From contig BCJC01000009.1 of NCBI GenBank assembly GCA_001600175.1, forward strand, positions 248,001 to 312,000: a DNA stretch of 64,000 bases, written 5' to 3'. Shown piece after piece: positions 1 through 64,000 of this stretch; position 1 is the stretch's first letter, and each line of letters starts with the position of its first letter. The notes under the pieces were generated by a model. That model was not told the origin of the DNA and made no database searches. It saw nothing but the letters and a program-made list of their open reading frames with translations. The translations under genes and the position numbers were made by a program. Source of the stretch: Erythrobasidium yunnanense. Taxonomy: Eukaryota > Basidiomycota > Cystobasidiomycetes > Erythrobasidiales > Erythrobasidiaceae.

Positions 1-384
1 CTCATGCAAGGTAGAGTTTTGCGGAGTAAGAGCTACACACGCTCTGGGCGCGCTCGTCCGGCTTGCGACCGCTACGTGAATGTCTTGATCTTCCTTCAGC
101 TGTAGTAGAATTGCTGGTACATCCTCGTAGAAGCTCATGCGGCGGTTGTGTCGGTCATATACAGCATTAACATCGTCTGGCTTGCGTCGCTTTATCGGAG
201 GATCAACATGCGTGTCCACCCTTCTTCAAGACGTCAATTCAGGTTGCGGTCTTCCAAAGCAGATCAGTAGACCGCGTACCAGAGCGGCCATAGAGTATAG
301 TCTGCATATATGCATTAGATACGGCTCGAGCGCAAAGCGAGTTGCAGCGGAAATACCGAGGTCGAAGCAGATCAATCGAGGCAT
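1..384 (-). CDS. MDP-1-type HAD phosphatase, 3' part cut off by window edge
   Basis: Probable magnesium-dependent phosphatase of the HAD superfamily (MDP-1 family; protein tyrosine or fructosamine-6-phosphate phosphatase in animals). Exons 384..357, 301..280 and 220..1 join to give MPRLICFDLDYTLWPLW then VDTHVDPP. FDLDYTLW holds the catalytic DxDxT aspartates, and WVDTHVDPP is typical of the family. Downstream come SFYEDVP and VAVASRTSAP, the second HAD motif with its Ser/Thr. After ASRTSAPRA the reading frame probably meets a donor (GTGTGT near 25), so the last residues before the edge may be intron. An in-frame ATG at 540 would add a 52-residue Ser-rich leader; I chose 384 because family members begin just before the first motif. 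The HAD lysine and last acidic motif lie outside the window. Not an RNA-type or viral sequence; identification rests on motifs read by eye. Confidence 0.8.
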
Positions 385-676
385 CTTGGGTTTGTCAGAT
401 GAGATCGATGGTATTGCAGCTGATGCGCTAGGCTCTGAATCAGAGTCTCCCGAACTGCTGGAGTGTGGCATGGCTCGAAAACAGAGATGTGAGTCGGGCT
501 CTGCTGAAGCGGCAGCGTTATGATACTTTGGACAGACCATGCAGATGTTACGAGAAAGTTCACATGCCGAGACTTTCTTTCAGTACATAAACACCACCAC
601 AGCGCCTTTCATACTCCGCCTGCTAAGTAGCTCCTCCCTTTACCATCGCAATATAGCCTTGTGATCTGAGGACGGG

Positions 677-1549
677 CTACTTCCTCTTCTTCGGCGTCTG
701 AGTCCCTCCTTTTGTAGCTGTTGAGGTCGGAGCAGGCTTCGAGACGCTAGCCTTCTCGGCACTCTCGATCTTCTTCAATTCTTTGCTGATTTCCTTCTGC
801 AGCTGTCTTTCGCTGTAGTACTGCGCCCCTTGCAGGGCGACTACTCCAGTTAATGTCACTGCTATGATTGCATGCGCCGAGGCTATCTGGCTGATTGCAC
901 CTAGAGCGGCTGGCGAGAGTGCAGGTGCTTTTCTCGGTAGCCCGGCCAGTACTTGCATACCTACGAGGGTCGCTATTTCAGTATGCATAGAGACCTTAGG
1001 TCTGAGGTAACCTACTAGTCTGTATGTTTTGGCTATGAATGAAGATGGCCGCGCTGAAGAGAACTAGTACGATTATTCAGCCAGACTTCTGCCTGGGCTG
1101 TAAGTCGGCTCACAAAGGGATCCTCCATCGAAGAGTATACTGCTTTGCGTCCCTTTTGTGAGCTTCAAGAGCAAGGCTCCCACTGCCAGCGTAGCTATTC
1201 CCGTCAGTACCGCATTCAGCCATTGCGGGCCTTCCAGGACATCGTGATAGTATGTGACTGCTTCTCGGATCGAAGCTTCTGTTGGAATCTGCCATATAAC
1301 TCGATGGTCGACTGCAGAGCCATGCGACCGTGACAGGTGGAGAGGGAAAGGTCATACGTCGGCATGAAGAATTCATAGTCGCATCAGGCTGAAAGATAGT
1401 CAGCTTACCAGCCCAATTGACGAAGAATGCGCCAGTCAGAAGCGACGAGCTTCCGAGGATAACCTGGAAACATAGCGTCAGTACGATGTGCCGACATCCG
1501 AGCCAGCGGGACAAGGCTTCACACTGGTCAGTGCTGGTGCAGTTGTCAT
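677..1549 (-). CDS. Shr3-like ER chaperone for amino acid permeases
   Basis: Likely ER membrane chaperone of the Shr3/Psh3 family, which keeps amino acid permeases from aggregating so they can leave the ER. Five exons (1549..1523, 1463..1409, 1311..1114, 1063..1016, 972..677) give 207 aa. After MTTAPALTS comes a first membrane helix (VILGSSSLLTGAFFVNWA). Then follow a PTEASIREAVTYY loop, a second helix near WLNAVLTGIATLAVGALLL, the family-like ILFDGGSLFLFSAAIFIH, and a fourth helix near AHAIIAVTLTGVVALQ followed by YYSERQ. The tail is Lys-rich and ends KKRK, which fits a KKXX ER-retrieval signal. Intron 4 is only 43 nt and is the least certain junction. The gene is divergent from the paladin-like gene, with 148 bp between start codons. 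No second family fits as well, but I could not run a profile search. Confidence 0.78.
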
Positions 1550-1697
1550 CTTGAAGCTCTCAAGGTTGTGGAAAGCGATTCGAAAGACTATCAGACCGAA
1601 GTCAACAGAGCCGGATCTTTGATCACGTTCGCAACTTACCGATACCTCACAAGTTTACTGTTCTGACACCTACAGACACAAATCTGGCTGTCTGCTT
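1550..1697. promoter_or_regulatory. shared divergent promoter region
   Basis: Only 148 bp separate the start codons of the Shr3-like gene (minus) and the paladin-like gene (plus), so both promoters and 5' leaders must lie here. I see no clear TATA box. A pyrimidine-richer stretch with ACCTACAGACACAAAT precedes the plus-strand ATG. Confidence 0.5.
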
Positions 1698-4600
1698 ATG
1701 AGCAATCTGAGGCGCCAGTCTTCAGCTTCTCAAGCAGCCTCGCTATCGACCTTGCATGAATCCTCGTCTGGCCCGGATCTGGCGTCGCTTGCTGGAACGC
1801 AGTCGCAGTCGCAGTTAAAGCAATCTAGCAAGAGCACAAGTAGACACAGCCCTTCCTTATCGCATTCTATAGGCAGTAATGGCCGCCCAAGCTCTGCCTT
1901 TGCGAGTCGTCAACAAGCCCCGCGTCAGGTGTCGAATGAATACTTCAACTCGTATAAATCCAAAGAAGAAGATTCGAAGTCAGCAGGTCCTGCTGATCCC
2001 AACGTGCTGCTCAAAGTCCAGCACGGCGTGACCAAAGCCAGATCAGGAAGTGTGCTTGGGAGAGGCTTTATTCTCAAAAATGACAGACTTCCCGCACATG
2101 CGACCCATTCTCTAGATTTCCGATTGAAGGGCGCGCCGCACTTCAGACCCGGTGGAGAAGGGATCTATGGCTCTGCTCAGCCGTCTATCACTGGTCTGCG
2201 AACCATTCTCGTTACTCTTGGCTGTCATCCAGGTGGCTCTGGTAAAGCAATATGGATATGTACGAGGGAGGAGCCAGTCATCTATATCGGAGGATCACCC
2301 TTCGTGCTGCGAGATGCGGAACAGCCTTTACAGAATTATGCACTGAGTGAAAGACCGGAAGCATTGGAAAGCATAGAGAAGAGGTGTGCAGCAGATGTAC
2401 TAAGAATGGAGGCACGCGTTGTGCTAATGCGAACGTGAACCAGACTGAAGGCGGACATTCTTCGAGAAGCTACCCGTTATGGAGGTCTAGTCCAAGTACA
2501 AGAGGAAGTCGACAATGATGGTGAGTATACGAAGTGGCACGTAGTCTCTACGAAGGTTGACAAGCTATTTACGCTCCAGCTTCGGAATCTGGCATGAGTC
2601 CCACTTGGATCGCTGCCTCAAGTGCCAACGTGATGACGATGAAAGAGTTGTGGCAGGCCTTGAAGGAGGAAGGTTTCAACTTTGAAGTGGGTGATGCGGA
2701 TCCAGTATCTGCGTATGGTGCTGATATGCAGAGCGGCGGACACAGTACCATCGCATTGCCATTTCTAGCGACGAAGATCCACAAAACCGATATCTGGACG
2801 ATTTCCTGACGGTACTACGAAATCTGGATACGGACGTTGCGCTATACTTTAATTGTGGAGTGGGCGTCGTACGGACCACGTGAGGGACATGCAGCTCCGG
2901 CAAGTACCTAGCTAACAACCGGTTGTAGCTTTGCCATGACGATGGCTTTGCTCATTCGGCGTCATCAAAATCTAGTCAAGTCCGAAGGGGAAGACTCCGA
3001 AGGCAAGACTACCAGGCGCGAGGTCGGCATTGCTCGCGCAAAGAGTCCCAGAATCGTATTAATGCCTTTCAACCAGTCTGTCATCGATCGAAATGCGCAG
3101 AAGAACCTCATAGCTGAGGCCAATGCTATCGACAAACGCAACCAGACTCTTCTACGTCTTACATCTGTGCTGAACTCCTGCACTCCGTCTAACAATCAGC
3201 ATAATCTACTCCAAATTCTATTTTCAAGTCCGCAATTGCTAGAAAATCTAAGACTCGCTGTCGACGGCGAATACAATGTCGTACTCAACCTGCTGTCTTG
3301 TCTGGAGAATGGTACATCGAGCAAAGCTCTAGCAGACGCAGCAATGAATCAATGTAGGTCTTGTTATGCTTCTTCGCGTATGGCGACTCGCTAATACAGA
3401 CGACCAGGTGATGCCATTGTGAACCTACGCGAGCTAGTCCTTTTCCATCGCATCAATCTTGCTTTCGCCGCTATGGATGATCAAAGCAGGAACCTTCATC
3501 TAAAGAAAGCTACGGCAGGCCTAGAACGTTACTTTTTCCTCGTCGCTTTCGCCAGCTTTATAGCTTCAACCGATCGTAAACCAAACTTACGATATTCAGA
3601 GTGGCTCGATGTACGTTTCATCAGGAGCTCTGCGGGGAGGATGGCTAAGCAGGACGACATTACAGGAAAGGCCGGAGCTGCGAAACATGGTGACTCGGCT
3701 ACGGCTACGACCCGACTCTGGCCGGATCTTCGCCCCTGTAGCCGACTTGGCCTGTGAGCATACCTTGTAATGCTCTGAACAGATTGCTGATATATGCGCC
3801 TAGCTATTGCACGTGGTCCGCAACTTGGCGTAGCGACACCCTTAGCCAAATCTCGCTTCAGCGATGTCATTCGCGAAGGAGCAGAGGTCATCGGTGATGA
3901 GTTCTCAGCCCAGCTAGTACGCCGAAGGAAAGGTATCACCCTTCGAGCCGGCATGATCCTCAAGGTATGATGGCATGCAGTTCTGGACTTGCGTGTGCTG
4001 ATCGTCAAGAGGCACACAGAAAGACATTTGGCGAGACGCTTTGGAGGACGGCCACGATCATAAGGCTATCAGAGGGGCTCTCAACTACCGTCGTATTCCG
4101 AATACCAGGGTCTATGCCCTGTCGCAGCCAACTGATAGTGGCATCTTCGGCGTCCTCGATAGTGTGTCAGCCGATAAGGCCGATAAAGCGGAAGACCCTG
4201 TCACCTGGATCAATCTCCGGGAGGAAGTAAGTGATAGTCCGCTAGAGCTGCCTCCTAGTTGACGCTATCCGCTACAGCCGCTGTGCTACATCAACGGAGC
4301 GCCTTACGTGCTGCGTGAGGAAAGCCTAAGTCTGCGCAATCTCAAGTCATATGCGTGAGTCGCCACTTGATATACCAATGCAAGGGCACCATCCTAATCT
4401 CGTCTATACAGAGGCATATCCGCTTCCCGCTTGGAGCTGATTGAAGACCGTTTGAAGAGGGATGTTCTCGCCGAACTCAAGGCTGGCGATGGGCGTATAC
4501 TGCTGCATACGGAAACAGCGGATGGTACGGTCATCGCTGTCTGGGAAAGTGTGGAGCCCGACAATGTCGCGACATTGCGAGAGGTCATGGAGTCTATAAT

Positions 4601-7151
4601 GCAGAAGAGGCACTTCAGCTTCAGGCGGATGCCCATCACTGCCGAGGGGTAAGTCAGAGATTTTCTTTGAAACCTGAACAGCAAATCAATACTGTTGCAG
4701 GCCGCCCAACTTTGCAGATGTCGCCGACCTTGTTGAAGTGGCATCCCTGTCTCCTCTGGGCCATTCCGTAATCGTCAACTGTCAACTTGGTAAGCCATAG
4801 TCCGGATGCCAGTGTATCGTCTGACATCGCAAGCAGGTCGGGGACGATCTACTCTCGTATCTATAATGCTTACCCTGTTCAGACAATGGCTGGAATCGGG
4901 CGGCCGAAAACGCGTCTTCGCCGAAGCGCCTCAACATCCTCCGAAAGTGTCGGCATATGCAGTGATCAACAACGTGGGTTACAGACACCGCCTATGTGAC
5001 AGAGGCTGAGATCTCAGCTCAAACAGCTCATCCGTGTTATCCGCAACGGGCGAGAGATAAAGATGCACGTCGGTAAGTAAGAGGCCCTCAGCCTCCTGGC
5101 AAGACTGAACATCTTTTCCAGATTCGGTCATCCAGCAGTGTAGCGAAATTTACAATCTACTGGACGCTATAGAAGATGCTCGGCAAGCAGCGGAAGACGC
5201 ATCTGACGATAAGACTAAGCATGCACGGACAAGACGTGGACGAGACGATCTCCGCAGATACTTCGTTCTCGTGCTGTTTGCAGCTTGGCTGAACGAATCT
5301 GCCGGCGACTCTGTGAAGAGCTTGCGAGAAGAATACTCCTTCGAGCGCTACGTCAACGATCATCCAGGTACGTTAAGCTTTGTCTGATCTCGACCTCGGT
5401 ACTTACCTTTATGATTTCAAAAACTCAGTCTATCAAACCATACTCAAAGAAATCGACGCGGCTGGTGCAGAAGTGCTTTCACCGCTTGGCAATGGAACCT
5501 CATCGGACGAAGTGGCTAGCGACGAGGTCGAAGCAGTAGTAGCGGCACGAGATGGTCGTATTCTATCGAATTCTACCATCCTCAAATCGTAAGTCCTGAT
5601 TGCTGAATGTCTGAGCGACATCTAATGGCTTCGTACAGCGACTTCTTCTCCAATCTTCAGAAGCTCTCTCTGCCGGATCGAGTAGAGGGCGCACCTAACT
5701 ATCGGTGAGGGGTCAATCGCCTTTCAGCTATGGTATGATCTGACTTCGCAGCCTTCAGCCAAACGCCCATGTACGTCGAGATACAGCCTGATGATCTCAG
5801 CGAAGATGACAAGGTGCGAAAATCCATCTATGGAACTGGTATGCCGGCTTTCGATGGGCTTGCACGAGCTCTAGACCGTATGGGAGCAGGAAAAGAAGGT
5901 AGTACCTGGGTATATTGGACCTTGATGCGAGAAGAGCCGGTGATCTTCGTTCGTGGACGACCTGTGAGAATCTTGCGCCAAAGCTTCTTTACATATAGCG
6001 GCTAAATCAGCCCTCAACCACAGCATGTACTACGCTTATTGGCTCTTCCTCTGGAAAACGTCATTACGACTGGTGTGACTGCGGAGAGTGTCGAGGGTCA
6101 AGAGAACGCCCTCAAATCAGACGTCTTGCGGGAGATTGAGAAGCATGACGGCCGCCTCCTGCTTCATGACGAAACCGACGATGGCAACGGTCGTTTCACA
6201 CTCACTGCACAGTGGGAAGACAATATACAAGCGGACGACATTCTCACGCCAAAAGAAGTCTACGAGAGGATGGAAAAAGCAGGGTACCGAGTCGATTACG
6301 CTCGGCTTCCTGTGACGGACGAGCAAGCTCCTATACCTCGAGTGTTTGCCAAGCTGGAAGAGCGTGTGGCAGATGCGCTGCAGCACGGCAATGTCGCTAT
6401 GGCTTTCAACTGTCAGATGGGGCGTGGCAGAACGACCACAGCCATGGTGGCAGCTTCACTCGTGGCAACTCTTCTTCATCCAGAAGATGTAGCTCACAAC
6501 AAGATCGAAGTGTCCCCCTTAAGCGCAGTCAACGATAGCACTTTCGAAATCAGGGAGATTGAGGACCCCTACCTCAACGGAGAATACAAAATCATCTTCC
6601 AGCTGTTGTCTGTCCTGCAATATGGTAAACAAGCAAAGCGCTTGGCAGACAAAGCGATAGATCAGTGGGTACAGTCACTGTGCATGCTTGTATGCCTTTG
6701 ACGTGATTCTCCGCAGATGCGAGGCCGTTCAGAATCTGAGGAAAGCAGTCGCTACTTACAAAATCCAATGGGAGTCTGCAGAGGAGGGCTCGACCAAAAA
6801 GGAAAAGGTCGGAAACCTGGCTTTCAACTATTTGTATCGGTGCGTCTGTGTCTGAGATCTAGGTGAACGACATTGATAGAGAGTGATAGGTACGGCACGC
6901 TTATCGCATTTGCGAACTACCTGCTGGAGAAGAAAGATGCACAGTCCGGTACAATGTCGTCTTCGATAAGCGCACTGGGGCCAGATATCTGGAGAATGGA
7001 TTTCCCGTCGTGTAAGTATTTCACGAGCGTACTCGATAGTGCATGCTAGCAATAAGTAAGCTGCGAGCTGACACTTGTACTCTCAGTCCCTGACTATATG
7101 AGACGTCGCCCTGAAATCGATAGCATCCTCAGGCGCCGAGTTTTGGATTAG
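1698..7151 (+). CDS. paladin-like protein with three tandem PTP/phytase-type phosphatase modules
   Basis: Large cytosolic protein of the paladin / inositol hexakisphosphate-phosphatase-like family. I join 22 exons (for example 1698-2383, 2444-2520, 2580-2686, 2746-2879, 2929-3353, 3408-3610 ... 6024-6664, 6717-6839, 6890-7011, 7087-7151); they sum to 4311 nt and read 1436 aa without a break. A Ser/Gln-rich N-terminus (about 100 aa) is followed by three repeats, each with a leader that ends in a CX5R loop: Cys327 (CGVGVVR), Cys828 (CQLGRGR) and Cys1250 (CQMGRGR). Each is preceded by VxxNC and followed by T-x-A/V-M. Shared linker motifs such as REEPVI[YF][IV] and ADKAIDQCEAV recur after each module. 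The first loop deviates (Val-Val instead of Arg-Gly) and may be weak or inactive. Substrate is unknown; paladins are reported as phosphoinositide or pseudo-phosphatases. Several introns sit at matching places in the repeats, which supports internal triplication. Confidence 0.85.
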
Positions 7152-7605
7152 AGGCCTATGCGCTTGTTTTAGTGCATAGGCATGCCGCATCAACCTATGC
7201 TAAGGTGTGCCGATGATAATATAGCACAGACCTCTCCAGTCATCAAAGGCCGATAACAAGGGCCGCTTACCCTGTGTCTTGAGGTCTGAGCGCATACGTC
7301 TGAGCATCTTTCAGCATCATCTTCGTGCACAGGACTGCCGGTTTGACTGAGCTTGGCAAAACATTCAGCAGAGGTGGTCGGACCCTGCCTGTCGGCTTCG
7401 ACCATAATGCATAGGACACGGAACTGCGCTTTAGCTTGTCAATGTCGCGTGTCACCCATCACGCAAGGTAACCATGCTGCTTTGAGTGTCTGTCAAGTGT
7501 AACGCAATGGACCTGCTTTGGAGGCTGCCGAAAGGGCTGCCTGCAAACGGCCTTTCCGTACATTTCCTATAAGTACAGCTTCTGAATGCTTCTTCCTTTC
7601 CTCTT

Positions 7606-7627
7606 CCTCATCCTCATCCTCATCCTC
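7606..7627. repeat. CCTCAT hexamer microsatellite
   Basis: About 3.7 copies of CCTCAT in the 5' leader of 7TM-A. It sits directly before the 30-bp tandem duplication. Confidence 0.8.
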
Positions 7628-7630
7628 TGC

Positions 7631-7690
7631 CGTACACGCTCCTTCCCTCTAACCTTCGGCCGTACGCGCTCCTTCCCTCTAACCTTCGGC
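7631..7690. repeat. 30-bp tandem duplication just upstream of 7TM-A start codon
   Basis: Two adjacent 30-bp copies (7631-7660 and 7661-7690) differ at one base (A/G at the sixth position). The second copy ends 10 bp before the ATG at 7701, so the duplication lies in the leader or core promoter. The motif CTCCTTCCCTCTAACCTTCG is pyrimidine-rich, like many fungal leaders. Confidence 0.9.
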
Positions 7691-7700
7691 CTCAGGAAGA

Positions 7701-9639
7701 ATGTCCGCCCCAAACCCTTATGCACTTCAGTTAGCTCAACTCGGTAGGTTTACAGTCTATGGTGTGGGCGAAACTGTTCTTATGTCACTTTCTATCAGTT
7801 GAAGCAGCAGGCCTCAGCGCCCCATCCGGTTATGCAGGCCGCCTCTATTTTCATATTACAGCTTGTTGCCTGTAGGTTCTGCCATGCCGCACAACAAAGT
7901 CTCAGAGCTGAGAAACTATCCAGGGTCTTCGTACTATCGATAATCTATCTCGTTCTTTCAGCCCGGGAACACCGTAATAGGGGCAGAAGACTCGCTCTCG
8001 TCCGCCTACAACGCATACGGTCTGGCAACCTGATTGTACTCAACACTCTCTTTGTATTTGTCATCTTCACCGCTCTCAGCTCGGTGGTCTTCATCATTCA
8101 GAAATGGTGGCAGGTCCGGATTTTCGTGCAGAAGAAGGCCCCGTACGATCTCGGTGTGTTAAAGGTGTCCCCGAGAGATCAAGTCGAACTGATTTTCAAC
8201 ACGCACTGCCATTCAGTGATCATCATCATACAAACATGGTCCATGCCTCTCATGTCCGGATGGACCTATATGTGGGCAGCAACGGCACATACAGACGTAA
8301 AATACGTTTGTTGACGGTAAATTTCGCTCACAGATTTTCAAATTTTGCCGCCGCACTGCAAGTGGGGAGAGGTAGGGTCGGCTTCGATGGCGTCTCCCGC
8401 GTACTCGTCAGCCTGCATAACGTGAGCTTCTTCGGGGTTTTCATTACTTTTTTCGCCTCAACGATCGTAAGGCTTCTTGGCAGATCTCAAGTCAGAAATA
8501 GAGGCTGAACGTCATTCTTCCCTCATATCTCTGCTAGCCCATAGCAGTCTATGCCAACAGAGCCTCCAACGATGCCATTGATGCAACACTGGCTCTGATG
8601 GCGTATCTAGACGCAGCCTCCAAAATCCCCAATCCCGCAGACGTCCCAGAAGAGATCAACGCAGCGATCGCAAATGCAGCATCGACCGTCGCATCGCGTA
8701 ACGCTGTATATTTCAAGCTCTTCCGTGGTGTGGTCGGTATCGCTACGGCCACGGTGATCTTGCTTGGTATTATCGCAGTATTGTCTCTTACCTCCGTTCT
8801 CAAGATTCGCAAACGTAGGCAACTATTCTTCAACGCACACACATGCTGATTTATTTGGTCTCGTCAGAATCCCAATGGCACCGCTCAGCTTCAGCTTCAG
8901 CTTCAGTCTTCGTCAGCGTGGAGCAGCGCACAGTAGCAGAAAGAGACAATCCAGATGGAACAGTCGACATGACGAGCTCCTCCCAGCCGGAGCCCACTGT
9001 CCGACCTGTCACCCAGCATCTGAATCTGCCCAGCTTCACCCGCAACCGAGAAGCAGCCAAGAGTGCTAAATCTAAAGCAATGAGTCAGCAACAAAAGGAT
9101 ATTGCAGCTTTACACAGGCTTGCGAGTGACCTTTCGGTCAGCACACCTCTCAGTCTACTGCTTATTGCATTCATGATCGTAGGTCGGAGCCGTAAACTCT
9201 ACTTCGTAAGCTTATGCTACTATATTACAGGGCTGTGGTGTATCTGGAGTCGTGCGCATCGATCGACCTCATTCGTGGGCCGAAGTACGTTCTTGAAGCC
9301 TGTGATCTCGATCTGAAGGATCCACTACTGAAGCAAAGTGCATCTACGCAGATAGAGCTCCTATTGGACGGATATGGATGGGCTTGGGAACCTGTTCACA
9401 TCATCATGCTCTCCGCCTTCATATACAACCTTACCCACAACCCATTGGCGCATAGTAACTGGTCAGGCCAGAAGAATAGCCAAAGTGGTGTGACGAATGC
9501 TGCCGGCACCAATGTACTTTCGATACAGCTACAAGCTTATCCTGCACCCCTTAATGACGGTCTGTCGGATGTCGAACTGAGGAGCAACGAGAAGGCCCTG
9601 GAGATTGATGAGAAAGGGTTTGAAGCAGAACGAATGTAA
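7701..9639 (+). CDS. 7TM-A: seven-transmembrane protein of an unrecognised family
   Basis: I do not recognise this family. Nine exons (7701-7743, 7799-7871, 7924-8153, 8217-8271, 8334-8466, 8538-8814, 8868-9178, 9231-9284, 9352-9639) give 487 aa in frame. The start is fixed by alignment with two paralogs (NPYALQLAQLG here, NPYAVQLAALG in 7TM-B). Seven hydrophobic segments are seen: two near the N-terminus split by a basic loop (REHRNRGRRLALVRLQR), two more before residue 190, one ending in SVLKIRK, and two in the last third around an RIDRPHSW loop. The TM5-TM6 loop is long (about 100 aa, Ser/Gln-rich) and the C-tail is soluble, about 70 aa. The order resembles a receptor, but no known fungal GPCR class is evident by eye. 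It has two more introns than 7TM-B, so intron turnover followed the duplication. Confidence 0.82.
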
Positions 9640-9914
9640 GGTACTTCGCATTCTTTTGATTTCAGTTTGGTATACGGGCGTCACTCGTTTCATCCAAAAT
9701 TCAATATTTTACATGTCACTTGGCTTCATTGCTATCCCACATTTCTCGCCTCCTCAGGCTGTTCTGTTCCCAAATAGAGCTGCGTTCCCGAAGATAGTAC
9801 CGTAATGTGCATCCTTCATCGAAGCTGGCATCTGGCGTGTCACATTAGGCGCGACGAAGGGCGACTAGTATATCGCACACAAACTTTGGTCGGCCAACCG
9901 CCTCATTAACAACC

Positions 9915-10609
9915 ATGACAGACAGCATCTACGTTCGCAAGGACCCTGAAGAACTGAAGTGGCCTTTCCTACTGCGCAGGGACGATGATGGACAGCTCAG
10001 TCTCCTCCTCTGGGTCGACTCGAAGAATGTTGCCGTTTTCAGCTTCACGCGGCCTGATAGTCCAGACAGATGGAACGCATACACGGTCAGGCTTGACAAG
10101 GAACGGATGCAGTGCGTCCAGACATGTCTGGACATCTTCTGGGCATCCTCAATTCTGGACCGCTATTCACCGAAACACAAAGTTCTGCGACTCGCGGTTA
10201 GTAGATTCAGCTCGGATGCTGTTGGTGGGATGATGCAAATCCGGAAAGTAGAAGCTAGTATTCGAAGCAGACATGAGAGTTTTTGGTCAGCTCATAGCCC
10301 CTTCACTGCCCTCGTGCGCTTGCAGGCTGTCAGTCTGACTTTGCTCTGCTGCATGACAGGAGCAATAACGACCGAAATCTCGTAGAATATCTGGCCAAGG
10401 AGCTGAAGTACTGGTACTTTCGCATGTACCGTAAGCCGCCTGCTGTACACGAGCTACTCTTTCTTTGGGGCACGAGCTGAATACTCTGTCCGTCCCCAGA
10501 CGAACTGCAAGAGTGGTATCCATCGCTTGACACAACCTGGTCTACGTATATAGGCTGGTTCTTTGTTCCTCATGAGCCACCTCCCACATGCCCCCTGCCC
10601 ATAGAGTGA
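9915..10609 (+). CDS. hypothetical 183-aa soluble protein
   Basis: Three exons (9915-10285, 10360-10430, 10500-10609) join to 183 aa. Both introns have good borders and the joined frame closes exactly. The protein begins MTDSIYVRKDPEELKWPFLL, shows alternating hydrophobic strands (QLSLLLWVDSKNVAVFSFTR) and then an amphipathic region. The end is rich in Trp, Tyr and Pro (LQEWYPSLD, IGWFFVPHEPPP). There is no signal peptide or membrane helix. I recognise no family. It lies between 7TM-A and 7TM-B, but nothing in it suggests a joint role. Confidence 0.65.
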
Positions 10610-11061
10610 CGCGGTACGAGCGCACGCATTGGCCAATGTTCTGGATATAACATTTCATTGCAGGAATTCAGTCTAGACTATCGATCCCAGCCAAACTTAC
10701 GAGTTGAGCGAACCCACGGGTTCGCGTGTTTTATGACTTTCGAAAATCTAGGCTCAATGCATTGGGCACTGAGTGGGCTGTATCATTTACGCTATCAGTG
10801 ATGATCGATACACGACACTCCAGTTGTTGGTCTAGAAGCCTACCGACCTCACTCGGAAGTTACATGCTAGAAGCGAGGGCGGCGCTCTCAAGCAGGCTCA
10901 GACTATTTAATGGGAGATGATTGCTGTATTTCCTTCTCTCTTTCTCTTCATCTCCCTCGTCACCAAGATACTGCTACAGCCACTTCTGCACTCTACATTT
11001 CCCTATTCACCAAGATACTCCTACAGCCACTTCTGTACATCGATCCCTGTCTTTCCCATCC
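10610..11061. other. intergenic, 452 bp: leader region of 7TM-B
   Basis: No supported gene. The last 150 bp are pyrimidine-rich (TTCTCTCTTTCTCTTCATC) and contain a 31-bp direct repeat, listed separately. Confidence 0.55.
10961..11038. repeat. 31-bp direct repeat in 7TM-B leader
   Basis: Copies at 10961-10991 and 11008-11038 (CACCAAGATACTSCTACAGC...) differ at two positions and are separated by 16 bp, giving a 47-bp period. The second copy ends 23 bp before the ATG. The sequence is unrelated to the repeat before 7TM-A, though the position is the same. Confidence 0.88.
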
Positions 11062-12843
11062 ATGTCCTCAGACAATCCTTACGCTGTTCAGCTGGCTGCA
11101 TTAGGTGAGTTCACAGATATGCCCTACCTTTATCTCTACACTAGTCTCATGCCTTCCACCAACAGTAAAAGCATCTGGCGGCGAGCCACCTTCTTCCTAC
11201 CCGAGTCGTCTGTATTTTCATATTACAGCGTGCGGAACCATCTTCCTGCTATCCATAGTCTATCTCCTTTTTTCGTACCGGGAACATCGAAACAGGGGTA
11301 GACAGCTCAAACTTGTCCGGCTACAGCGTCTACGGTCTGGAAACCTGATCGTCCTCAACACACTCTTCATATTTGTGATCTTCGTTGCACTGAGCTCGCT
11401 GGTCTTCATCTTACAAAAGTGGTGGCACCTGCGCATCTTTGTTCAAAAGAAGGCGCCCTATGATTTGGTGGTCATCGGAGTTCAGTGCTGGACAGGGCCC
11501 CTTTTGAGCGGCGCATGCTTCATGTAAGACTTCTCCATGTCTCTTGCGGTAGCAAACTGACGTTTTGCCTCTACAAGCTACTCCAACGCGGCGGCGGCAT
11601 TGTCTATGAATCGAGGCGGAGCCGGCTTCCAAGGCACCAGCCGTGGGCTCATTGCACTCCATAACGCAAGCCTGATTGGAGTTCTCATCTTTTACTTTGC
11701 GACAACGGTTGTAAGCGCCTTTCCAGCTGATTTCATCGACCCTGCTAATCACGATATTAGCCAATTTCTTTAGCCGCGAATAAGGCCGAGAACGGCGTCA
11801 TCGATGCTGCGCTCAGTCTAATAGTCGGATTGGGTGCAGCCTCCCAAATTCCCGACCCTGCAAACGTTCCAAGCGAGCTCAATGCTGCCATTGCGCAAGC
11901 GGCCTCGGACATGCAGACACGCAACGCCCAGTATTATAAGCTGTTCCGCGCGCTCGTCGGCGTAACCACAAGCCCCACGATCTTCCTTGGCCTCGTAGCG
12001 GTATCGAGCTTGACGTTTGTGCTCAAAATTCGCAAGCGTAGGTGGACTTTCGCTTTCAGAGGAGGTTCGATAATGACTTGTCCCCACAGAGGCGAAATGG
12101 CACGCGAGTCGGGTGTCAAATTCAGTCTTCGTCTCAGTCGAGCAGCGAACAGTTGCAGAATCCCCAGAGGGAATAGTCGATACCGTTACTACGAATCCCC
12201 AGGGGCTTACAGCCGCTAGACCTATCACTCAGAACTTTGGTCCTCCTCTTACACCCAGCTTCGTCACACGCGGAGAAGCAGCAAAGAAAGCTCAAGGCAA
12301 GATTCTTAGCCAGCAAGAGAAGGACATAGTAGCTCTTGGACGCCTCGCCCGCGACCTATCCGTGTCCACGCCGCTTATGCTACTACTTATAGCTTTCAAT
12401 GTCGTGAGTAGCACATCAAGTTTCGCGCGCCCCGTACTGAAACCTTCAAAGTCTTGCGGGCTGATCGGCGTCATCAGAATTGATCGCCCTCACTCCTGGG
12501 GTGAGGTATGGTCTATACATTGTGTCTGTTACATTGGCTGATATCTGTCTCTGTATTTCAGATAGAGCTGCTTCTCGACGGATTTTCCTATTTTTGGGAA
12601 GTAGTTCACCTGTGCATTCTCATAGGCTTTATCTACAACCTCACTCACAATCCGTATGAACATGCGCAATGGTCTTCGCATCAAGCTAGCCAAAGCGGCG
12701 CCGTCAGCAACAACGTGCTGTCAATACAAATCCCAAGCTATCCCGCTCCTCTTGGCGATGGACTCTCGGATATCGAGTTGAACAGCGTGGAAAAGACATC
12801 AGCCGCACTGGACGAAAAGCGCTTCGATAATGATCGGATGTAG
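11062..12843 (+). CDS. 7TM-B: seven-transmembrane protein, paralog of 7TM-A
   Basis: Seven exons (11062-11104, 11166-11523, 11578-11710, 11761-12037, 12090-12403, 12452-12505, 12562-12843) give 486 aa. Exon 1 is 43 nt as in 7TM-A, and the TM5 exon is 277 nt in all three paralogs. Predicted helices lie near 32-53, 74-98, 123-143, 159-183, 241-269, 352-377 and 390-413. Best conserved between A and B are RNRGRxLxLVRLQRxRSGNLIVLNTL, FVQKKAPYDL, the loop with IPxPAxVP, VSVEQRTVAE, RLAxDLSVSTP and IRIDRPHSW. The loop between TM5 and TM6 is about 85 aa, and the tail carries an acidic-Ser stretch (DGLSDIELNSVEK). Function unknown; a plasma-membrane receptor or channel is possible. It is convergent with the SET gene, 122 bp away. 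Confidence 0.83.
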
Positions 12844-12965
12844 AGCTTCCAGAAATATAGTTTGCGAATTTTTTTCAATAGGGTCACACCATTCGTCAAA
12901 GTCTCACAGGATGTAGAGCTTTCAAGTCTTATTTCATGTAGTACCACAATCGTTACAGTCTGTCG

Positions 12966-14802
12966 TTACGTTTTCCTGCTCTTCTTGGTTTGTAAGGAAC
13001 TCGATTCTTTGGCTTCTTCGCGCTGCCGCTTCTTCTCTTCTCGCAGTTCCTTCTTGCTCATTGTCTTTTGCTTCTGCGCTGGCTCTGCGTCCACGAGCAT
13101 TCCTTCACTGCTTGACGTCGGAGGTGGCAGTTTCGCCTCGATCTCGCCGATGAGCTGTTTAAGGATTTTCATCTCGCCGTGTCGAACAACAATAGCACCT
13201 TTGAGTCTTTCAGAGAGACTTTCAGGCTGCTCTAAAGCTTTCGCATCGGCCTAAAATCCCTGTCATCAGCTAGATCTCCGGCTCCATTGGCAGACAACTC
13301 ACTTCGAAAGAATGCGGATATTCGCCAAGCCGCTTGGTAAAGATATCTTTGGCTAGACGTAGCAGTCGCAAATCGTCCTTGACCCCCTTCTTCGAAACTT
13401 TCCCCTTCTTCTGCATCTTCTTGAAAGCTTCCGCATCAGCCGCGAATATGGAGATAGCCGTTAGCAGCTGTTCCATCTCTTCTTCATTATCTTCGAGTGT
13501 GAAGGCATAGACACTGCGCGTGCATTAGCTTCGAGCCAACAGATCTAGTCGGACGGCAACTCAACTCGTCCAAGTCTGTACTAAGGAGGAACTCGATCCG
13601 TTCTTGTCTTGAGCCTGAGCACGCTACATCGGCGATTAGATCTGCCTTGATCTCGACTAGATCTGCTGGATTGTCGAGATCGACCTGGAAGCTTCCCTTC
13701 AGATTAGGATTTATAAGCAGGCTTGACTTTCTACTTACATGCCCATACCGACGCAACAGGTCTGAATTAGGAGGATCGCCATAGACATTCCACTGCGAGC
13801 AATTGTTTCAGTCCTAATTTCCATGAAAGTCTTGGTGCAACAGCTCACTATTTGTTCGCCTTTGCTGATGGCTTTGGTTGAGCACATGTTCAGGCAATCC
13901 TTTTCGTAGAACAAGCGTGCGTTGTCGCAGCCGTGCCGTGCATTGAGCATGTCCGCCCACGGTACCATCGAGACATGAAGGACACTTTCGCTCTCGTCAT
14001 CGTCCTCTTCATCGTCTTCCTCGCTATCTTCGCCATTCTCCTCAGCTGCTTGAGCATCGTCTAATGCCTTGTCACCGCCTGACGAGCTTGCCATGCTAGT
14101 GTCACCATTATTTTGCGCTTCATCATGTTGCTCGTCTTCTGGTTCTTCAACGTGAAAGCTTCGCGATAAGATCGAGCTGCCCATGCGATTGTAGAGGTTG
14201 ACATCGTACACTTCTGACTTCTGGAAGACATCTTGGCGGCTTTGTATTAAGGGTTTTATCAGATTATGGAAGTCCGCCTGTGCTTCTTCTTTGCCGATTT
14301 TGTCTATAGAACTTGATTAGACGTGTGCGTAGATTAGACCGATGCAGAGTACAGGCGCACCCAAGACTGCCGACCCGCGTAGCTGTTTCAGCTCGGCTTT
14401 CGACCAAAACATCAAGCTGTCGAAAGCTGTTGGCATGATATCGAAGTATTCCTTCCAGAGACTATCAGGTTGCTGACTCTCCCACATCATGCTCAAGATA
14501 AGCGGCGTCCAGCCAGTCAAATTTTTCCGCTCGTCTTCGGTTAGAAGGGTCCATAGTCGCGATGTCTGAGTGTTTAGGAGGAGCGTACGAGGGATAGAGA
14601 AGAGTACAGTGTCACTCTGCGCAAGAAGACGATTATCAGCCGAAAGTCGTCTAGGCTGCGTCTCGGTTCTTCAATGCACAGGAATATCGTCGAGAGCTAT
14701 CGCGCCGCGTCCCATCCCAGGGAAAGTAGTGAGGCCAACAGCGTCATGCTGTGTGCCATGTCGCTTGAACCATGCAATAAAGGCTGTCGCTTGAGGATCC
14801 AT
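12966..14802 (-). CDS. SET-domain protein lysine methyltransferase, SETD6/Rkm-like
   Basis: Likely S-adenosylmethionine-dependent lysine methyltransferase of the split-SET group (SETD6, Rkm, Rubisco LSMT), acting on non-histone proteins such as ribosomal subunits. Seven exons (14802..14680, 14616..14361, 14303..13849, 13792..13739, 13696..13566, 13513..13303, 13232..12966) give 498 aa. An N-SET (GMGRGAIALDDIP, LFSIPRTLLLN) is followed by a helical insert, including an acidic EEDDEEDDDESES tract. The C-SET follows: MVPWADMLNAR, DNARLFYEKDCLNMCSTK, then IWNVYGDPPNSDLLRRYGH, where the catalytic Tyr and the SAM-binding region lie. After it come a substrate-binding-like helical domain and a Lys/Glu-rich tail (KKELREEKKRQREEAKE) that may be a nuclear signal. 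The last acceptor was chosen because the alternative 19 nt upstream breaks the frame. Confidence 0.85.
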
Positions 14803-15083
14803 CGATACGGCATGAGCGAAGGTCACGACTCACTATTCCATGGCACCGCAACAAATCTGTTCTGGTAGACGGGAGCCTCATAGTCCCCTTCGGATGCATA
14901 TATTTTATATTGCAGCTCTCTATCCGCATACCTCTCATCTATACCGCCCCGCAATACTTTGCCCGTTCCCTCATACAACCCGAAAACGTCACATCAAATA
15001 CATCCGCGTTAATTGCTGTAGTCCCATCTATACAGTGTGGTTCCAGCGTAAAATCATTGCGCAGTCTCCGGCATCTGTCATCA

Positions 15084-16819
15084 TCAATGCTTTTCATCCA
15101 TCCCCAACTCCACAGCTTCCATTTTCTCAGACGGATCCGCTGGGGTAACGCGCAGATCGGGATAGTTGATGGGTGGATATGTCTGCAGATGAACAGCAAG
15201 ACCGCCCCGCTCGATTGGCACTACTTTCGATATAGTCGTTTGGTGATCTGATGAATGCAGGCCGTGCTTGAGCGGATTCCGAATCAGATTCCAGATGAAG
15301 CATGCCAGGATCAATGTATGTAAAGGTGCCCAGATGTAGGAGATCCCATCTAGGAACAGCTCGAGTTCGGACCATTTGCGTCGTCCCGAATGGGAGATTC
15401 TCGCAGCGCCGATAAGCACGCAAGTCTGCAGAAACGTATGATCATCGTCAACCGTCTACTTAGATGCAAGCTATGTGAATGAGCCTACGGTCGAGAAGAT
15501 CAGCGATAAAAGTATGCAGGGTGTTGAGATGGAAAGGTCTCTGGCCAAGCGGCTCAAAGCGACAACGTCGTTACTGCGGCTGTCTTGATGAGCAGTCACG
15601 TCTCGTTTTCGTTGGAAGAGGGCTGTCATGCTGCGTCCTGGAAGCTCTGCTGATTGTGAGGGCGAGCTCTTAAAGGTGCGGGTGAAGACTGCGCCGTCGG
15701 GTCCCTCGGTGTAGGTCTGCTGCTCCACATTGACCATGACAGAGGGTGCTAATCTAGTGGTGTGCCATTGCGCCTCTTGTGCGACAAGAAAAGTCAGCTT
15801 TAATGCCTTCGCACGTGAGCTACTGTTAGCTTACGCTTTCGCAATCTGAGCACGAAAGTCAAAGACCAGGCAGCCAGAATGCTCAGCGAGCCGGTGAAGA
15901 AGGCTGTTATCCCGACTAGAGTCCGTAGTCCAGTGTAGTATGTCTGTAGCTGGTGCTGCAGGTCGGCAGCCAGCTGCATGACACGCTGACTTGTCTGCTT
16001 GTCCACATCAAGAGGATTGCTGATCTGTGCTGCTACCGCCAACGCCTTTCCTAGCGCAGCCTGCGTATCAAGCGCGCGATTCTCGCTCGCGTTGACCCAT
16101 ATGGAGATTGGCTGACAAGAAGAAATGTTTAGACCGCTCAGTACGGACACATTTACCAGCCTACTTACGATAGTTGTAGCGAGATACGCGATGGTTCCGC
16201 CGACAAGAGCACCGTTATGGGCGAAGATGGCCCAGGATCCGATCGACTCGAAGCCTGTATTGTGACGGCGTAGCTGCAAAGCAGCCGCCACGTTCGAGAA
16301 AGTATACAGCAGAGCACTAGCTAGAGGCAGAGTCCAGTTTTGCGCGACAAAGATCAACAGGTCGTGCGCGTCTTCGCCATGCACGAAAGTTTTTAGTTGT
16401 CGCCATTTGGCCAAAATCGAAATAACAGCGGCCAAAATCACGCAGATGACGAAAAGAAAGAGAGTGTTGAGTACCAGAAGCTTTCCAGAGCGTAGTCTTT
16501 GGAATCGGATAAGAGCCAGACGGCGGCCTCGTCGTCGATGCTCCCTCAGAGAAAGCCCGAGGTATATGACTCCGAGAAGGAGCACGCTACAGATGGAAAG
16601 GTTTGTCAATTAGGACTCTGTATTGACAGATGGGTATGACATACAGGAAACACATAGCGATATGATAGTAGAGCCGAGCTTCGTAACCGGCAGGTGCTTG
16701 GTTAGCTGCAGCAGCTTGCACTGCGGAATCAGATCTCGGTCAGTCACTACACTTATAACACAGCTGTACCAGGTGTACGTACTCAGCTTGGCGAGCTGAG
16801 CTCGGTAAGGATTCTCCAT
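15084..16819 (-). CDS. 7TM-C: diverged third paralog of the seven-transmembrane family
   Basis: Six exons (16819..16783, 16720..16645, 16586..16169, 16111..15835, 15775..15489, 15425..15084) give 478 aa. MENPYRAQLAKL matches the starts of 7TM-A and -B; a further in-frame ATG at 16843 would add eight residues. Shared landmarks are GYEARLYYHIA, REHRRRGRRLALIRFQRLRSG, FSNVAAALQLRR, the PIS motif at the TM4 intron, the 277-nt TM5 exon, QWHTTRLAPSVMVNVEQQT and LARDLSISTP. The intron at 16168-16112 is 57 nt with no stop, so retaining it would insert 19 residues without shifting the frame. It is less similar to A and B than they are to each other, and it lies in opposite orientation across the SET gene. 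This suggests an older duplication plus inversion. Function unknown. Confidence 0.8.
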
Positions 16820-17860
16820 CTGAATGACCGTAAGATCAGACACGGCGAGGAAGCGCCGAGCTCATAAAAGAGTGTAGTGAAGGTAAGCGGTAGAGTTGTG
16901 TGAAGAAAGGAGCGCGAAGACGTGAAGTCAAGAGTCAACGAGATCTTCTGCAAATCCCGACAGCTTCTTGGTGGACACACAGGCCACAGGAACAATTTCG
17001 GTGACGGTCAGAGAAGGTACTGGCCCGACAGGGAGCAAGTCACGATCCCCGACAACAGATTTGTCGAGAAGTGCCTGCTGTCGAACATTGGGCGCTGCTG
17101 GCGCCTGAGCGTGAAGGGTCAAGGAACGGTATTGCAGCACCCGTGCATCGCGGAGGAACGCCCACGCTACCCTGCGTTAATACGACTCTTCTGTAGTCGT
17201 GTCTCAGCCTGCGCCAAAGGGCGTTTCGTGAAATGTTTGGACTGTCTTCCTGGCAGGAGCTTGGCTATCCCGGATAGCTGCTTGCATGCTGACTCCCCAA
17301 AGCATTTGACGTGATCCACTGTCCTGTCACTGTTTCGATGCAGGGCGGTATGGATGATGCGGAAGGACGGACCACCGGACGATTTCCATCAAGGTTGAGC
17401 GAGCTGGCGATAAATTGCATTCCAAGATCAGGCAGTCCCGTCTCGATGCGGGTGCATCGGGTTAGAAGAAGGGTGCATGGTCATCGAAGTCTTCATGTAT
17501 GTATGTTCTGGCTGTCCCGGTAAAGCTCAAGGCGACTGGCTTCGAGATCAGATCTGGCGACAGCTTGCAAATGCCAGTCAAAAGGCCAGTAATATGCTGA
17601 TGCACGATCAAGTCTTTCGCTTCTTGTGCCGAATGAAGTCGGAGAAGAAGAACGAGAGGTCACGAGGGCAGGACACGAGAGCTCCGCGCGTACGAAGCTT
17701 TATTGCACAGTCCAAATCCTGATGGGCTCTCTGTTTCTTCTCAATACACAACACCTCTCCTGCTACCTGCTGTCCTTCTTCCGCTTCTCGCAAGCTCCGT
17801 CGTCTCTGAAGCTTCCCGGTCTCTCCTAAAGCCTGCGTCGCATTCGAAGTCTTGACAGAC
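16820..17860. other. intergenic, 1041 bp: divergent promoter between 7TM-C and NADAR gene
   Basis: The longest spacer in the window. Open frames of up to 130 codons occur (for example 16922-17314) but lack family motifs or convincing splice partners. I see only promoter and leader sequence, pyrimidine-rich near 17740-17830 before the NADAR ATG. No RNA gene is evident. Confidence 0.45.
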
Positions 17861-18709
17861 ATGGCTTCTGAAGAAGTCAATTGTGGTCCTGCGCCTAATA
17901 TGCCTCAGGTTACTTGCAGCATTTCCCGCTGTCCAGATCACATCCTGATGTTTCGGTAATCAGTCGGTGATGGACGCAGCGAAACTTCCTCCAAAGATTA
18001 CAGATACGCACATCTTCTTCTTTGGCTATGATGTCGGCTATCCAGAAGACTGCTTTCAACAATGGTACCCTAGCGAATTCGTCGAGCCTGCTTTGGACAA
18101 CGCGACTTTCACGACGGCCGAGCAATACATGATGTATATGAAGGCACAGATCTTTGGCGATGCAGAGACAGCACAGAAGATCAAGGATAGCAGCACGCCT
18201 GCAGAAGCCAAGACGCTAGGCAGACAGGTCAAGAACTTCAACCAGGCGGTGGGTGGTCGCTTCGATTTCTTCGACTCGATTGAGCGAGAAACAGTAGCTA
18301 ACTTGTTATTCATCCTTTGGTAGATCTGGGATGCAGGATGCGACGCCGTCGTGGAAAGAGGGAACTGGCTCAAGTTTGGACAAGATGAGAAGCTTACCCG
18401 AATACTGCTTGGGACGGAACACAAAGAGCTTGTCGAAGCTTCACCTAATGACAGGATCGTGAGTCGTGCTACCACACGTTTAGTGCCCATTATGGACCAT
18501 ACTGACTGGTTGCTTCTGCCGCTTCGCAGTGGGGAATCGGCTTCAATGCTAACGATGCTGAAGGGAACGAAGGCAAGTGGGGATCGAACAAGCTTGGCAA
18601 GGCCTTAATGAGGGTCCGGGAAAGGATCAAGGCTGGAGAGTCGGAAGGGACATGGCCTAGGATAGTCAAGCTGGAGGGCTGCACATCCTGCAGTAGTTGC
18701 TGCAGCTAA
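17861..18709 (+). CDS. NADAR-domain protein (YbiA/RibX-like N-glycosidase family)
   Basis: Likely a NADAR family protein. Members act as N-glycosidases on riboflavin intermediates or ADP-ribosyl-guanosine. Exons 17861-17908, 17964-18293, 18324-18458 and 18530-18709 give 230 aa. Family landmarks, in order, are IFFFGY, PSEF, FTTAEQYMMYMKA (the conserved YMM[YH]xKA helix), GRQVKNF, KFGQDEKLTRILLGT, LVEASPNDRIWGIGF and WGSNKLGKALMRVR. The first intron has an unusual GTTACT donor, so the N-terminal 16 residues are less sure. The C-terminus ends in a Cys-rich GCTSCSSCCS, not typical of the family, possibly metal-binding or lipid-modified. The neighbours give no pathway link. Confidence 0.85.
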
Positions 18710-19068
18710 GATCGACTGATACAATGTCCTTTCTGGCAGTAAATGCTACAGTCAAGATGGATGACACAGGGCAAATTGCGGGGAAGAGCAGCGAAAGCTT
18801 TCGGTCGAGCAGCAGTCAGCGATGTGTAGGAGCATAGGTGTCACATAGGATGTAGTAGTTATCAGCCTTCGAAGGTGTATGGCAATGTATTGTCCCGATC
18901 AGCGTGTGCTCGTCACAAGCGAGGCGGGAAGTTGCGCCTGCCTTTTCGAGCGAAGCAACAGCAGCAGAAAGACAGATTTCAAGACTTCTTGCTATCTTTC
19001 CTTGACCGTATCGTATAGCAATACGCTCGACATTTCAACACTTTCCTTAGTCCCAACATAAGCCAGCC
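18710..19068. other. intergenic, 359 bp
   Basis: Spacer between two rightward genes. I see no coding or RNA signal. It holds the 3' region of the NADAR gene and the promoter of the next gene, with a short pyrimidine-rich leader (CTTGACCGTATCG ... CTTTCCTTAGTCCC). Confidence 0.5.
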
Positions 19069-20316
19069 ATGACGGTCCTAAACATCCACGCCGGAGGAGC
19101 TCACGCTTTCTCGCTCAAGCACAAGGGTGAGGCTAGCTCTGCATACTGTATAGTGTTGCAAGATACTGACGGTACATCTGCCTCGTGCTCGTGTGTTTGC
19201 GAACGTCAAAAGACGGCGATTCCGCCTCTGGCATCAAGAACCGGGCTGCCAAAAAGCTCAATATCCAGGACAATTCGCAAGTGTCTGCGCTGTACGAATG
19301 GCATCTCGTCAGATATGCGCTGGATGATGGTGAGTTGCCTTCCCTATGGACGCTGCTTCCAGCATGCGGGCATGTCCATTTCGAGAAGGCGAGTTGACGT
19401 CGGAAACTCCCTTCTTTCTCTCTCCCTCGCTCGCTGCTTTCCCAGAGGACGACTACGAGATCTTCCAATCTAGAGTGTCGAATCTCCCAGAAGTATCCAT
19501 CTACCTCTCTGGACCAGGCGTACCCGTGCCCGAGAAGCAGCCAGCTCCCGGAACGAGACCACACAACTTCAGCCCATCGATGGTGTCTGCTATCCAAGGA
19601 AAGACGGGATCGTCAACCTCCTACGACTCCCAGTCACTGTACTCTTCAGCTACAAACAGCAGAAGTCCCGCCAGCAAAGCTACCTCGATACACCTTATCG
19701 CGAGCTCCGATACAGCAAGCAACGACAACGGTGACACTGCTACTATCGGAGGAAAGAGCACAAGAAGTGTAGCAAAATCCCAGAGAAATCTGGCTGAGAG
19801 AGCCGCTGCTACTGGTGTGCCCGTACACAAGCTTGCCTTCGATGAATTCCAAAACCAGCTCGGTGTCCGCACTTTCATCGGATCCATCGGTCCCATCGAG
19901 AATGTTCGCATGATGGTAAGTTCTCCCACATCTATCCTTGTCGGTCAGAGAGCTCATGCTCACTCTGTTTTTAGATGAAGCCCGGCCACAGACACTGCTA
20001 CATGGCCCGCGAGTTTGCCTTGCAGCACGGCTTCATTCCCAAAGACGCCGCACCCGGTTTCTACGGCTTCAGCGGAATCACAAACTTGGGATCCTGGCCC
20101 ATCCGAGTCGGCGAGAAGACCGTCGAGCTCCAAGTCATGCTCGTGGAGAACTCATACTTCCCAGTCATCCTTGGAAGATCATTCATGGAGAAGAGACATG
20201 TTCAGACAAACCCTCTCGATCAGACTCATGTCATCTTCCAAGATGTCGGAGAGACCGTTCCTTGCGACCTCGTCGTCGTCCGTGACTCTCAAGGCAACAT
20301 CGTGCCGATCTCATAG
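19069..20316 (+). CDS. fungal protein of unknown function, C-terminal domain with possible retropepsin-like fold
   Basis: Four exons (19069-19126, 19213-19329, 19446-19915, 19975-20316) give 328 aa. The N-terminal 110 residues look globular (MTVLNIHAGGAHAFSLKHK, NIQDNSQVSALYEWHLVRYA). A Ser/Thr-rich linker follows (about 120-210). The last 115 residues are compact: HRHCYMAREFALQHGF, PGFYGFSGITNLGSWPI, VELQVMLVENSYFPVILG and RSFMEKRHVQTNPLDQT. The YFPVILGRSFM segment, following paired strands, resembles the second half of cellular retropepsin-like domains. However, I find no DTG/DSG catalytic motif where it would be expected. The gene is intron-bearing, intact and flanked by housekeeping genes, so I treat it as a host gene. 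I believe close relatives exist in other fungi but cannot name the family with confidence. Confidence 0.7.
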
Positions 20317-20787
20317 ATGGTGAAGTCCCATTGCAAAGGAATCCAGTGGACAGGCCTGCTCACCAGCGAGCTCCCTTCTTATATCGCATCCGTAAAATAG
20401 ACATCGATTCGCAAAATGGCTGCTACGGCTATTAGGCTGCATTCACTGGCCTTCCATATTCCACCATCAGCTACATACAGACTCTTCTCTATAATGTTCC
20501 TTCTTCATTTTCCCCTTCGATACGTGTTCTTCGCGGAAAACCCATAGGATTACCTGTGTATATAACCTCCTATGCGTCATTCATCCATTCTGTGTGCAAT
20601 ATATATATGTCTGAACATGTGTGCCTCGCTGCGCGTGGTCTACAAGACAAAGTCGAGACTTGCTCGACTTTTCAACCATGATTCGGCAAGCGGTCGAAGC
20701 TGCTTGAGTAGATTCGTAGTGATACATGGGCAAAAGCGACAACTTCCTCTATCACATGCTTACACTGACTAGCGAGTCTTTGCCGAT
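20317..20787. other. intergenic, 471 bp between convergent genes
   Basis: This spacer holds two facing 3' regions. I see AT-richer tracts (ATATATATGTC near 20600) that may act in 3'-end formation, and no supported gene. Confidence 0.5.
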
Positions 20788-22018
20788 CTACGCAGTCGTG
20801 GTGATGGTGGGCACGATCTCCTGCTCGACTTCTGTACCTTGTTTAGTCTGACCGGTTCGCACACCATAGTCGTATCCCCAGTCCTGCGATTGCGAGTCTT
20901 AGCAGGCTTCGACAGCTTCCCGGCTTTGCGAAACTTACGTAAGCTAGAGTCCTGAAGTCGTAATTGTTGATGAACTCCCATCCGTTCTCCTTGACGTGAT
21001 ACAGGTTGATTGTGTTACCTGATGTAAATATGTCATCAGACACTGTACAGCCTAGCGGGACATGGTTACGAACCTGAGAACGCGTCTCGATGCCCAGCTG
21101 CGTATATCGATCTTCTAGCTAGCTCTTTCGCCTCGTCGTCCGTCAAATCCCAGTGATACCCTTGATCTAGAACACCGTATGCGAAAGTGCTTCCTGATCC
21201 TACGCTGAAGACGTCGCCCTTTAAGCGCGTTCCATCGCTGTCGACGTAGAAGATCGCTAGAACACGAATAGATCAGCTTTGTCGAGAAAGTGAGCTGTGT
21301 GACAAAGCTCACCTGGTCCGGTCTTGTCCCATCCGCAGATCATGGTACCCTGAGACCAGGATCATCTTCAGAGGGCGCCTTATCAGACCGGGAAGAGTCA
21401 CCTACCATGCTTAAACCCATTCCTTTGTAGCTGTATACGAGGTTGCTGAGTGTCTTTGACGCAGCCGCCACGCTTATGCGTTCCTTCTGACGCAGCTGGT
21501 ACAAGCGTGCCTGTATGCCCAACCAGGTCTCCCAGTACTGGCAGTCTGCTGCACCTCCCGCCATCGTTCCCAGTAAGAAGGGGTTTATCTCGATGACCTT
21601 CTTGACTGTGCCACTTGCGATATAGCTGCCTGCTGTCGCTCGCGAGTCTACGCAGACCATCACTCCGCCCTTGTATCTGAAGGCCAGCGTAGTCGTTCCA
21701 TGGGCTATCTTGACTCTTGCTTCTTTGTTCGATGAATCGCTGTCTATCAGATTCGCTAGGTAGGCTGTAGGCTGTTTATTCGACATCCAAAAAGCACACG
21801 GTCAACGCCGTTCAAACGAGCAAAGAATCAGTAAGGCAGCGCAGTAGACTTGCATTGTCGACGTTTGGAAGGTCAAATTCAGGAATGGCAGCGTGGTAGC
21901 CAGCTGGGCCAGCAGCCTTGAAGGACGAGCTCGAGGATGACGAGGCCCCGTCCTGGTCGACGTCGTCCCAGCCAGAGGCCGTCGGCGTCGCAGCGTAACG
22001 AGCTACAAACTTGTCCAT
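20788..22018 (-). CDS. PRE2: 20S proteasome beta-5 subunit (chymotrypsin-like)
   Basis: Catalytic beta5 subunit of the 20S proteasome. Six exons (22018..21854, 21771..21406, 21349..21313, 21256..21074, 21018..20939, 20883..20788) give 308 aa. An 80-residue propeptide ([13 protein letters not shown]..., poly-Ser) ends at KIAHG, and Thr81 of [11 protein letters not shown] is the N-terminal nucleophile after autocleavage. The Asp of [14 protein letters not shown] and the Lys of TVKKV fit Asp17 and Lys33. [14 protein letters not shown] and [11 protein letters not shown] are diagnostic of beta5. Intron 1 appears to use a GC donor (AAT|GCAAGT). No GT donor nearby keeps the frame, and the joined PNVDNPTAYL reads well against the family. 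The other proteasome gene here, RPT5, lies 26 kb away. Confidence 0.96.
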
Positions 22019-22311
22019 CTTGTGGTATTGTTCGAAGTTGGTGGTTTGGGGTTGCGGTTTGGAAAAAGTAGAGGCAATGTACGGTCCCCGAAACGCGATA
22101 GCAGAGTAGACTTCTAAAATTTCATAGAGGATTCTTTGATGAATCCTTGACTAGGTATACATGACACACTTCAAATCAGAACGAGCAGAACGAGAAGAAA
22201 CGACTGAGGAGAAACGCAGCGGTACATGGACCTCGTTTGAAAGCGGGCTTCTTTTTGCCTTTGCTTTGTTGTAAAATAGATAGATAGTAAATAGGAGGAA
22301 GGTAGAGACGT

Positions 22312-23232
22312 CTACCTGTCCTCTGCCCACTCGTTCTCCTTCTTGATCTGGGCCTGTAGGATGAAGTGTCAGCAAAACGCCAGGCCGACAGATGAGACAG
22401 CAGCCTACCTCCTCCTCTGGAGTGAAGTCGTTGACGATGTTGAATAGTTTTCGGATCTCCTCTGGCTGTTTGCCCTTAATCATGTTGGCAACGGTCTTGC
22501 ATCCGACGTCGCTGAAGAAACGCGTTAGTCAATTACGACCTCGAAAGAAAGGGAGAATACGCACAGAAGAGGCTTGATGTCGAGATAGTTTGCAGCAAGG
22601 ATGATCTCGAAGAGCATCTCCTGGTCGACCTGAATGAACTTCTGGTCCCACTCGCTGATCTCGGTCGTCTTCTTTCGTGTCTCATCGGCATCCTCAGGCA
22701 GAGGCTCGGGGTCCTTCTTGTGGTGCTCACACCAGTCTAGCACCTGTATGTATATGTCAGTACCTTCGTGACCAAACAAATTGCAAATTTCTACCTTCTG
22801 TAGGACGCTTGACGAGACATTTGGTAGGGGGATAGCTTCGTCTGATTCACCGACATCTGAAGGCGGTGAAGAGGATAGACAACGTCAGTATACTCTGTAA
22901 TCAGTCTGGAGTGATTGCGGTCCGAGTCTTGAGGTAGTGTAGGGGACGTCGGACGGGCGCATTTGAGCAGACAGAAACTGACCCTCGAGCATGTTCTTGA
23001 TGAGGACAGAGCGAGTAGCCTGAACACACACACAATATGTACCATCAGTATCGCCTGCTTTGAACACGCTGTTTCCCGCTCGAAAACGAGCGGACGATCC
23101 AGCAAGGGCCAGGGTCAGCAAGCGTCGACTCACGACTTCATGGTCAACTGCGAATTCCTCGTTGTCTGCGCTCGTAAGCTTGACCTTCTTCGTTTCGGTA
23201 GCGGGCGCGGTGCTTGCTTCAGCTGCAGACAT
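22312..23232 (-). CDS. SKP1: SCF ubiquitin-ligase adaptor Skp1
   Basis: Skp1 links F-box proteins to Cullin-1 in SCF ubiquitin ligases and also serves kinetochore and V-ATPase assembly in yeast. Six exons (23232..23134, 23019..22983, 22856..22795, 22743..22565, 22511..22409, 22353..22312) give 173 aa. After a short Ala/Thr-rich leader comes the BTB/POZ-like half ([48 protein letters not shown]). The C-terminal F-box-binding helices follow: [56 protein letters not shown] and the end [16 protein letters not shown]. All are near-invariant in the family. Three F-box-type genes lie in the same window (39.7, 41.3 and 52 kb). Confidence 0.98.
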
Positions 23233-23628
23233 GGTGGTTTTAGGTGAATTGGTTGGTCGGGATGCAAAGGGCAAAGGACCTTTGAACCGCGAACTAAGAG
23301 TAGCAAGTTTGGTTGATGTAATACTTACAACGTAGATAGATCGACATGTACGGTAGCGCGAGCTGTCTGTTCTGTCCAGATCCTGCTGCCAGTCACCTGT
23401 CCGGCGATAGAAACACGCGTACATGGCATATCCAAATCGCCGAAAGAGACGCTGAAGTACTTACAGAAGCATAAAGCATGCTGGGTAGCTGCGCTAGAAA
23501 CGAGACGTACGTTAGTCAAGAGATAGCCGGAGTGGTGCAGCAGCACCGAGGGATTGTAAGAGCATGAAGAGGTAGTAAGCATAACAACAATGAAGAGCAG
23601 GAAACATTAGTATATCCGTTCACAATTC
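23233..23628. other. intergenic, 396 bp: SKP1 promoter and leader
   Basis: Upstream of SKP1 and downstream of EME1, both leftward. Splice-like sites occur on the minus strand (an acceptor-like CAG near 23240), so a 5'-UTR intron is possible. No coding sequence is supported. Confidence 0.4.
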
Positions 23629-25703
23629 TCAAACGTAATGTCTCGCGCGAAGGTCTTGCATCTTGCCGGCCATATTGAAGTGCTTGTCCTTGGTAAAGAG
23701 GAAGATGTAGACTCTTTCGCTGACGGCACTTCCGATCCGCCTGTTTTTAGCAGCTCCATCTACTCGAGACGCGACCTGGATTTATATGAAGTCCGTCAGC
23801 AGCGCTATAAGCCGATCCGCAATTTCAGGCCTACCACCAGATCAGCGAGCATTTCCTTCCTGTCATACTCGCTATTGCAAGCTCTGTATGCATTGATAAG
23901 GACACGCCAGGTAGGGAAGTGACTTGCAATCGATTGAGCGCATGAAGGTGTAATGCCGAAAATGCAGGCTAGCTGATTGAGGTAGGTCTTTGCTAGATTG
24001 CCTCTGTCACTTGATTCGATCTTGCCGTCGATGTTGAGAGCAGCTTCTCGCTTTCTTTCGATGAGTCTGAGACGAAAGAAGGTTGTCAGCGGAAATCGCG
24101 TGCTGATAAGACGAGATCTCACTTGTATGGCTTGTGAGCTACATCCTTCGTCAATTCGACTATCCAATCGACAGTCTCTCCTAGTCCTTCCGGTGTAACA
24201 ATATGACAATTTCCGGCAATCTGGCACATTGCCAATTCATCCTTGATGTCATCCATCGTGATGTTGCTGTTCCATTTTCTATTATTTGCCGCTCTCTTCT
24301 TGGCAGCTTGTCCGTCGTTCTTCTCTAGTGCTTCAGCTGCCCAGCTTGCGTTCTCAGCTCGTTGTTTGGCCTTTCCTTTCTCGCTTAAGTTCTGTACGAG
24401 GAGGAAAATCTGGTAGTGAGCAGCATGGGTTTGCTGTGCTTTGGTAGCCAGATCGATGAGAGAGCCTTCCATCTGTCCGTTCTTTCGACACTGTACAGCT
24501 TCTTCCACCTCTTGCGCGCTGAGATAGATAATGATGGTAGCTTGTTCCTCCAATTGATTGGCTCCCTTCGCTCGCGGAATCCAGCATCGAGACTTGGAAT
24601 CCCAGTCTTTCGTGACATCTCGTACCCAATGTATCGTCTTTGGATGGCATCCCTCGCGGGGAGGCTGAGAAACGTATTTGCAGTTGAGCTCCCCGTAGCG
24701 GGCTCCAAGAGAGATGCGTATCTTGTCTTCAAAATACTTGTCGGCTAGTAGAGCTGTGGAAAGCCTGACTTCGATCTCGCGGCAGGACTCCTTGCGGTCC
24801 GACAGCTTGTTGGAGTTCTTCATAGCATTCTTGGATTCTTTTTCCTTTGCGGCTGCAGCCTGAGGAGCCCGCCCATCAGCATACCTTCTTCGGCATAGTG
24901 TGAACTGTGCTTACAGCCTTTTCTGCCTTCTCTTTGTCCTTCTCCGCTTTCTTTGCAGCTCTTTCCTGCTCCTTCAGCTGAGCTTTAGTCAAAGTCGGCT
25001 CCTTCTCCTTCTCCGCACTCTTTCTTCTCTTCTTTGCCGGTTCATCATCATCGGAAGATTCGCTAGCTTTGCGCTGACGACTAGATTCCGCCCTAGCTTT
25101 CGTGGTAGATGGCTCGGGCTGAAAGAGTTGCTTCTTCTTTGTGACTGCATCGTGTCTGCCAGAAGAGGAAGAGCTTGAAGGAGGAGAAGGTAGAGTGTCT
25201 GCCTGTCTGCCTTTTCCCTTGTCCAAGCGATGGGCGAGCATGCTAGTGTCGCTCGCGCCTCTCCTGAAAGTTCCAGCTCCGATGTCCGGTAGTTCTTCGT
25301 CTTCAGAGTCGTCGTCTGGACGTTGTCCGCGCTTCTTTGCCTTTCCCAAAACATCGCTAGGTGCCGACGCGACCTGACGAGATAAGCCGTTTTTCACCAA
25401 GGTAGGCGCAGGTTTCGCAGAGTGTGCCGGACCAGCGTCATCTTCATCATCGTCGTCTGAGTCAATCTCGATGACATTGCCAGCATGCGGCGAACTCGTC
25501 TTGTTTTGTAAAGGAGGTGGGATGGACAGAGGTGGTGGGAGAGCGAGATTAGATGAAGAAGAAGACGGCGGTCGAGCTGTTTGATATGTAGCATTTGTGT
25601 TGACTGACGTGCGAGCGGGAACAGAACCTCGCGCAGCCGCAGCTCCAGCTCCAGTTGAGACCGGACCCAGCATCTCGATGTCAGAGTCGCTGTCGTACCC
25701 CAT
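23629..25703 (-). CDS. EME1: crossover-junction endonuclease subunit Eme1/Mms4-like
   Basis: Probable non-catalytic partner of Mus81, the structure-specific endonuclease that cuts branched DNA during recombination and replication restart. Exons 25703..24915, 24859..24123, 24066..23835 and 23775..23629 give 634 aa. The first 270 residues are disordered, Ser/acidic-rich, and hold a patch like a SUMO-interacting motif (VIEIDSDDDDEDD). A charged Lys/Glu coiled coil follows (KAQLKEQERAAKKAEKDKEK). The nuclease-like domain has EIEVRLSTALLADKYFEDKI, KTIHWVRDVTKDWD, ATIIIYLSAQEV, LATKAQQTHAAHYQIFLLV and ITMDDIKDELAMCQI. It lacks the ERKxxxD active site, as expected for Eme1. The tandem HhH end has LNQLACIFGITPSCAQSIASHFPTWRVLINAY, where ERKEMLADL-like text closes the domain. 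The last acceptor (GTCGCG) keeps the frame; the donor could be 3 nt either way. Confidence 0.82.
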
Positions 25704-25949
25704 GGTGCTTGTATGTTCTTGACGTTCAAGAAGACGCTGCTATCAAGTGCGAACGCAGAAAGTCTGGCAAAGCATGCAGGCGAGCAAAGTCAAGAGACGC
25801 GTTGATTGTGGTCAAAACACGGGTCGGAAGACTGAACATAGGAAAGCGGTCCTGCAGGACTGTAGCAACATCCAGTCCAATGTCACAACGAACAGTACAT
25901 AATGCGGACGATAGTCTAGAGGAAGCCAGACAGAGAGAGAGACATTGCT

Positions 25950-27247
25950 CTAGATGGTGCCGTTCTTCTTGAGGATATAGATGGTAATGGCTATGGCGGC
26001 CGCAAGTAGTATGCAGAACAGCAACCAAAAACAGCACTTTCGCTTGCTTCTAGCCTTCTGAGCCGATGCTTTGCCCTTGACGATCTCCTTCTCTCCCTGC
26101 TCCATGTCCTTTTCGATAGTCTGAGCTGTCTGCTCGATAGTAACGATCTGATGATCTTGCTGCTCGACCAGATTCGCCATGTCGTTGAATAATGCTTGTA
26201 GCTCTATAAGACTCTCGGCGATCTTGTTAATATCCTTCTGACGTTCTTGTACTTCGCGATAGACGTTACGCGAATCGTGATATCTTGTGGATTCAGTGAG
26301 CTACAACGCCTATGGTCAGTGAAATTCGTTGTCACAGAAGGCAAACCCACGGCTGTAGCACAGACTTGTGCGCTTCGATCGGACTCTACAGCTTCTCGTA
26401 CTTCCTCTGGCGTAGCATCAGGCTTGACGATCTTGTATTGACGTGCCATTCTTTCTCGATACTTCTCTCGACTTCTAGCTTCCACTTCTCGATATTCCTG
26501 AATTAGGTCCATGAATCTTCATACTTCTGTTAGCTGCAAAGCCTCTTTCAAAATAGCATGTAGTACTCACTTCTTCTTCTGCGATCCCACCTGCATGCGC
26601 CTAGCCTGTTTCTCGTTCTCTCCTCCTTGTGTAGGTGGCCAGGCCGCTAGTTCTTCAAGCGCACTCTTTGCAGCAGCCATCTGCCTTTGCATGTCCTTGG
26701 TAGTGTACTCCAGCTCTTCTCGGGCTTCATGCTCGCGTTGTTCATCGGCACTACTGGTCAATACGCGTGTATGTAGATTGGATATCTGGTCAATGACGCG
26801 CTTGAGGTTGTTGAGCGAGGCGGACAGCTGGTCGACCTGTAAATCCAGCATCAGCGAATGGTCTCTGCGCTCAGCGAGCTAGACTTACCTGGTCAAAGAA
26901 GTCATTCTGGCTCTTGCCGGCCTGCTGCTGAATGACAGGCGCATTGCCATATCCCATGCCTTGCATCTCATACTGGTTACGATTATCTTGCATGTATTGC
27001 TTCTCGTTGCTTTGCATTCGCGCAGGTACGAGCTCGGTCGTCGAGCCTCCATTCAGGGAGACCGTGGATTGGCCTTGCCCATACGACATTGGCTCTTCGC
27101 TGTAGCCATACTGCTGCTGTTGCTGAGGAGGCTGAGCCTGGTACTGCTGCTGGCGCTGTCGCTCGGCCTGCCAGATGAGTGTCAGTACGGATTCCTGAAG
27201 GCGCAGCTGAGGCGCACTTTGAGCTGTCCGAGCCTGTCTCTCGACAT
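25950..27247 (-). CDS. Sso/syntaxin-1-type Qa-SNARE, copy 1
   Basis: Plasma-membrane t-SNARE for exocytosis. Five exons (27247..27218, 27167..26889, 26836..26571, 26516..26351, 26300..25950) give 363 aa. A 30-nt first exon encodes MSRDRLGQLK. A Gln-rich disordered stretch follows (about 11-80), then the Habc helices (NDFFDQVDQLSASLNNL, TRVLTS, QRQMAAAKSALEEL) and FMDLIQEYREVEARSREKY. The SNARE helix (YREVQERQKDINKIAESL...VEQQDHQIVTIEQ) has its zero-layer Gln in EQQDH. KARSKRK precedes the single C-terminal membrane helix (CCFWLLFCILLAAAIAITIYI), and the protein ends KKNGTI. The third intron uses a GTGGGT donor. First of three tandem leftward paralogs, with the same 30-nt exon 1 as copy 2. Confidence 0.92.
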
Positions 27248-27715
27248 CAGCAACCCGTCAGTGATGTTAGATATCGCGTAAGGTCGTCAGTAAACATAGC
27301 GAGTCCGACATTTCGATTCAGGCTTGCTTGCATCGCTCGCGGGCCATGCAGTCGTTGATAGGGGGTCTGGCAGGACAGGACAAAGGCGGCCAATGCGTGG
27401 GATTTACGTTATGCAAATCAACGGACGTGAGCGCAGGAAGTTTAGATATGTTGTCGAAGATAGCTTCCAGCAGTCGCTAGCCTTGGTAGTACGAGCAGAA
27501 AGGAAGTTGAAAGCCTATGTATTATTGCAATAAAGCGTAGAGTAGCGTACAAGAACCGGAGCAGAGAGTATATTAGGCTCTAGGATATAGATAACACTAT
27601 GGCAGCTTAAGCTTTAGCGAGTGTGAGTCCATGAAGGCTTGGACGAGTAAAGATCGGCAGAGTCCAGGGCGAGAAGGCGGTATGGCTATCAATGCAGCTG
27701 CAAACACTTCGCTTC
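27248..27715. other. intergenic, 468 bp between syntaxin copies 1 and 2
   Basis: Promoter of syntaxin copy 1 and 3' region of copy 2. I see no supported gene. Confidence 0.5.
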
Positions 27716-29691
27716 TTACAATTTGCCTTGGTTGCTGAGAACACTGTGTGGGGAGAAGACGTAGGATTTGGCGTTAGCATGGGGCCCGGCCGGACGCAAA
27801 TAAGCAGAACGACATACCCAAGAGTGATGCCAAGGGCTAGAGCCTGTGAGAAGATTTTGGGTCAGCAAACTGCGTTTAGGCCGTAATTTGAAAGCTTTGG
27901 GCTTGTAACTTGCAATCACTGCAAGGACAATAAGATTAGCCTAAGAACTACTGCATTTCTATTGCGATTTTACTTGCCTATCACAACCAAAATCCAGAAA
28001 CAGATGACGCCTGTGAAAAAGCGATTGCAGGTTAGTTTGAAGTCCGACCATGATCCAGAAGCAAAAGACTCACGCTTCCTTCGAGCCTTTCGGGCGGACT
28101 TAACGCCTGCAACCAACAAGTAGTATCTCAGTATGCTGTAATCACTATCTTGCTCTTGTGACAGCCGGACCTTTCTCGATTTGTTGGTTGCCCTAATACG
28201 ACAATTGGATCAGCACGTATGCGGCAGACAGAAATACAAACTACACTTACTGCTTGCATATTGGTCTCAACATCTTGAGCAGATGCTTCGATAGTCTAGG
28301 CAAGTATCGAAAGTCAAAGCACAATCTTGACGGGCAAGTCCCATAAGGCTCTCGACCCACCTGAATCTGCTCATCCTGTCTCTCGACAAGCGCAGCTAGG
28401 TCATTGAAGATCTGCTGGAGTTCCGTCATTGTTTCCGCGATTCTTTGAATGTCCGCATGTCTCTCCTGGACTTCTCTATATGCGTTTCTAGCATCTGCGT
28501 ATCTCGTAGACTGCGTCAATGCGTTCGCAAACACTTGAGAGCCTTGGTCCGTGTCCATTGCGTAGCGGATCTCCTCTTGAGTAGCGTCGGGCTTGACGAT
28601 CTTGTATTGACGCTCCATGCGCGCGCGGTGCTTCTCCCGAGATTTGGCTTCGACTTCGCGGTATTCTTGAATCAAGTCCATGAACCTGGTCACACAACCA
28701 TCAACATTTGCGAAAATCTAGAGTATGAACTCGGCCCACTTCTTCTTCTGCACGGCGACCTGCATGCGACGGGTGTTTCGCTCGCCTTCTTTACCGGGAA
28801 CATTAGGTTCCCTATCATTGAGGTCCGATAAGTTCTTGATACGAAGTTTGATGCTATTTGTCATGCGAGACGTCTCGGTCGTGATTCGGCTGAGCTCTTG
28901 CTGGGCTTGTTCTTGACGCTCCTCATTGGTCGCACTGTTTAGTACAGTTGTATGCAGCTGACTGATCTGCCCGATGTTGCTCTTGAGCTGTTGTAGACTT
29001 TGCGAGATGTTCTCAATCTGTTCGGAAGAAGCACATGGTGAGTTTGAGGACGGTCTTTCGGCGAGGTGGGAAGACTGACCTCTGCGAAGAACTCGTTCAT
29101 ACTGCTCTGTGGGCCCAAGGCAGGCGCTCCATTGCCGTATTCTTGACCTGCTCCCGCTCCGACCTGCTGCATTTCGTACTGATCCTGCCCTCCCGCTGGC
29201 ATCTGGCCTGGCGCTCCTGCATATCCTTGCTGAGCAGCTCCTACTGGGTACGCAGCTGGCTGTTGCCCTGCGTATCCTCCTGCTCCAGCACCAGCTTGAC
29301 CGCCTCGACCAGCCTGCGGGGGCGCTGCATATCCGGCTCCTTGACCTTGCTGAGCGTAGTTTGAAGGCTCATTGTAACTGATTCGCACATTGACAGCACA
29401 TCAGCCTCGGTTCTCTGCGATCTTCCTCGACTCTGGCTGGCATATGGCCCTCCTAAGACCGCCCGAAAGTATCCAAATTGCAGCTTACGCAGGTTGCTGA
29501 GGCGCAGAGAATGTAGGAGATCCTTGTTGCTGCTGAATAGGGCTGCCTGCTTGCTGTGGGCCCACACCTCTCGCCCGGTCTCGCTCAGCCTGCCCAGCCC
29601 AGCCAGAATATCAGCCCATTTCGTTCCGACTTTCGCTGCTCGCTGTTCGCCGTGTTCTGACCTTCATTTGTGCGAGGCGATCACGGCTCAT
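27716..29691 (-). CDS. Sso/syntaxin-1-type Qa-SNARE, copy 2, with fragmented C-terminal exons
   Basis: Second tandem plasma-membrane t-SNARE. Exons 29691..29662, 29589..29489, 29377..29080, 29017..28740, 28685..28361, 28295..28251, 28192..28171, 28106..28074, 28010..27978, 27918..27914, 27843..27818 and 27743..27716 sum to 1224 nt (407 aa). MSRDRLAQMK is followed by a Gly/Gln/Ala-rich linker, then Habc (MNEFFAE, ENISQSLQQLKSNIGQISQL) and FMDLIQEYREVEAKSREKH. The SNARE helix has AREVQERH-like text and zero-layer Gln in VERQDEQI. Basic KSARKARRK precedes an anchor reading VICFWILVVIVIALALGITL. To get that anchor in frame I need a 5-nt microexon between two introns with GC donors (AG|GCAAGT and ATT|GCAAGT). 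The alternative is one longer intron with a GTGATA donor, which shortens the helix by three residues. The 3' end is therefore tentative; the rest is firm. Confidence 0.85.
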
Positions 29692-30013
29692 GACTTCTTG
29701 TTGGGAGTTTGAGGTTTGGAGGAAAGAGCTGGCTCCGAAATAAACAGAAGTCGAAAAAGCAGGGAGAAAGCAGACGTAAAAGCTCTTTATGGCTTTCTGA
29801 AGCAGTCCTGCAGCACCAAAAAGAGCCAGAAGTGTCAGAGAAAGCCAGCTGGAATCGCAACTCTTTGCAACCTATTCTGGACACAAGGTGATGTCAAGGC
29901 TATTGCACGTGCTAAGGAAGAAAGCTATACACAACAGAAGCTCTATGTAACAGACACTGAACACTATATACATCCTATCGGGACTAGTTACGAGAAAAGC
30001 GGAAGGAGACTCT
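29692..30013. other. intergenic, 322 bp between syntaxin copies 2 and 3
   Basis: Promoter and leader of copy 2 plus the 3' end of copy 3. No gene signal. Confidence 0.45.
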
Positions 30014-32166
30014 CTAGTCAACATCTGCGAACTGAGCCACGGCTGCCGAAGGAATGGGAGACCCGACATTCGCATTGCCTCCAGCGGCAGCTGATGCTTG
30101 AGCTCCATTGTCGCCTCCGCCGCTTGCAGTGCTGGCAGCCGCAGCCGTAGTTCTTGCTGCTGCCGCATTGTTGCCCGCGCCCGCTGCAGAGCTCGTTTGA
30201 GCAGCTTCCCGAGTCGTGGTAGCAGTGACCGTCCTGACGACTTCTTCCTTGTCTTTGTTTTTGTTCTCGTTGATCTTCGGAATCACGTACTTCAAGACGA
30301 CAAGAACGACCGTCACGGCGACGGCTATTAGAATCAGAATAGCGATGCACCAGCAGATCTTGCGCTTTCTTCGTGCTCCCTTTGCAGAGACGACTGCTTT
30401 TGTGATCTCGTTATGGCCGGTTTCCATGTCGCGGACGACTTCTTCGGCCTGCATAAAAGCCAAATGAGTAGGTGTAAGATGTATATGTTGTTTGTGTAGA
30501 CTGACCTTTTGTTCAATATGTATGATCTGCTCGTCTTGCTCCTCAACCATGCTGCCGGCGAGTGGTCTTAGCAAATGAGCGCAAGACACTTAGTAAGGGA
30601 GACCTACACAGCCATGTCTTGGAATAGCTGGAAGAGCTCGACTAGAGTCCTTTCAATCTTCTTGATGTCTTCGTGCCTGTTCTGAACATCGTTCAAGACG
30701 CCTCGAGCGTCTGCTGAGCGTTGTGATTGGCGGAGCTGTACATCAACGTCAATGCTTAGCCGAGTCTCATATAGATATATGAGACGACCTACCGCCTGCG
30801 CAAAGACCTGTACTTCCTGTCCACCCTCTACGACCTGTCTGATCTCCTCTGGGGATGCATCTGGTTTAACGATCTGATACTGTCTTTCAATCTTATGTTT
30901 CGCCTTATCGCGGTTCCTCATCTCCATATTCTGATACGTCTGCACGATCTCCAAGAACTTCTCTCTGACAGCCCCGATCTGGGCTTTGCGATTCTGACGT
31001 TCCTGTTCCGCTTGTCCGTGTGTGCGAATACGTGTAGTCTCTTGCAAGTCCTTGATTCGATTCCGGAGGTTGTTGGTCAGCTTGCGTGTCTGATCGGCTA
31101 CTTGTTCGAGCTCTTCGACCACTTCATCCCCGCCTGAGCCAGTCAAATTGCGCGAATGAAGCTGGTCCAAGTACGATATATGGTTCTCCAGATCTCGGAA
31201 AGCAGAACGTATCGATCCAATCTCGTCGAAGAACTCATTCATGTCGATGACCGGAGCATTGCTGACGATGTTGCTGTCATTATTCATAGTTGGCGAAGGT
31301 GTTACAGGTGCGTGATTCAGCGGTATCTGGCGACCTCTGCTGTCTTTATGCAGTACTGGGACTTGATATGTCTCTGGATTGGCTTGGTAGCCGGTAAGAT
31401 TCCTAGTCTTGCCCTGCTGAGGTGGATAGCCTTTGAACTTCTCGGGATTGCCATAGTCAGTACTAAGAGCTACCTGGCTGGCATTCTTCTCGTAGTACGC
31501 GGAATCATCTTCTCTAGCGCCATAGTAATTCTGTTGGGTCGGCGGAGGAGGAATCCTATCGGCTTGATTATAGCTATCCTGCTGTGGTCGTTGCTGCTGC
31601 TGTTGCTGCCTTCGCAGTGACCTAGAAGCTTCACGAGTAGACGGCACAGGTGGTATCGCTTGCGAGTAGTCCTGTCTACCTTGCTGCAACTGGTCCTGCT
31701 GGTACATTCCTGCGGCCTGCGATGGCCTCCGCCTCGTCTGTGCTCTCGCTCGCTGACCACGCGTATCCTCATCTTGTCCATCATGGAAGTTGACAGGCGA
31801 AGTGGGAGCCTGCTGGGCGTAGTTATCGCGTCCGCCAGCGGCATATGCAAGGTTGTTGTTGTAGCTTGGCGCGGGTCCTGGACCGCGAGACTGAGGGTAG
31901 CCATAGCCAGGAGCTTCTTCATTGTTACGAGATGCATATCCATAGCCATTATCCCTATTCGAGTGCAAGAAGTCAACTGATTGTCCTCGAGCATTCCAGC
32001 CATCCGCTGGGCGCGCCGTCGAGGTCGGCTTCGCTCACTGCTGCTGAGGATAGCGAGGATCTGGCGCAGAATAGCCAGCATTCTGCTCTTCGTACGATGC
32101 ATTGCGGTTGTGCGTTCTTTGCGCTGCTTGCTGCTCTCGCATTGCTTTCAATCTATCGCGACTCAT
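30014..32166 (-). CDS. Sso/syntaxin-type Qa-SNARE, copy 3, long with a luminal/extracellular tail
   Basis: Third tandem syntaxin. Five exons (32166..32039, 31954..30793, 30735..30608, 30551..30506, 30448..30014) give 632 aa, far longer than the usual 280-360. MSRDRLKAMREQQ matches copies 1 and 2. About 270 residues of Gln/Tyr/Pro/Arg-rich low complexity follow. Habc then begins at MNEFFDEIGSIRSAFRDLENHI; the intron found here in copies 1 and 2 is absent. KIERQYQIVKPDASPEEI is shared with the others. The SNARE helix (VQNRHEDIKKIERTLVELFQLFQDMAV, then MVEEQDEQIIHIEQ) keeps the zero-layer Gln. After KGARRKRK and the membrane helix (ICWCIAILILIAVAVTVVLVV) come about 100 more residues, Lys/Glu-rich then Ala/Ser/Gly-rich. 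Normal syntaxins end within a few residues of the anchor. Confidence 0.88.
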
Positions 32167-32399
32167 GCCTTCTTTTGCTTTTTGGATAAGGAGAGTGGGT
32201 TGCTCAAAGAGAGTGTTATCGTCGCAGTATGTACCGAATGAGAAGACTTCAAGAAGACCAGCTTCTTTTTACGCAGAATGGGGTGAGAGAGACACCGCCA
32301 AAAGGCGGCCTCCCAAATTCGGCTTGGAAGAGTCTAGACTGATAGCAACAACAAAGATCGTCCGTTGCACATCTAAGAGACTGGCAGAGTCTAAGGGTA

Positions 32400-33065
32400 T
32401 TACGACGTATCGGCTTCAACTGCCATGCTAGATCTACCGTGTCCCATCCTACAAACGACTTCTCCAGAATCGGTGACCTTTCCGTTCTCTCGCGCTTTAG
32501 CCTCTGCCAGCGTTGCGTAGTATAGCGTCGCGTTGTGCTGCATGGCGGACACGTCTTTATTACAGCACAGCTCTATCCCCTGTTGTCCAGCGAGCTGGCG
32601 TAGAAAGTCGCTTTGGCTTTCTCGCGGGCAGACGACTCTCTTGATTCCAGCATGGACAAGCAGCATGAAGCACTGTTTGCAAGGCGGGAAAGTGATGTAT
32701 ATCGTAGAGCCAGCAAGCCGCGTGCCTGCTGCTGCAGCTTTCGAAATGACCAGAGCTTCGGCGTGCCATTCTGCTCGCGGATCAAAGTCTACTGGCACGT
32801 TGGTGGAGTAGCCTAGGATATCGCCAGCTTCATTTACGCAGATGGACGCCATATGCCCCTTCTTGGATGTAGAGGTACGGACTAGGATGAAGCATTGTTG
32901 GAGGTAGAAATCGTCTAGGTTGGGCCAGTAGGATGGGACGAGGAAGTCATGCGTAGACTTTAGACTTGGGAGTAGCTTTAGATTGTGCTGCTCGTCGGGC
33001 GCGAGAAGGCTCTTTGACATGTCATGATAGAAGAGAAAGCTACCAATTCGTGAAGATTGCATCAA
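32400..33065 (-). CDS. CMP/dCMP-type zinc-dependent deaminase
   Basis: Single-exon protein of up to 221 aa. The zinc-site pattern is clear: WHAEALVIS (His ligand plus proton-shuttle Glu) and, 27 residues later, PPCKQC (two Cys ligands), followed by FMLLVHAGIKRVVCPRE. Strand GSTIYITF precedes the Cys pair. This is the CMP/dCMP deaminase fold, with spacing most like deoxycytidylate or general nucleobase deaminases. The exact substrate cannot be read. Two starts are possible: ATG at 33065 or 33020 (MSKSLLAPDE). I list the longer one without strong evidence. A different deaminase of RIB2 type lies at 42.7 kb. Confidence 0.8.
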   Translation of the reverse strand: MMQSSRIGSFLFYHDMSKSLLAPDEQHNLKLLPSLKSTHDFLVPSYWPNLDDFYLQQCFILVRTSTSKKGHMASICVNEAGDILGYSTNVPVDFDPRAEWHAEALVISKAAAAGTRLAGSTIYITFPPCKQCFMLLVHAGIKRVVCPRESQSDFLRQLAGQQGIELCCNKDVSAMQHNATLYYATLAEAKARENGKVTDSGEVVCRMGHGRSSMAVEADTS

Positions 33066-33192
33066 AGTCCGAACAATGGAAGAAGTACAAAGCTAATCAT
33101 TCAGAGTCCGTATATCTCGTCCTTTCATCTCCATACTCAGTTTCCGTGTCGATCTTTTGGGTCGTAACTATCTTGACCGAGTCTCGTACGTG

Positions 33193-34297
33193 CTAGTTTG
33201 CGACAGGCTCCTCGATGTTTTCGTATCGCTCTGCATCCTTTCTTGATTGTCTGTACATGAATGGCTCGATTGCAGCCACTGCCGGAAAATCAAGACTCAG
33301 CAGCTTGTTCCTGACGAGTCACTTGCACACTCACCTATGAGCAATAATACCCATGTGAAGAGAGACAGGTAGAATGCCGGTCCGAACTTTCCATAGTCAG
33401 TGTCTTTAGCGATCTGCAGCAAGCGTATTCAGCGCCAATTTCGGTATCGCCTTGCTTGAATTATGACAGCCCTACCTTCTTTTCAGCCTGGAGAAAAATG
33501 TGCAGAGCATAGGCCCAAGTTGAGACGTTTAGAGCGAACGCGACTGTAAGGGTGCCGAGGAAAGCGAGGTGGACTGGTTTCTTGGCGAAACCTGTCAGCA
33601 GCACCGATGCACCGAAAGCGAGCCCAGATGCGGCAGAAGCTACGAGGTTTCACAATCAGATGTATGCTTGTGACGAGTGCTGCACAAAACTCACCAACTC
33701 CCGTCAGGCTGATGACAGATCGCATCGTTTATTAGCGGACTTCGAATAGTGAAGCGGGACAAGGCTACTTACACGTTGAGCTCGCGTAAGGGTCTTCGAC
33801 CAAGTTCGCCGATCTGACCCGCGAGCAAAGCTACTGCGTCAAGCTCTCCGCCAGCGAGCTTCACCCGAACGTCCACTTCCGTAGAATTAGCGGCTATGTA
33901 CTATGTTGAATGCCATTCAAACCTGAAAGCGACGGCAAGGGGGCCTACCATATGAATCGTATGAAGCACAGGCGCTCTGGCTGCAGAAACCTCGCACTCC
34001 AAGTCTAAGGCCCTGGAATTTTGGATTGTTCGCACCACCGGTACCTAGTCCAATAGACTTTGTGCTTCGCAGATCAGCCTAGCTTCCTTTGTCCTCTCAC
34101 CCCTCGACTTACATCGACATTGGTATAGAAGCTGAGCTGTAGAGGGGCGACACGGATCTTAGTCTGCAACCCTTGATGATGCAGTCTGTTGAACTTACCT
34201 TGTTGATCGTTGGCGTGGTACAACAGACGAGTACCGCAAGGATGAGCACGACGAGGCACAGGAATGCTTGCGCGATACGCAGACCTGATGGAGCCAT
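33193..34297 (-). CDS. SUR7/claudin-like four-helix membrane protein A
   Basis: Likely SUR7-family tetraspanner of the fungal plasma membrane (eisosome or cell-wall-linked domain). Eight exons (34297..34199, 34136..34113, 34057..33949, 33893..33773, 33708..33695, 33639..33476, 33413..33335, 33278..33193) give 231 aa. The first helix is IAQAFLCLVVLILAVLVCC. The extracellular loop contains GLRLGVRGFCSQSACASYDSY, a two-cysteine GFC...C signature like SUR7 and claudins. Three more helices follow (ASGLAFGASVLLTGF, LAFLGTLTVAFALNVSTWAYAL, GPAFYLSLFTWVLLLIVAAI), then a short charged tail ending EEPVAN. Exon 5 is only 14 nt. Exons 1, 2, 5 and 7 have exactly the same length as the matching exons of the neighbour at 34765-35908, showing tandem duplication. 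Confidence 0.85.
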
Positions 34298-34764
34298 GGT
34301 TTTCGGTCGTGCTGAGATCGTGGTGAGAAAGCAAGCGAAACTTGTCCAGGCTCCCCATAGCTTCGGAGTATTGTGCTGCGAGCACAGCCCGATGTTTTGA
34401 ATCGTTTGTTTGGCGTACCAAGGAAAATTGCTGCGGTATTGGTCGGGACAGGTCCGTGCTGGATCTGCAAGTCAGGCACGAAAGGTAAGCGGAGTGCGCC
34501 AATATAATAGCGGGGTGTAGAGAGATGAATTGAATGTGGCCTGGCATGAGCTAGTGACGATGGCAGCGTAGACAGGTCAGCTGAGCGGAACGGAGCATAA
34601 GCGGTTGGCGCAGGAGATGAAGAGGTTAGTAGACTCGCAGTATGTACATACGGGTATGACTTCGTATCGCTGCTTGCTAGTCTCTGCAGGGGATCGGTCT
34701 AAGCGGAAAATGTCCTCATCGGGACTGGTGTCAGTGCCACTGAATGCGAATTAGGCCATCAAGA
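34298..34764. other. intergenic, 467 bp between the SUR7-like pair
   Basis: Promoter of copy A and 3' region of copy B. No supported gene. Confidence 0.5.
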
Positions 34765-35908
34765 TCAGTAATCGTTACCGTATCCTCCTCCGCCTCCACC
34801 ATAGCCTCCACCTCCACGCTGTCCTTCTTCATCTCCATCTTTGCCTTGACCTTTGTTGGCTGAGGGCTCCAAGCCTGCCGCTACATAAATGCTAGTCAGC
34901 ATGTTGCCGTCACGGCCGAGTCAGATGTGCTCTTACCACCAAGCAGCAGTATCCAAGTAAACAGCGAGATCCAGAACGCTGGTCCCCAGCTACCGCGGTC
35001 CTTGACTCTTTCAAGCTATGCACCTGATTGTCAGCAGGGTCGCGCTTGTCGAGAGCTGGAGGAACCTACAGCTGATTTCGGCTTGTTGAATGTGCTGAAA
35101 GCATACCCCCAGGTAGAGATGTTCATGATGAAGGCAATAGCGAGAAAGCCCAGAAAAGCCATCCGTAAGGCCGAAAGCTGTATAGGAGTTTGATTGCGTT
35201 CTCCTTGCTTTGCAAAAGTGGCCAAAAGAGCTGAAAGGACCAGCGCGAACGTTGATGCGATAGTAGCTATGAAGCTTTACGTCAGTCTTCTGCTATCAGG
35301 CAAGCCTTCATCCTAGCTCACCGATGATAGACAAACTGAAGTAGCACCGTCAGCTTAAGTCTACGCAGGTACGCTACAAGGCCACCACTTACATATTCAG
35401 CTGGTACCAAGCTCTTCCTGAGGGGTTGGCACCTTTGCCAGCCAGAATAAATACAGCTTTCTTCTGTGGGTTGGTCAGCTTGAGATTAGCTGCCACCTTG
35501 GAAGGATTACCGGCTGCTTCATACGTCAGCCCGCTTCTACTGACGCGAACGGTTTGCGGCGGCTCACCATATGAGGAGTATGAAGCGCATTTGTTCTTAT
35601 TGCAGAAACCGCGTATACCAAGCACCAGGCCTGTAAAGTTGCTGTTGGGATCTACAGCCCTCCTTGTCGACTGTATTTGTCAAAGTCAGTAAGCAATTCC
35701 CTTTGTCTGCTGGATCGGGTCGCTCACCGAAACGTTGGTGACGAAGTTGAGCTATGATGACAGACAGGCTTAGCATTCATTTTGCATCTCACTGCATTGA
35801 GGCCCTCACATTGCGAGCTGTTGGTGTGGAACAGCAGACCAGGATTGCGAGTATTGTGACGATGAAGCAGAGACCAGCCTGCCCGAATCGTAAGCTAGAT
35901 GGAGCCAT
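34765..35908 (-). CDS. SUR7/claudin-like four-helix membrane protein B
   Basis: Tandem paralog of the protein at 33193-34297. Seven exons (35908..35810, 35751..35728, 35670..35393, 35335..35322, 35266..35070, 35015..34937, 34880..34765) give 268 aa. MAPSSLRFGQAGLCFIV matches MAPSGLRIAQAFLCLVV of copy A. The loop holds GLVLGIRGFCNKNKCASYSSY. A longer second half of the loop (PQTVRVSRSGLTYEAAGNP) is present where copy A has an intron. The last helix, GPAFWISLFTWILLL, is followed by a C-tail unlike copy A: acidic, then Gly/Tyr-rich (GGGGYGGGGGGYGNDY). The 14-nt microexon is kept. Probably plasma-membrane; function unproven. Confidence 0.85.
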
Positions 35909-36338
35909 GCATCCAGATGCTTGTTGGCTAGTGTTGCAAGTGGGTGTGTTGCTACAGGGTTACTGCAAGCGAGACAGCAACTCTGAGGCAGGTCACGGAG
36001 GCAGAGCGAGGAGAGATCCGCTTTCCTTTGAAGGGCCTAAAGGGCGTTCCCTTGTCAGCACCAGGTCGTGGTAAGTTAGCTTTAGCTTGAGGAGAGAGGT
36101 TGAAGGAGTCTAGATTGGCATCGGGACAGTCCAGCTGGAGATGAAGGGCCCAAGACAGCACGGGCTGGAGTTGGTGCCAGACGAGTGACGGGGAAGGAAC
36201 AAAGTAGCCAGGCATTCAGATCAAGTATTCCTGTCCCTGAGGCCAGATCGTCAGTTGTTTGGCCTCGCCCGAGGCTACTTCAGTCGCTTTCGCTCTCTTC
36301 GCACACCATCACCTGAACCACCCGAAGAGCCAGAAACG
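35909..36338. other. intergenic, 430 bp divergent promoter of SUR7-like B and ARG4
   Basis: Both genes read away from this region. An in-frame ATG at 36255 opens 28 codons ahead of the chosen ARG4 start and could be a targeting leader or untranslated. Nothing else seen. Confidence 0.45.
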
Positions 36339-38181
36339 ATGAGTACCGCGCCAGCAGAGGGCAAGCTATGGGGAAAAGGTCGCTTTACAGGCGCTACAGA
36401 TCCCCTCATGCACGCCTTCAACCAGTCGCTCAGCTATGATAAGCGCATGTGGAAAGCCGACTTGGTGGGCTCGCAAGCGTACGCCAAAGGACTCGTCAAA
36501 GCTGGCGTCTTGACAGAAGAGGAGCAGAAGGTATGGGAGGGCATTCTATCGATGCTGGCTGGATTTCGCGAAAAAAGGTCGAGTCGATAGGGTGCCAAAG
36601 AACCGCTACCGGCGACTTGGTCGCAAGGAATCAGCCAGCTAGATCTGGGATCATCACAATTCTGCAAGATGTCTGACAGGCTCTTTGTGCGATACTCCAA
36701 CAGAAAATCCATGATGGTCTCGAGAAAATCAAGTCAGAATGGGAGTCAGGCAAATTCGTGGAAAAGGCCAATGACGAAGACATCCACACTGCGAACGAAC
36801 GACGTCTTGCGGAGATCATTGGCCCTGTAGCAGGTGCATCTTAACATTCTACCCCTATCTTCACTCATCAGGCTAACAAAATTTGGGCCAGGCAAACTGC
36901 ATACTGGACGCTCGCGTAATGACCAAGTCGCTACTGACATGCGCCTCTGGCTGCTTGAAGAGGTGGAGAAGCTGGAGACTTTCCTGAAAGATCTTATCAA
37001 GGTCATGGTCGCGCGCGCAGAGAGCGAGATTGACCATGTCATGCCAGGCTACACTCATCTGCAGGTAAGCATAGGCACATCATGCTTCTTGTACCAGCTG
37101 ACAACCGGTATCCAGCGCGCCCAACCGATCAGATGGTCACACTTCCTTCTTTCGCATTGCGGCTTCTTCACGAATGACCTGAAGCGTCTGCAAGACCTCA
37201 AGCCTCGTGTCTCTGTTCTTCCTCTGGGTTCAGGCCCTCTGGCTGGCAACCCCTTCGCCATGCCTCGAGACTTGCTTCAAGCAGAACTTGGTTTCGCTTC
37301 ACTTTCGCTCAACTCGATGCAGGTGCGCTTCGCCTTCACTTTACAAAGCTGGATATCAGAGCCTAATATGATATGTGCAGGGTGTCGCCGACCGAGACTT
37401 CATTGCAGAATTCCTCTTCTGGGTCTCAATGACCATGATCCACGTCTCTCGCCTCGCCGAAGATCTCATCGTCTACTCCACTGCCGAATTCGGCTTCGTT
37501 ACTCTCAGCGATGCATACAGCACCGGTTCATCCATCATGCCGCAAAAGAAGAACCCTGATTCTCTCGAACTACTTCGTGGAAAGTCCGGTCGCACGTTCG
37601 GCCAGCTTGCAGGCTTGATGATGACGCTCAAGGGCGTTCCTTCAACTTACAACAAAGATCTGCAAGAAGACAAGGAGCCCATGTTCGATGCGGCCGATAC
37701 TATCGACTTTTCGCTGCAGATCTTGCAGGGAGTCATGTCTACTCTGACTGTGCGTCGATCTTGCATTGTATGTTGGACATTGCAACTAACATCAGGCACA
37801 GATCCACCCAGAAAACATGAAGAAGTCGCTGACGCCCGACATGCTGGCTACGGATCTTGCCGAATACTTGGTTCGCAAAGGCGTAAGTCTGCTTACCGTT
37901 CTCTCCGAGCATGTTATTGACCTTTTCTCGTCCGACAGATGCCTTTCCGCGAGACGCACCACATCTCCGGCTCTGCTGTCAAGCTTGCTGAGGAGAACAA
38001 AATCCCTCTATCGGATCTTTCGCTCGAACAGCTGCAGGGCTTGTGCCCGCTATTCGAGAAAGACGTTACGGAGGTCTTTAGCTTCGAGACGAGTGTAGAG
38101 CGGAGGAATGTCGTGGGAGGTACTAGCAGGCGCGCTGTCTTAGAGGCTGTCGAGTCGATCAAGAAGATTGTCGGAGCATGA
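36339..38181 (+). CDS. ARG4: argininosuccinate lyase
   Basis: Last step of arginine synthesis: argininosuccinate to arginine and fumarate. Seven exons (36339-36530, 36704-36833, 36892-37064, 37116-37322, 37381-37749, 37802-37882, 37939-38181) give 464 aa, the normal length. The start [23 protein letters not shown] and [18 protein letters not shown] (substrate loop) are typical. [17 protein letters not shown] holds the catalytic His. The fumarase/ASL signature [12 protein letters not shown] follows, with its catalytic Ser, near residue 300. The first intron, 173 nt, is long for this window. An upstream in-frame ATG at 36255 would add [17 protein letters not shown], which could be a mitochondrial leader. 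Some fungal ASLs are cytosolic, so I chose the ATG that matches the core. Confidence 0.95.
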
Positions 38182-38313
38182 AGTCAAGGCACCTAATCAG
38201 TTCTATTCGGCACTTAGAGGTAGACGAGCATTAGTAATACAGTACATCCGGACATTTACCCAGATCTTCCTTTGCGCATCACCCTTGTCTCGGGTCAGCG
38301 TCTTCCCGACATC

Positions 38314-39490
38314 ATGGCTTCTTTGCATCTTCTAGACAATCTCTTTGGACGTTTAAGTGTACGAACCTGCACATCGCCAGCCTGCGCCGGCCCTTCAATG
38401 CGCAGCTACGCAACGCACAGCAATCTTCTGGGCTCACTTTCGCCCGCCGAGGGATCGCACAAGAAGGTGCGCAGCAATGCAGACTCATCAGTATCGTATC
38501 TACCGCAAGAATGCTGATATCTAGATGTTACCTCTTCCTTGTCCCGCTGGAATGAACAGAAAATAAGAGTCGCCAGAGGTTCTTCGTCAGGACATGGAGG
38601 GACATCAGGGAGAGGTCATAAAGGCCAGAAGTCACGCTCTGGAGGAGGTCCGCGAGTAGGCTTTGAGGGTGGTCAAACGCCCTTGATGCGGACTATGCCC
38701 AAAGTCGGCTTCACAAATTCGCACGTCTCGGCGTATCCTTCCGTAAGCGTGCATGGGCTGATACGATGTTTGTCGTACAGACACAAGAAAGAGATGTCTG
38801 AAGTTACTATCCCGAAACTGCTGCTGTGGATCAAGCAAGGCCGGATCGACCCTACCAAGCTGATCACGATGAAAGAGCTACACGACTCAAACCTAGTGCA
38901 TAAAGTCAGAGAGGGAGGAGTAAAGTTACTGGAAGGCGTGCGTGCTCCTCCGCATTCTACTATAGCTTCCAGCTGAAGTCGATGGTATATGCAGAAATCC
39001 CAGGGCAAGACTACGAAACTACCTCCGCTTAATATCGTCATTTCGAGAGCTTCGAAGTCAGCTATCCGTGCTGTAGAAAGTGCAGGCGGGAAGATCGAGT
39101 GCCGGTACTACAATGAGCTTGGATTGAGGGCTCTCCTACGGCCAGGCAGCTTGTGAGTCTACCCTTTTCTCCCCTCGAAGGCACCTCAGCTAATTGTTCC
39201 ATATCTTGCAGTGCCAAGAAGGGCAGACCTCTGCCGAAAGAAGCGTCAGTTTCTTCTTCTTCTGCCATCAGCTGGTTTGTACTGACTCCATGTCGATATT
39301 CAGCCTACCGACGCGAAGAAGCGATATCGAATACTATTCACAATGGGAGAAACGCGGCTATCTTGCTGAGAAGCCTGCTTCTTCCTCTGCCGAGCCGGCC
39401 AGGTTGAAGGAAGCCATGCCCTGGAACAGTAGTCCGTTGCCGTTAGATGGCGCGGGACGCGTGTATGCGGAAGCAACTGCGCAGATCTGA
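38314..39490 (+). CDS. mitochondrial large-subunit ribosomal protein uL15m
   Basis: Homolog of bacterial L15 with a mitochondrial leader. Exons 38314-38466, 38560-38732, 38781-38937, 38995-39152, 39212-39244 and 39304-39490 give 286 aa. The leader ([21 protein letters not shown]) is Arg/Ser-rich. [20 protein letters not shown] leads into [22 protein letters not shown], the L15 signature of Gly-rich rRNA-binding loops. [18 protein letters not shown] and VKLLEG match the C-terminal L15 fold. [20 protein letters not shown] is a fungal mitochondrial extension. The second intron is uncertain: a GTATCC donor at 38733 keeps the frame, and a GTAAGC donor 10 nt on can also work with a shifted acceptor. 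Confidence 0.9.
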
Positions 39491-39728
39491 TGCTGAATTG
39501 TCTGTTGTATCGAAAGGTTCCAAGAAGATGGGTCAAGACCTCGTGTCATGTTCCGTTTCTGTACCTTCCCTACAACAGCGAACACCGTCTGTAGGCTGGC
39601 CATCAAACACTACCTGGTACTCTACCTAATGCTTGCTCTTGCTCTGCTGCCACTATGAAAGCAGAGAAAAAGCTGATCGACCACACCGGCCGTGAGGAGC
39701 AGATGTAATGCAATAACTTGCCCGTGAC

Positions 39729-40949
39729 TTATACTTCGGCATCCTCATACCTCAACAGGTCCAGCATGTCCAGCTTGTCTAACAGTTCTTGCGTTTCCAA
39801 TGTTATACCTTTCGAACGAGTCGCCTGGTCCACGATCCTCCGCAGATGTGCCCTTCTGTAAGGCATTTGACGCGACCATGGTCCCTCAGATTCATCAAAC
39901 CCTATTCTGATGCGTTGGATGTTTCTGCTTGGCCATTCATTATCCATGAATAGCATCAGGCACTCGAGCAGTTGCGCCATACTCTTCGCCGCTATAACAA
40001 AGTGCTTGAGGCCATACGGCAGGTTAGGTATCGACTCCCGCAGTGATAAATCACGCCTGAAGCCGAGGTCGAGCTTCTGCAGTATCGGCAAACGCTCAGA
40101 GCTAGTCACAAAGATGTTCCGGTCCAACGGCGTATAGACCCGTAGCGCCAGATACGTCAAGCGCTCCCAAATATGCTGACCACAGACGTCGATTACTGAG
40201 GTGATGATTGGCGAGGGACAAGCCAACGCGTAGAACCTCAAAATCTCGAGATGTTTCGGAGATGCCAAGGCCATGCATTCAAAAAGATCCTGGGCACTCT
40301 CCATGAACATGATCTCCAGCTGTTTAAGCTCGTGCAGAGAATGCTCTGGGCCTCCCATAGACCGGTCACTTGACCTGGTGAATATGTACAGGCCGACCAA
40401 AGATCGGAAGTGAGAACAATCTCGGAAGAGTGTATGTTTACGATTCTTGGACTTGTGAAACGTGATGGAGAGGCTCTGAAGCCTCTGCAGCGCAGGCAGT
40501 TGGGCGAGATTCTGGATGAATGCGCTGATATCGGAGGAGGTGCCAGAAACCCACAAATAGAGGTGTGAGATATCGACACAGTGCACGAGACAATCCTTTA
40601 CTCTTGCCATGAGCATCGTCCATGACCCTTCGGTTGGCGAATCGTCCGTCGCAATAGCTAGATAGCGCACCGGCGCCATACTCTTGAAGCCAGTTCCGTA
40701 TCTAGCTGCGTTCGAGGAGATCTTGTCGAAGTCTTTACAGCTGAATAGCTGCTCGTATAGCAGAGGTACCGCGATGGCAGACAGGCGTCGGGACACCAGG
40801 GCCAAAGCGCATAGATTGGCCCTGGTGCGCCTGGCCTTCGGTTCCACGTCCCATTTGCAGAGATAGCTATGATTCACGAGCTCCTTCGACTGAAACTCGC
40901 GAAAGATAGCAGTGAGAACTTCGCTGGGCAGATCCGAGAGCGTGGTCAT
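39729..40949 (-). CDS. F-box protein, copy 1
   Basis: Single-exon 406-aa protein. MTTLSDLPSEVLTAIFREF is the N-terminal F-box helix (LPxEVLxxIF), which binds Skp1. ALALVSRRLSAIAVPLLYEQLF completes it (LVSRRL..iA.PLLYe.l). The rest is a run of weak leucine-rich repeats (LQRLQSLSITF, LHELKQLEIMF, PKHLEILRFYALACPSP, LPILQKLDLGF). It probably selects substrates for an SCF ligase. It is a tandem paralog of the gene at 41262-42494 (same start, same repeat order), and lies convergent to uL15m. Confidence 0.85.
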   Translation of the reverse strand: MTTLSDLPSEVLTAIFREFQSKELVNHSYLCKWDVEPKARRTRANLCALALVSRRLSAIAVPLLYEQLFSCKDFDKISSNAARYGTGFKSMAPVRYLAIATDDSPTEGSWTMLMARVKDCLVHCVDISHLYLWVSGTSSDISAFIQNLAQLPALQRLQSLSITFHKSKNRKHTLFRDCSHFRSLVGLYIFTRSSDRSMGGPEHSLHELKQLEIMFMESAQDLFECMALASPKHLEILRFYALACPSPIITSVIDVCGQHIWERLTYLALRVYTPLDRNIFVTSSERLPILQKLDLGFRRDLSLRESIPNLPYGLKHFVIAAKSMAQLLECLMLFMDNEWPSRNIQRIRIGFDESEGPWSRQMPYRRAHLRRIVDQATRSKGITLETQELLDKLDMLDLLRYEDAEV

Positions 40950-41261
40950 CTGGGATGCATGTCAGCTATCTGAGCCATCGCAGACGAGTCTGTATATCTA
41001 CCGATAACGTAGAGCGTTGCTCGGCTCTCTTTGCAAGTTGGAGTGCTCCGAAGCTGTCGTCTGGGAGGTAGGCTGCTATCTATCTGCATCTGCATGATGA
41101 TTTCGATGTCACTTCCTCGGAACACAATACAATACAACCACTACAACACGTCTGATGCTGGACGTTATCTGCCCTTCCAGCTATCTGTGAAAAAAAAAAA
41201 AACAATGATGTGCTTAACTAGTTTGTCCAAAGCGAGTGTGCATCAGGGCCTGGCATATCTA
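40950..41261. other. intergenic, 312 bp between the F-box pair
   Basis: Promoter of F-box copy 1 and 3' region of copy 2. It includes a run of 13 A (41190-41202). Nothing else supported. Confidence 0.5.
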
Positions 41262-42494
41262 TCAGCTACTGGAGTCCCATGCTTCCAAAGCACCTACTTG
41301 ATCCATTATGTCTTCCGGTGCCAGAACGATGCCTTTTGATCGGGTACCGTCCACCGCCTGTTGCGCGACGCTCAGCAGGTGTGCCATCGTATATGTCTCT
41401 TCACCCCAACTGTTCTCAGGCCTCTCATCAAAGTCTACTTCAATGCAGTGCATTCTCTTCCCTAGCCAATCCTTGCTCGCGATTAAGGTCAAGCTGTCGA
41501 GCAGCTGGGTCATGTCGCGCGGCGCGATGCAGAACAAGTCCAGACCGTGAGGCAGGATAGGAACAGAGTCTCCTAGCGGAGTATTAACTGGAAGGCAGAG
41601 CTTCAGGCGTCGCAGCCCCGGCAGGCGACTAGCTCCTCTTAAGAACGAATCTCGGGCCAAGGATGATTCGCAGTCTAATTGAAGAATCGCCAGAGATGTC
41701 CATGTGTCATGTCCAAATATTTGAGGAACTGATGTAATCGACGGAGAGGCCGAATGCAGTCCCCAGAATTCTAGTATCTCGAGGCTATTCGGGCATGCGA
41801 GTGCCATGCATGCAGACGTCTCTCGCGCATTATCCAGGTAGGCGGTCTGTAGGTGCTTCAGGTGAAGCAAAGGTTGGTCTGGACTGGCTATCGACTGCAT
41901 AGACTTCCCAACGACGATCCCGAGTCCAGTCAAAGCTTGGAACTGACAGCAATCTCGAAAGAGGTCATGTCTCGCATCCATAGACCTTTCGAGTCGGACC
42001 TGAAGGCTTCGTAAATTCTTCAACACTGGGATTTTCGCCAGATTGAGTATAAAAGCGCTATTGTCAGAGCATTTTCCGGAGATCTCCAGGCAGAGATGCA
42101 AAATCTTGGTACATTGCACGAGATGTTTGCGCAGCGTTTGTAGGAATTCCCCTGGGAGTTCCCCTGCAACCGTATCAACCACCTCAATCCGTAAGTAGCG
42201 GACGTATGACATGCCACGGAGGCCCGCTCGACGATCGAGCCTGTTCCGGATAATCCTCAAGAGGATTTTGTAGATATCTTCGGGGTCGAACAACTGCTCA
42301 TAAAGGAGAGGGAGCGCGATCGAAAACAGGCGTCTCGAGACCAGAGCCAAAGAGCAGAGGTTGGCTCTGACAGCTAGAGCATCTGGCTCTACGATCCAGT
42401 TGCAGAGGTATTTGTGGTTGGTGAGCTCCTTCGACAGGAACTCGCGAAAGATAGCGGTGAGGATCTCGTTTGGAAGGTCTGTGAGCGTAGTCAT
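41262..42494 (-). CDS. F-box protein, copy 2
   Basis: Single-exon 410-aa paralog of the preceding gene. MTTLTDLPNEILTAIFREFLSKEL and LALVSRRLFSIALPLLYEQLF form the F-box. Leucine-rich stretches follow (ILHLCLEISG, LKNLRSLQVRLERS, LKHLQTAYLDNA, SLEILEFWGLHSASPSI, LPGLRRLKLCL). Residues ANLCxLALVSRRL and the spacing to each repeat agree with copy 1, but the repeats are strongly diverged, so the pair is not recent or the substrates differ. Both copies lack introns in the repeat region, unlike most genes here. Confidence 0.85.
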   Translation of the reverse strand: MTTLTDLPNEILTAIFREFLSKELTNHKYLCNWIVEPDALAVRANLCSLALVSRRLFSIALPLLYEQLFDPEDIYKILLRIIRNRLDRRAGLRGMSYVRYLRIEVVDTVAGELPGEFLQTLRKHLVQCTKILHLCLEISGKCSDNSAFILNLAKIPVLKNLRSLQVRLERSMDARHDLFRDCCQFQALTGLGIVVGKSMQSIASPDQPLLHLKHLQTAYLDNARETSACMALACPNSLEILEFWGLHSASPSITSVPQIFGHDTWTSLAILQLDCESSLARDSFLRGASRLPGLRRLKLCLPVNTPLGDSVPILPHGLDLFCIAPRDMTQLLDSLTLIASKDWLGKRMHCIEVDFDERPENSWGEETYTMAHLLSVAQQAVDGTRSKGIVLAPEDIMDQVGALEAWDSSS

Positions 42495-42666
42495 CTAGAG
42501 TCGAAAGTCAGCCGTCTAAGCTACTTCTTTACGTGTACATATACCCACCGAGATTGTGTAGCTCTACTCAAGTCTTTCTTAGCATGTTTTGGAGCGGAAC
42601 CAAGCTGTTGTCTGACGATAGGGGTCAGATGATGCTCTTTGCCTCTGCTTTTACAACTCCAACGCG

Positions 42667-43197
42667 ATGTCAGGTACTTACTCACTCTTTCCCTCTTGAC
42701 CACCTGCAGACCTCTGAATTGTCCTTTACTCAGCCCTCCCTTCTCCTGATGAGCAAGCCCGCTATATGCAACTCGCGCTCGACGAAGCGTTCAAATGCGA
42801 GCCCACACCATCTGCTTTCTGCGTAGGCGCAGTGATCATCAAAGATTCCCAGATCTTATCTACTGGCTATTCTCGGGAGCTTCCAGGAAATACACACGCT
42901 GAGCAATGCGCGATCGACAAGCTCCTCTCCTCCCACCCCGACAAAGGTCTAGAGATATTGAAAGGAAGTGATATATACACGACTATGGAGCCTTGTTCTA
43001 TCAGGCTTTCGGGAAACAGACCATGCACTGACAGGATACTGGAATATGGTATCAAGAGAGTCTTCTTGGGTACATTGGAGCCGGAGGATTTCGTCAATTG
43101 TACAGGCATAAGCAAGCTCAAGGAGAATGGAGTGGAGATAGTCACGGTCGAAGGCTTTGCGGAGAAATGCCTGAAGGTAGCGAAGAGAGGACACTGA
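42667..43197 (+). CDS. RIB2/RibD-type pyrimidine deaminase
   Basis: Likely the deaminase of riboflavin synthesis, or a close relative. Exons 42667-42673 (7 nt: ATG TCA G) and 42734-43197 give 156 aa starting MSALPSPDEQARYMQLALDEAF. The zinc site is NTHAEQCAIDKL (His, Glu) with TMEPCSIRLSGNRPC (two Cys), in the RibD/RIB2 spacing. GAVIIKDSQILSTGYSRELPG precedes it. The end ENGVEIVTVEGFAEKCLKVAKR is a normal C-terminus; the reductase or pseudouridine-synthase halves fused to this domain in bacteria and in yeast Rib2 are absent. The 7-nt coding first exon is inferred from splice borders and the reading frame. In-frame ATG at 42766 would lose the first helix. Confidence 0.82.
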
Positions 43198-43614
43198 GGG
43201 CGACTTAGAACGTATAGGTGTGTGCTTCGACGGTCCTTCCGGCAGATATCAGCAATTGTTCACTTACTGAAGGTGCCCAAAAGACAGCCGAAGACTCTAG
43301 CATCAGCGGTCAGGCTCGCTGTAGGCCATACTAATGCTCACCCAAAAATTTGCAGAAGCAGAAAGTCAGGAAGTCCTCTCACTCTCAGAGACAGGAGACG
43401 AACCTCAGACGAGAGCCTGTCCTCAGCGGCGATCTGCAAGCCACAGGGTTTGAGCTCGAATTTTTGGGAGAGCACGAGCAAGATATCCTGATCAGATGGC
43501 GTGAGGTGGACAGACGACTTTGATACTTCAGTGTAGCATGAAGATCACTCTCATTGAGTCATATACTATAGCAACAACAGCTTCACCGCTCGAACTGTGG
43601 CCCCACTTCGAATA
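43198..43614. other. intergenic, 417 bp between convergent genes
   Basis: 3' regions of the RIB2-type deaminase gene and the dynactin gene. Contains a 15-bp inverted repeat (listed separately). No coding signal. Confidence 0.5.
43336..43473. repeat. 15-bp inverted repeat, arms 108 bp apart
   Basis: The left arm GCTCACCCAAAAATT (43336-43350) and the right arm AATTTTTGGGAGAGC (43459-43473) pair at 14 of 15 positions. The loop holds a weaker GACAGG...CCTGTC pairing. Could be a relic of a small inverted-repeat element or a 3' structure. Confidence 0.6.
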
Positions 43615-44554
43615 TCAAGTAATGAGCTTCAGCTTATGATGCTTGACCAGCGTCTCCCTGAGGTACATCAGATGTTTCATAAACAGCGCTTTCTGCTGTT
43701 CTTTGCCTTCGCCAGACCATATCCTCCTCTTGTTCTCGCTGCCGTAGACTACGGTATACGAAGGCAGAGTATCCGTCTGAAATTCTGGCTGCGTCTGCTC
43801 TTTTAATTTCTCTTGTGTAGAAGTTTTCATAGCGTCTTGCGCGTCTCTGGAGTCTGAAGGCTTAGGTAGAGCATCGAGATCCGCGAAATCGGCTGGCAGA
43901 GCAGGCATATCGGGCGCCACGCTGCAGCCTGCGCCGATGACACAATAGTCCGATACGCTGACTGTCGCAGGAACTCGGCTTCGTGGCTCGAAGGTGTTGT
44001 GGTCACCTATACTTGGTGATTCTATGCCTGTCATCATTGAACGGTATTAGCCTGGCGCGGAAGGACAATGAGCGAGGAAGACATACGACATCCTACTTCG
44101 AATAGGTTATGAGAGCCAATGATCATAGGTTGTTTGAGTCTGGAAGAAGAAGGCATGAGGATGGAAGGTGGAGGGGAAGTGAGATTCGGCAAGGGCACCT
44201 ATTGACGATGACTACGTTCTCCTCGACTATACAATTTTCACCCAGGAGGATGGGTCCAGCATGTGCGAAGAGTGTGCATTTGGGATGGAGGATCGAGCCT
44301 GCCCAACCAGTTCAGCTTCCATCCTATCATCAAAGAAGTGCAATAGCATACCCCCTCCTATTGTCACTTCTCCTCTTATATCTGCACCCTCGCATATGAC
44401 TGCTTTGCTGCCCACGCTGATCTTGGGCTTGGAGCTGCAATGCAAGGCAATCTACGCGTGAGCTGACAGCCTGAGGGATCATCGTGGACGCGTAGACACA
44501 CGCAGAAGTGGAAGTGGAAGCAGTAGCATCTGCTGTATCGGCGTCACTGGTCAT
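43615..44554 (-). CDS. dynactin subunit p27 (DCTN6-like)
   Basis: Left-handed beta-helix subunit of the dynactin pointed-end complex. Five exons (44554..44502, 44434..44352, 44298..44199, 44139..44087, 44027..43615) give 233 aa. After a Thr/Ala/Ser leader, SKPKISVGSKAVICEGADIRGEVTIG is the family start, followed by hexapeptide turns (SILHPKCTLFAHAGPILLGENCIVEENVVIVN, PMIIGSHNLFEVGC, IGDHNTFEPRSRV, SVSDYCVIGAGCSV). An acidic insert of about 50 aa follows. The tail TVVYGSENKRRIWSGEG...MKHLMYLRETL is the helix that caps the coil. Exon 1 ends in GC|GTGTGTC, which restores the frame. Confidence 0.88.
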
Positions 44555-45036
44555 TATCGCATTGCATGGTTCGACAACAAGGGACAAGCTTCAAAGACCG
44601 GCTTCAGATGCAGCCCAAAGAGGTCGCAACTCTAAAGCTATAATTATTATTACACGACGTTGTTCTTCTACGCAACTAATCGATAGCTTTGTACTTGCAC
44701 TGTAAATCAGCCCTTTCGGATTCGCGTGACGTGAGCTCCTGCCTTCAGCTCGCAGCGCCGACTACTTGCGACTCTCGCACCTCGCATCTCACATCGACAT
44801 CGCTTGAGTACCATCGGGTGTCGCCTTTGGCACCGACTTGGCCCATTTCCATCCAGCTTGTCCGGCTCGTCGACGCTTTCGAGTTCGCCTGCTTTCCAGG
44901 GCAAAGCTTTGGGTGCGACCATCAACGCGTGCGTGTTAGGGAGGAGTGGTCAAAGGTCGCTTGATACACCTTGAAAAGCTGCAATCAGGCCATCGACTCT
45001 TCTATCCTTCAATCAATTCGATACGAACAAACGAGC
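44555..45036. other. intergenic, 482 bp divergent promoter of dynactin p27 and MAP kinase
   Basis: No supported gene. Short AT-rich tract near 44640 (ATAATTATTATT). Nothing else recognised. Confidence 0.45.
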
Positions 45037-46739
<1,703 letters not shown>

Positions 46740-47406
46740 AGACCTGCATAGAACTCAAGTCTGCATGCACCCATCCATGTCTCTACGCTGAAATGATTTC
46801 TCTGGCCCCCTGGTCCATGCGTCGCAAACGTTTTCTTACCTAGAAATGCTATACTATAGTAGTGCCTCGTTCTTCTTTTCCGTTTTCTGCACGCACATCG
46901 TCAAAGCAATTCTCGATATACACATAAATATACATTCACACTGCACTGCTGTTATCGTTCATTCTTTGTAGTAGTCTGTGTGCCTTAGATCTCGCCTGTC
47001 TTGTACCAAAGTAACGCCTTCATGACGAAACCATCAGGTCTGCCGCGCTGGCAGGGGTATGCTTCTCGGCTTGGACTTACTCCTGATGCTCATCGTCATC
47101 GGCTGACCAGAACAGAATCCCAGCTCGGCTGAGCTGCAATTGCGGTGGTTCTCCCACACAAGATCGTGCTAGGCTGTGGATCGGCTCGCTTTAGACGTAA
47201 GCAGTGATCATTGACAGATCCCGTATCCTACTGTCAGCTGTCGATCAATGCTTTCCTGACCTGGAAAAGGCTTTCATATTGGATACATTGCAAAATGATC
47301 ATCACTGGCACTACTAGCGAGGGTGAAAGGAAGGAACAGAACACGGAAAGGAGAGAATGTGAAGATGAGGAAAAAGGTACGTTTCCACATAGTCGAGGAG
47401 GGCCGA
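46740..47406. other. intergenic, 667 bp between convergent genes
   Basis: 3' regions of the MAP kinase and RPT5. AT-rich ATATACACATAAATATACAT near 46920 suits a 3' end. I find no supported gene. Confidence 0.5.
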
Positions 47407-49084
47407 TTATGCGTAGTAGAAGTGATCGTTCTTCTTCCTTGACTGCACCTCCATGATACCGCTGGTAGTAATAGGAATCAGTTGGCTGACCAGTGATACA
47501 GAGTTGAGGTGCATCAACATACCTCAGGAAATGCTCGTGACCAATGACTGTTGCTCCTTCTCGGAGGGCAATCATACCTGCTTCAACTGCAACGGCCTTA
47601 AGTTGTGCGCCTGATATATAAGAACTGTTAGCAACACATACCAGCTGAATGGTCGATGAACGCTACTTACCGTTGAATTCGTCTGTACTCCTTGCCAGCT
47701 CCTCATAGTTGACTTTATCGCTAACGTTCATCTTTCTCGAATGGATCTCTATGATTCTAGCACGCGCGTCCTCCGTAGGGAGCGGGAACTCGATCTTTCT
47801 ATCCAATCTACCTGATCTCAACAATGCCGGATCGAGGATATCTATTCTATTCGTCGCAGCGATGACCTTGATACGGTCGTCTGATCCGAATCCATCTAGT
47901 TGATTGAGGAGTTCCAACATTGTTCGTTGTACTTCTCGATCTCCACTCTTGTCGCTGTCGAATCGCTTCGTACCGATTGCGTCCAGTTCGTCGATGAAGA
48001 TAATCGCAGGTGCTTTCTCCTTTGCAAGCTCGAATGCATCTCGAACGAGTTTTGCACCGTCTCCGATAAACATCTGAACAAGTGAGGGTCCGGCAAGCTT
48101 CAGGTAGCATGCATTCGTCTGCGCTGCACAGGCTCGTGCAAGCAGGGTTTTACCAGTTCCAGGAGGTCCGTACATTAATGCTCCTTTGGGAGGCTTGATG
48201 CCGAGCGTCTTGAAGCGTTCGGGCTGCTTCATGGGTAGTACGATAGCTTCCACAAGCTCCTCGATCTGCTTGTCCAACCCTCCGATATCCGTGTATGCTT
48301 CTGTAGGTCTCTCATCCACTTCCATAGCTTTCACTCTTGAATCGTATTCCGCAGGCAGTGTATCGAGGATAAGATACGACTCCTTCTGAACACCGACGAG
48401 GTCGTTTGGCTTAAGCTTCGCTGGGTCGACCAGGCCAATAAGAGGAAGGAAGACAGTCTGTCGAGTAGTAGTCTTGATGACTGCGCATTTGCCGACTCGA
48501 GTACTGTCCAGATCAATGTTGGCACCCTCGACAGGCTCGTCTGTCGATTCGTCCATGTCGAGCAATTCTACGACTTTGGCAACGAGGTAAGGGAGTTGCT
48601 TGTTGTCCTTAATCTTGGTGGTGTTGTCTTTGATCTTCTCCTTCATGTTGTTCTCTTCGTGGTTGAGCCTGATCTGCTCGGAGCGCATGATCTGCGAGAC
48701 GTATGCAGCAAGGGAGGAGTGGAATGGAATGAATGAGCATTAGCCACACTGTATATGATGGCGAACGCGCTTCCTAGCTGCTTCCAAGCTTGAAAAGCAG
48801 CCAGAATTACGACGCCAGGTCCAGGACGACGAGTGTGCCCAGCTTACCCTGATATCGTTCTCGAGCATCCTGGTTCTCGTCTTCAAGTCGTCGATACTTG
48901 CATTTCTGATCTCTGCAGGCAGCTCCTCCTCGACTGGCTCCATCGCGACGTCCTTGTCGCCGTCTGCTGCTTTGGCTGGCTGATTACTGCTGTTCCCTGA
49001 TGTTACGCTGGATCCGTTCGCTGCCTTGTCGTCGTTTGGCCCGCTGCCATTGGAATTGCCTGCTGGAGGTTGAGAATCACTCAT
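47407..49084 (-). CDS. RPT5: 26S proteasome regulatory ATPase Rpt5 (6A)
   Basis: AAA ATPase of the 19S base, which unfolds substrates for the 20S core. Exons 49084..48848, 48691..47671, 47610..47523 and 47461..47407 give 466 aa. The N-terminal 50 aa are Ser/Asn/Gly-rich. A coiled coil ([22 protein letters not shown]) and the OB fold follow. Walker [12 protein letters not shown], Walker [12 protein letters not shown] and [14 protein letters not shown] (arginine fingers) are intact. The protein ends FYYA, the HbYX-like tail that docks into the 20S ring. [15 protein letters not shown] is typical of Rpt5. PRE2 of the same complex is 26 kb away. Confidence 0.97.
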
Positions 49085-49501
49085 GATTGATATAGAGAGA
49101 ATCGGTGCAAGAAAGGACCACGCCGCGTCACCTCGCAAAGTCAAGGCTCAGCTTTTCGCCAAAATCTTGTATTTGAACACTGATGACAATCCTGTTGATG
49201 CAGTAGTCACAATGAAGAAGCGTAAGACGCTGTAGACGCTGCTTCGAGAAAGGCTTCGTATGCTGGCTATCCGGCCCAGACTCCATCCTCTATACATGCC
49301 CCTCCTCCCGTACCGATGCAGCAAGCTTCCTTCTTCTGCTCAAACTCTTCAAACATACCACGTCGTCATCATCTAGAAAGGGCCGGCATCTAAGGCAAAC
49401 GCGACAAGGGCAGGAAGACACCTTTGCCTGGTCGACCGCATCCACCTGTACCTTCAACGCTCTCAAATGCCAAGCCTGACTCTGCACCATCGAGTCAATC
49501 G
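49085..49501. other. intergenic, 417 bp: divergent promoter of RPT5 and the next gene
   Basis: Open reading in the frame of the next gene reaches back to about 49424 but without an ATG before 49502, so a 5' exon could lie here. No other signal. Confidence 0.4.
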
Positions 49502-50218
49502 ATGCCCACCCCGCTGAAACGAGAATATGACCCCGACGTCTACTACGATGATTGGCTGGAGGAGCAGAATAGGCTGAGACATGCCTCCGCTCAGCCTAGA
49601 CAGAGCGATTATCAGCCTCGACGGGGCAGCCAATCCCGGCCTGATGCAAGGCGACCCAAGTCTGGTGCAAGTCGGTCCCAGTCTTACACAGCAAGCTACG
49701 AGCAGAGGGTCAGTGATGCCGAGTACAGTGCACTCCAGCCTCAGTTGGACAAATACAAGAGCGCCAATGTCTACATGCAAAGAGCAGCTGCATGCATGCG
49801 TCGCCGCGACAAACTTGAAAGCAAAGCTCGGCGTGGATGCGAGGAAGGAACGATGACAGCTGCCAAAGCGGCCATCATCAAGAAGCAAGTCGCATATGAA
49901 GAAGTCAAGTACGGTAAAGCCATGACTGCTTTTAAAGAGGAAGTTAGGCATATCAATGCGACGAGCGATATCCTTTATGGCAGGGTAACTGCCCTACGGG
50001 ATGATACAGGATCCATCACGTCTACTCAGTCCTCAACAGTATCCAACCAGGCCCGAAGCACATCCACAATGAACCGGGCCCGAAGAGCTTCATACGTGCC
50101 CTCAGTCAGTCCAGACACCCGCCCTCACCCTCGAGTAGCACCAGTACCGGCTGTATTGCCCGGGAGAAAGCACCACGGGCTGTCCAGCATCTTTCATAGG
50201 TCGCAGCGTGGAGCGTGA
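49502..50218 (+). CDS. hypothetical Ser/Arg-rich protein with a central coiled coil
   Basis: About 238 aa from the first in-frame ATG; the frame is open to 49424, so a missed 5' exon is possible. The N-terminal third is disordered (DYQPRRGSQSRP, RPKSGASRSQ). Residues about 80-165 are an amphipathic helix (LQPQLDKYKSANVYMQRAAA, EVKYGKAMTAFKEEVRHIN). The tail is Ser/Thr-rich and ends in a basic patch (HHGLSSIFHRSQRGA). I recognise no domain. It is followed in the same direction by another unknown protein with a comparable basic end. Confidence 0.6.
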   Translation: MPTPLKREYDPDVYYDDWLEEQNRLRHASAQPRQSDYQPRRGSQSRPDARRPKSGASRSQSYTASYEQRVSDAEYSALQPQLDKYKSANVYMQRAAACMRRRDKLESKARRGCEEGTMTAAKAAIIKKQVAYEEVKYGKAMTAFKEEVRHINATSDILYGRVTALRDDTGSITSTQSSTVSNQARSTSTMNRARRASYVPSVSPDTRPHPRVAPVPAVLPGRKHHGLSSIFHRSQRGA

Positions 50219-50361
50219 CTATTACTGTATCTCAGAGCCCATAGGCTGTTATCTGATTAGGCCCTATACCGTAGATCCGCCCAGACTGTAAGCTCGTCAC
50301 TCTGACCAGTCTGCGCACCAAAAACGACGATACCAATGAACACGGCATTCTCACCCACCCA

Positions 50362-51234
50362 ATGAAGACAAAGGTCGCTCTGTCAAAGGCAAACACCGCT
50401 GAGCGAGCAATAAAGCTTTATGCGCCTCTCTGTTCGTCTCTCGACTACCTACACGAGGATATCAAACACCCAACTCAGAGCAGCATGGCGCAAGACCGTA
50501 GAGCAAGCAGTGGCTCCATCTATTCAGTACTCGATAAATACCCACTTAAGGCTCAGTCTGTTGATCAGGTCGCCTTGCAAGAAGCAAGCAAGCGTGCCTT
50601 GTTTGCTCAAGCGTGCATCAGCCAAGCTGCTGAAGATGCTAAGGTTATAGATCTCTGTGACATCGTGCTTAGCATCGGGCCCGGAGACGAACGTGAACAG
50701 CTCGAGGCAGACAAGAGAGCTCTGGAGGAGAGGCGCCCAAAGCTACTTGATGATAGCGGAATACATACATACAACAGCATCAGTTATCGTATCAAAGCAG
50801 AGACCGGTACCGGACAAAGGATTATTGACCTAGGAGATAAGCACGCAGTTTACAAAGATGGAACGCGGCCAGGTCAAAAGCCTGCGGACTCCAGCCTCAA
50901 CACGAACGCTTCAAACGCACTGAAGGTAGGCAGCCGAATTAACGCCAGATCATCTCGGAAGACGCCTCAAGCAGTTTCGTCTTCAACAGCATCAGCATCT
51001 GGTCGACAGGTGTCGATGCAGAATCTCCAGTCTGCTGGGCAAGCATCGCGCAGGTCTCCACGTACTGATTCTTTCGCGGCCGCTGGATCGGCCAGCTCAG
51101 AAACGCCTTATCCGCCAATGGGGACTATCAAGCATAGTGGCATGTCAGATGAGAAGAAGAGGGAGCATCCACATCTGCGTAAGCTCTTCAGCCCATTCAG
51201 GCGTGCGCGAGGAGGCGAAAGGCAGGCAGCTTGA
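50362..51234 (+). CDS. hypothetical protein with helical core and basic C-terminus
   Basis: Single exon, 290 aa. MKTKVALSKANTAERAIKLY starts a mostly helical half (SVDQVALQEASKRALFAQAC, DEREQLEADKRALEERRPKL). Then a compact stretch (HTYNSISYRIKAETGTG) and a long Ser/Arg-rich disordered region follow. The tail is KREHPHLRKLFSPFRRARGG. No domain recognised. The protein shares composition and the short basic H-x-L-x-x-[IL]-F ending with its left neighbour, 143 bp away. Whether they are one transcript, paralogs or merely similar in bias I cannot decide. Confidence 0.6.
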   Translation: MKTKVALSKANTAERAIKLYAPLCSSLDYLHEDIKHPTQSSMAQDRRASSGSIYSVLDKYPLKAQSVDQVALQEASKRALFAQACISQAAEDAKVIDLCDIVLSIGPGDEREQLEADKRALEERRPKLLDDSGIHTYNSISYRIKAETGTGQRIIDLGDKHAVYKDGTRPGQKPADSSLNTNASNALKVGSRINARSSRKTPQAVSSSTASASGRQVSMQNLQSAGQASRRSPRTDSFAAAGSASSETPYPPMGTIKHSGMSDEKKREHPHLRKLFSPFRRARGGERQAA

Positions 51235-51953
51235 GCGATTTCGGCATCTGGCCAGTAGCAGATCAGATGAGCGCTGTATGTGCGCTTATGAGCTTTGAAT
51301 GCACGAATTACTTGTATCGTATCAAGCTGCTTTTGTGCACCTTCGCTTGACCAGCTTCCAAACAGGCCTCAATCGTAGCAGCTTGTGATCGGATCTCTCT
51401 GTCGATGTCGTCAAGTACAGTACATGTCATTCCACTGTCTCAGATTCCAAGCAGCTCCATTTACCGGCCCTTAAGATCGCTCTGGACGGAACGACGCAAC
51501 TGACTAGGAGTCTGAGGAAGCTCCAGCAGTCAGTCAGAGAATCCACTCGCTACCATGAAGAAGTTCGTTGGGCTCTGTTGAACCGTCTCATCTCTGGGTC
51601 CCTGCAGGAGGTCGTTAGCGAGAGAAAGCTCCACATGATTCTCGATTGTCCGTCCAGTGCATGAAACCTTCGACTTTTAGTCTCTCCACCTGACGTTATA
51701 ACGGCTTCTGAGTCGCTCAGAATCCCGCAAAGTGGAGCTGACGGAATACAGCGCTGATCAAAGGAACAGCAGAAGCTACCGGAGTCCAGGCAAGCCTCTC
51801 TGGCTGCGACTGTTGACAGTCGTCTGGAACCTTCACTGCGGCCCTTCTGCTCTGCTTGAAATGCTGTGACATGCTCTGCTCTGCTCCGACCAATCAATCA
51901 TATTTCGACTTTCCTAAGATATCAAATCCCGTACTATTGTGACCGAGACTATT
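51235..51953. other. intergenic, 719 bp
   Basis: Between two rightward genes. A 115-codon open frame on the minus strand (51550-51897) lacks family motifs and splice partners. I see no repeat or RNA gene. Confidence 0.5.
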
Positions 51954-52827
51954 ATGCAACAATTACCTAAAGAGATCCTGCTCGAAATCGCCAGCCATAT
52001 GGACCTGGCAACGGTTTGTCATACCGGATCGTGAGGATACCTCTGTTGTGACGATTGGCTTCACAGCTGTATGCCACTGCCTCGACATGCCAAAACATGC
52101 AGTCTGCCGCGAAGCAAGCCATGAAAGACCGAACGACCAAGCATCTAGCCCGCTGGGTTACCCCGGCCCAGGTCCCGTAGGTAAAACCATTAGCCAAATC
52201 GTTCATCTCAGCTTATGATGCATCGAAGTGCCTTTCTGGATGTTTTGGAACAGCATCAGACAATTATCTCTGGCTCGATTCCTCTCCAAATCCTCAACAA
52301 TCACTGGTTTGCAAGTTCTGATCTCGACATCATTTGTCCAGAGAATACACATGAATCACTCATGGAAAGCCTCGCCACATTCGGATACTGCTTCGGGAGT
52401 CGCCCTGCTTACCACGAGTTTCCGGACTATCGTGATGGTGCCTTTACCCGCAAGATCTTGCGGAAGGGCGAAGATGCAACATCCTACATTGACCTGCTGA
52501 TAGCGAGCAAGCATGTAAGTCAGTGCATCAACCCTTGCCTTTCTCACGCTCAAGCTGAGAACGTTTGAACAGGTGTGCAGCGTTGTAGACGCGTATCACG
52601 CGACCGTTGTCATGAATGTCATCGAGCATGGTCAACTACATTGCAGATTTCCGAGGCTTACGTTGAGGTACGTCAACATGTTGTTGTTCGAGGGAGACCG
52701 CCTGCTAGTGAAGGAGAAATGGCAGGATGAGCGAGGGTACGCCCTGTGCAATCATGTTTATGGCAGCTTGCTCAAAACCGAAGTGTGCGTCGACCATTTT
52801 CACTGCTGTGTGCGTGTCCTCATCTGA
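51954..52827 (+). CDS. F-box / nucleotidyltransferase-like protein of basidiomycete type
   Basis: Exons 51954-52013, 52067-52171, 52212-52514 and 52573-52827 give 240 aa. MQQLPKEILLEIASHMDLAT is a short F-box helix (LPxEIxxxIxxxxD). The core matches a fold often seen after F-boxes in basidiomycetes: FLDVLEQHQTIISGSIPLQIL, then NNHWFASSDLDIICPE with a DLDI acidic pair, later SYIDLLIASK, and AYHATVVMNVIEHGQLHCRFPRLTLR. The Gly-Ser followed by D-x-D resembles a nucleotidyltransferase (pol-beta-like) active site. However, only two acids are visible, so activity is doubtful. Donors GTTTGT and GTCCCG are unusual, so junctions 1 and 2 are tentative. Confidence 0.7.
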
Positions 52828-53109
52828 TGAAAGACTCATATAGAGCTCTCTGTGTCAAAGTGGGCTGCGCTCGCTCCTGCTGCGTTTGAAGGCGTGGGTT
52901 GTTTCGGGCGTAAGGTATGACCGGTCATCGACTAGGGAGGGTTTGCAGAGTGAATCTGACTGAATCTACCCGATGCACCGAGTAGCCCAAGGAGGAAGAA
53001 GAGAAACGAAATCTAGTCAGTTTGCTGCAACTGCTGCTCATTGAGTTTTCTTAGATGTGAATCGTTGTGTGAAGTCTAGTTTAGTGATCATACGCTAGAT
53101 CTAGTAAAT

Positions 53110-55219
53110 ATGCCTGCCCGCTCTCGCACTCGCTTGTCCAGCATTCGAAACAATGCCATAACGTCTCGAAGCACACCTTCTTCGCCAATGTCTTCAAATA
53201 CGGGTCGTGTTGTTCCACTGTCTCTGCCGACCGGCAGCCCGAATCTTCGAGTCTTGAAATCACTTCGAAGCCATGCAACGCAGCTGGCCAGCCGTCTCGA
53301 GAAGCTCCAGCAGCTAGATGCTCAGCTCGCTACTCTTCCAGATGAACCTCGTTGGGATGCTCTGATTCCTGTCGTCCCTGGATCTTCTCTAGGCTTTGCA
53401 AGAGGTCAGATCACCGACACGAATACTGTGCTGGTCAAGCTTGGAAGCGAGAACGATGAGTATTGGGTTGAATATTCCGCGAAACAAGCTCGTGGTGTTG
53501 CAGAAAGAAAGACCGCTGGTATGCAGCTCTTGTCGTAAAGCAGAAATCGTCATGGACTGAAGGAAACGATCTGCTCAAGGCCTTCTGGCGAAACTTGCGA
53601 AAGTCAAGGCAGCCATACAAGATGCAGAAACTACTATCGGAAGAGAGATGGGCTATGTGGGCGGCAGAGTGAACGAGAACAACGAGGTAGCTCATCCTGT
53701 CTCGTTCTGTTTGAGCTGCTTCCTGACACTTCACCCTAGCTCATCAACGAAGAAGGGCTACCTTTCGTGGATATACAAGAGTTTGAGGAGGACGAAGCCG
53801 AGCCGGCGCCTCAATCGCCAGCAATTCCTTCTACATCAAGATCTACGATTCCTGCTGCTTCACCTACACCTGACAGTCCAAAAGCGCCAACAGACACTTC
53901 CAAGGATACTCTTGTGCCGGACACACCAGTGAAGCCAGCGGAGAAGCGCGTTACCTTCTCCAGCGAGACTAAGCCTGAAGCAGAAGATCGGGACATACCT
54001 ACAATACAGTCACCAGCCGTAGCATCAGGGTCATCCAAGATCACTTCCTCTTCAGCTACGCCTATTGTCAAGCCTACAGTCGTAGAAAGACCTGTCAAGC
54101 CAAGCATAATAGAGAAGGAAATCACGAAACCGCCGCCTGTCCTGACTGCTGCGGAAAGGCACCTAAGGAGTGAAGGAGGAAGCAAAGCCAAATTTAACAC
54201 CGAGGCAGAATCCTTCGATGGTGTGGTCCCTCCGACTGTCTCCTCATCGTCTTTGGCGGGAAAGAAGGCTGTCGACTTGTCAGCTTATCTACCAAGATCG
54301 CTCAGAAATACTAATGCTGCTCAACAAAGGACTGATCTTAAAGGAAAAGGTCGGGCAAGTCCTGATCACCGCGAAGAAGATGCAGCGGAGGGCGAGGAGG
54401 ATGGGCAGGAAGATGATTATGAGCAAGACGATGACGAAGAAGATTCGGACGACTTCTACAACTATGAAGACTCGGACGAAGATGCTGAAGATAACGTACA
54501 TATCGACGATCTGATGGCTATGCGGGAAGCAGCGCTGGAATACCATGCCAAGCGGTATAATCTTGGAGCAGGTGCAGGAACAGGGCCTCTGGGTGGAGAT
54601 AAGGACATAGATGCATACGAAGACGTGCGTTCTTTGCTTACCCACCGCAGCTGGTATAAGCTGAAGCGCTAGACTACAGCCCGCGCATAACTACGAACAG
54701 AACCAAGGCCTACCTTTCACAGCCTCTTACGAGAATGATGATGGCTCTCGGCAACCTTCACGCTTCCGTACGGGTCGCCTTCAAAAAGCTCAGCTATTTA
54801 TTCCAGAACTTCAGCCTGGCGAGGTCGACATTGAATCATCTATATTACCAGGCGACAGTTTAGGGCCGTACGAAGCACCTGAAGAAGCGACCGAATTGCA
54901 AGAAGACTTCAAAGGCATGACGAAAGAAGAGATACAGACATTCTTGCGATACGTCAAGGCGCTAGAGACGGGAGAAGATCTGGACAGCGTCGAGATCGTG
55001 CCAGCTAAGAATCCTGGAGATGAGGACGAAGAAGAAAGTCGGACAGAGACTAAGGAGGAAGACGAAGGGCCGCAACCTCCGGTTATCCAGACTTCGGTCA
55101 GGGAGAAGGTCGCTCCGACAGCGAGTGTAGTTGAAAAGCCGGTCGCAGCAGCGCCTGAGCCGGTTCAAGCTGACAAGCCAAAGCGCGTATCTAGGTTTCG
55201 TGCAGCCAGGGAGGGTTAG
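53110..55219 (+). CDS. URI/Bud27-like unconventional prefoldin
   Basis: RPB5-interacting prefoldin that helps assemble RNA polymerases and links to TOR signalling. Four exons (53110-53518, 53580-53686, 53740-54624, 54680-55219) give 646 aa. An alpha-prefoldin coiled coil (RVLKSLRSHATQLASRLEKLQQL) is followed by the beta hairpin (ALIPVVPGSSLGFARGQITDTNTVLVKLG, DEYWVEYSAKQA) and a second helix (GLLAKLAKVKAAIQDAETTI). A long Pro/Ser-rich region with an RPB5-binding-like acidic tract (EDDYEQDDDEEDSDDFYNYE) follows. The end, KPKRVSRFRAAREG, is the conserved URI C-terminal box. The next gene starts only 58 bp downstream on the same strand. Confidence 0.9.
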
Positions 55220-55277
55220 TGAAACTACAGAAGCTTCACTTGCGGGCTTCCTTCCTGCCAAAACATTCTATATTAGC

Positions 55278-56026
55278 ATGCTCGTTGCGCGCCCACTCTC
55301 TTGCACCTGCGCTGTCCGCCAAAGAGTAGCTGTAGCATCTACTTCAGCTGCTTCTTCCTCGCCCTTCGCCCGCCGATATCAATCCTCGTCATCGGCCTCT
55401 ACTTCCAAAGCTGTTTCGCAGCGTCTCTCCGGGCATCCACATCTCTGGCTTCATGCTACACAAGATAACAACCGCTGCGCACTATCCTACCTCGATACAG
55501 CTCCCTTAAATCCAGATTCGCCGACCATTGTCGGTCATATAGCTCTCTCGAAAGATGGGAATGAAGCACCTACAAAGAGCAGTTTACGCAAAGTGACGGT
55601 GACGCCGCGTAACTTCGAGGAGAATCCAGATTGGCGGACAATGCTGCATCACATCCTGTCGAGCGTATACTCGCTGGACGCTGGGCTTCAAACGCAAGCA
55701 GCTACAAGGCAGACGGGTCATCTGCATATCATAGACGAGAGGAATCTTCCAGCGTTGAACAGGGCGGGCGAGCCAGAAGATATCATCGCGAGCGTACTCT
55801 GTCAGGATGGGAAGCTGGTCGAGGAGGATGGCTATGAGCCTGGAGACGCTTACAGGTACTTTACTACGTGTATTAACTGTGGCATACACTGATGCTGTAA
55901 TCTTTCAGAATCGTTACAACCAATGGACCTACGCTTCTGAGCGAAAGTCTAGCAGAAAAGGTAGTGCAAGGATTAGAGGTCGCGCGGCAAATAGAGCAGC
56001 AGATGGCAGAGGAGGGCGGACAGTAG
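55278..56026 (+). CDS. conserved protein with mitochondrial-type leader
   Basis: Two exons (55278-55855 and 55909-56026) give 231 aa. The N-terminus (MLVARPLSCTCAVRQRVAVAST, FARRYQSSSS) is a plausible mitochondrial presequence. The body has an alternating strand/helix pattern: HPHLWLHATQDNNRCALSYL, HIALSKDGNE, VTPRNFEENPDWRTMLHHIL and the end GHLHIIDERNLPALNRAGEP, DIIASVLCQDGK. I think I have seen this text in uncharacterised fungal mitochondrial proteins but cannot name a function. The second exon supplies a helix (EKVVQGLEVARQIEQQMAEEG). The start codon lies 58 bp after the URI stop, so the promoter must overlap the URI 3' end or the two share a transcript. Confidence 0.72.
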
Positions 56027-56150
56027 CTGTACATATATCGTAGCTGCTTCTGCAATCGAAGTACAGCCCTTCAGACGTCACGTTTCTCGGCTTTCTTGCT
56101 TGTCTTTCACCTTACTCTCGCTTTGATCCTGACGGACCTACTACTGCAAG

Positions 56151-59056
56151 ATGGCGGCCGTCGTGTCAGCTTCGACTTCCATGGCGCTGCCCGACCCCAG
56201 CGAGCTGGACGACCCAGCTGAAATTCTACGAGTTCTGCGCGAGCTTGAAAGTCTTGAATCGCAAACCGACGACGAGCTCTCTGCCTTGATCAGCGACCGA
56301 AGCATGCTTGAAACCCTGCTGGATCGCGTAGATAGCGTCAGGCCTGTAGTGGAACAGGTCCAGCTCGAAGCTGGTGAACTCGCAAGAAAAGTAGACGAAA
56401 CGGCAGACATCGCAGAACGTATATCTGGCAAAGTCAGACAGCTGGATCTCGAGCAGGTGCTTGTGCGAACGCAATCACCGACAATCGTTGGCTAATCTTG
56501 GTACCTAGTCGCGAGTTACCGAATCCATAGAGATGGTTCAAGCGGTTCAGGATCTAAAGGTAGTGTTACCTACATATCCAGCATATCATGATGCTGATGT
56601 GACCATGGTGACAGACATCTTTGACCGCCTTAGCGTTATCTGTCGACAAACGCGACTGGGAGACTGCAACACGCAATATACAGCGCGCTATGTCTGTAGA
56701 CAAGTCTATACTCTCCAGTGGATTTGCGGAAGCTGTCGTGGTGCGCCGACATTGTCGATTCCGTAGAAAGCGATAGCTTATCGATATCCACCTCAACAGC
56801 CTACTGGGGAACTACCGCTTGCGCCTGTTCAGACTATCAACGACTTCCGCTCTACCCTTCTGGCGACCTTCTTACGCGAATTTGAGAAAGCAAGCTCTGA
56901 GCGAGATGAAGCCAATACAAGCCGGTAAGAATTACTCCGACCCTCTTCGCAGCGGCGCAGCTAGCTTATACGTATCTTGCTCACTGCACAGCTTCTTCAA
57001 GCTCTTCCCTATGATTGCAGCAGAGAAAGAAGGATTGGATGCCTACGCCAATTTCGTGTGCAGCATTGTCAGTAGTCGCTCGAAAGGCTCACTGCAGCAG
57101 CAAGGTGAGTAGCGGCCTATGAAACAGGAGCTTGTATAGCTACTGATGTCTAGGCGATCTGATCATAACAGCCTCTTCACCTACCTTTTTTGCCTCGCTT
57201 CTCACTCCTCTTTTCGAACAAATCGCCCTCATCATCTCTCAACACCAGCCTGTTGTCGAAAAGTACTACGGAGCAGGCCGTATGCTGCCCGTCGCATCGA
57301 AACTGCAAGAAGAATGCGACAAGCAATCGAATGCCATATTATCGCAGTGGGAAGAAGAACGCCGGACTTCACGAAAGATTCAAGAAACACAACGCTATAA
57401 GTATCCTCAGCTTGCAAGCTTTGCTGCCCCCGTACAAGCCAACCCTCAGCCTGCTGCTGTAGCTGCGTTGAAGAGGCCGTATCAGCAGTTGTCGAGGCAG
57501 AATACGGGAAGCAGCGCACCTGGGGCGCAGCCCACAACACTCGAAGACGAGAATGTTGATCCTAGAGAGATAGATGCCGTCCTATCTGAGATTGCGCAGA
57601 TAAGCGGAAGATGGGAGCTGTACAGGCGCTTCATGTACGGCCGCTTACATGTGAGTCGCGATTGAGATCATCTGTTAGCTGTCTTCGGCACTGACTGCGC
57701 CATCTGTCTATCGCATATTTAGACGGAAGCTGAGCAAGAGCAAAGCCGCACCCACCTTTTAGCAACCCCTCGCGAGTCGCCCTCAGCATCTCCGCATAAA
57801 GGTCTCTTGCCGAGTGCACAATTGGAGAATGAGCAAATAGCGCCTGAAGCATCACTAGACATTGTCGAAAAGTCTACTTTCCGCGCGAACCTCCACAAGC
57901 AGCTGCATACAGTCTATGAACCCCTCGAGATATGGTATCTACGATCGAGCATTGAAAAGGCGCATACGTTGGACGAACCGGACTTCTTCAGTAAACCGTA
58001 CTTGTCGTCAAGTCTGGACGATTCCTTCTTCATCTTGAAGAAAGTTCTGCTACGGCTTGTATCGACTTCTTCCCTCAGCACGCATGTTGGGATGTGCAAG
58101 GAGATCAAGACGATCATGGAGAGGGATTACAGCGATATACTGCGGAGGAAGATGGAAGGAGTCTGGAGCGGCATTACCAGTTCTGCGACCGCGGCTCGGA
58201 ATAAGGAAGAAGCGACTGCGAGGCAGAACTTCATAGTACGTTCCATTCACCAGCATAACAGCTTGCTTCCCTCTGAAAAGCTCATGCCTGATCAGGTGCA
58301 CGCGAACAACCTCGACACGGCGGCCGACTACCTCGGCAGAGTCGTTGAAGAGCTTCTTGACAGCGACTCCATCGGGCAATCGTACTTCCTGAATTCGGAA
58401 TACACCCAAGCCAAAGATGCTTTGGAGTCTGTCAAAGAGCTACAAGATCGCTTTAGGGCCAGCTTGAAGTCGGCCTTGGATCAGCTGTTCAATCAGTTGA
58501 TACGTCCGCGTTTACGGCAGATGCTCTCGGACTGCTACAAGGATGTCACCTACCTGCTCGACGAAGACAGCTACGCCGATTCAGAATACCAAGATCTCGT
58601 CCGCAAGCGATTCGTCAAACAATGGGAAAGTCTAATGGAGCCGTACAAGGACAGCTTCACCTCTTCGAACTACCAACTCATATTTGGCTTGACGATCAAC
58701 GTTCTAGCGAGATTATGGGAAACGCAGATTCTGAATAGATCGAGCCCGAATAACAAGTTGACGGAGTTGGGCGCTCTTAAGTTCGATAGAGATCTAAGAT
58801 CGATAGTCAACTATCTCAGCAACCAGACGAGCTACGGTGTGGCTGTTTTGAGGGACAATTTCTCGAGGTTACAGCAGATCGCGACGCTTCTTAGCGTGGA
58901 GTCCGTAAGTGAACAATCGTAGGATCTAGTTCTGGACAATAAGGCTGACGATGAGTGCGTCTTTCCTAGCCGAGCGATGCGGATGACCTTGCAAATGGAG
59001 CAGGCTGGAAGCTATCGCAGCAGGAGATGTTGTCGTTCCTCAGTCTCCGGGTGTAG
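56151..59056 (+). CDS. COG3: conserved oligomeric Golgi complex subunit 3 (Sec34)
   Basis: Lobe A subunit of the COG tether for retrograde vesicles within the Golgi. Eight exons (56151-56456, 56509-56559, 56615-56740, 56800-56924, 56992-57104, 57154-57650, 57723-58904, 58970-59056) give 828 aa. An N-terminal coiled coil (LSALISDRSMLETLLDRVDS, QLEAGELARKVDETADIAERISGKV) leads into SRVTESIEMVQAVQDLK and WETATRNIQRAMSVDK, the Sec34 core. YYGAGRMLPVASKLQEECDKQ is strongly conserved, and a helical C-terminal half follows (NLHKQLHTVYEPLEIWYLRSS, LDQLFNQLIRPRLRQMLSDCY). A disordered Gln/Ala-rich insert lies near 370-430. Confidence 0.95.
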
Positions 59057-59362
59057 TTTGGAAGAACAGTATCAGTAGCTGTTGTATTATTTGATTGAGA
59101 CGTGTCTTGCAGTATCGAGGGCACCCCTTGCAGTGGCTGTACGTGTATATGAGCTTGCATTGCCTTTCGCGCTCTTTTTCGAAAGTACAATGACAGAGTT
59201 TAAATTACTGAATTAGAGCATTGCTGCGGGAAGACGCAGCGACACGAATACTAATTTTTATAGTAGGAGGACTTCTTTTGAAGACGAATAGAAATAACTG
59301 GGAATTGAGTGATCGGTATCGGGGAAGGGCCTAAAAGGAAAGCGTATCGGGTGCAAAGACGT
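59057..59362. other. intergenic, 306 bp between convergent genes
   Basis: 3' regions of COG3 and the Rim9-like gene. AT-rich (AATTTTTATAGTAGG near 59252). No gene. Confidence 0.5.
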
Positions 59363-60320
59363 CTAGTAGCGGTTTCTCTGCCACCAGTGTCGCCGAGGAG
59401 CTTCGGTCATGACTGGCTGAGTGGAGTGACGCTCCGCTCGCTTGTTGCGTCTTGCACGGGCTGATCCGAAGCAGACGGTGAAGGCTGCAAAGAGGAGAAG
59501 TATAGTTGCGGCGACCAGAAGCCAGTAGGCGGGGCCTAGGGACGCTGGCGATCCCGGTAAGGCTCGGTTGATTCTGCTCCGAGCAGTCACGAAGAGTACG
59601 GAAGCGCAAATCAGAGCCACGAGTGATACGAGGAAAGCTAGCGCAGCTGTAGAGAAGGGTAAGCGAAGTTGTGGGCGCAAATCGGACTGGTAGAACTTGC
59701 CAATCAAGGAGCCGATTATATCGAGAATGACATTCGTAGTAAGAGAAATGATCATGGCGACAAAGGCGACAGCGGCTGCGACAGGACTACAGGAGAGGAA
59801 GTGTAGTGCTCAGTTGGGCCGCGATTTGGCTGGTCAGCGAAAAGGAGACTCACACCAGCACGAGAGCGTATGTGAGGCCATGGATAATAGATCCGGTGAG
59901 GTCCCCAGTCACGCTCCCGAGTAGGTCTACCACATCATCTGAAAAAATGGCGGCTCAGCTGACTGCCTTTCATGACCAGTCAGACGACCAACCTGCTCTG
60001 TAGCCTAGACGGCTAGAGGAACAGGCGTTTCTGCCTAGACCATCCACGCCTGGCATCAAGATTTACTGTCAGTGACCTTGCGCCGTAAAAAGGAAAGGGG
60101 AAAGCGACCAACAGTATCCCAACAGACCGAGGCGAATTCGACCTCCTCCTACGCTTGCTCTCAGGAAGGATATTGAATCAATGACGGGAGTGCTCAGCGT
60201 GGCAAGCAGAAGGCATAGGAAGGCGATGAAGAGGAAGAACACGCCAGGTCCTGCGAAGGCAGATTCAGCATGCATCGTGTACGCGTATTGTATGTGCTTA
60301 CCTTGAGTGAGTAGTCCCAT
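59363..60320 (-). CDS. Rim9/PalI-type membrane protein of the pH-response pathway
   Basis: Four-helix protein likely acting with Rim21 at the plasma membrane to signal ambient pH. Five exons (60320..60302, 60250..60109, 60012..59993, 59938..59854, 59786..59363) give 229 aa. MGLLTQGPGVFFLFIAFLCL then LLATLSTPVIDSISFL matches the Rim9/PalI start (GVFLLFAAFxLLLLxSLSxPxIxSI). GRIRLGLLGYCC then RLGYRADDVVDLLG is the loop motif. Helices follow at VAAAVAFVAMIISLTTNVIL, LAFLVSLVALICASVLFVTA and AYWLLVAATILLLFAAFTV. The tail is basic and short (RHWWQRNRY); in PalI it is long. Exon 3 is only 20 nt. It is not closely related to the SUR7-like pair. Confidence 0.8.
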
Positions 60321-60992
60321 ATCTTTGGCCTGCTGAAGTGAAAGTCGAAGGGAGGGTGCGAAAGAAACGAGGTTGAGCGAAGGAAAGGAGCGAAGAAGAG
60401 AAAGGAAAAGAAGGGTCGAGCTTTGTTGCTTTGGGTGTCTGCGCTTGTCGTCATTCCTGTTTGCCTTGGTCGCCCAGCGGTGCAACGTCTTACCGTCAGT
60501 CTCCGATCATGCGGTGCGCCCATGCGGCCAAAATAGGGGTAAGGTCACCTTGGCTGCGGTATTTCAGTTGCATCGCTTGAACAGGCACCCAGACAGCTGT
60601 CACTGCATATCAGAGCTGCGACAGACAGGTACGCCAACATCGCCCTCCAATACCTCGCCAGAAAGCCTGGCCATCGCAGATGCTACAGCCAGATTATAGC
60701 GATGGTCCTTCAACGCGCTGCATTTGAAAGAGGGTGCGGGAAGGTATTAACAGAACAAGCCTAAAGTTAGCCTCTGTTGTGTAGCATTATGATAGCATAG
60801 GAACGAAAGAGGGGGGATGAAGCTAGAATGTATTGCGCGTGAACCGACTGTCGAGACGATGGGGAAGACTAGAAGAAAGAAAGATGCCCAAAATAACCCT
60901 AGACACTATTGCGACGTATATAGACGTTTCCCGGTGGGCGTGCTGTTCGCCAAAGTGGACGCATACGAGATTCTCGATTAGAATAGACGAGC
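60321..60992. other. intergenic, 672 bp: upstream of Rim9-like gene and 3' of Mix17-like gene
   Basis: Open frames up to 138 codons overlap here but have no family motif; the region is promoter and leader. The minus strand is pyrimidine-rich upstream of 60320. Confidence 0.45.
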
Positions 60993-61595
60993 CTAATAAG
61001 GAGCCGCTGCAGCCTGGCAAGCCTTGAATTGATCGCTGAAGGACCACAGCATCAGCAGATGCTAGAAAGCCTTGAAAAGATGACCCACAGATAATACTGG
61101 CACGGCGCGACATCGTTTCCAGTCGCCGACAAGCACTTCGCAAAGTCTTTGGCGATGTTCTCGCACTGTCCAACTTGCTGCTGCTGCTGTTGCTGATATG
61201 GTTGCTGAGCGTATGCATCGACCTGCTGCGCCTGCTGAGGAGCTTCTGCAGGTGCTGAAGAACCGCCGAATCCAAGAGCGCTTGACAATCCCCTAGCCAT
61301 CGTAGATCCAATAGCTACAGACGCAGCATTTGCGGCTATCTGGCCCATGATTCCAGGTCCTTGCGATTGAGGGTAAGCAGCTGGAACATTCGAATTGTGG
61401 TGCTGCTGGCTCGCTGGCACTGGAGCTGGTGCTGCGCGGGCATGCTGGCCTTGAGGTGGTGCTGCTTTGGAAGGCGCTGGTGCTGCTCGAGGAGCTGGTG
61501 CTGATGAACGTCCGCGAGATTGTCGCTGCAAGCGCAACTCGTAAGCTTTTGTGCCGGCCTGACATCGACTGCGATTTCTCGTAACTTACAGGCAT
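60993..61595 (-). CDS. Mix17/CHCHD2-10-like twin-CX9C protein
   Basis: Small protein of the mitochondrial intermembrane space. Exons 61595..61590 (6 nt: Met-Pro), 61525..61089 and 61035..60993 give 161 aa. MPRQSRGRSSAPAPR and a Pro/Ala/Gln-rich region come first. A hydrophobic, Gly-rich helix (GIMGQIAANAASVAIGSTMA) follows, as in CHCHD2/10. The CHCH domain has the two CX9C pairs CENIAKDFAKC and CQYYLDQFKAC, oxidised by Mia40. It ends QAAAAPY. A poly-Gln/Tyr stretch lies just before the domain. The 6-nt coding first exon is unusual but clear from the donor GTAAGT and the frame. Confidence 0.9.
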
Positions 61596-61755
61596 ATTCG
61601 TCTATGTTACTGATGAAAGAAGGTGAAAGAGCTGCTTGATGCGATTTGGAGATGAAAGAGACAAGACAAGCCGGTTCTGACAGGTTCCAATGCTTTCTCC
61701 GACCGCCACAAGCAGGCAGTGTCTCACTTCTTGCACACATCACTACTGATGCACA

Positions 61756-63582
61756 TCACCGATGTATTGCAAACCATAAGAAAGCTCCAGCTAATCCGAC
61801 GAGTCCGATCGCGAACGGCGACTGCATCGCATACCAGACCTCCAATAAGACCAGATACTCAAAAGAATAGTCTACCCTGACTGGATGTCCTCTTGCAATT
61901 CTCCACATCTGCATCTGATGCCAGAGCGTCGTCAAGCTTCCTCCTACCAGACCTAGCGGAATTAGCGATCTTAGCCATCCTCCGCCGCGAACACTGTAGG
62001 CTATGCAACCTTCTTCCTCCCTGCCCTCATCTTTCGCAAGCAATCGCTGCGGAAGAAGAGGGTCCACAGCAGCCGCTCGTCCAATCCCAATGAGGTCGAT
62101 CCCATCTTCCTGAATAGCATGCAGCATGCCTTTCTTGGTCCGAAAGCCGCCAGTACACATGATCAAAGGAGCAGTCTTGCCGCCGGCGCTTGAAGCAGCG
62201 TCTTGTACGACTCGCTTGGCTTGCGATGCGAAAGCTGAGAAGATGGCTTCCCGTTTTGCAGTGCGAGTCGAAGCGGTATTCTTGATGCGAGATGCAATAT
62301 TTTCGTCTAGGAATGCAAGACTCTCGTAAGAGCCTCCGGAAATCTAGTCGATCAAGGTATAGTCAGCTGTAATTTCTGACGGTGCTGCCTCATCGCCTCA
62401 CCTCTATGAAATCGAAAGCGCCATGTTTCGCAATGCAGGCGATATGCAAAAGAGCTTCTTCTTCCTGAGCAAAGTACGTTCTTCAGCACACGGAGCCCAA
62501 ACTACGATCGGGTTATGCTTACCGTCAGCCCACCAGCCTGTCGAACAGCAATCGTTCAGATATTAAATCTCAAGGACGCTCATACCTGTGACTCACCACA
62601 TAGTCTGCGGAGTTCAGCTTGATGCCGACTACAAACGGCCGAGGACGGTCTATCCGGATAGCATCTGCGATTTCCAGTATAATCCGCAGGCGTGCTTGTG
62701 GGGAGCCTCCATAGTCATCTCTGCGCTTATTCGTCTGCATGCCCCACGAAAAGTAAGTGTATCAAGTACGAACAGTCTGTATCTGAACTGTTACCTTCGG
62801 GCTCAGGAACGATGAAAGTAGATATCCATGGCTGTGGTATCGTTATTGCCCCATCCGAGGAGCGCGATAGAGGTATACACACACCTAGCATGAAGCTGTA
62901 TACCCTTGAACCCAGCTTTCTGCGCCAGTTGAGCACCATGTACGAACTGCTGGATGACATTCTCGATATCCTCGATCGTCATGGCTCGCGGCACCTGGAA
63001 CGCTATCTTCTCTACCAGTCTACCGAGATAGGATGCAGGATTTGTGGATAGGCGAACGCTGCTTGGCGCCAGAGGAGCTTGCCAAGGCCATCTCCCTGCA
63101 CCTCGGACGGACTGGCGTCCAGTGTGCACCAGCTGTACAATACCCAGCGAGCCGCATGATTGCATGGAGGAAGCAAGGCGGGACCAAATACGTAGTGCTA
63201 TTTCATCGATCTCTTGCGGAACCCTCAAATCGCCTGGCGTTCCTAGATGAGAATGGCAGACCATAGCGTTGCCTGTCGGAACAGTCAGCCTTGCATCTAG
63301 ATCAGGGGAACATATGGAATACCGGAGATGATCATGCCATAACCAGCTTGCGACCATACTTCATACAAGCGGTAGAGCTGTTCATTCGGAGAGCCAGTAC
63401 GCAGGGACGCCAGGCCTTCTACCATTGCTGCCTTGATTATATCGCCATCTCAGTACCAGTCTATGCCAGCTTGTGGGTCCAAGCAGCACCTTGACGAGCC
63501 GATTCTTGACTTTATGGCCATCTTCACTTTGAGCAAATCGAAAGCATAGGGAATCATCAAGGAAGGGAGATCCGTCAAGCAT
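61756..63582 (-). CDS. Old Yellow Enzyme-type NADH:flavin oxidoreductase with C-terminal membrane anchor
   Basis: FMN-dependent ene-reductase-like TIM barrel. Eight exons (63582..63490, 63431..63323, 63272..62885, 62831..62795, 62734..62597, 62537..62523, 62464..62402, 62343..61756) give 476 aa. Seen in order: KAAMVEGLASL (start of barrel), GYGMIISGNAMV, GIVQLVHTGRQS (His of the active site), KAGFKGIQLHASHGYLLSSFLSP, NKRRDDYGGS, GIKLNSADY, FIEISGGSYES (FMN contact), and IMCTGGFRT then DLIGIGRAAAVDP (phosphate binding). The last 110 residues carry hydrophobic segments (WLRSLIPLGLVGGSLTTLW, FAIGLVGLAGAFLWFAI) absent from classic OYEs, so it may be membrane-bound. Exon 6 is a 15-nt microexon (AGGLT). 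Confidence 0.88.
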
Positions 63583-63862
63583 AGCTGGTTAATAGATGGG
63601 GAGCATGGGAACAGTCATAAAGTGAATGTCGGAGTGCGCCAAAGTCGCCAAAAGTCAGGCTGTGACTGGTTCTTTGCGATTTTCGTTAGGTGATCCGTAG
63701 ACTTTCGTTATTAGCCTCTGTACATACAGTCTATAGCGCGGAATAACCCTTTACGTTCGCTTTTCGGACGCGCCTGAAGGCACACGTGACGGGCCTAATC
63801 ATTTGACCGCCTTGCGGAAAGGCGTGTCTTTCTTCTGCTCCCATATCTTCTAAGGATTCGTC

Positions 63863-64000
63863 ATGAGCACACCGGGCACGCCAGCTGGTGGAGGTGCTGC
63901 GACTGGCGACGCTGATCCTTTGCGAACGATACGCGCGACGACAGCAGCCAGGGACGATGGCCCATCGACATCGGAGAACAGCCCTTTGTCGACTTTCAAG
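63863..64000 (+). CDS. start of a gene cut by the window's right edge
   Basis: ATG at 63863 opens 46 codons to the edge: MSTPGTPAGGGAATGDAD, then Thr/Arg/Ser-rich, low complexity and disordered. No domain visible, so no product can be named. The 280 bp between this start and the OYE gene are a divergent promoter region. Confidence 0.5.
   Translation, partial: MSTPGTPAGGGAATGDADPLRTIRATTAARDDGPSTSENSPLSTFK

Follow-up and report, generated by a model that had tools for sequence, protein, structure and literature searches.

The 64,000-nucleotide stretch of DNA analysed here (the window) raises the question of what three of its gene products, the seven-transmembrane (7TM) proteins A, B and C, might be. 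An earlier note had taken them for paralogues of an unrecognised family with the shape of a receptor, and the spliced gene models (Table 1) bore out the protein lengths and motifs that it had given. In translation, the N-terminal motif reads NPYALQLAQL in A, NPYAVQLAAL in B and NPYRAQLAKL in C, and the basic loop between TM1 and TM2 carries HRNRGRRLALVRLQRIRSG, HRNRGRQLKLVRLQRLRSG and HRRRGRRLALIRFQRLRSG, respectively. The VxVEQxT motif appears as VSVEQRT in both A and B and as VNVEQQT in C, and the segment before TM6 contains LASDLSVSTP, LARDLSVSTP and LARDLSISTP. B is 63% and C 41% identical to A. The TM5 exon has the same length, 277 nt, in all three genes, as had been claimed. A and B are not directly adjacent, having a plus-strand open stretch between them, and minus-strand open frames (about 12966-14670) separate B from C.

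Table 1 Genes A, B and C and neighbouring features, in positions of the window
Feature	Position	Strand	Remarks
Gene A, 487 aa	7701-9639	+	9 exons; open frame, GT-AG introns, homology to six paralogues
Gene A exons	7701-7743, 7799-7871, 7924-8153, 8217-8271, 8334-8466, 8538-8814, 8868-9178, 9231-9284, 9352-9639	+	spliced model
A 277-nt exon (TM4 end, TM4-TM5 hairpin, TM5)	8538-8814	+	gene model, intron comparison
Open stretch between A and B, outside 7TM family	about 9915-10385	+	no Pfam match
Gene B, 486 aa	11062-12843	+	7 exons; open frame, GT-AG introns, homology to six paralogues
Gene B exons	11062-11104, 11166-11523, 11578-11710, 11761-12037, 12090-12403, 12452-12505, 12562-12843	+	spliced model
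B 277-nt exon (TM4 end, TM4-TM5 hairpin, TM5)	11761-12037	+	gene model, intron comparison
Gene C, 478 aa	16819-15084	-	6 exons; open frame, GT-AG introns, homology to six paralogues
Gene C exons	16819-16783, 16720-16645, 16586-16169, 16111-15835, 15775-15489, 15425-15084	-	spliced model
C 277-nt exon (TM4 end, TM4-TM5 hairpin, TM5)	15835-16111	-	gene model, AlphaFold model

Five full-length queries and one partial query taken from C, run against the 20.9-Mb genome, located two more pairs, D and E on C2 and F and G on C4, bringing the family to at least seven members; the description as a cluster of three paralogues is right for the locus and understates the family. Likeness between clusters reached z values of 19.5–39.0 over 16 pairs (A–E against F and G, and A–C against D and E), measured against a null in which residues were shuffled inside 20-residue blocks so that local hydropathy was kept. 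Family homology is far beyond chance, intron positions are common to the family members, and the paralogy of A, B and C is supported. In D and E the stretch matching the 277-nt exon is split as 217 + 63 nt. Members of each of the three clusters group with one another, and local duplication at three separate clusters is the pattern seen. Between A and B, pN is 0.26 against a pS of 0.72, a mark of amino-acid constraint; with synonymous sites close to saturation or beyond it, we press no dN/dS value. It is this constraint and the local duplication that are observed, and the earlier suggestion of selection on copy number found no measured support. Prokaryote and viral contigs, searched with the 257-aa frame of C, which can detect close relatives only, gave 70 and 36 pattern stretches, none of them confirmed by tblastn.

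Averaged over the alignment, hydropathy has seven peaks of at least 1.5 (at A43, 85, 124, 173, 251, 372 and 408). Member by member, with a cut at 1.0, three of the seven proteins (A, C and G) have seven segments and four (B, D, E and F) have eight, so that the claim of seven helices stands for the alignment, with never fewer than seven, and is qualified by an eighth stretch in 4/7. That stretch always lies within the TM4-TM5 loop, with a mean of 1.04–1.62 and an alignment average of 1.03; in B it reaches 1.62, equal in strength to TM3 (1.58) and TM7 (1.63). The long TM5-TM6 loop is real as well, measuring 103, 96 and 89 aa in A, B and C (19-residue windows) where 85–100 aa had been claimed. 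All seven members have 6–10 K+R in the TM1-TM2 loop against 1–3 in the N-tail, and the seven hydrophobic peaks and this basic first loop favour an N-out, C-in orientation. One other pair of loops points the other way: the TM2-TM3 loop, outer if the N-terminus is out, has 3–4 K+R in six members (0 in G), the TM3-TM4 loop, then inner, has 1–3 in 7/7, and in 5/7 members the count is higher in the former. No repeat of TM1-3 or TM1-4 was found inside TM5-7 (hhalign probability 0.8 and 0.5%).

Conservation, taken as the mean BLOSUM score of each region over the family alignment, is highest in the TM1-TM2 loop (2.27), the N-tail (2.26) and the pre-TM6 segment (2.05), followed by the TM6-TM7 loop (1.82) and the post-TM5 segment (1.71); it is lowest in the hairpin (0.62), the TM3-TM4 loop (0.43), the middle of the long loop (0.41) and the C-tail (0.22). 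The long TM5-TM6 loop is thus conserved at both ends and not in its middle. Conservation does not fall cleanly on the inner face, given the low score of the TM3-TM4 loop and an N-tail and one outer loop that match the inner parts. The seven-member alignment has 27 invariant columns, among them asparagines in TM2, TM4 and TM7 and a sole invariant cysteine, C37 in TM1; no charged residue is invariant within the predicted helices. The short TM6-TM7 loop keeps an acidic pair (WxxxExxxD), and the N-terminal NP(F/Y) is present in six of the seven members, F carrying DPF instead.

Rhodopsin-like GPCRs are marked by D/E-R-Y at TM3, NPxxY at TM7 and an outer disulphide, none of which occurs among the 27 invariant columns. 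Against Pfam, hmmscan of the seven members at E ≤10 returned 11 families, each in a single member, under HMMER filters that discard most matches above about E 0.1; with no family common to two members, we ascribe these matches to membrane-helix composition. DUF4006, FtsX, MS_channel_TM1 and EBP all fell under their curated cut-offs, and receptor models, including STE3, Git3 and DUF6534, were absent from the Pfam matches of the seven. NCBIfam gave four weak matches, each in one member (E 0.15–0.96), and PDB chains gave none at E ≤10 with either the seven-member or a five-member profile. In Pfam, NCBIfam and PDB, no named family matched convincingly, in line with the earlier view of an unrecognised family, and no clear match to a transporter, channel or sterol family emerged that would have spoken against it; A–G look like a real family without named relatives in these libraries.

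AlphaFold, given the read-through frame of C (TM1-5 only), returned a model that is poor overall (mean pLDDT 60.7, pTM 0.41) and that, at this quality, cannot reveal a receptor fold. It does place a helical hairpin between TM4 and TM5 with good confidence (pLDDT 78–92 per ten-residue block over residues 171–230, against 31–66 with a single sequence in place of the window paralogues). Its arms are predicted at residues 167–193 (about 16108-16028) and 203–256 (about 16000-15839), the second continuing into TM5. Foldseek with this model gave 540 matches at E ≤10; the best had E 0.12, and no match reached E 0.001. The best 50 of the 540 were mostly BAR-type domains and ABC-transporter chains; a GPCR chain ranked 29th (E 0.75, TM 0.18) and a helical hairpin of 69 residues ranked 33rd (TM 0.75 by target length). 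At the model's confidence, these matches carry no meaning.

We tentatively read A, B and C as members of an orphan family of receptor-like 7TM sensors with a putative function and an assumed location in the plasma membrane, and give this reading slightly less than an even chance. The N-terminus and the hairpin, built from extensions of TM4 and TM5, would lie outside, where the hairpin and the conserved TM6-TM7 loop may help to sense an external cue; the basic first loop and both ends of the TM5-TM6 loop could form the surface on which a signalling partner docks inside the cell, either a heterotrimeric G-alpha or a partner of the arrestin/ESCRT type reported for fungal pH sensors. Tandem copies would be distinguished chiefly by the hairpin, the centre of the long loop and the tail, so that they could respond to different cues or at different times. 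The fuller proposal is somewhat unlikely: a new class of basidiomycete cell-surface receptors that sense through an outer TM4-TM5 hairpin, share the (N/D)P(F/Y) N-tail, the basic TM1-TM2 loop and, ahead of TM6, LxxL...(D/N)L(S/T)...P, have duplicated locally at three sites of one genome and signal by G protein or arrestin-type partners. Because many unclassified fungal 7TM proteins are already reported (141,666 seven-helix proteins outside known GPCR classes in one survey, PMC12842992), A–G amount to an interesting orphan family rather than a new principle. Most fungal GPCRs are described as orphan receptors in the abstract of PMC13308352, and a family as compact as this one, its seven paralogues marked by clear motifs, common intron positions and duplication within local clusters, offers a tractable test case for whether orphan families are receptors.

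One branch of the sensor reading, that these proteins form an undescribed fungal class of genuine GPCRs and couple directly to heterotrimeric G-alpha, is unlikely as a whole, although G-protein coupling of A–C is possible. The receptor-like outline claimed earlier is there, with a long third inner loop conserved at its ends. A G-alpha model scored above cut-off at seven places in the genome, two with identical scores, and the genome appears to encode several heterotrimeric G-alpha proteins; on the other side stand the missing GPCR signatures, the lack of a receptor match in Pfam or PDB and the lack of fold support. STE3 pheromone receptors are fungal 7TM proteins with an outer N-terminus, and Git3/Gpr1 nutrient receptors are 7TM proteins with a long third inner loop. 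Both share the seven helices with A–G, Git3/Gpr1 also the long loop, and the STE3 orientation is the one favoured for A–G, yet PF02076 (STE3) and PF11710 (Git3) are absent from the Pfam matches of the seven members; the genome's STE3 matches lie on C10, and its Git3 search gave no match but neither did the controls, so it says nothing on absence. For the DUF6534 proteins of Agaricomycotina (PF20152), a published survey proposes a role as novel GPCRs, based on machine-learning scores and on pairing with G-alpha in AlphaFold-Multimer (PMC12842992). They too are multicopy 7TM proteins of basidiomycetes that fall outside the classical GPCR classes and are of unproven function, but PF20152 is not among the Pfam matches of A–G, and at E ≤1 it matches the genome at five places (two above cut-off), all of them outside the three clusters. 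Together with the STE3 matches, these five point to Basidiomycota as the source of the DNA. The other branch, sensors that signal independently of G proteins in the manner of the alkaline pH pathway's PalH/Rim21 or Rra1, we regard as distinctly unlikely. These are described as 7TM proteins, Rim21 with an outer N-terminus and a cytosolic C-terminus (PMC10421798), and Rra1 and its basidiomycete orthologues, with 7–8 predicted helices, as not resembling PalH significantly (PMC4393102). These descriptions stress the C-terminal tail in signalling, whereas the tail of A–G is their least conserved region, and they describe Rra1 homologues as highly similar between distant basidiomycetes, whereas A–G diverge strongly inside one genome.

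Outside the sensor reading, it is quite unlikely that A–G are seven-helix transporters, channels or lipid exporters with the TM4-TM5 hairpin as a tuner. Many 7TM proteins are not receptors, and the invariant asparagines and the acidic pair could bind an ion or substrate; against this, the helices hold no invariant charge, the internal repeat present in some transporters is missing, and the sub-threshold matches of C to FtsX, MS_channel_TM1 and EBP are confined to one member each. Structural or trafficking membrane proteins without a sensing role, kept as dispersed duplicates, appear more improbable still. NP(F/Y)-type motifs serve as endocytic sorting signals, and the one in A–G resembles them, but such a use would require an inner N-terminus, and the charges of the first loop favour an outer N-terminus.

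The three paralogous seven-helix membrane protein genes of the window (A, B and C) belong to a family with at least seven members in this genome. A fragment of C, run against the assembly (G000; 10 contigs, 20.9 Mb in total), recovered C, B and A together with two places on contig C2, where D and E lie. A weak place on contig C4, detected by E, A and D as queries (best E 0.017, 0.31 and 6.1e-6, respectively), turned out to contain two genes, F and G; no eighth member was found in the assembly with F and G as queries. The queries comprised full-length A, D, E, F and G and the fragment of C, with B and full-length C left out. Because the search works exon by exon and scores the best candidates only, seven is a lower bound. 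The earlier note had described a cluster of three, which is present but forms only part of the family.

Family members and other features (window positions unless a contig of G000 or another stretch is named; L008 carries neighbours of D and E, L062 carries frames downstream of G)
Feature	Location	Strand	Description
A	7701-9639	+	487 aa, stop-free translation of predicted exon model
B	11062-12843	+	486 aa, stop-free translation of predicted exon model
C	16819-15084	-	478 aa, stop-free translation of predicted exon model
D	contig C2		524 aa, exon model
E	contig C2		471 aa, exon model
F	contig C4		481 aa, exon model
G	contig C4		464 aa, exon model, uncertain
PTP-like phytase frame	6006-6698	+	above Pfam cut-off
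NADAR-domain frame	17952-18320	+	above Pfam cut-off
Syntaxin-like frames	28718-32034	-	two, adjoining; one above Pfam cut-off, one just under
F-box-like frames	39729-42494	-	two, adjoining, 410 aa; both above Pfam cut-off
F-box-like frames	L008 61-1128 and 2003-3472		both under cut-off
LtrA-matching multi-helix frames	L062 2615-3621	-	one above Pfam cut-off, one under
STE3 match	C10 9109-9981	-
STE3 match	C10 47901-48773	+
DUF6534 match	C10 20701-20925	+
DUF6534 match	C10 36957-37181	-
G-alpha match	C6 1957262-1958580		score identical to the next
G-alpha match	C9 5206-6524		score identical to the previous

The gene models are predictions, with exon ends picked by hand and the paralogues as guide. 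Their 52 introns are GT-AG (51) or GC-AG (1), measure 48–72 nt with a single exception of 115 nt, and in 42 cases hold a YTNAY branch-point-like word. Every shared motif that had been read from the sequence was found in the translations of A, B and C, as was the TM5 exon of equal length (277 nt in each). In G, an in-frame stop lies in a stretch aligning with part of one F exon (G000:C4:280667-280781); the model bypasses this stretch via a longer intron, giving a shorter TM2-TM3 loop. The longer intron may be real; alternatively, G could be a pseudogene. Around the window cluster, the phytase frame lies about 1 kb before A and the NADAR-domain frame beyond C.

Identity to A is 63% for B, 41% for C, 25% for D, 26% for E and 21% for both F and G, and 27 columns of the seven-member alignment are invariant. 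Compared with 100 shuffles confined to 20-residue blocks, which preserve local hydropathy, the 16 inter-cluster pairs scored z of 19.5 to 39.0; the likeness among members is beyond chance. The first intron occupies the same column in all seven genes, with phase 0 for F and G and phase 1 for the other five. Further common introns are one of phase 2 in six genes, three in five (A-E) and one in four, with the eleven remaining column-and-phase positions confined to one gene or one pair. In a tree midpoint-rooted for display only, branch support was 100/99 for A+B+C, 98/97 for D+E and 100/100 for F+G. Each cluster thus groups on its own side of a branch, and most likely every cluster expanded through local duplication. 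A and B differ at 26% of nonsynonymous versus 72% of synonymous sites, F and G at 33% versus 72%; judged from these coding sequences, the amino-acid sequence is constrained in both pairs, and synonymous sites are close to saturation.

Topology was read from a simple 19-residue hydropathy scan rather than a trained predictor. The scan gave the seven segments proposed earlier in three members but eight in the other four, the eighth always within the TM4-TM5 loop and, in B, equal to TM3 in strength; averaged over the alignment, seven peaks reached at least 1.5 and the eighth stretch 1.03. The TM1-TM2 loop holds 6–10 K+R in each member versus 1–3 in the N-tail, a difference in favour of an outer N-terminus and an inner C-terminus. 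Speaking against that orientation, K+R are more numerous in the TM2-TM3 loop than in the TM3-TM4 loop of five members; the two loops are equal in F, and the TM2-TM3 loop has fewer in G. Of the topology signals, the basic first loop is still the strongest.

Comparison with known families was consistent with the earlier claim that the proteins match none of the familiar fungal GPCR classes. Pfam searches with each member at E up to 10 returned 11 families, every one in only one of the seven; no PDB chain matched the profile at E up to 10, and NCBIfam gave four weak matches. Neither TM1-3 nor TM1-4 aligns with TM5-7 as an internal repeat. The STE3 matches of the genome lie on contig C10, and its DUF6534 matches lie outside the three clusters. 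Git3 had no match in the genome, where its control was also undetected, so this silence says little on absence. On C10 the two STE3 matches, and likewise the two DUF6534 matches, are mirror images (coordinate sums 57882), so that this contig, which holds the pheromone receptor, looks either palindromic or wrongly assembled.

For structure prediction we folded a contiguous frame of C spanning most of TM1 to TM5, with exon pieces of A and B as the remaining alignment rows. The frame includes one short intron read as coding sequence, and its initial six or seven residues come from an intron. The model was poor overall (pLDDT 60.7, pTM 0.41) but contained a helical hairpin from after TM4 into TM5 (residues 171-230, block pLDDT 78–92). 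The same blocks reached 31–66 in the single-sequence model, indicating that the hairpin signal is carried by the paralogues. Foldseek with this partial, low-confidence model, a check that the earlier note had proposed, gave no match at E <= 0.001.

A 2025 survey reports 141,666 fungal seven-helix sequences that were not recognised as GPCRs; they fall into 1,969 clusters, and the ten largest include some that are predominantly without Pfam domains (PMC12842992). By itself, an unassigned seven-helix family is therefore unsurprising. Our non-exhaustive, untargeted literature search returned no description linkable to the seven-member family.

The best conserved regions are the TM1-TM2 loop, the N-tail, the segment before TM6 and the short TM6-TM7 loop; TM2, TM7 and the segment after TM5 come next. 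The C-tail, the middle of the long TM5-TM6 loop, the TM3-TM4 and TM2-TM3 loops and the hairpin are the least conserved. If the proteins are receptors, a partner would dock at the first loop and at both ends of the TM5-TM6 (third inner) loop, whose counterpart for the cue would be the variable hairpin. A rule of conserved inner and variable outer parts is not simply obeyed, the TM3-TM4 loop being variable and the N-tail conserved. The G-alpha model scored above cut-off at seven places in the genome, in a search whose one control scored under it. G-alpha partners thus probably exist, which has no bearing on contact with the seven-helix proteins. The two identically scoring matches differ in strand, and one sits close to the beginning of C9; together they look like a chromosome end that was recently duplicated.

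Besides these, F-box-like frames both occur in the window and neighbour D and E, syntaxin-like frames adjoin one another in the window, and the LtrA-matching frames lie downstream of G.
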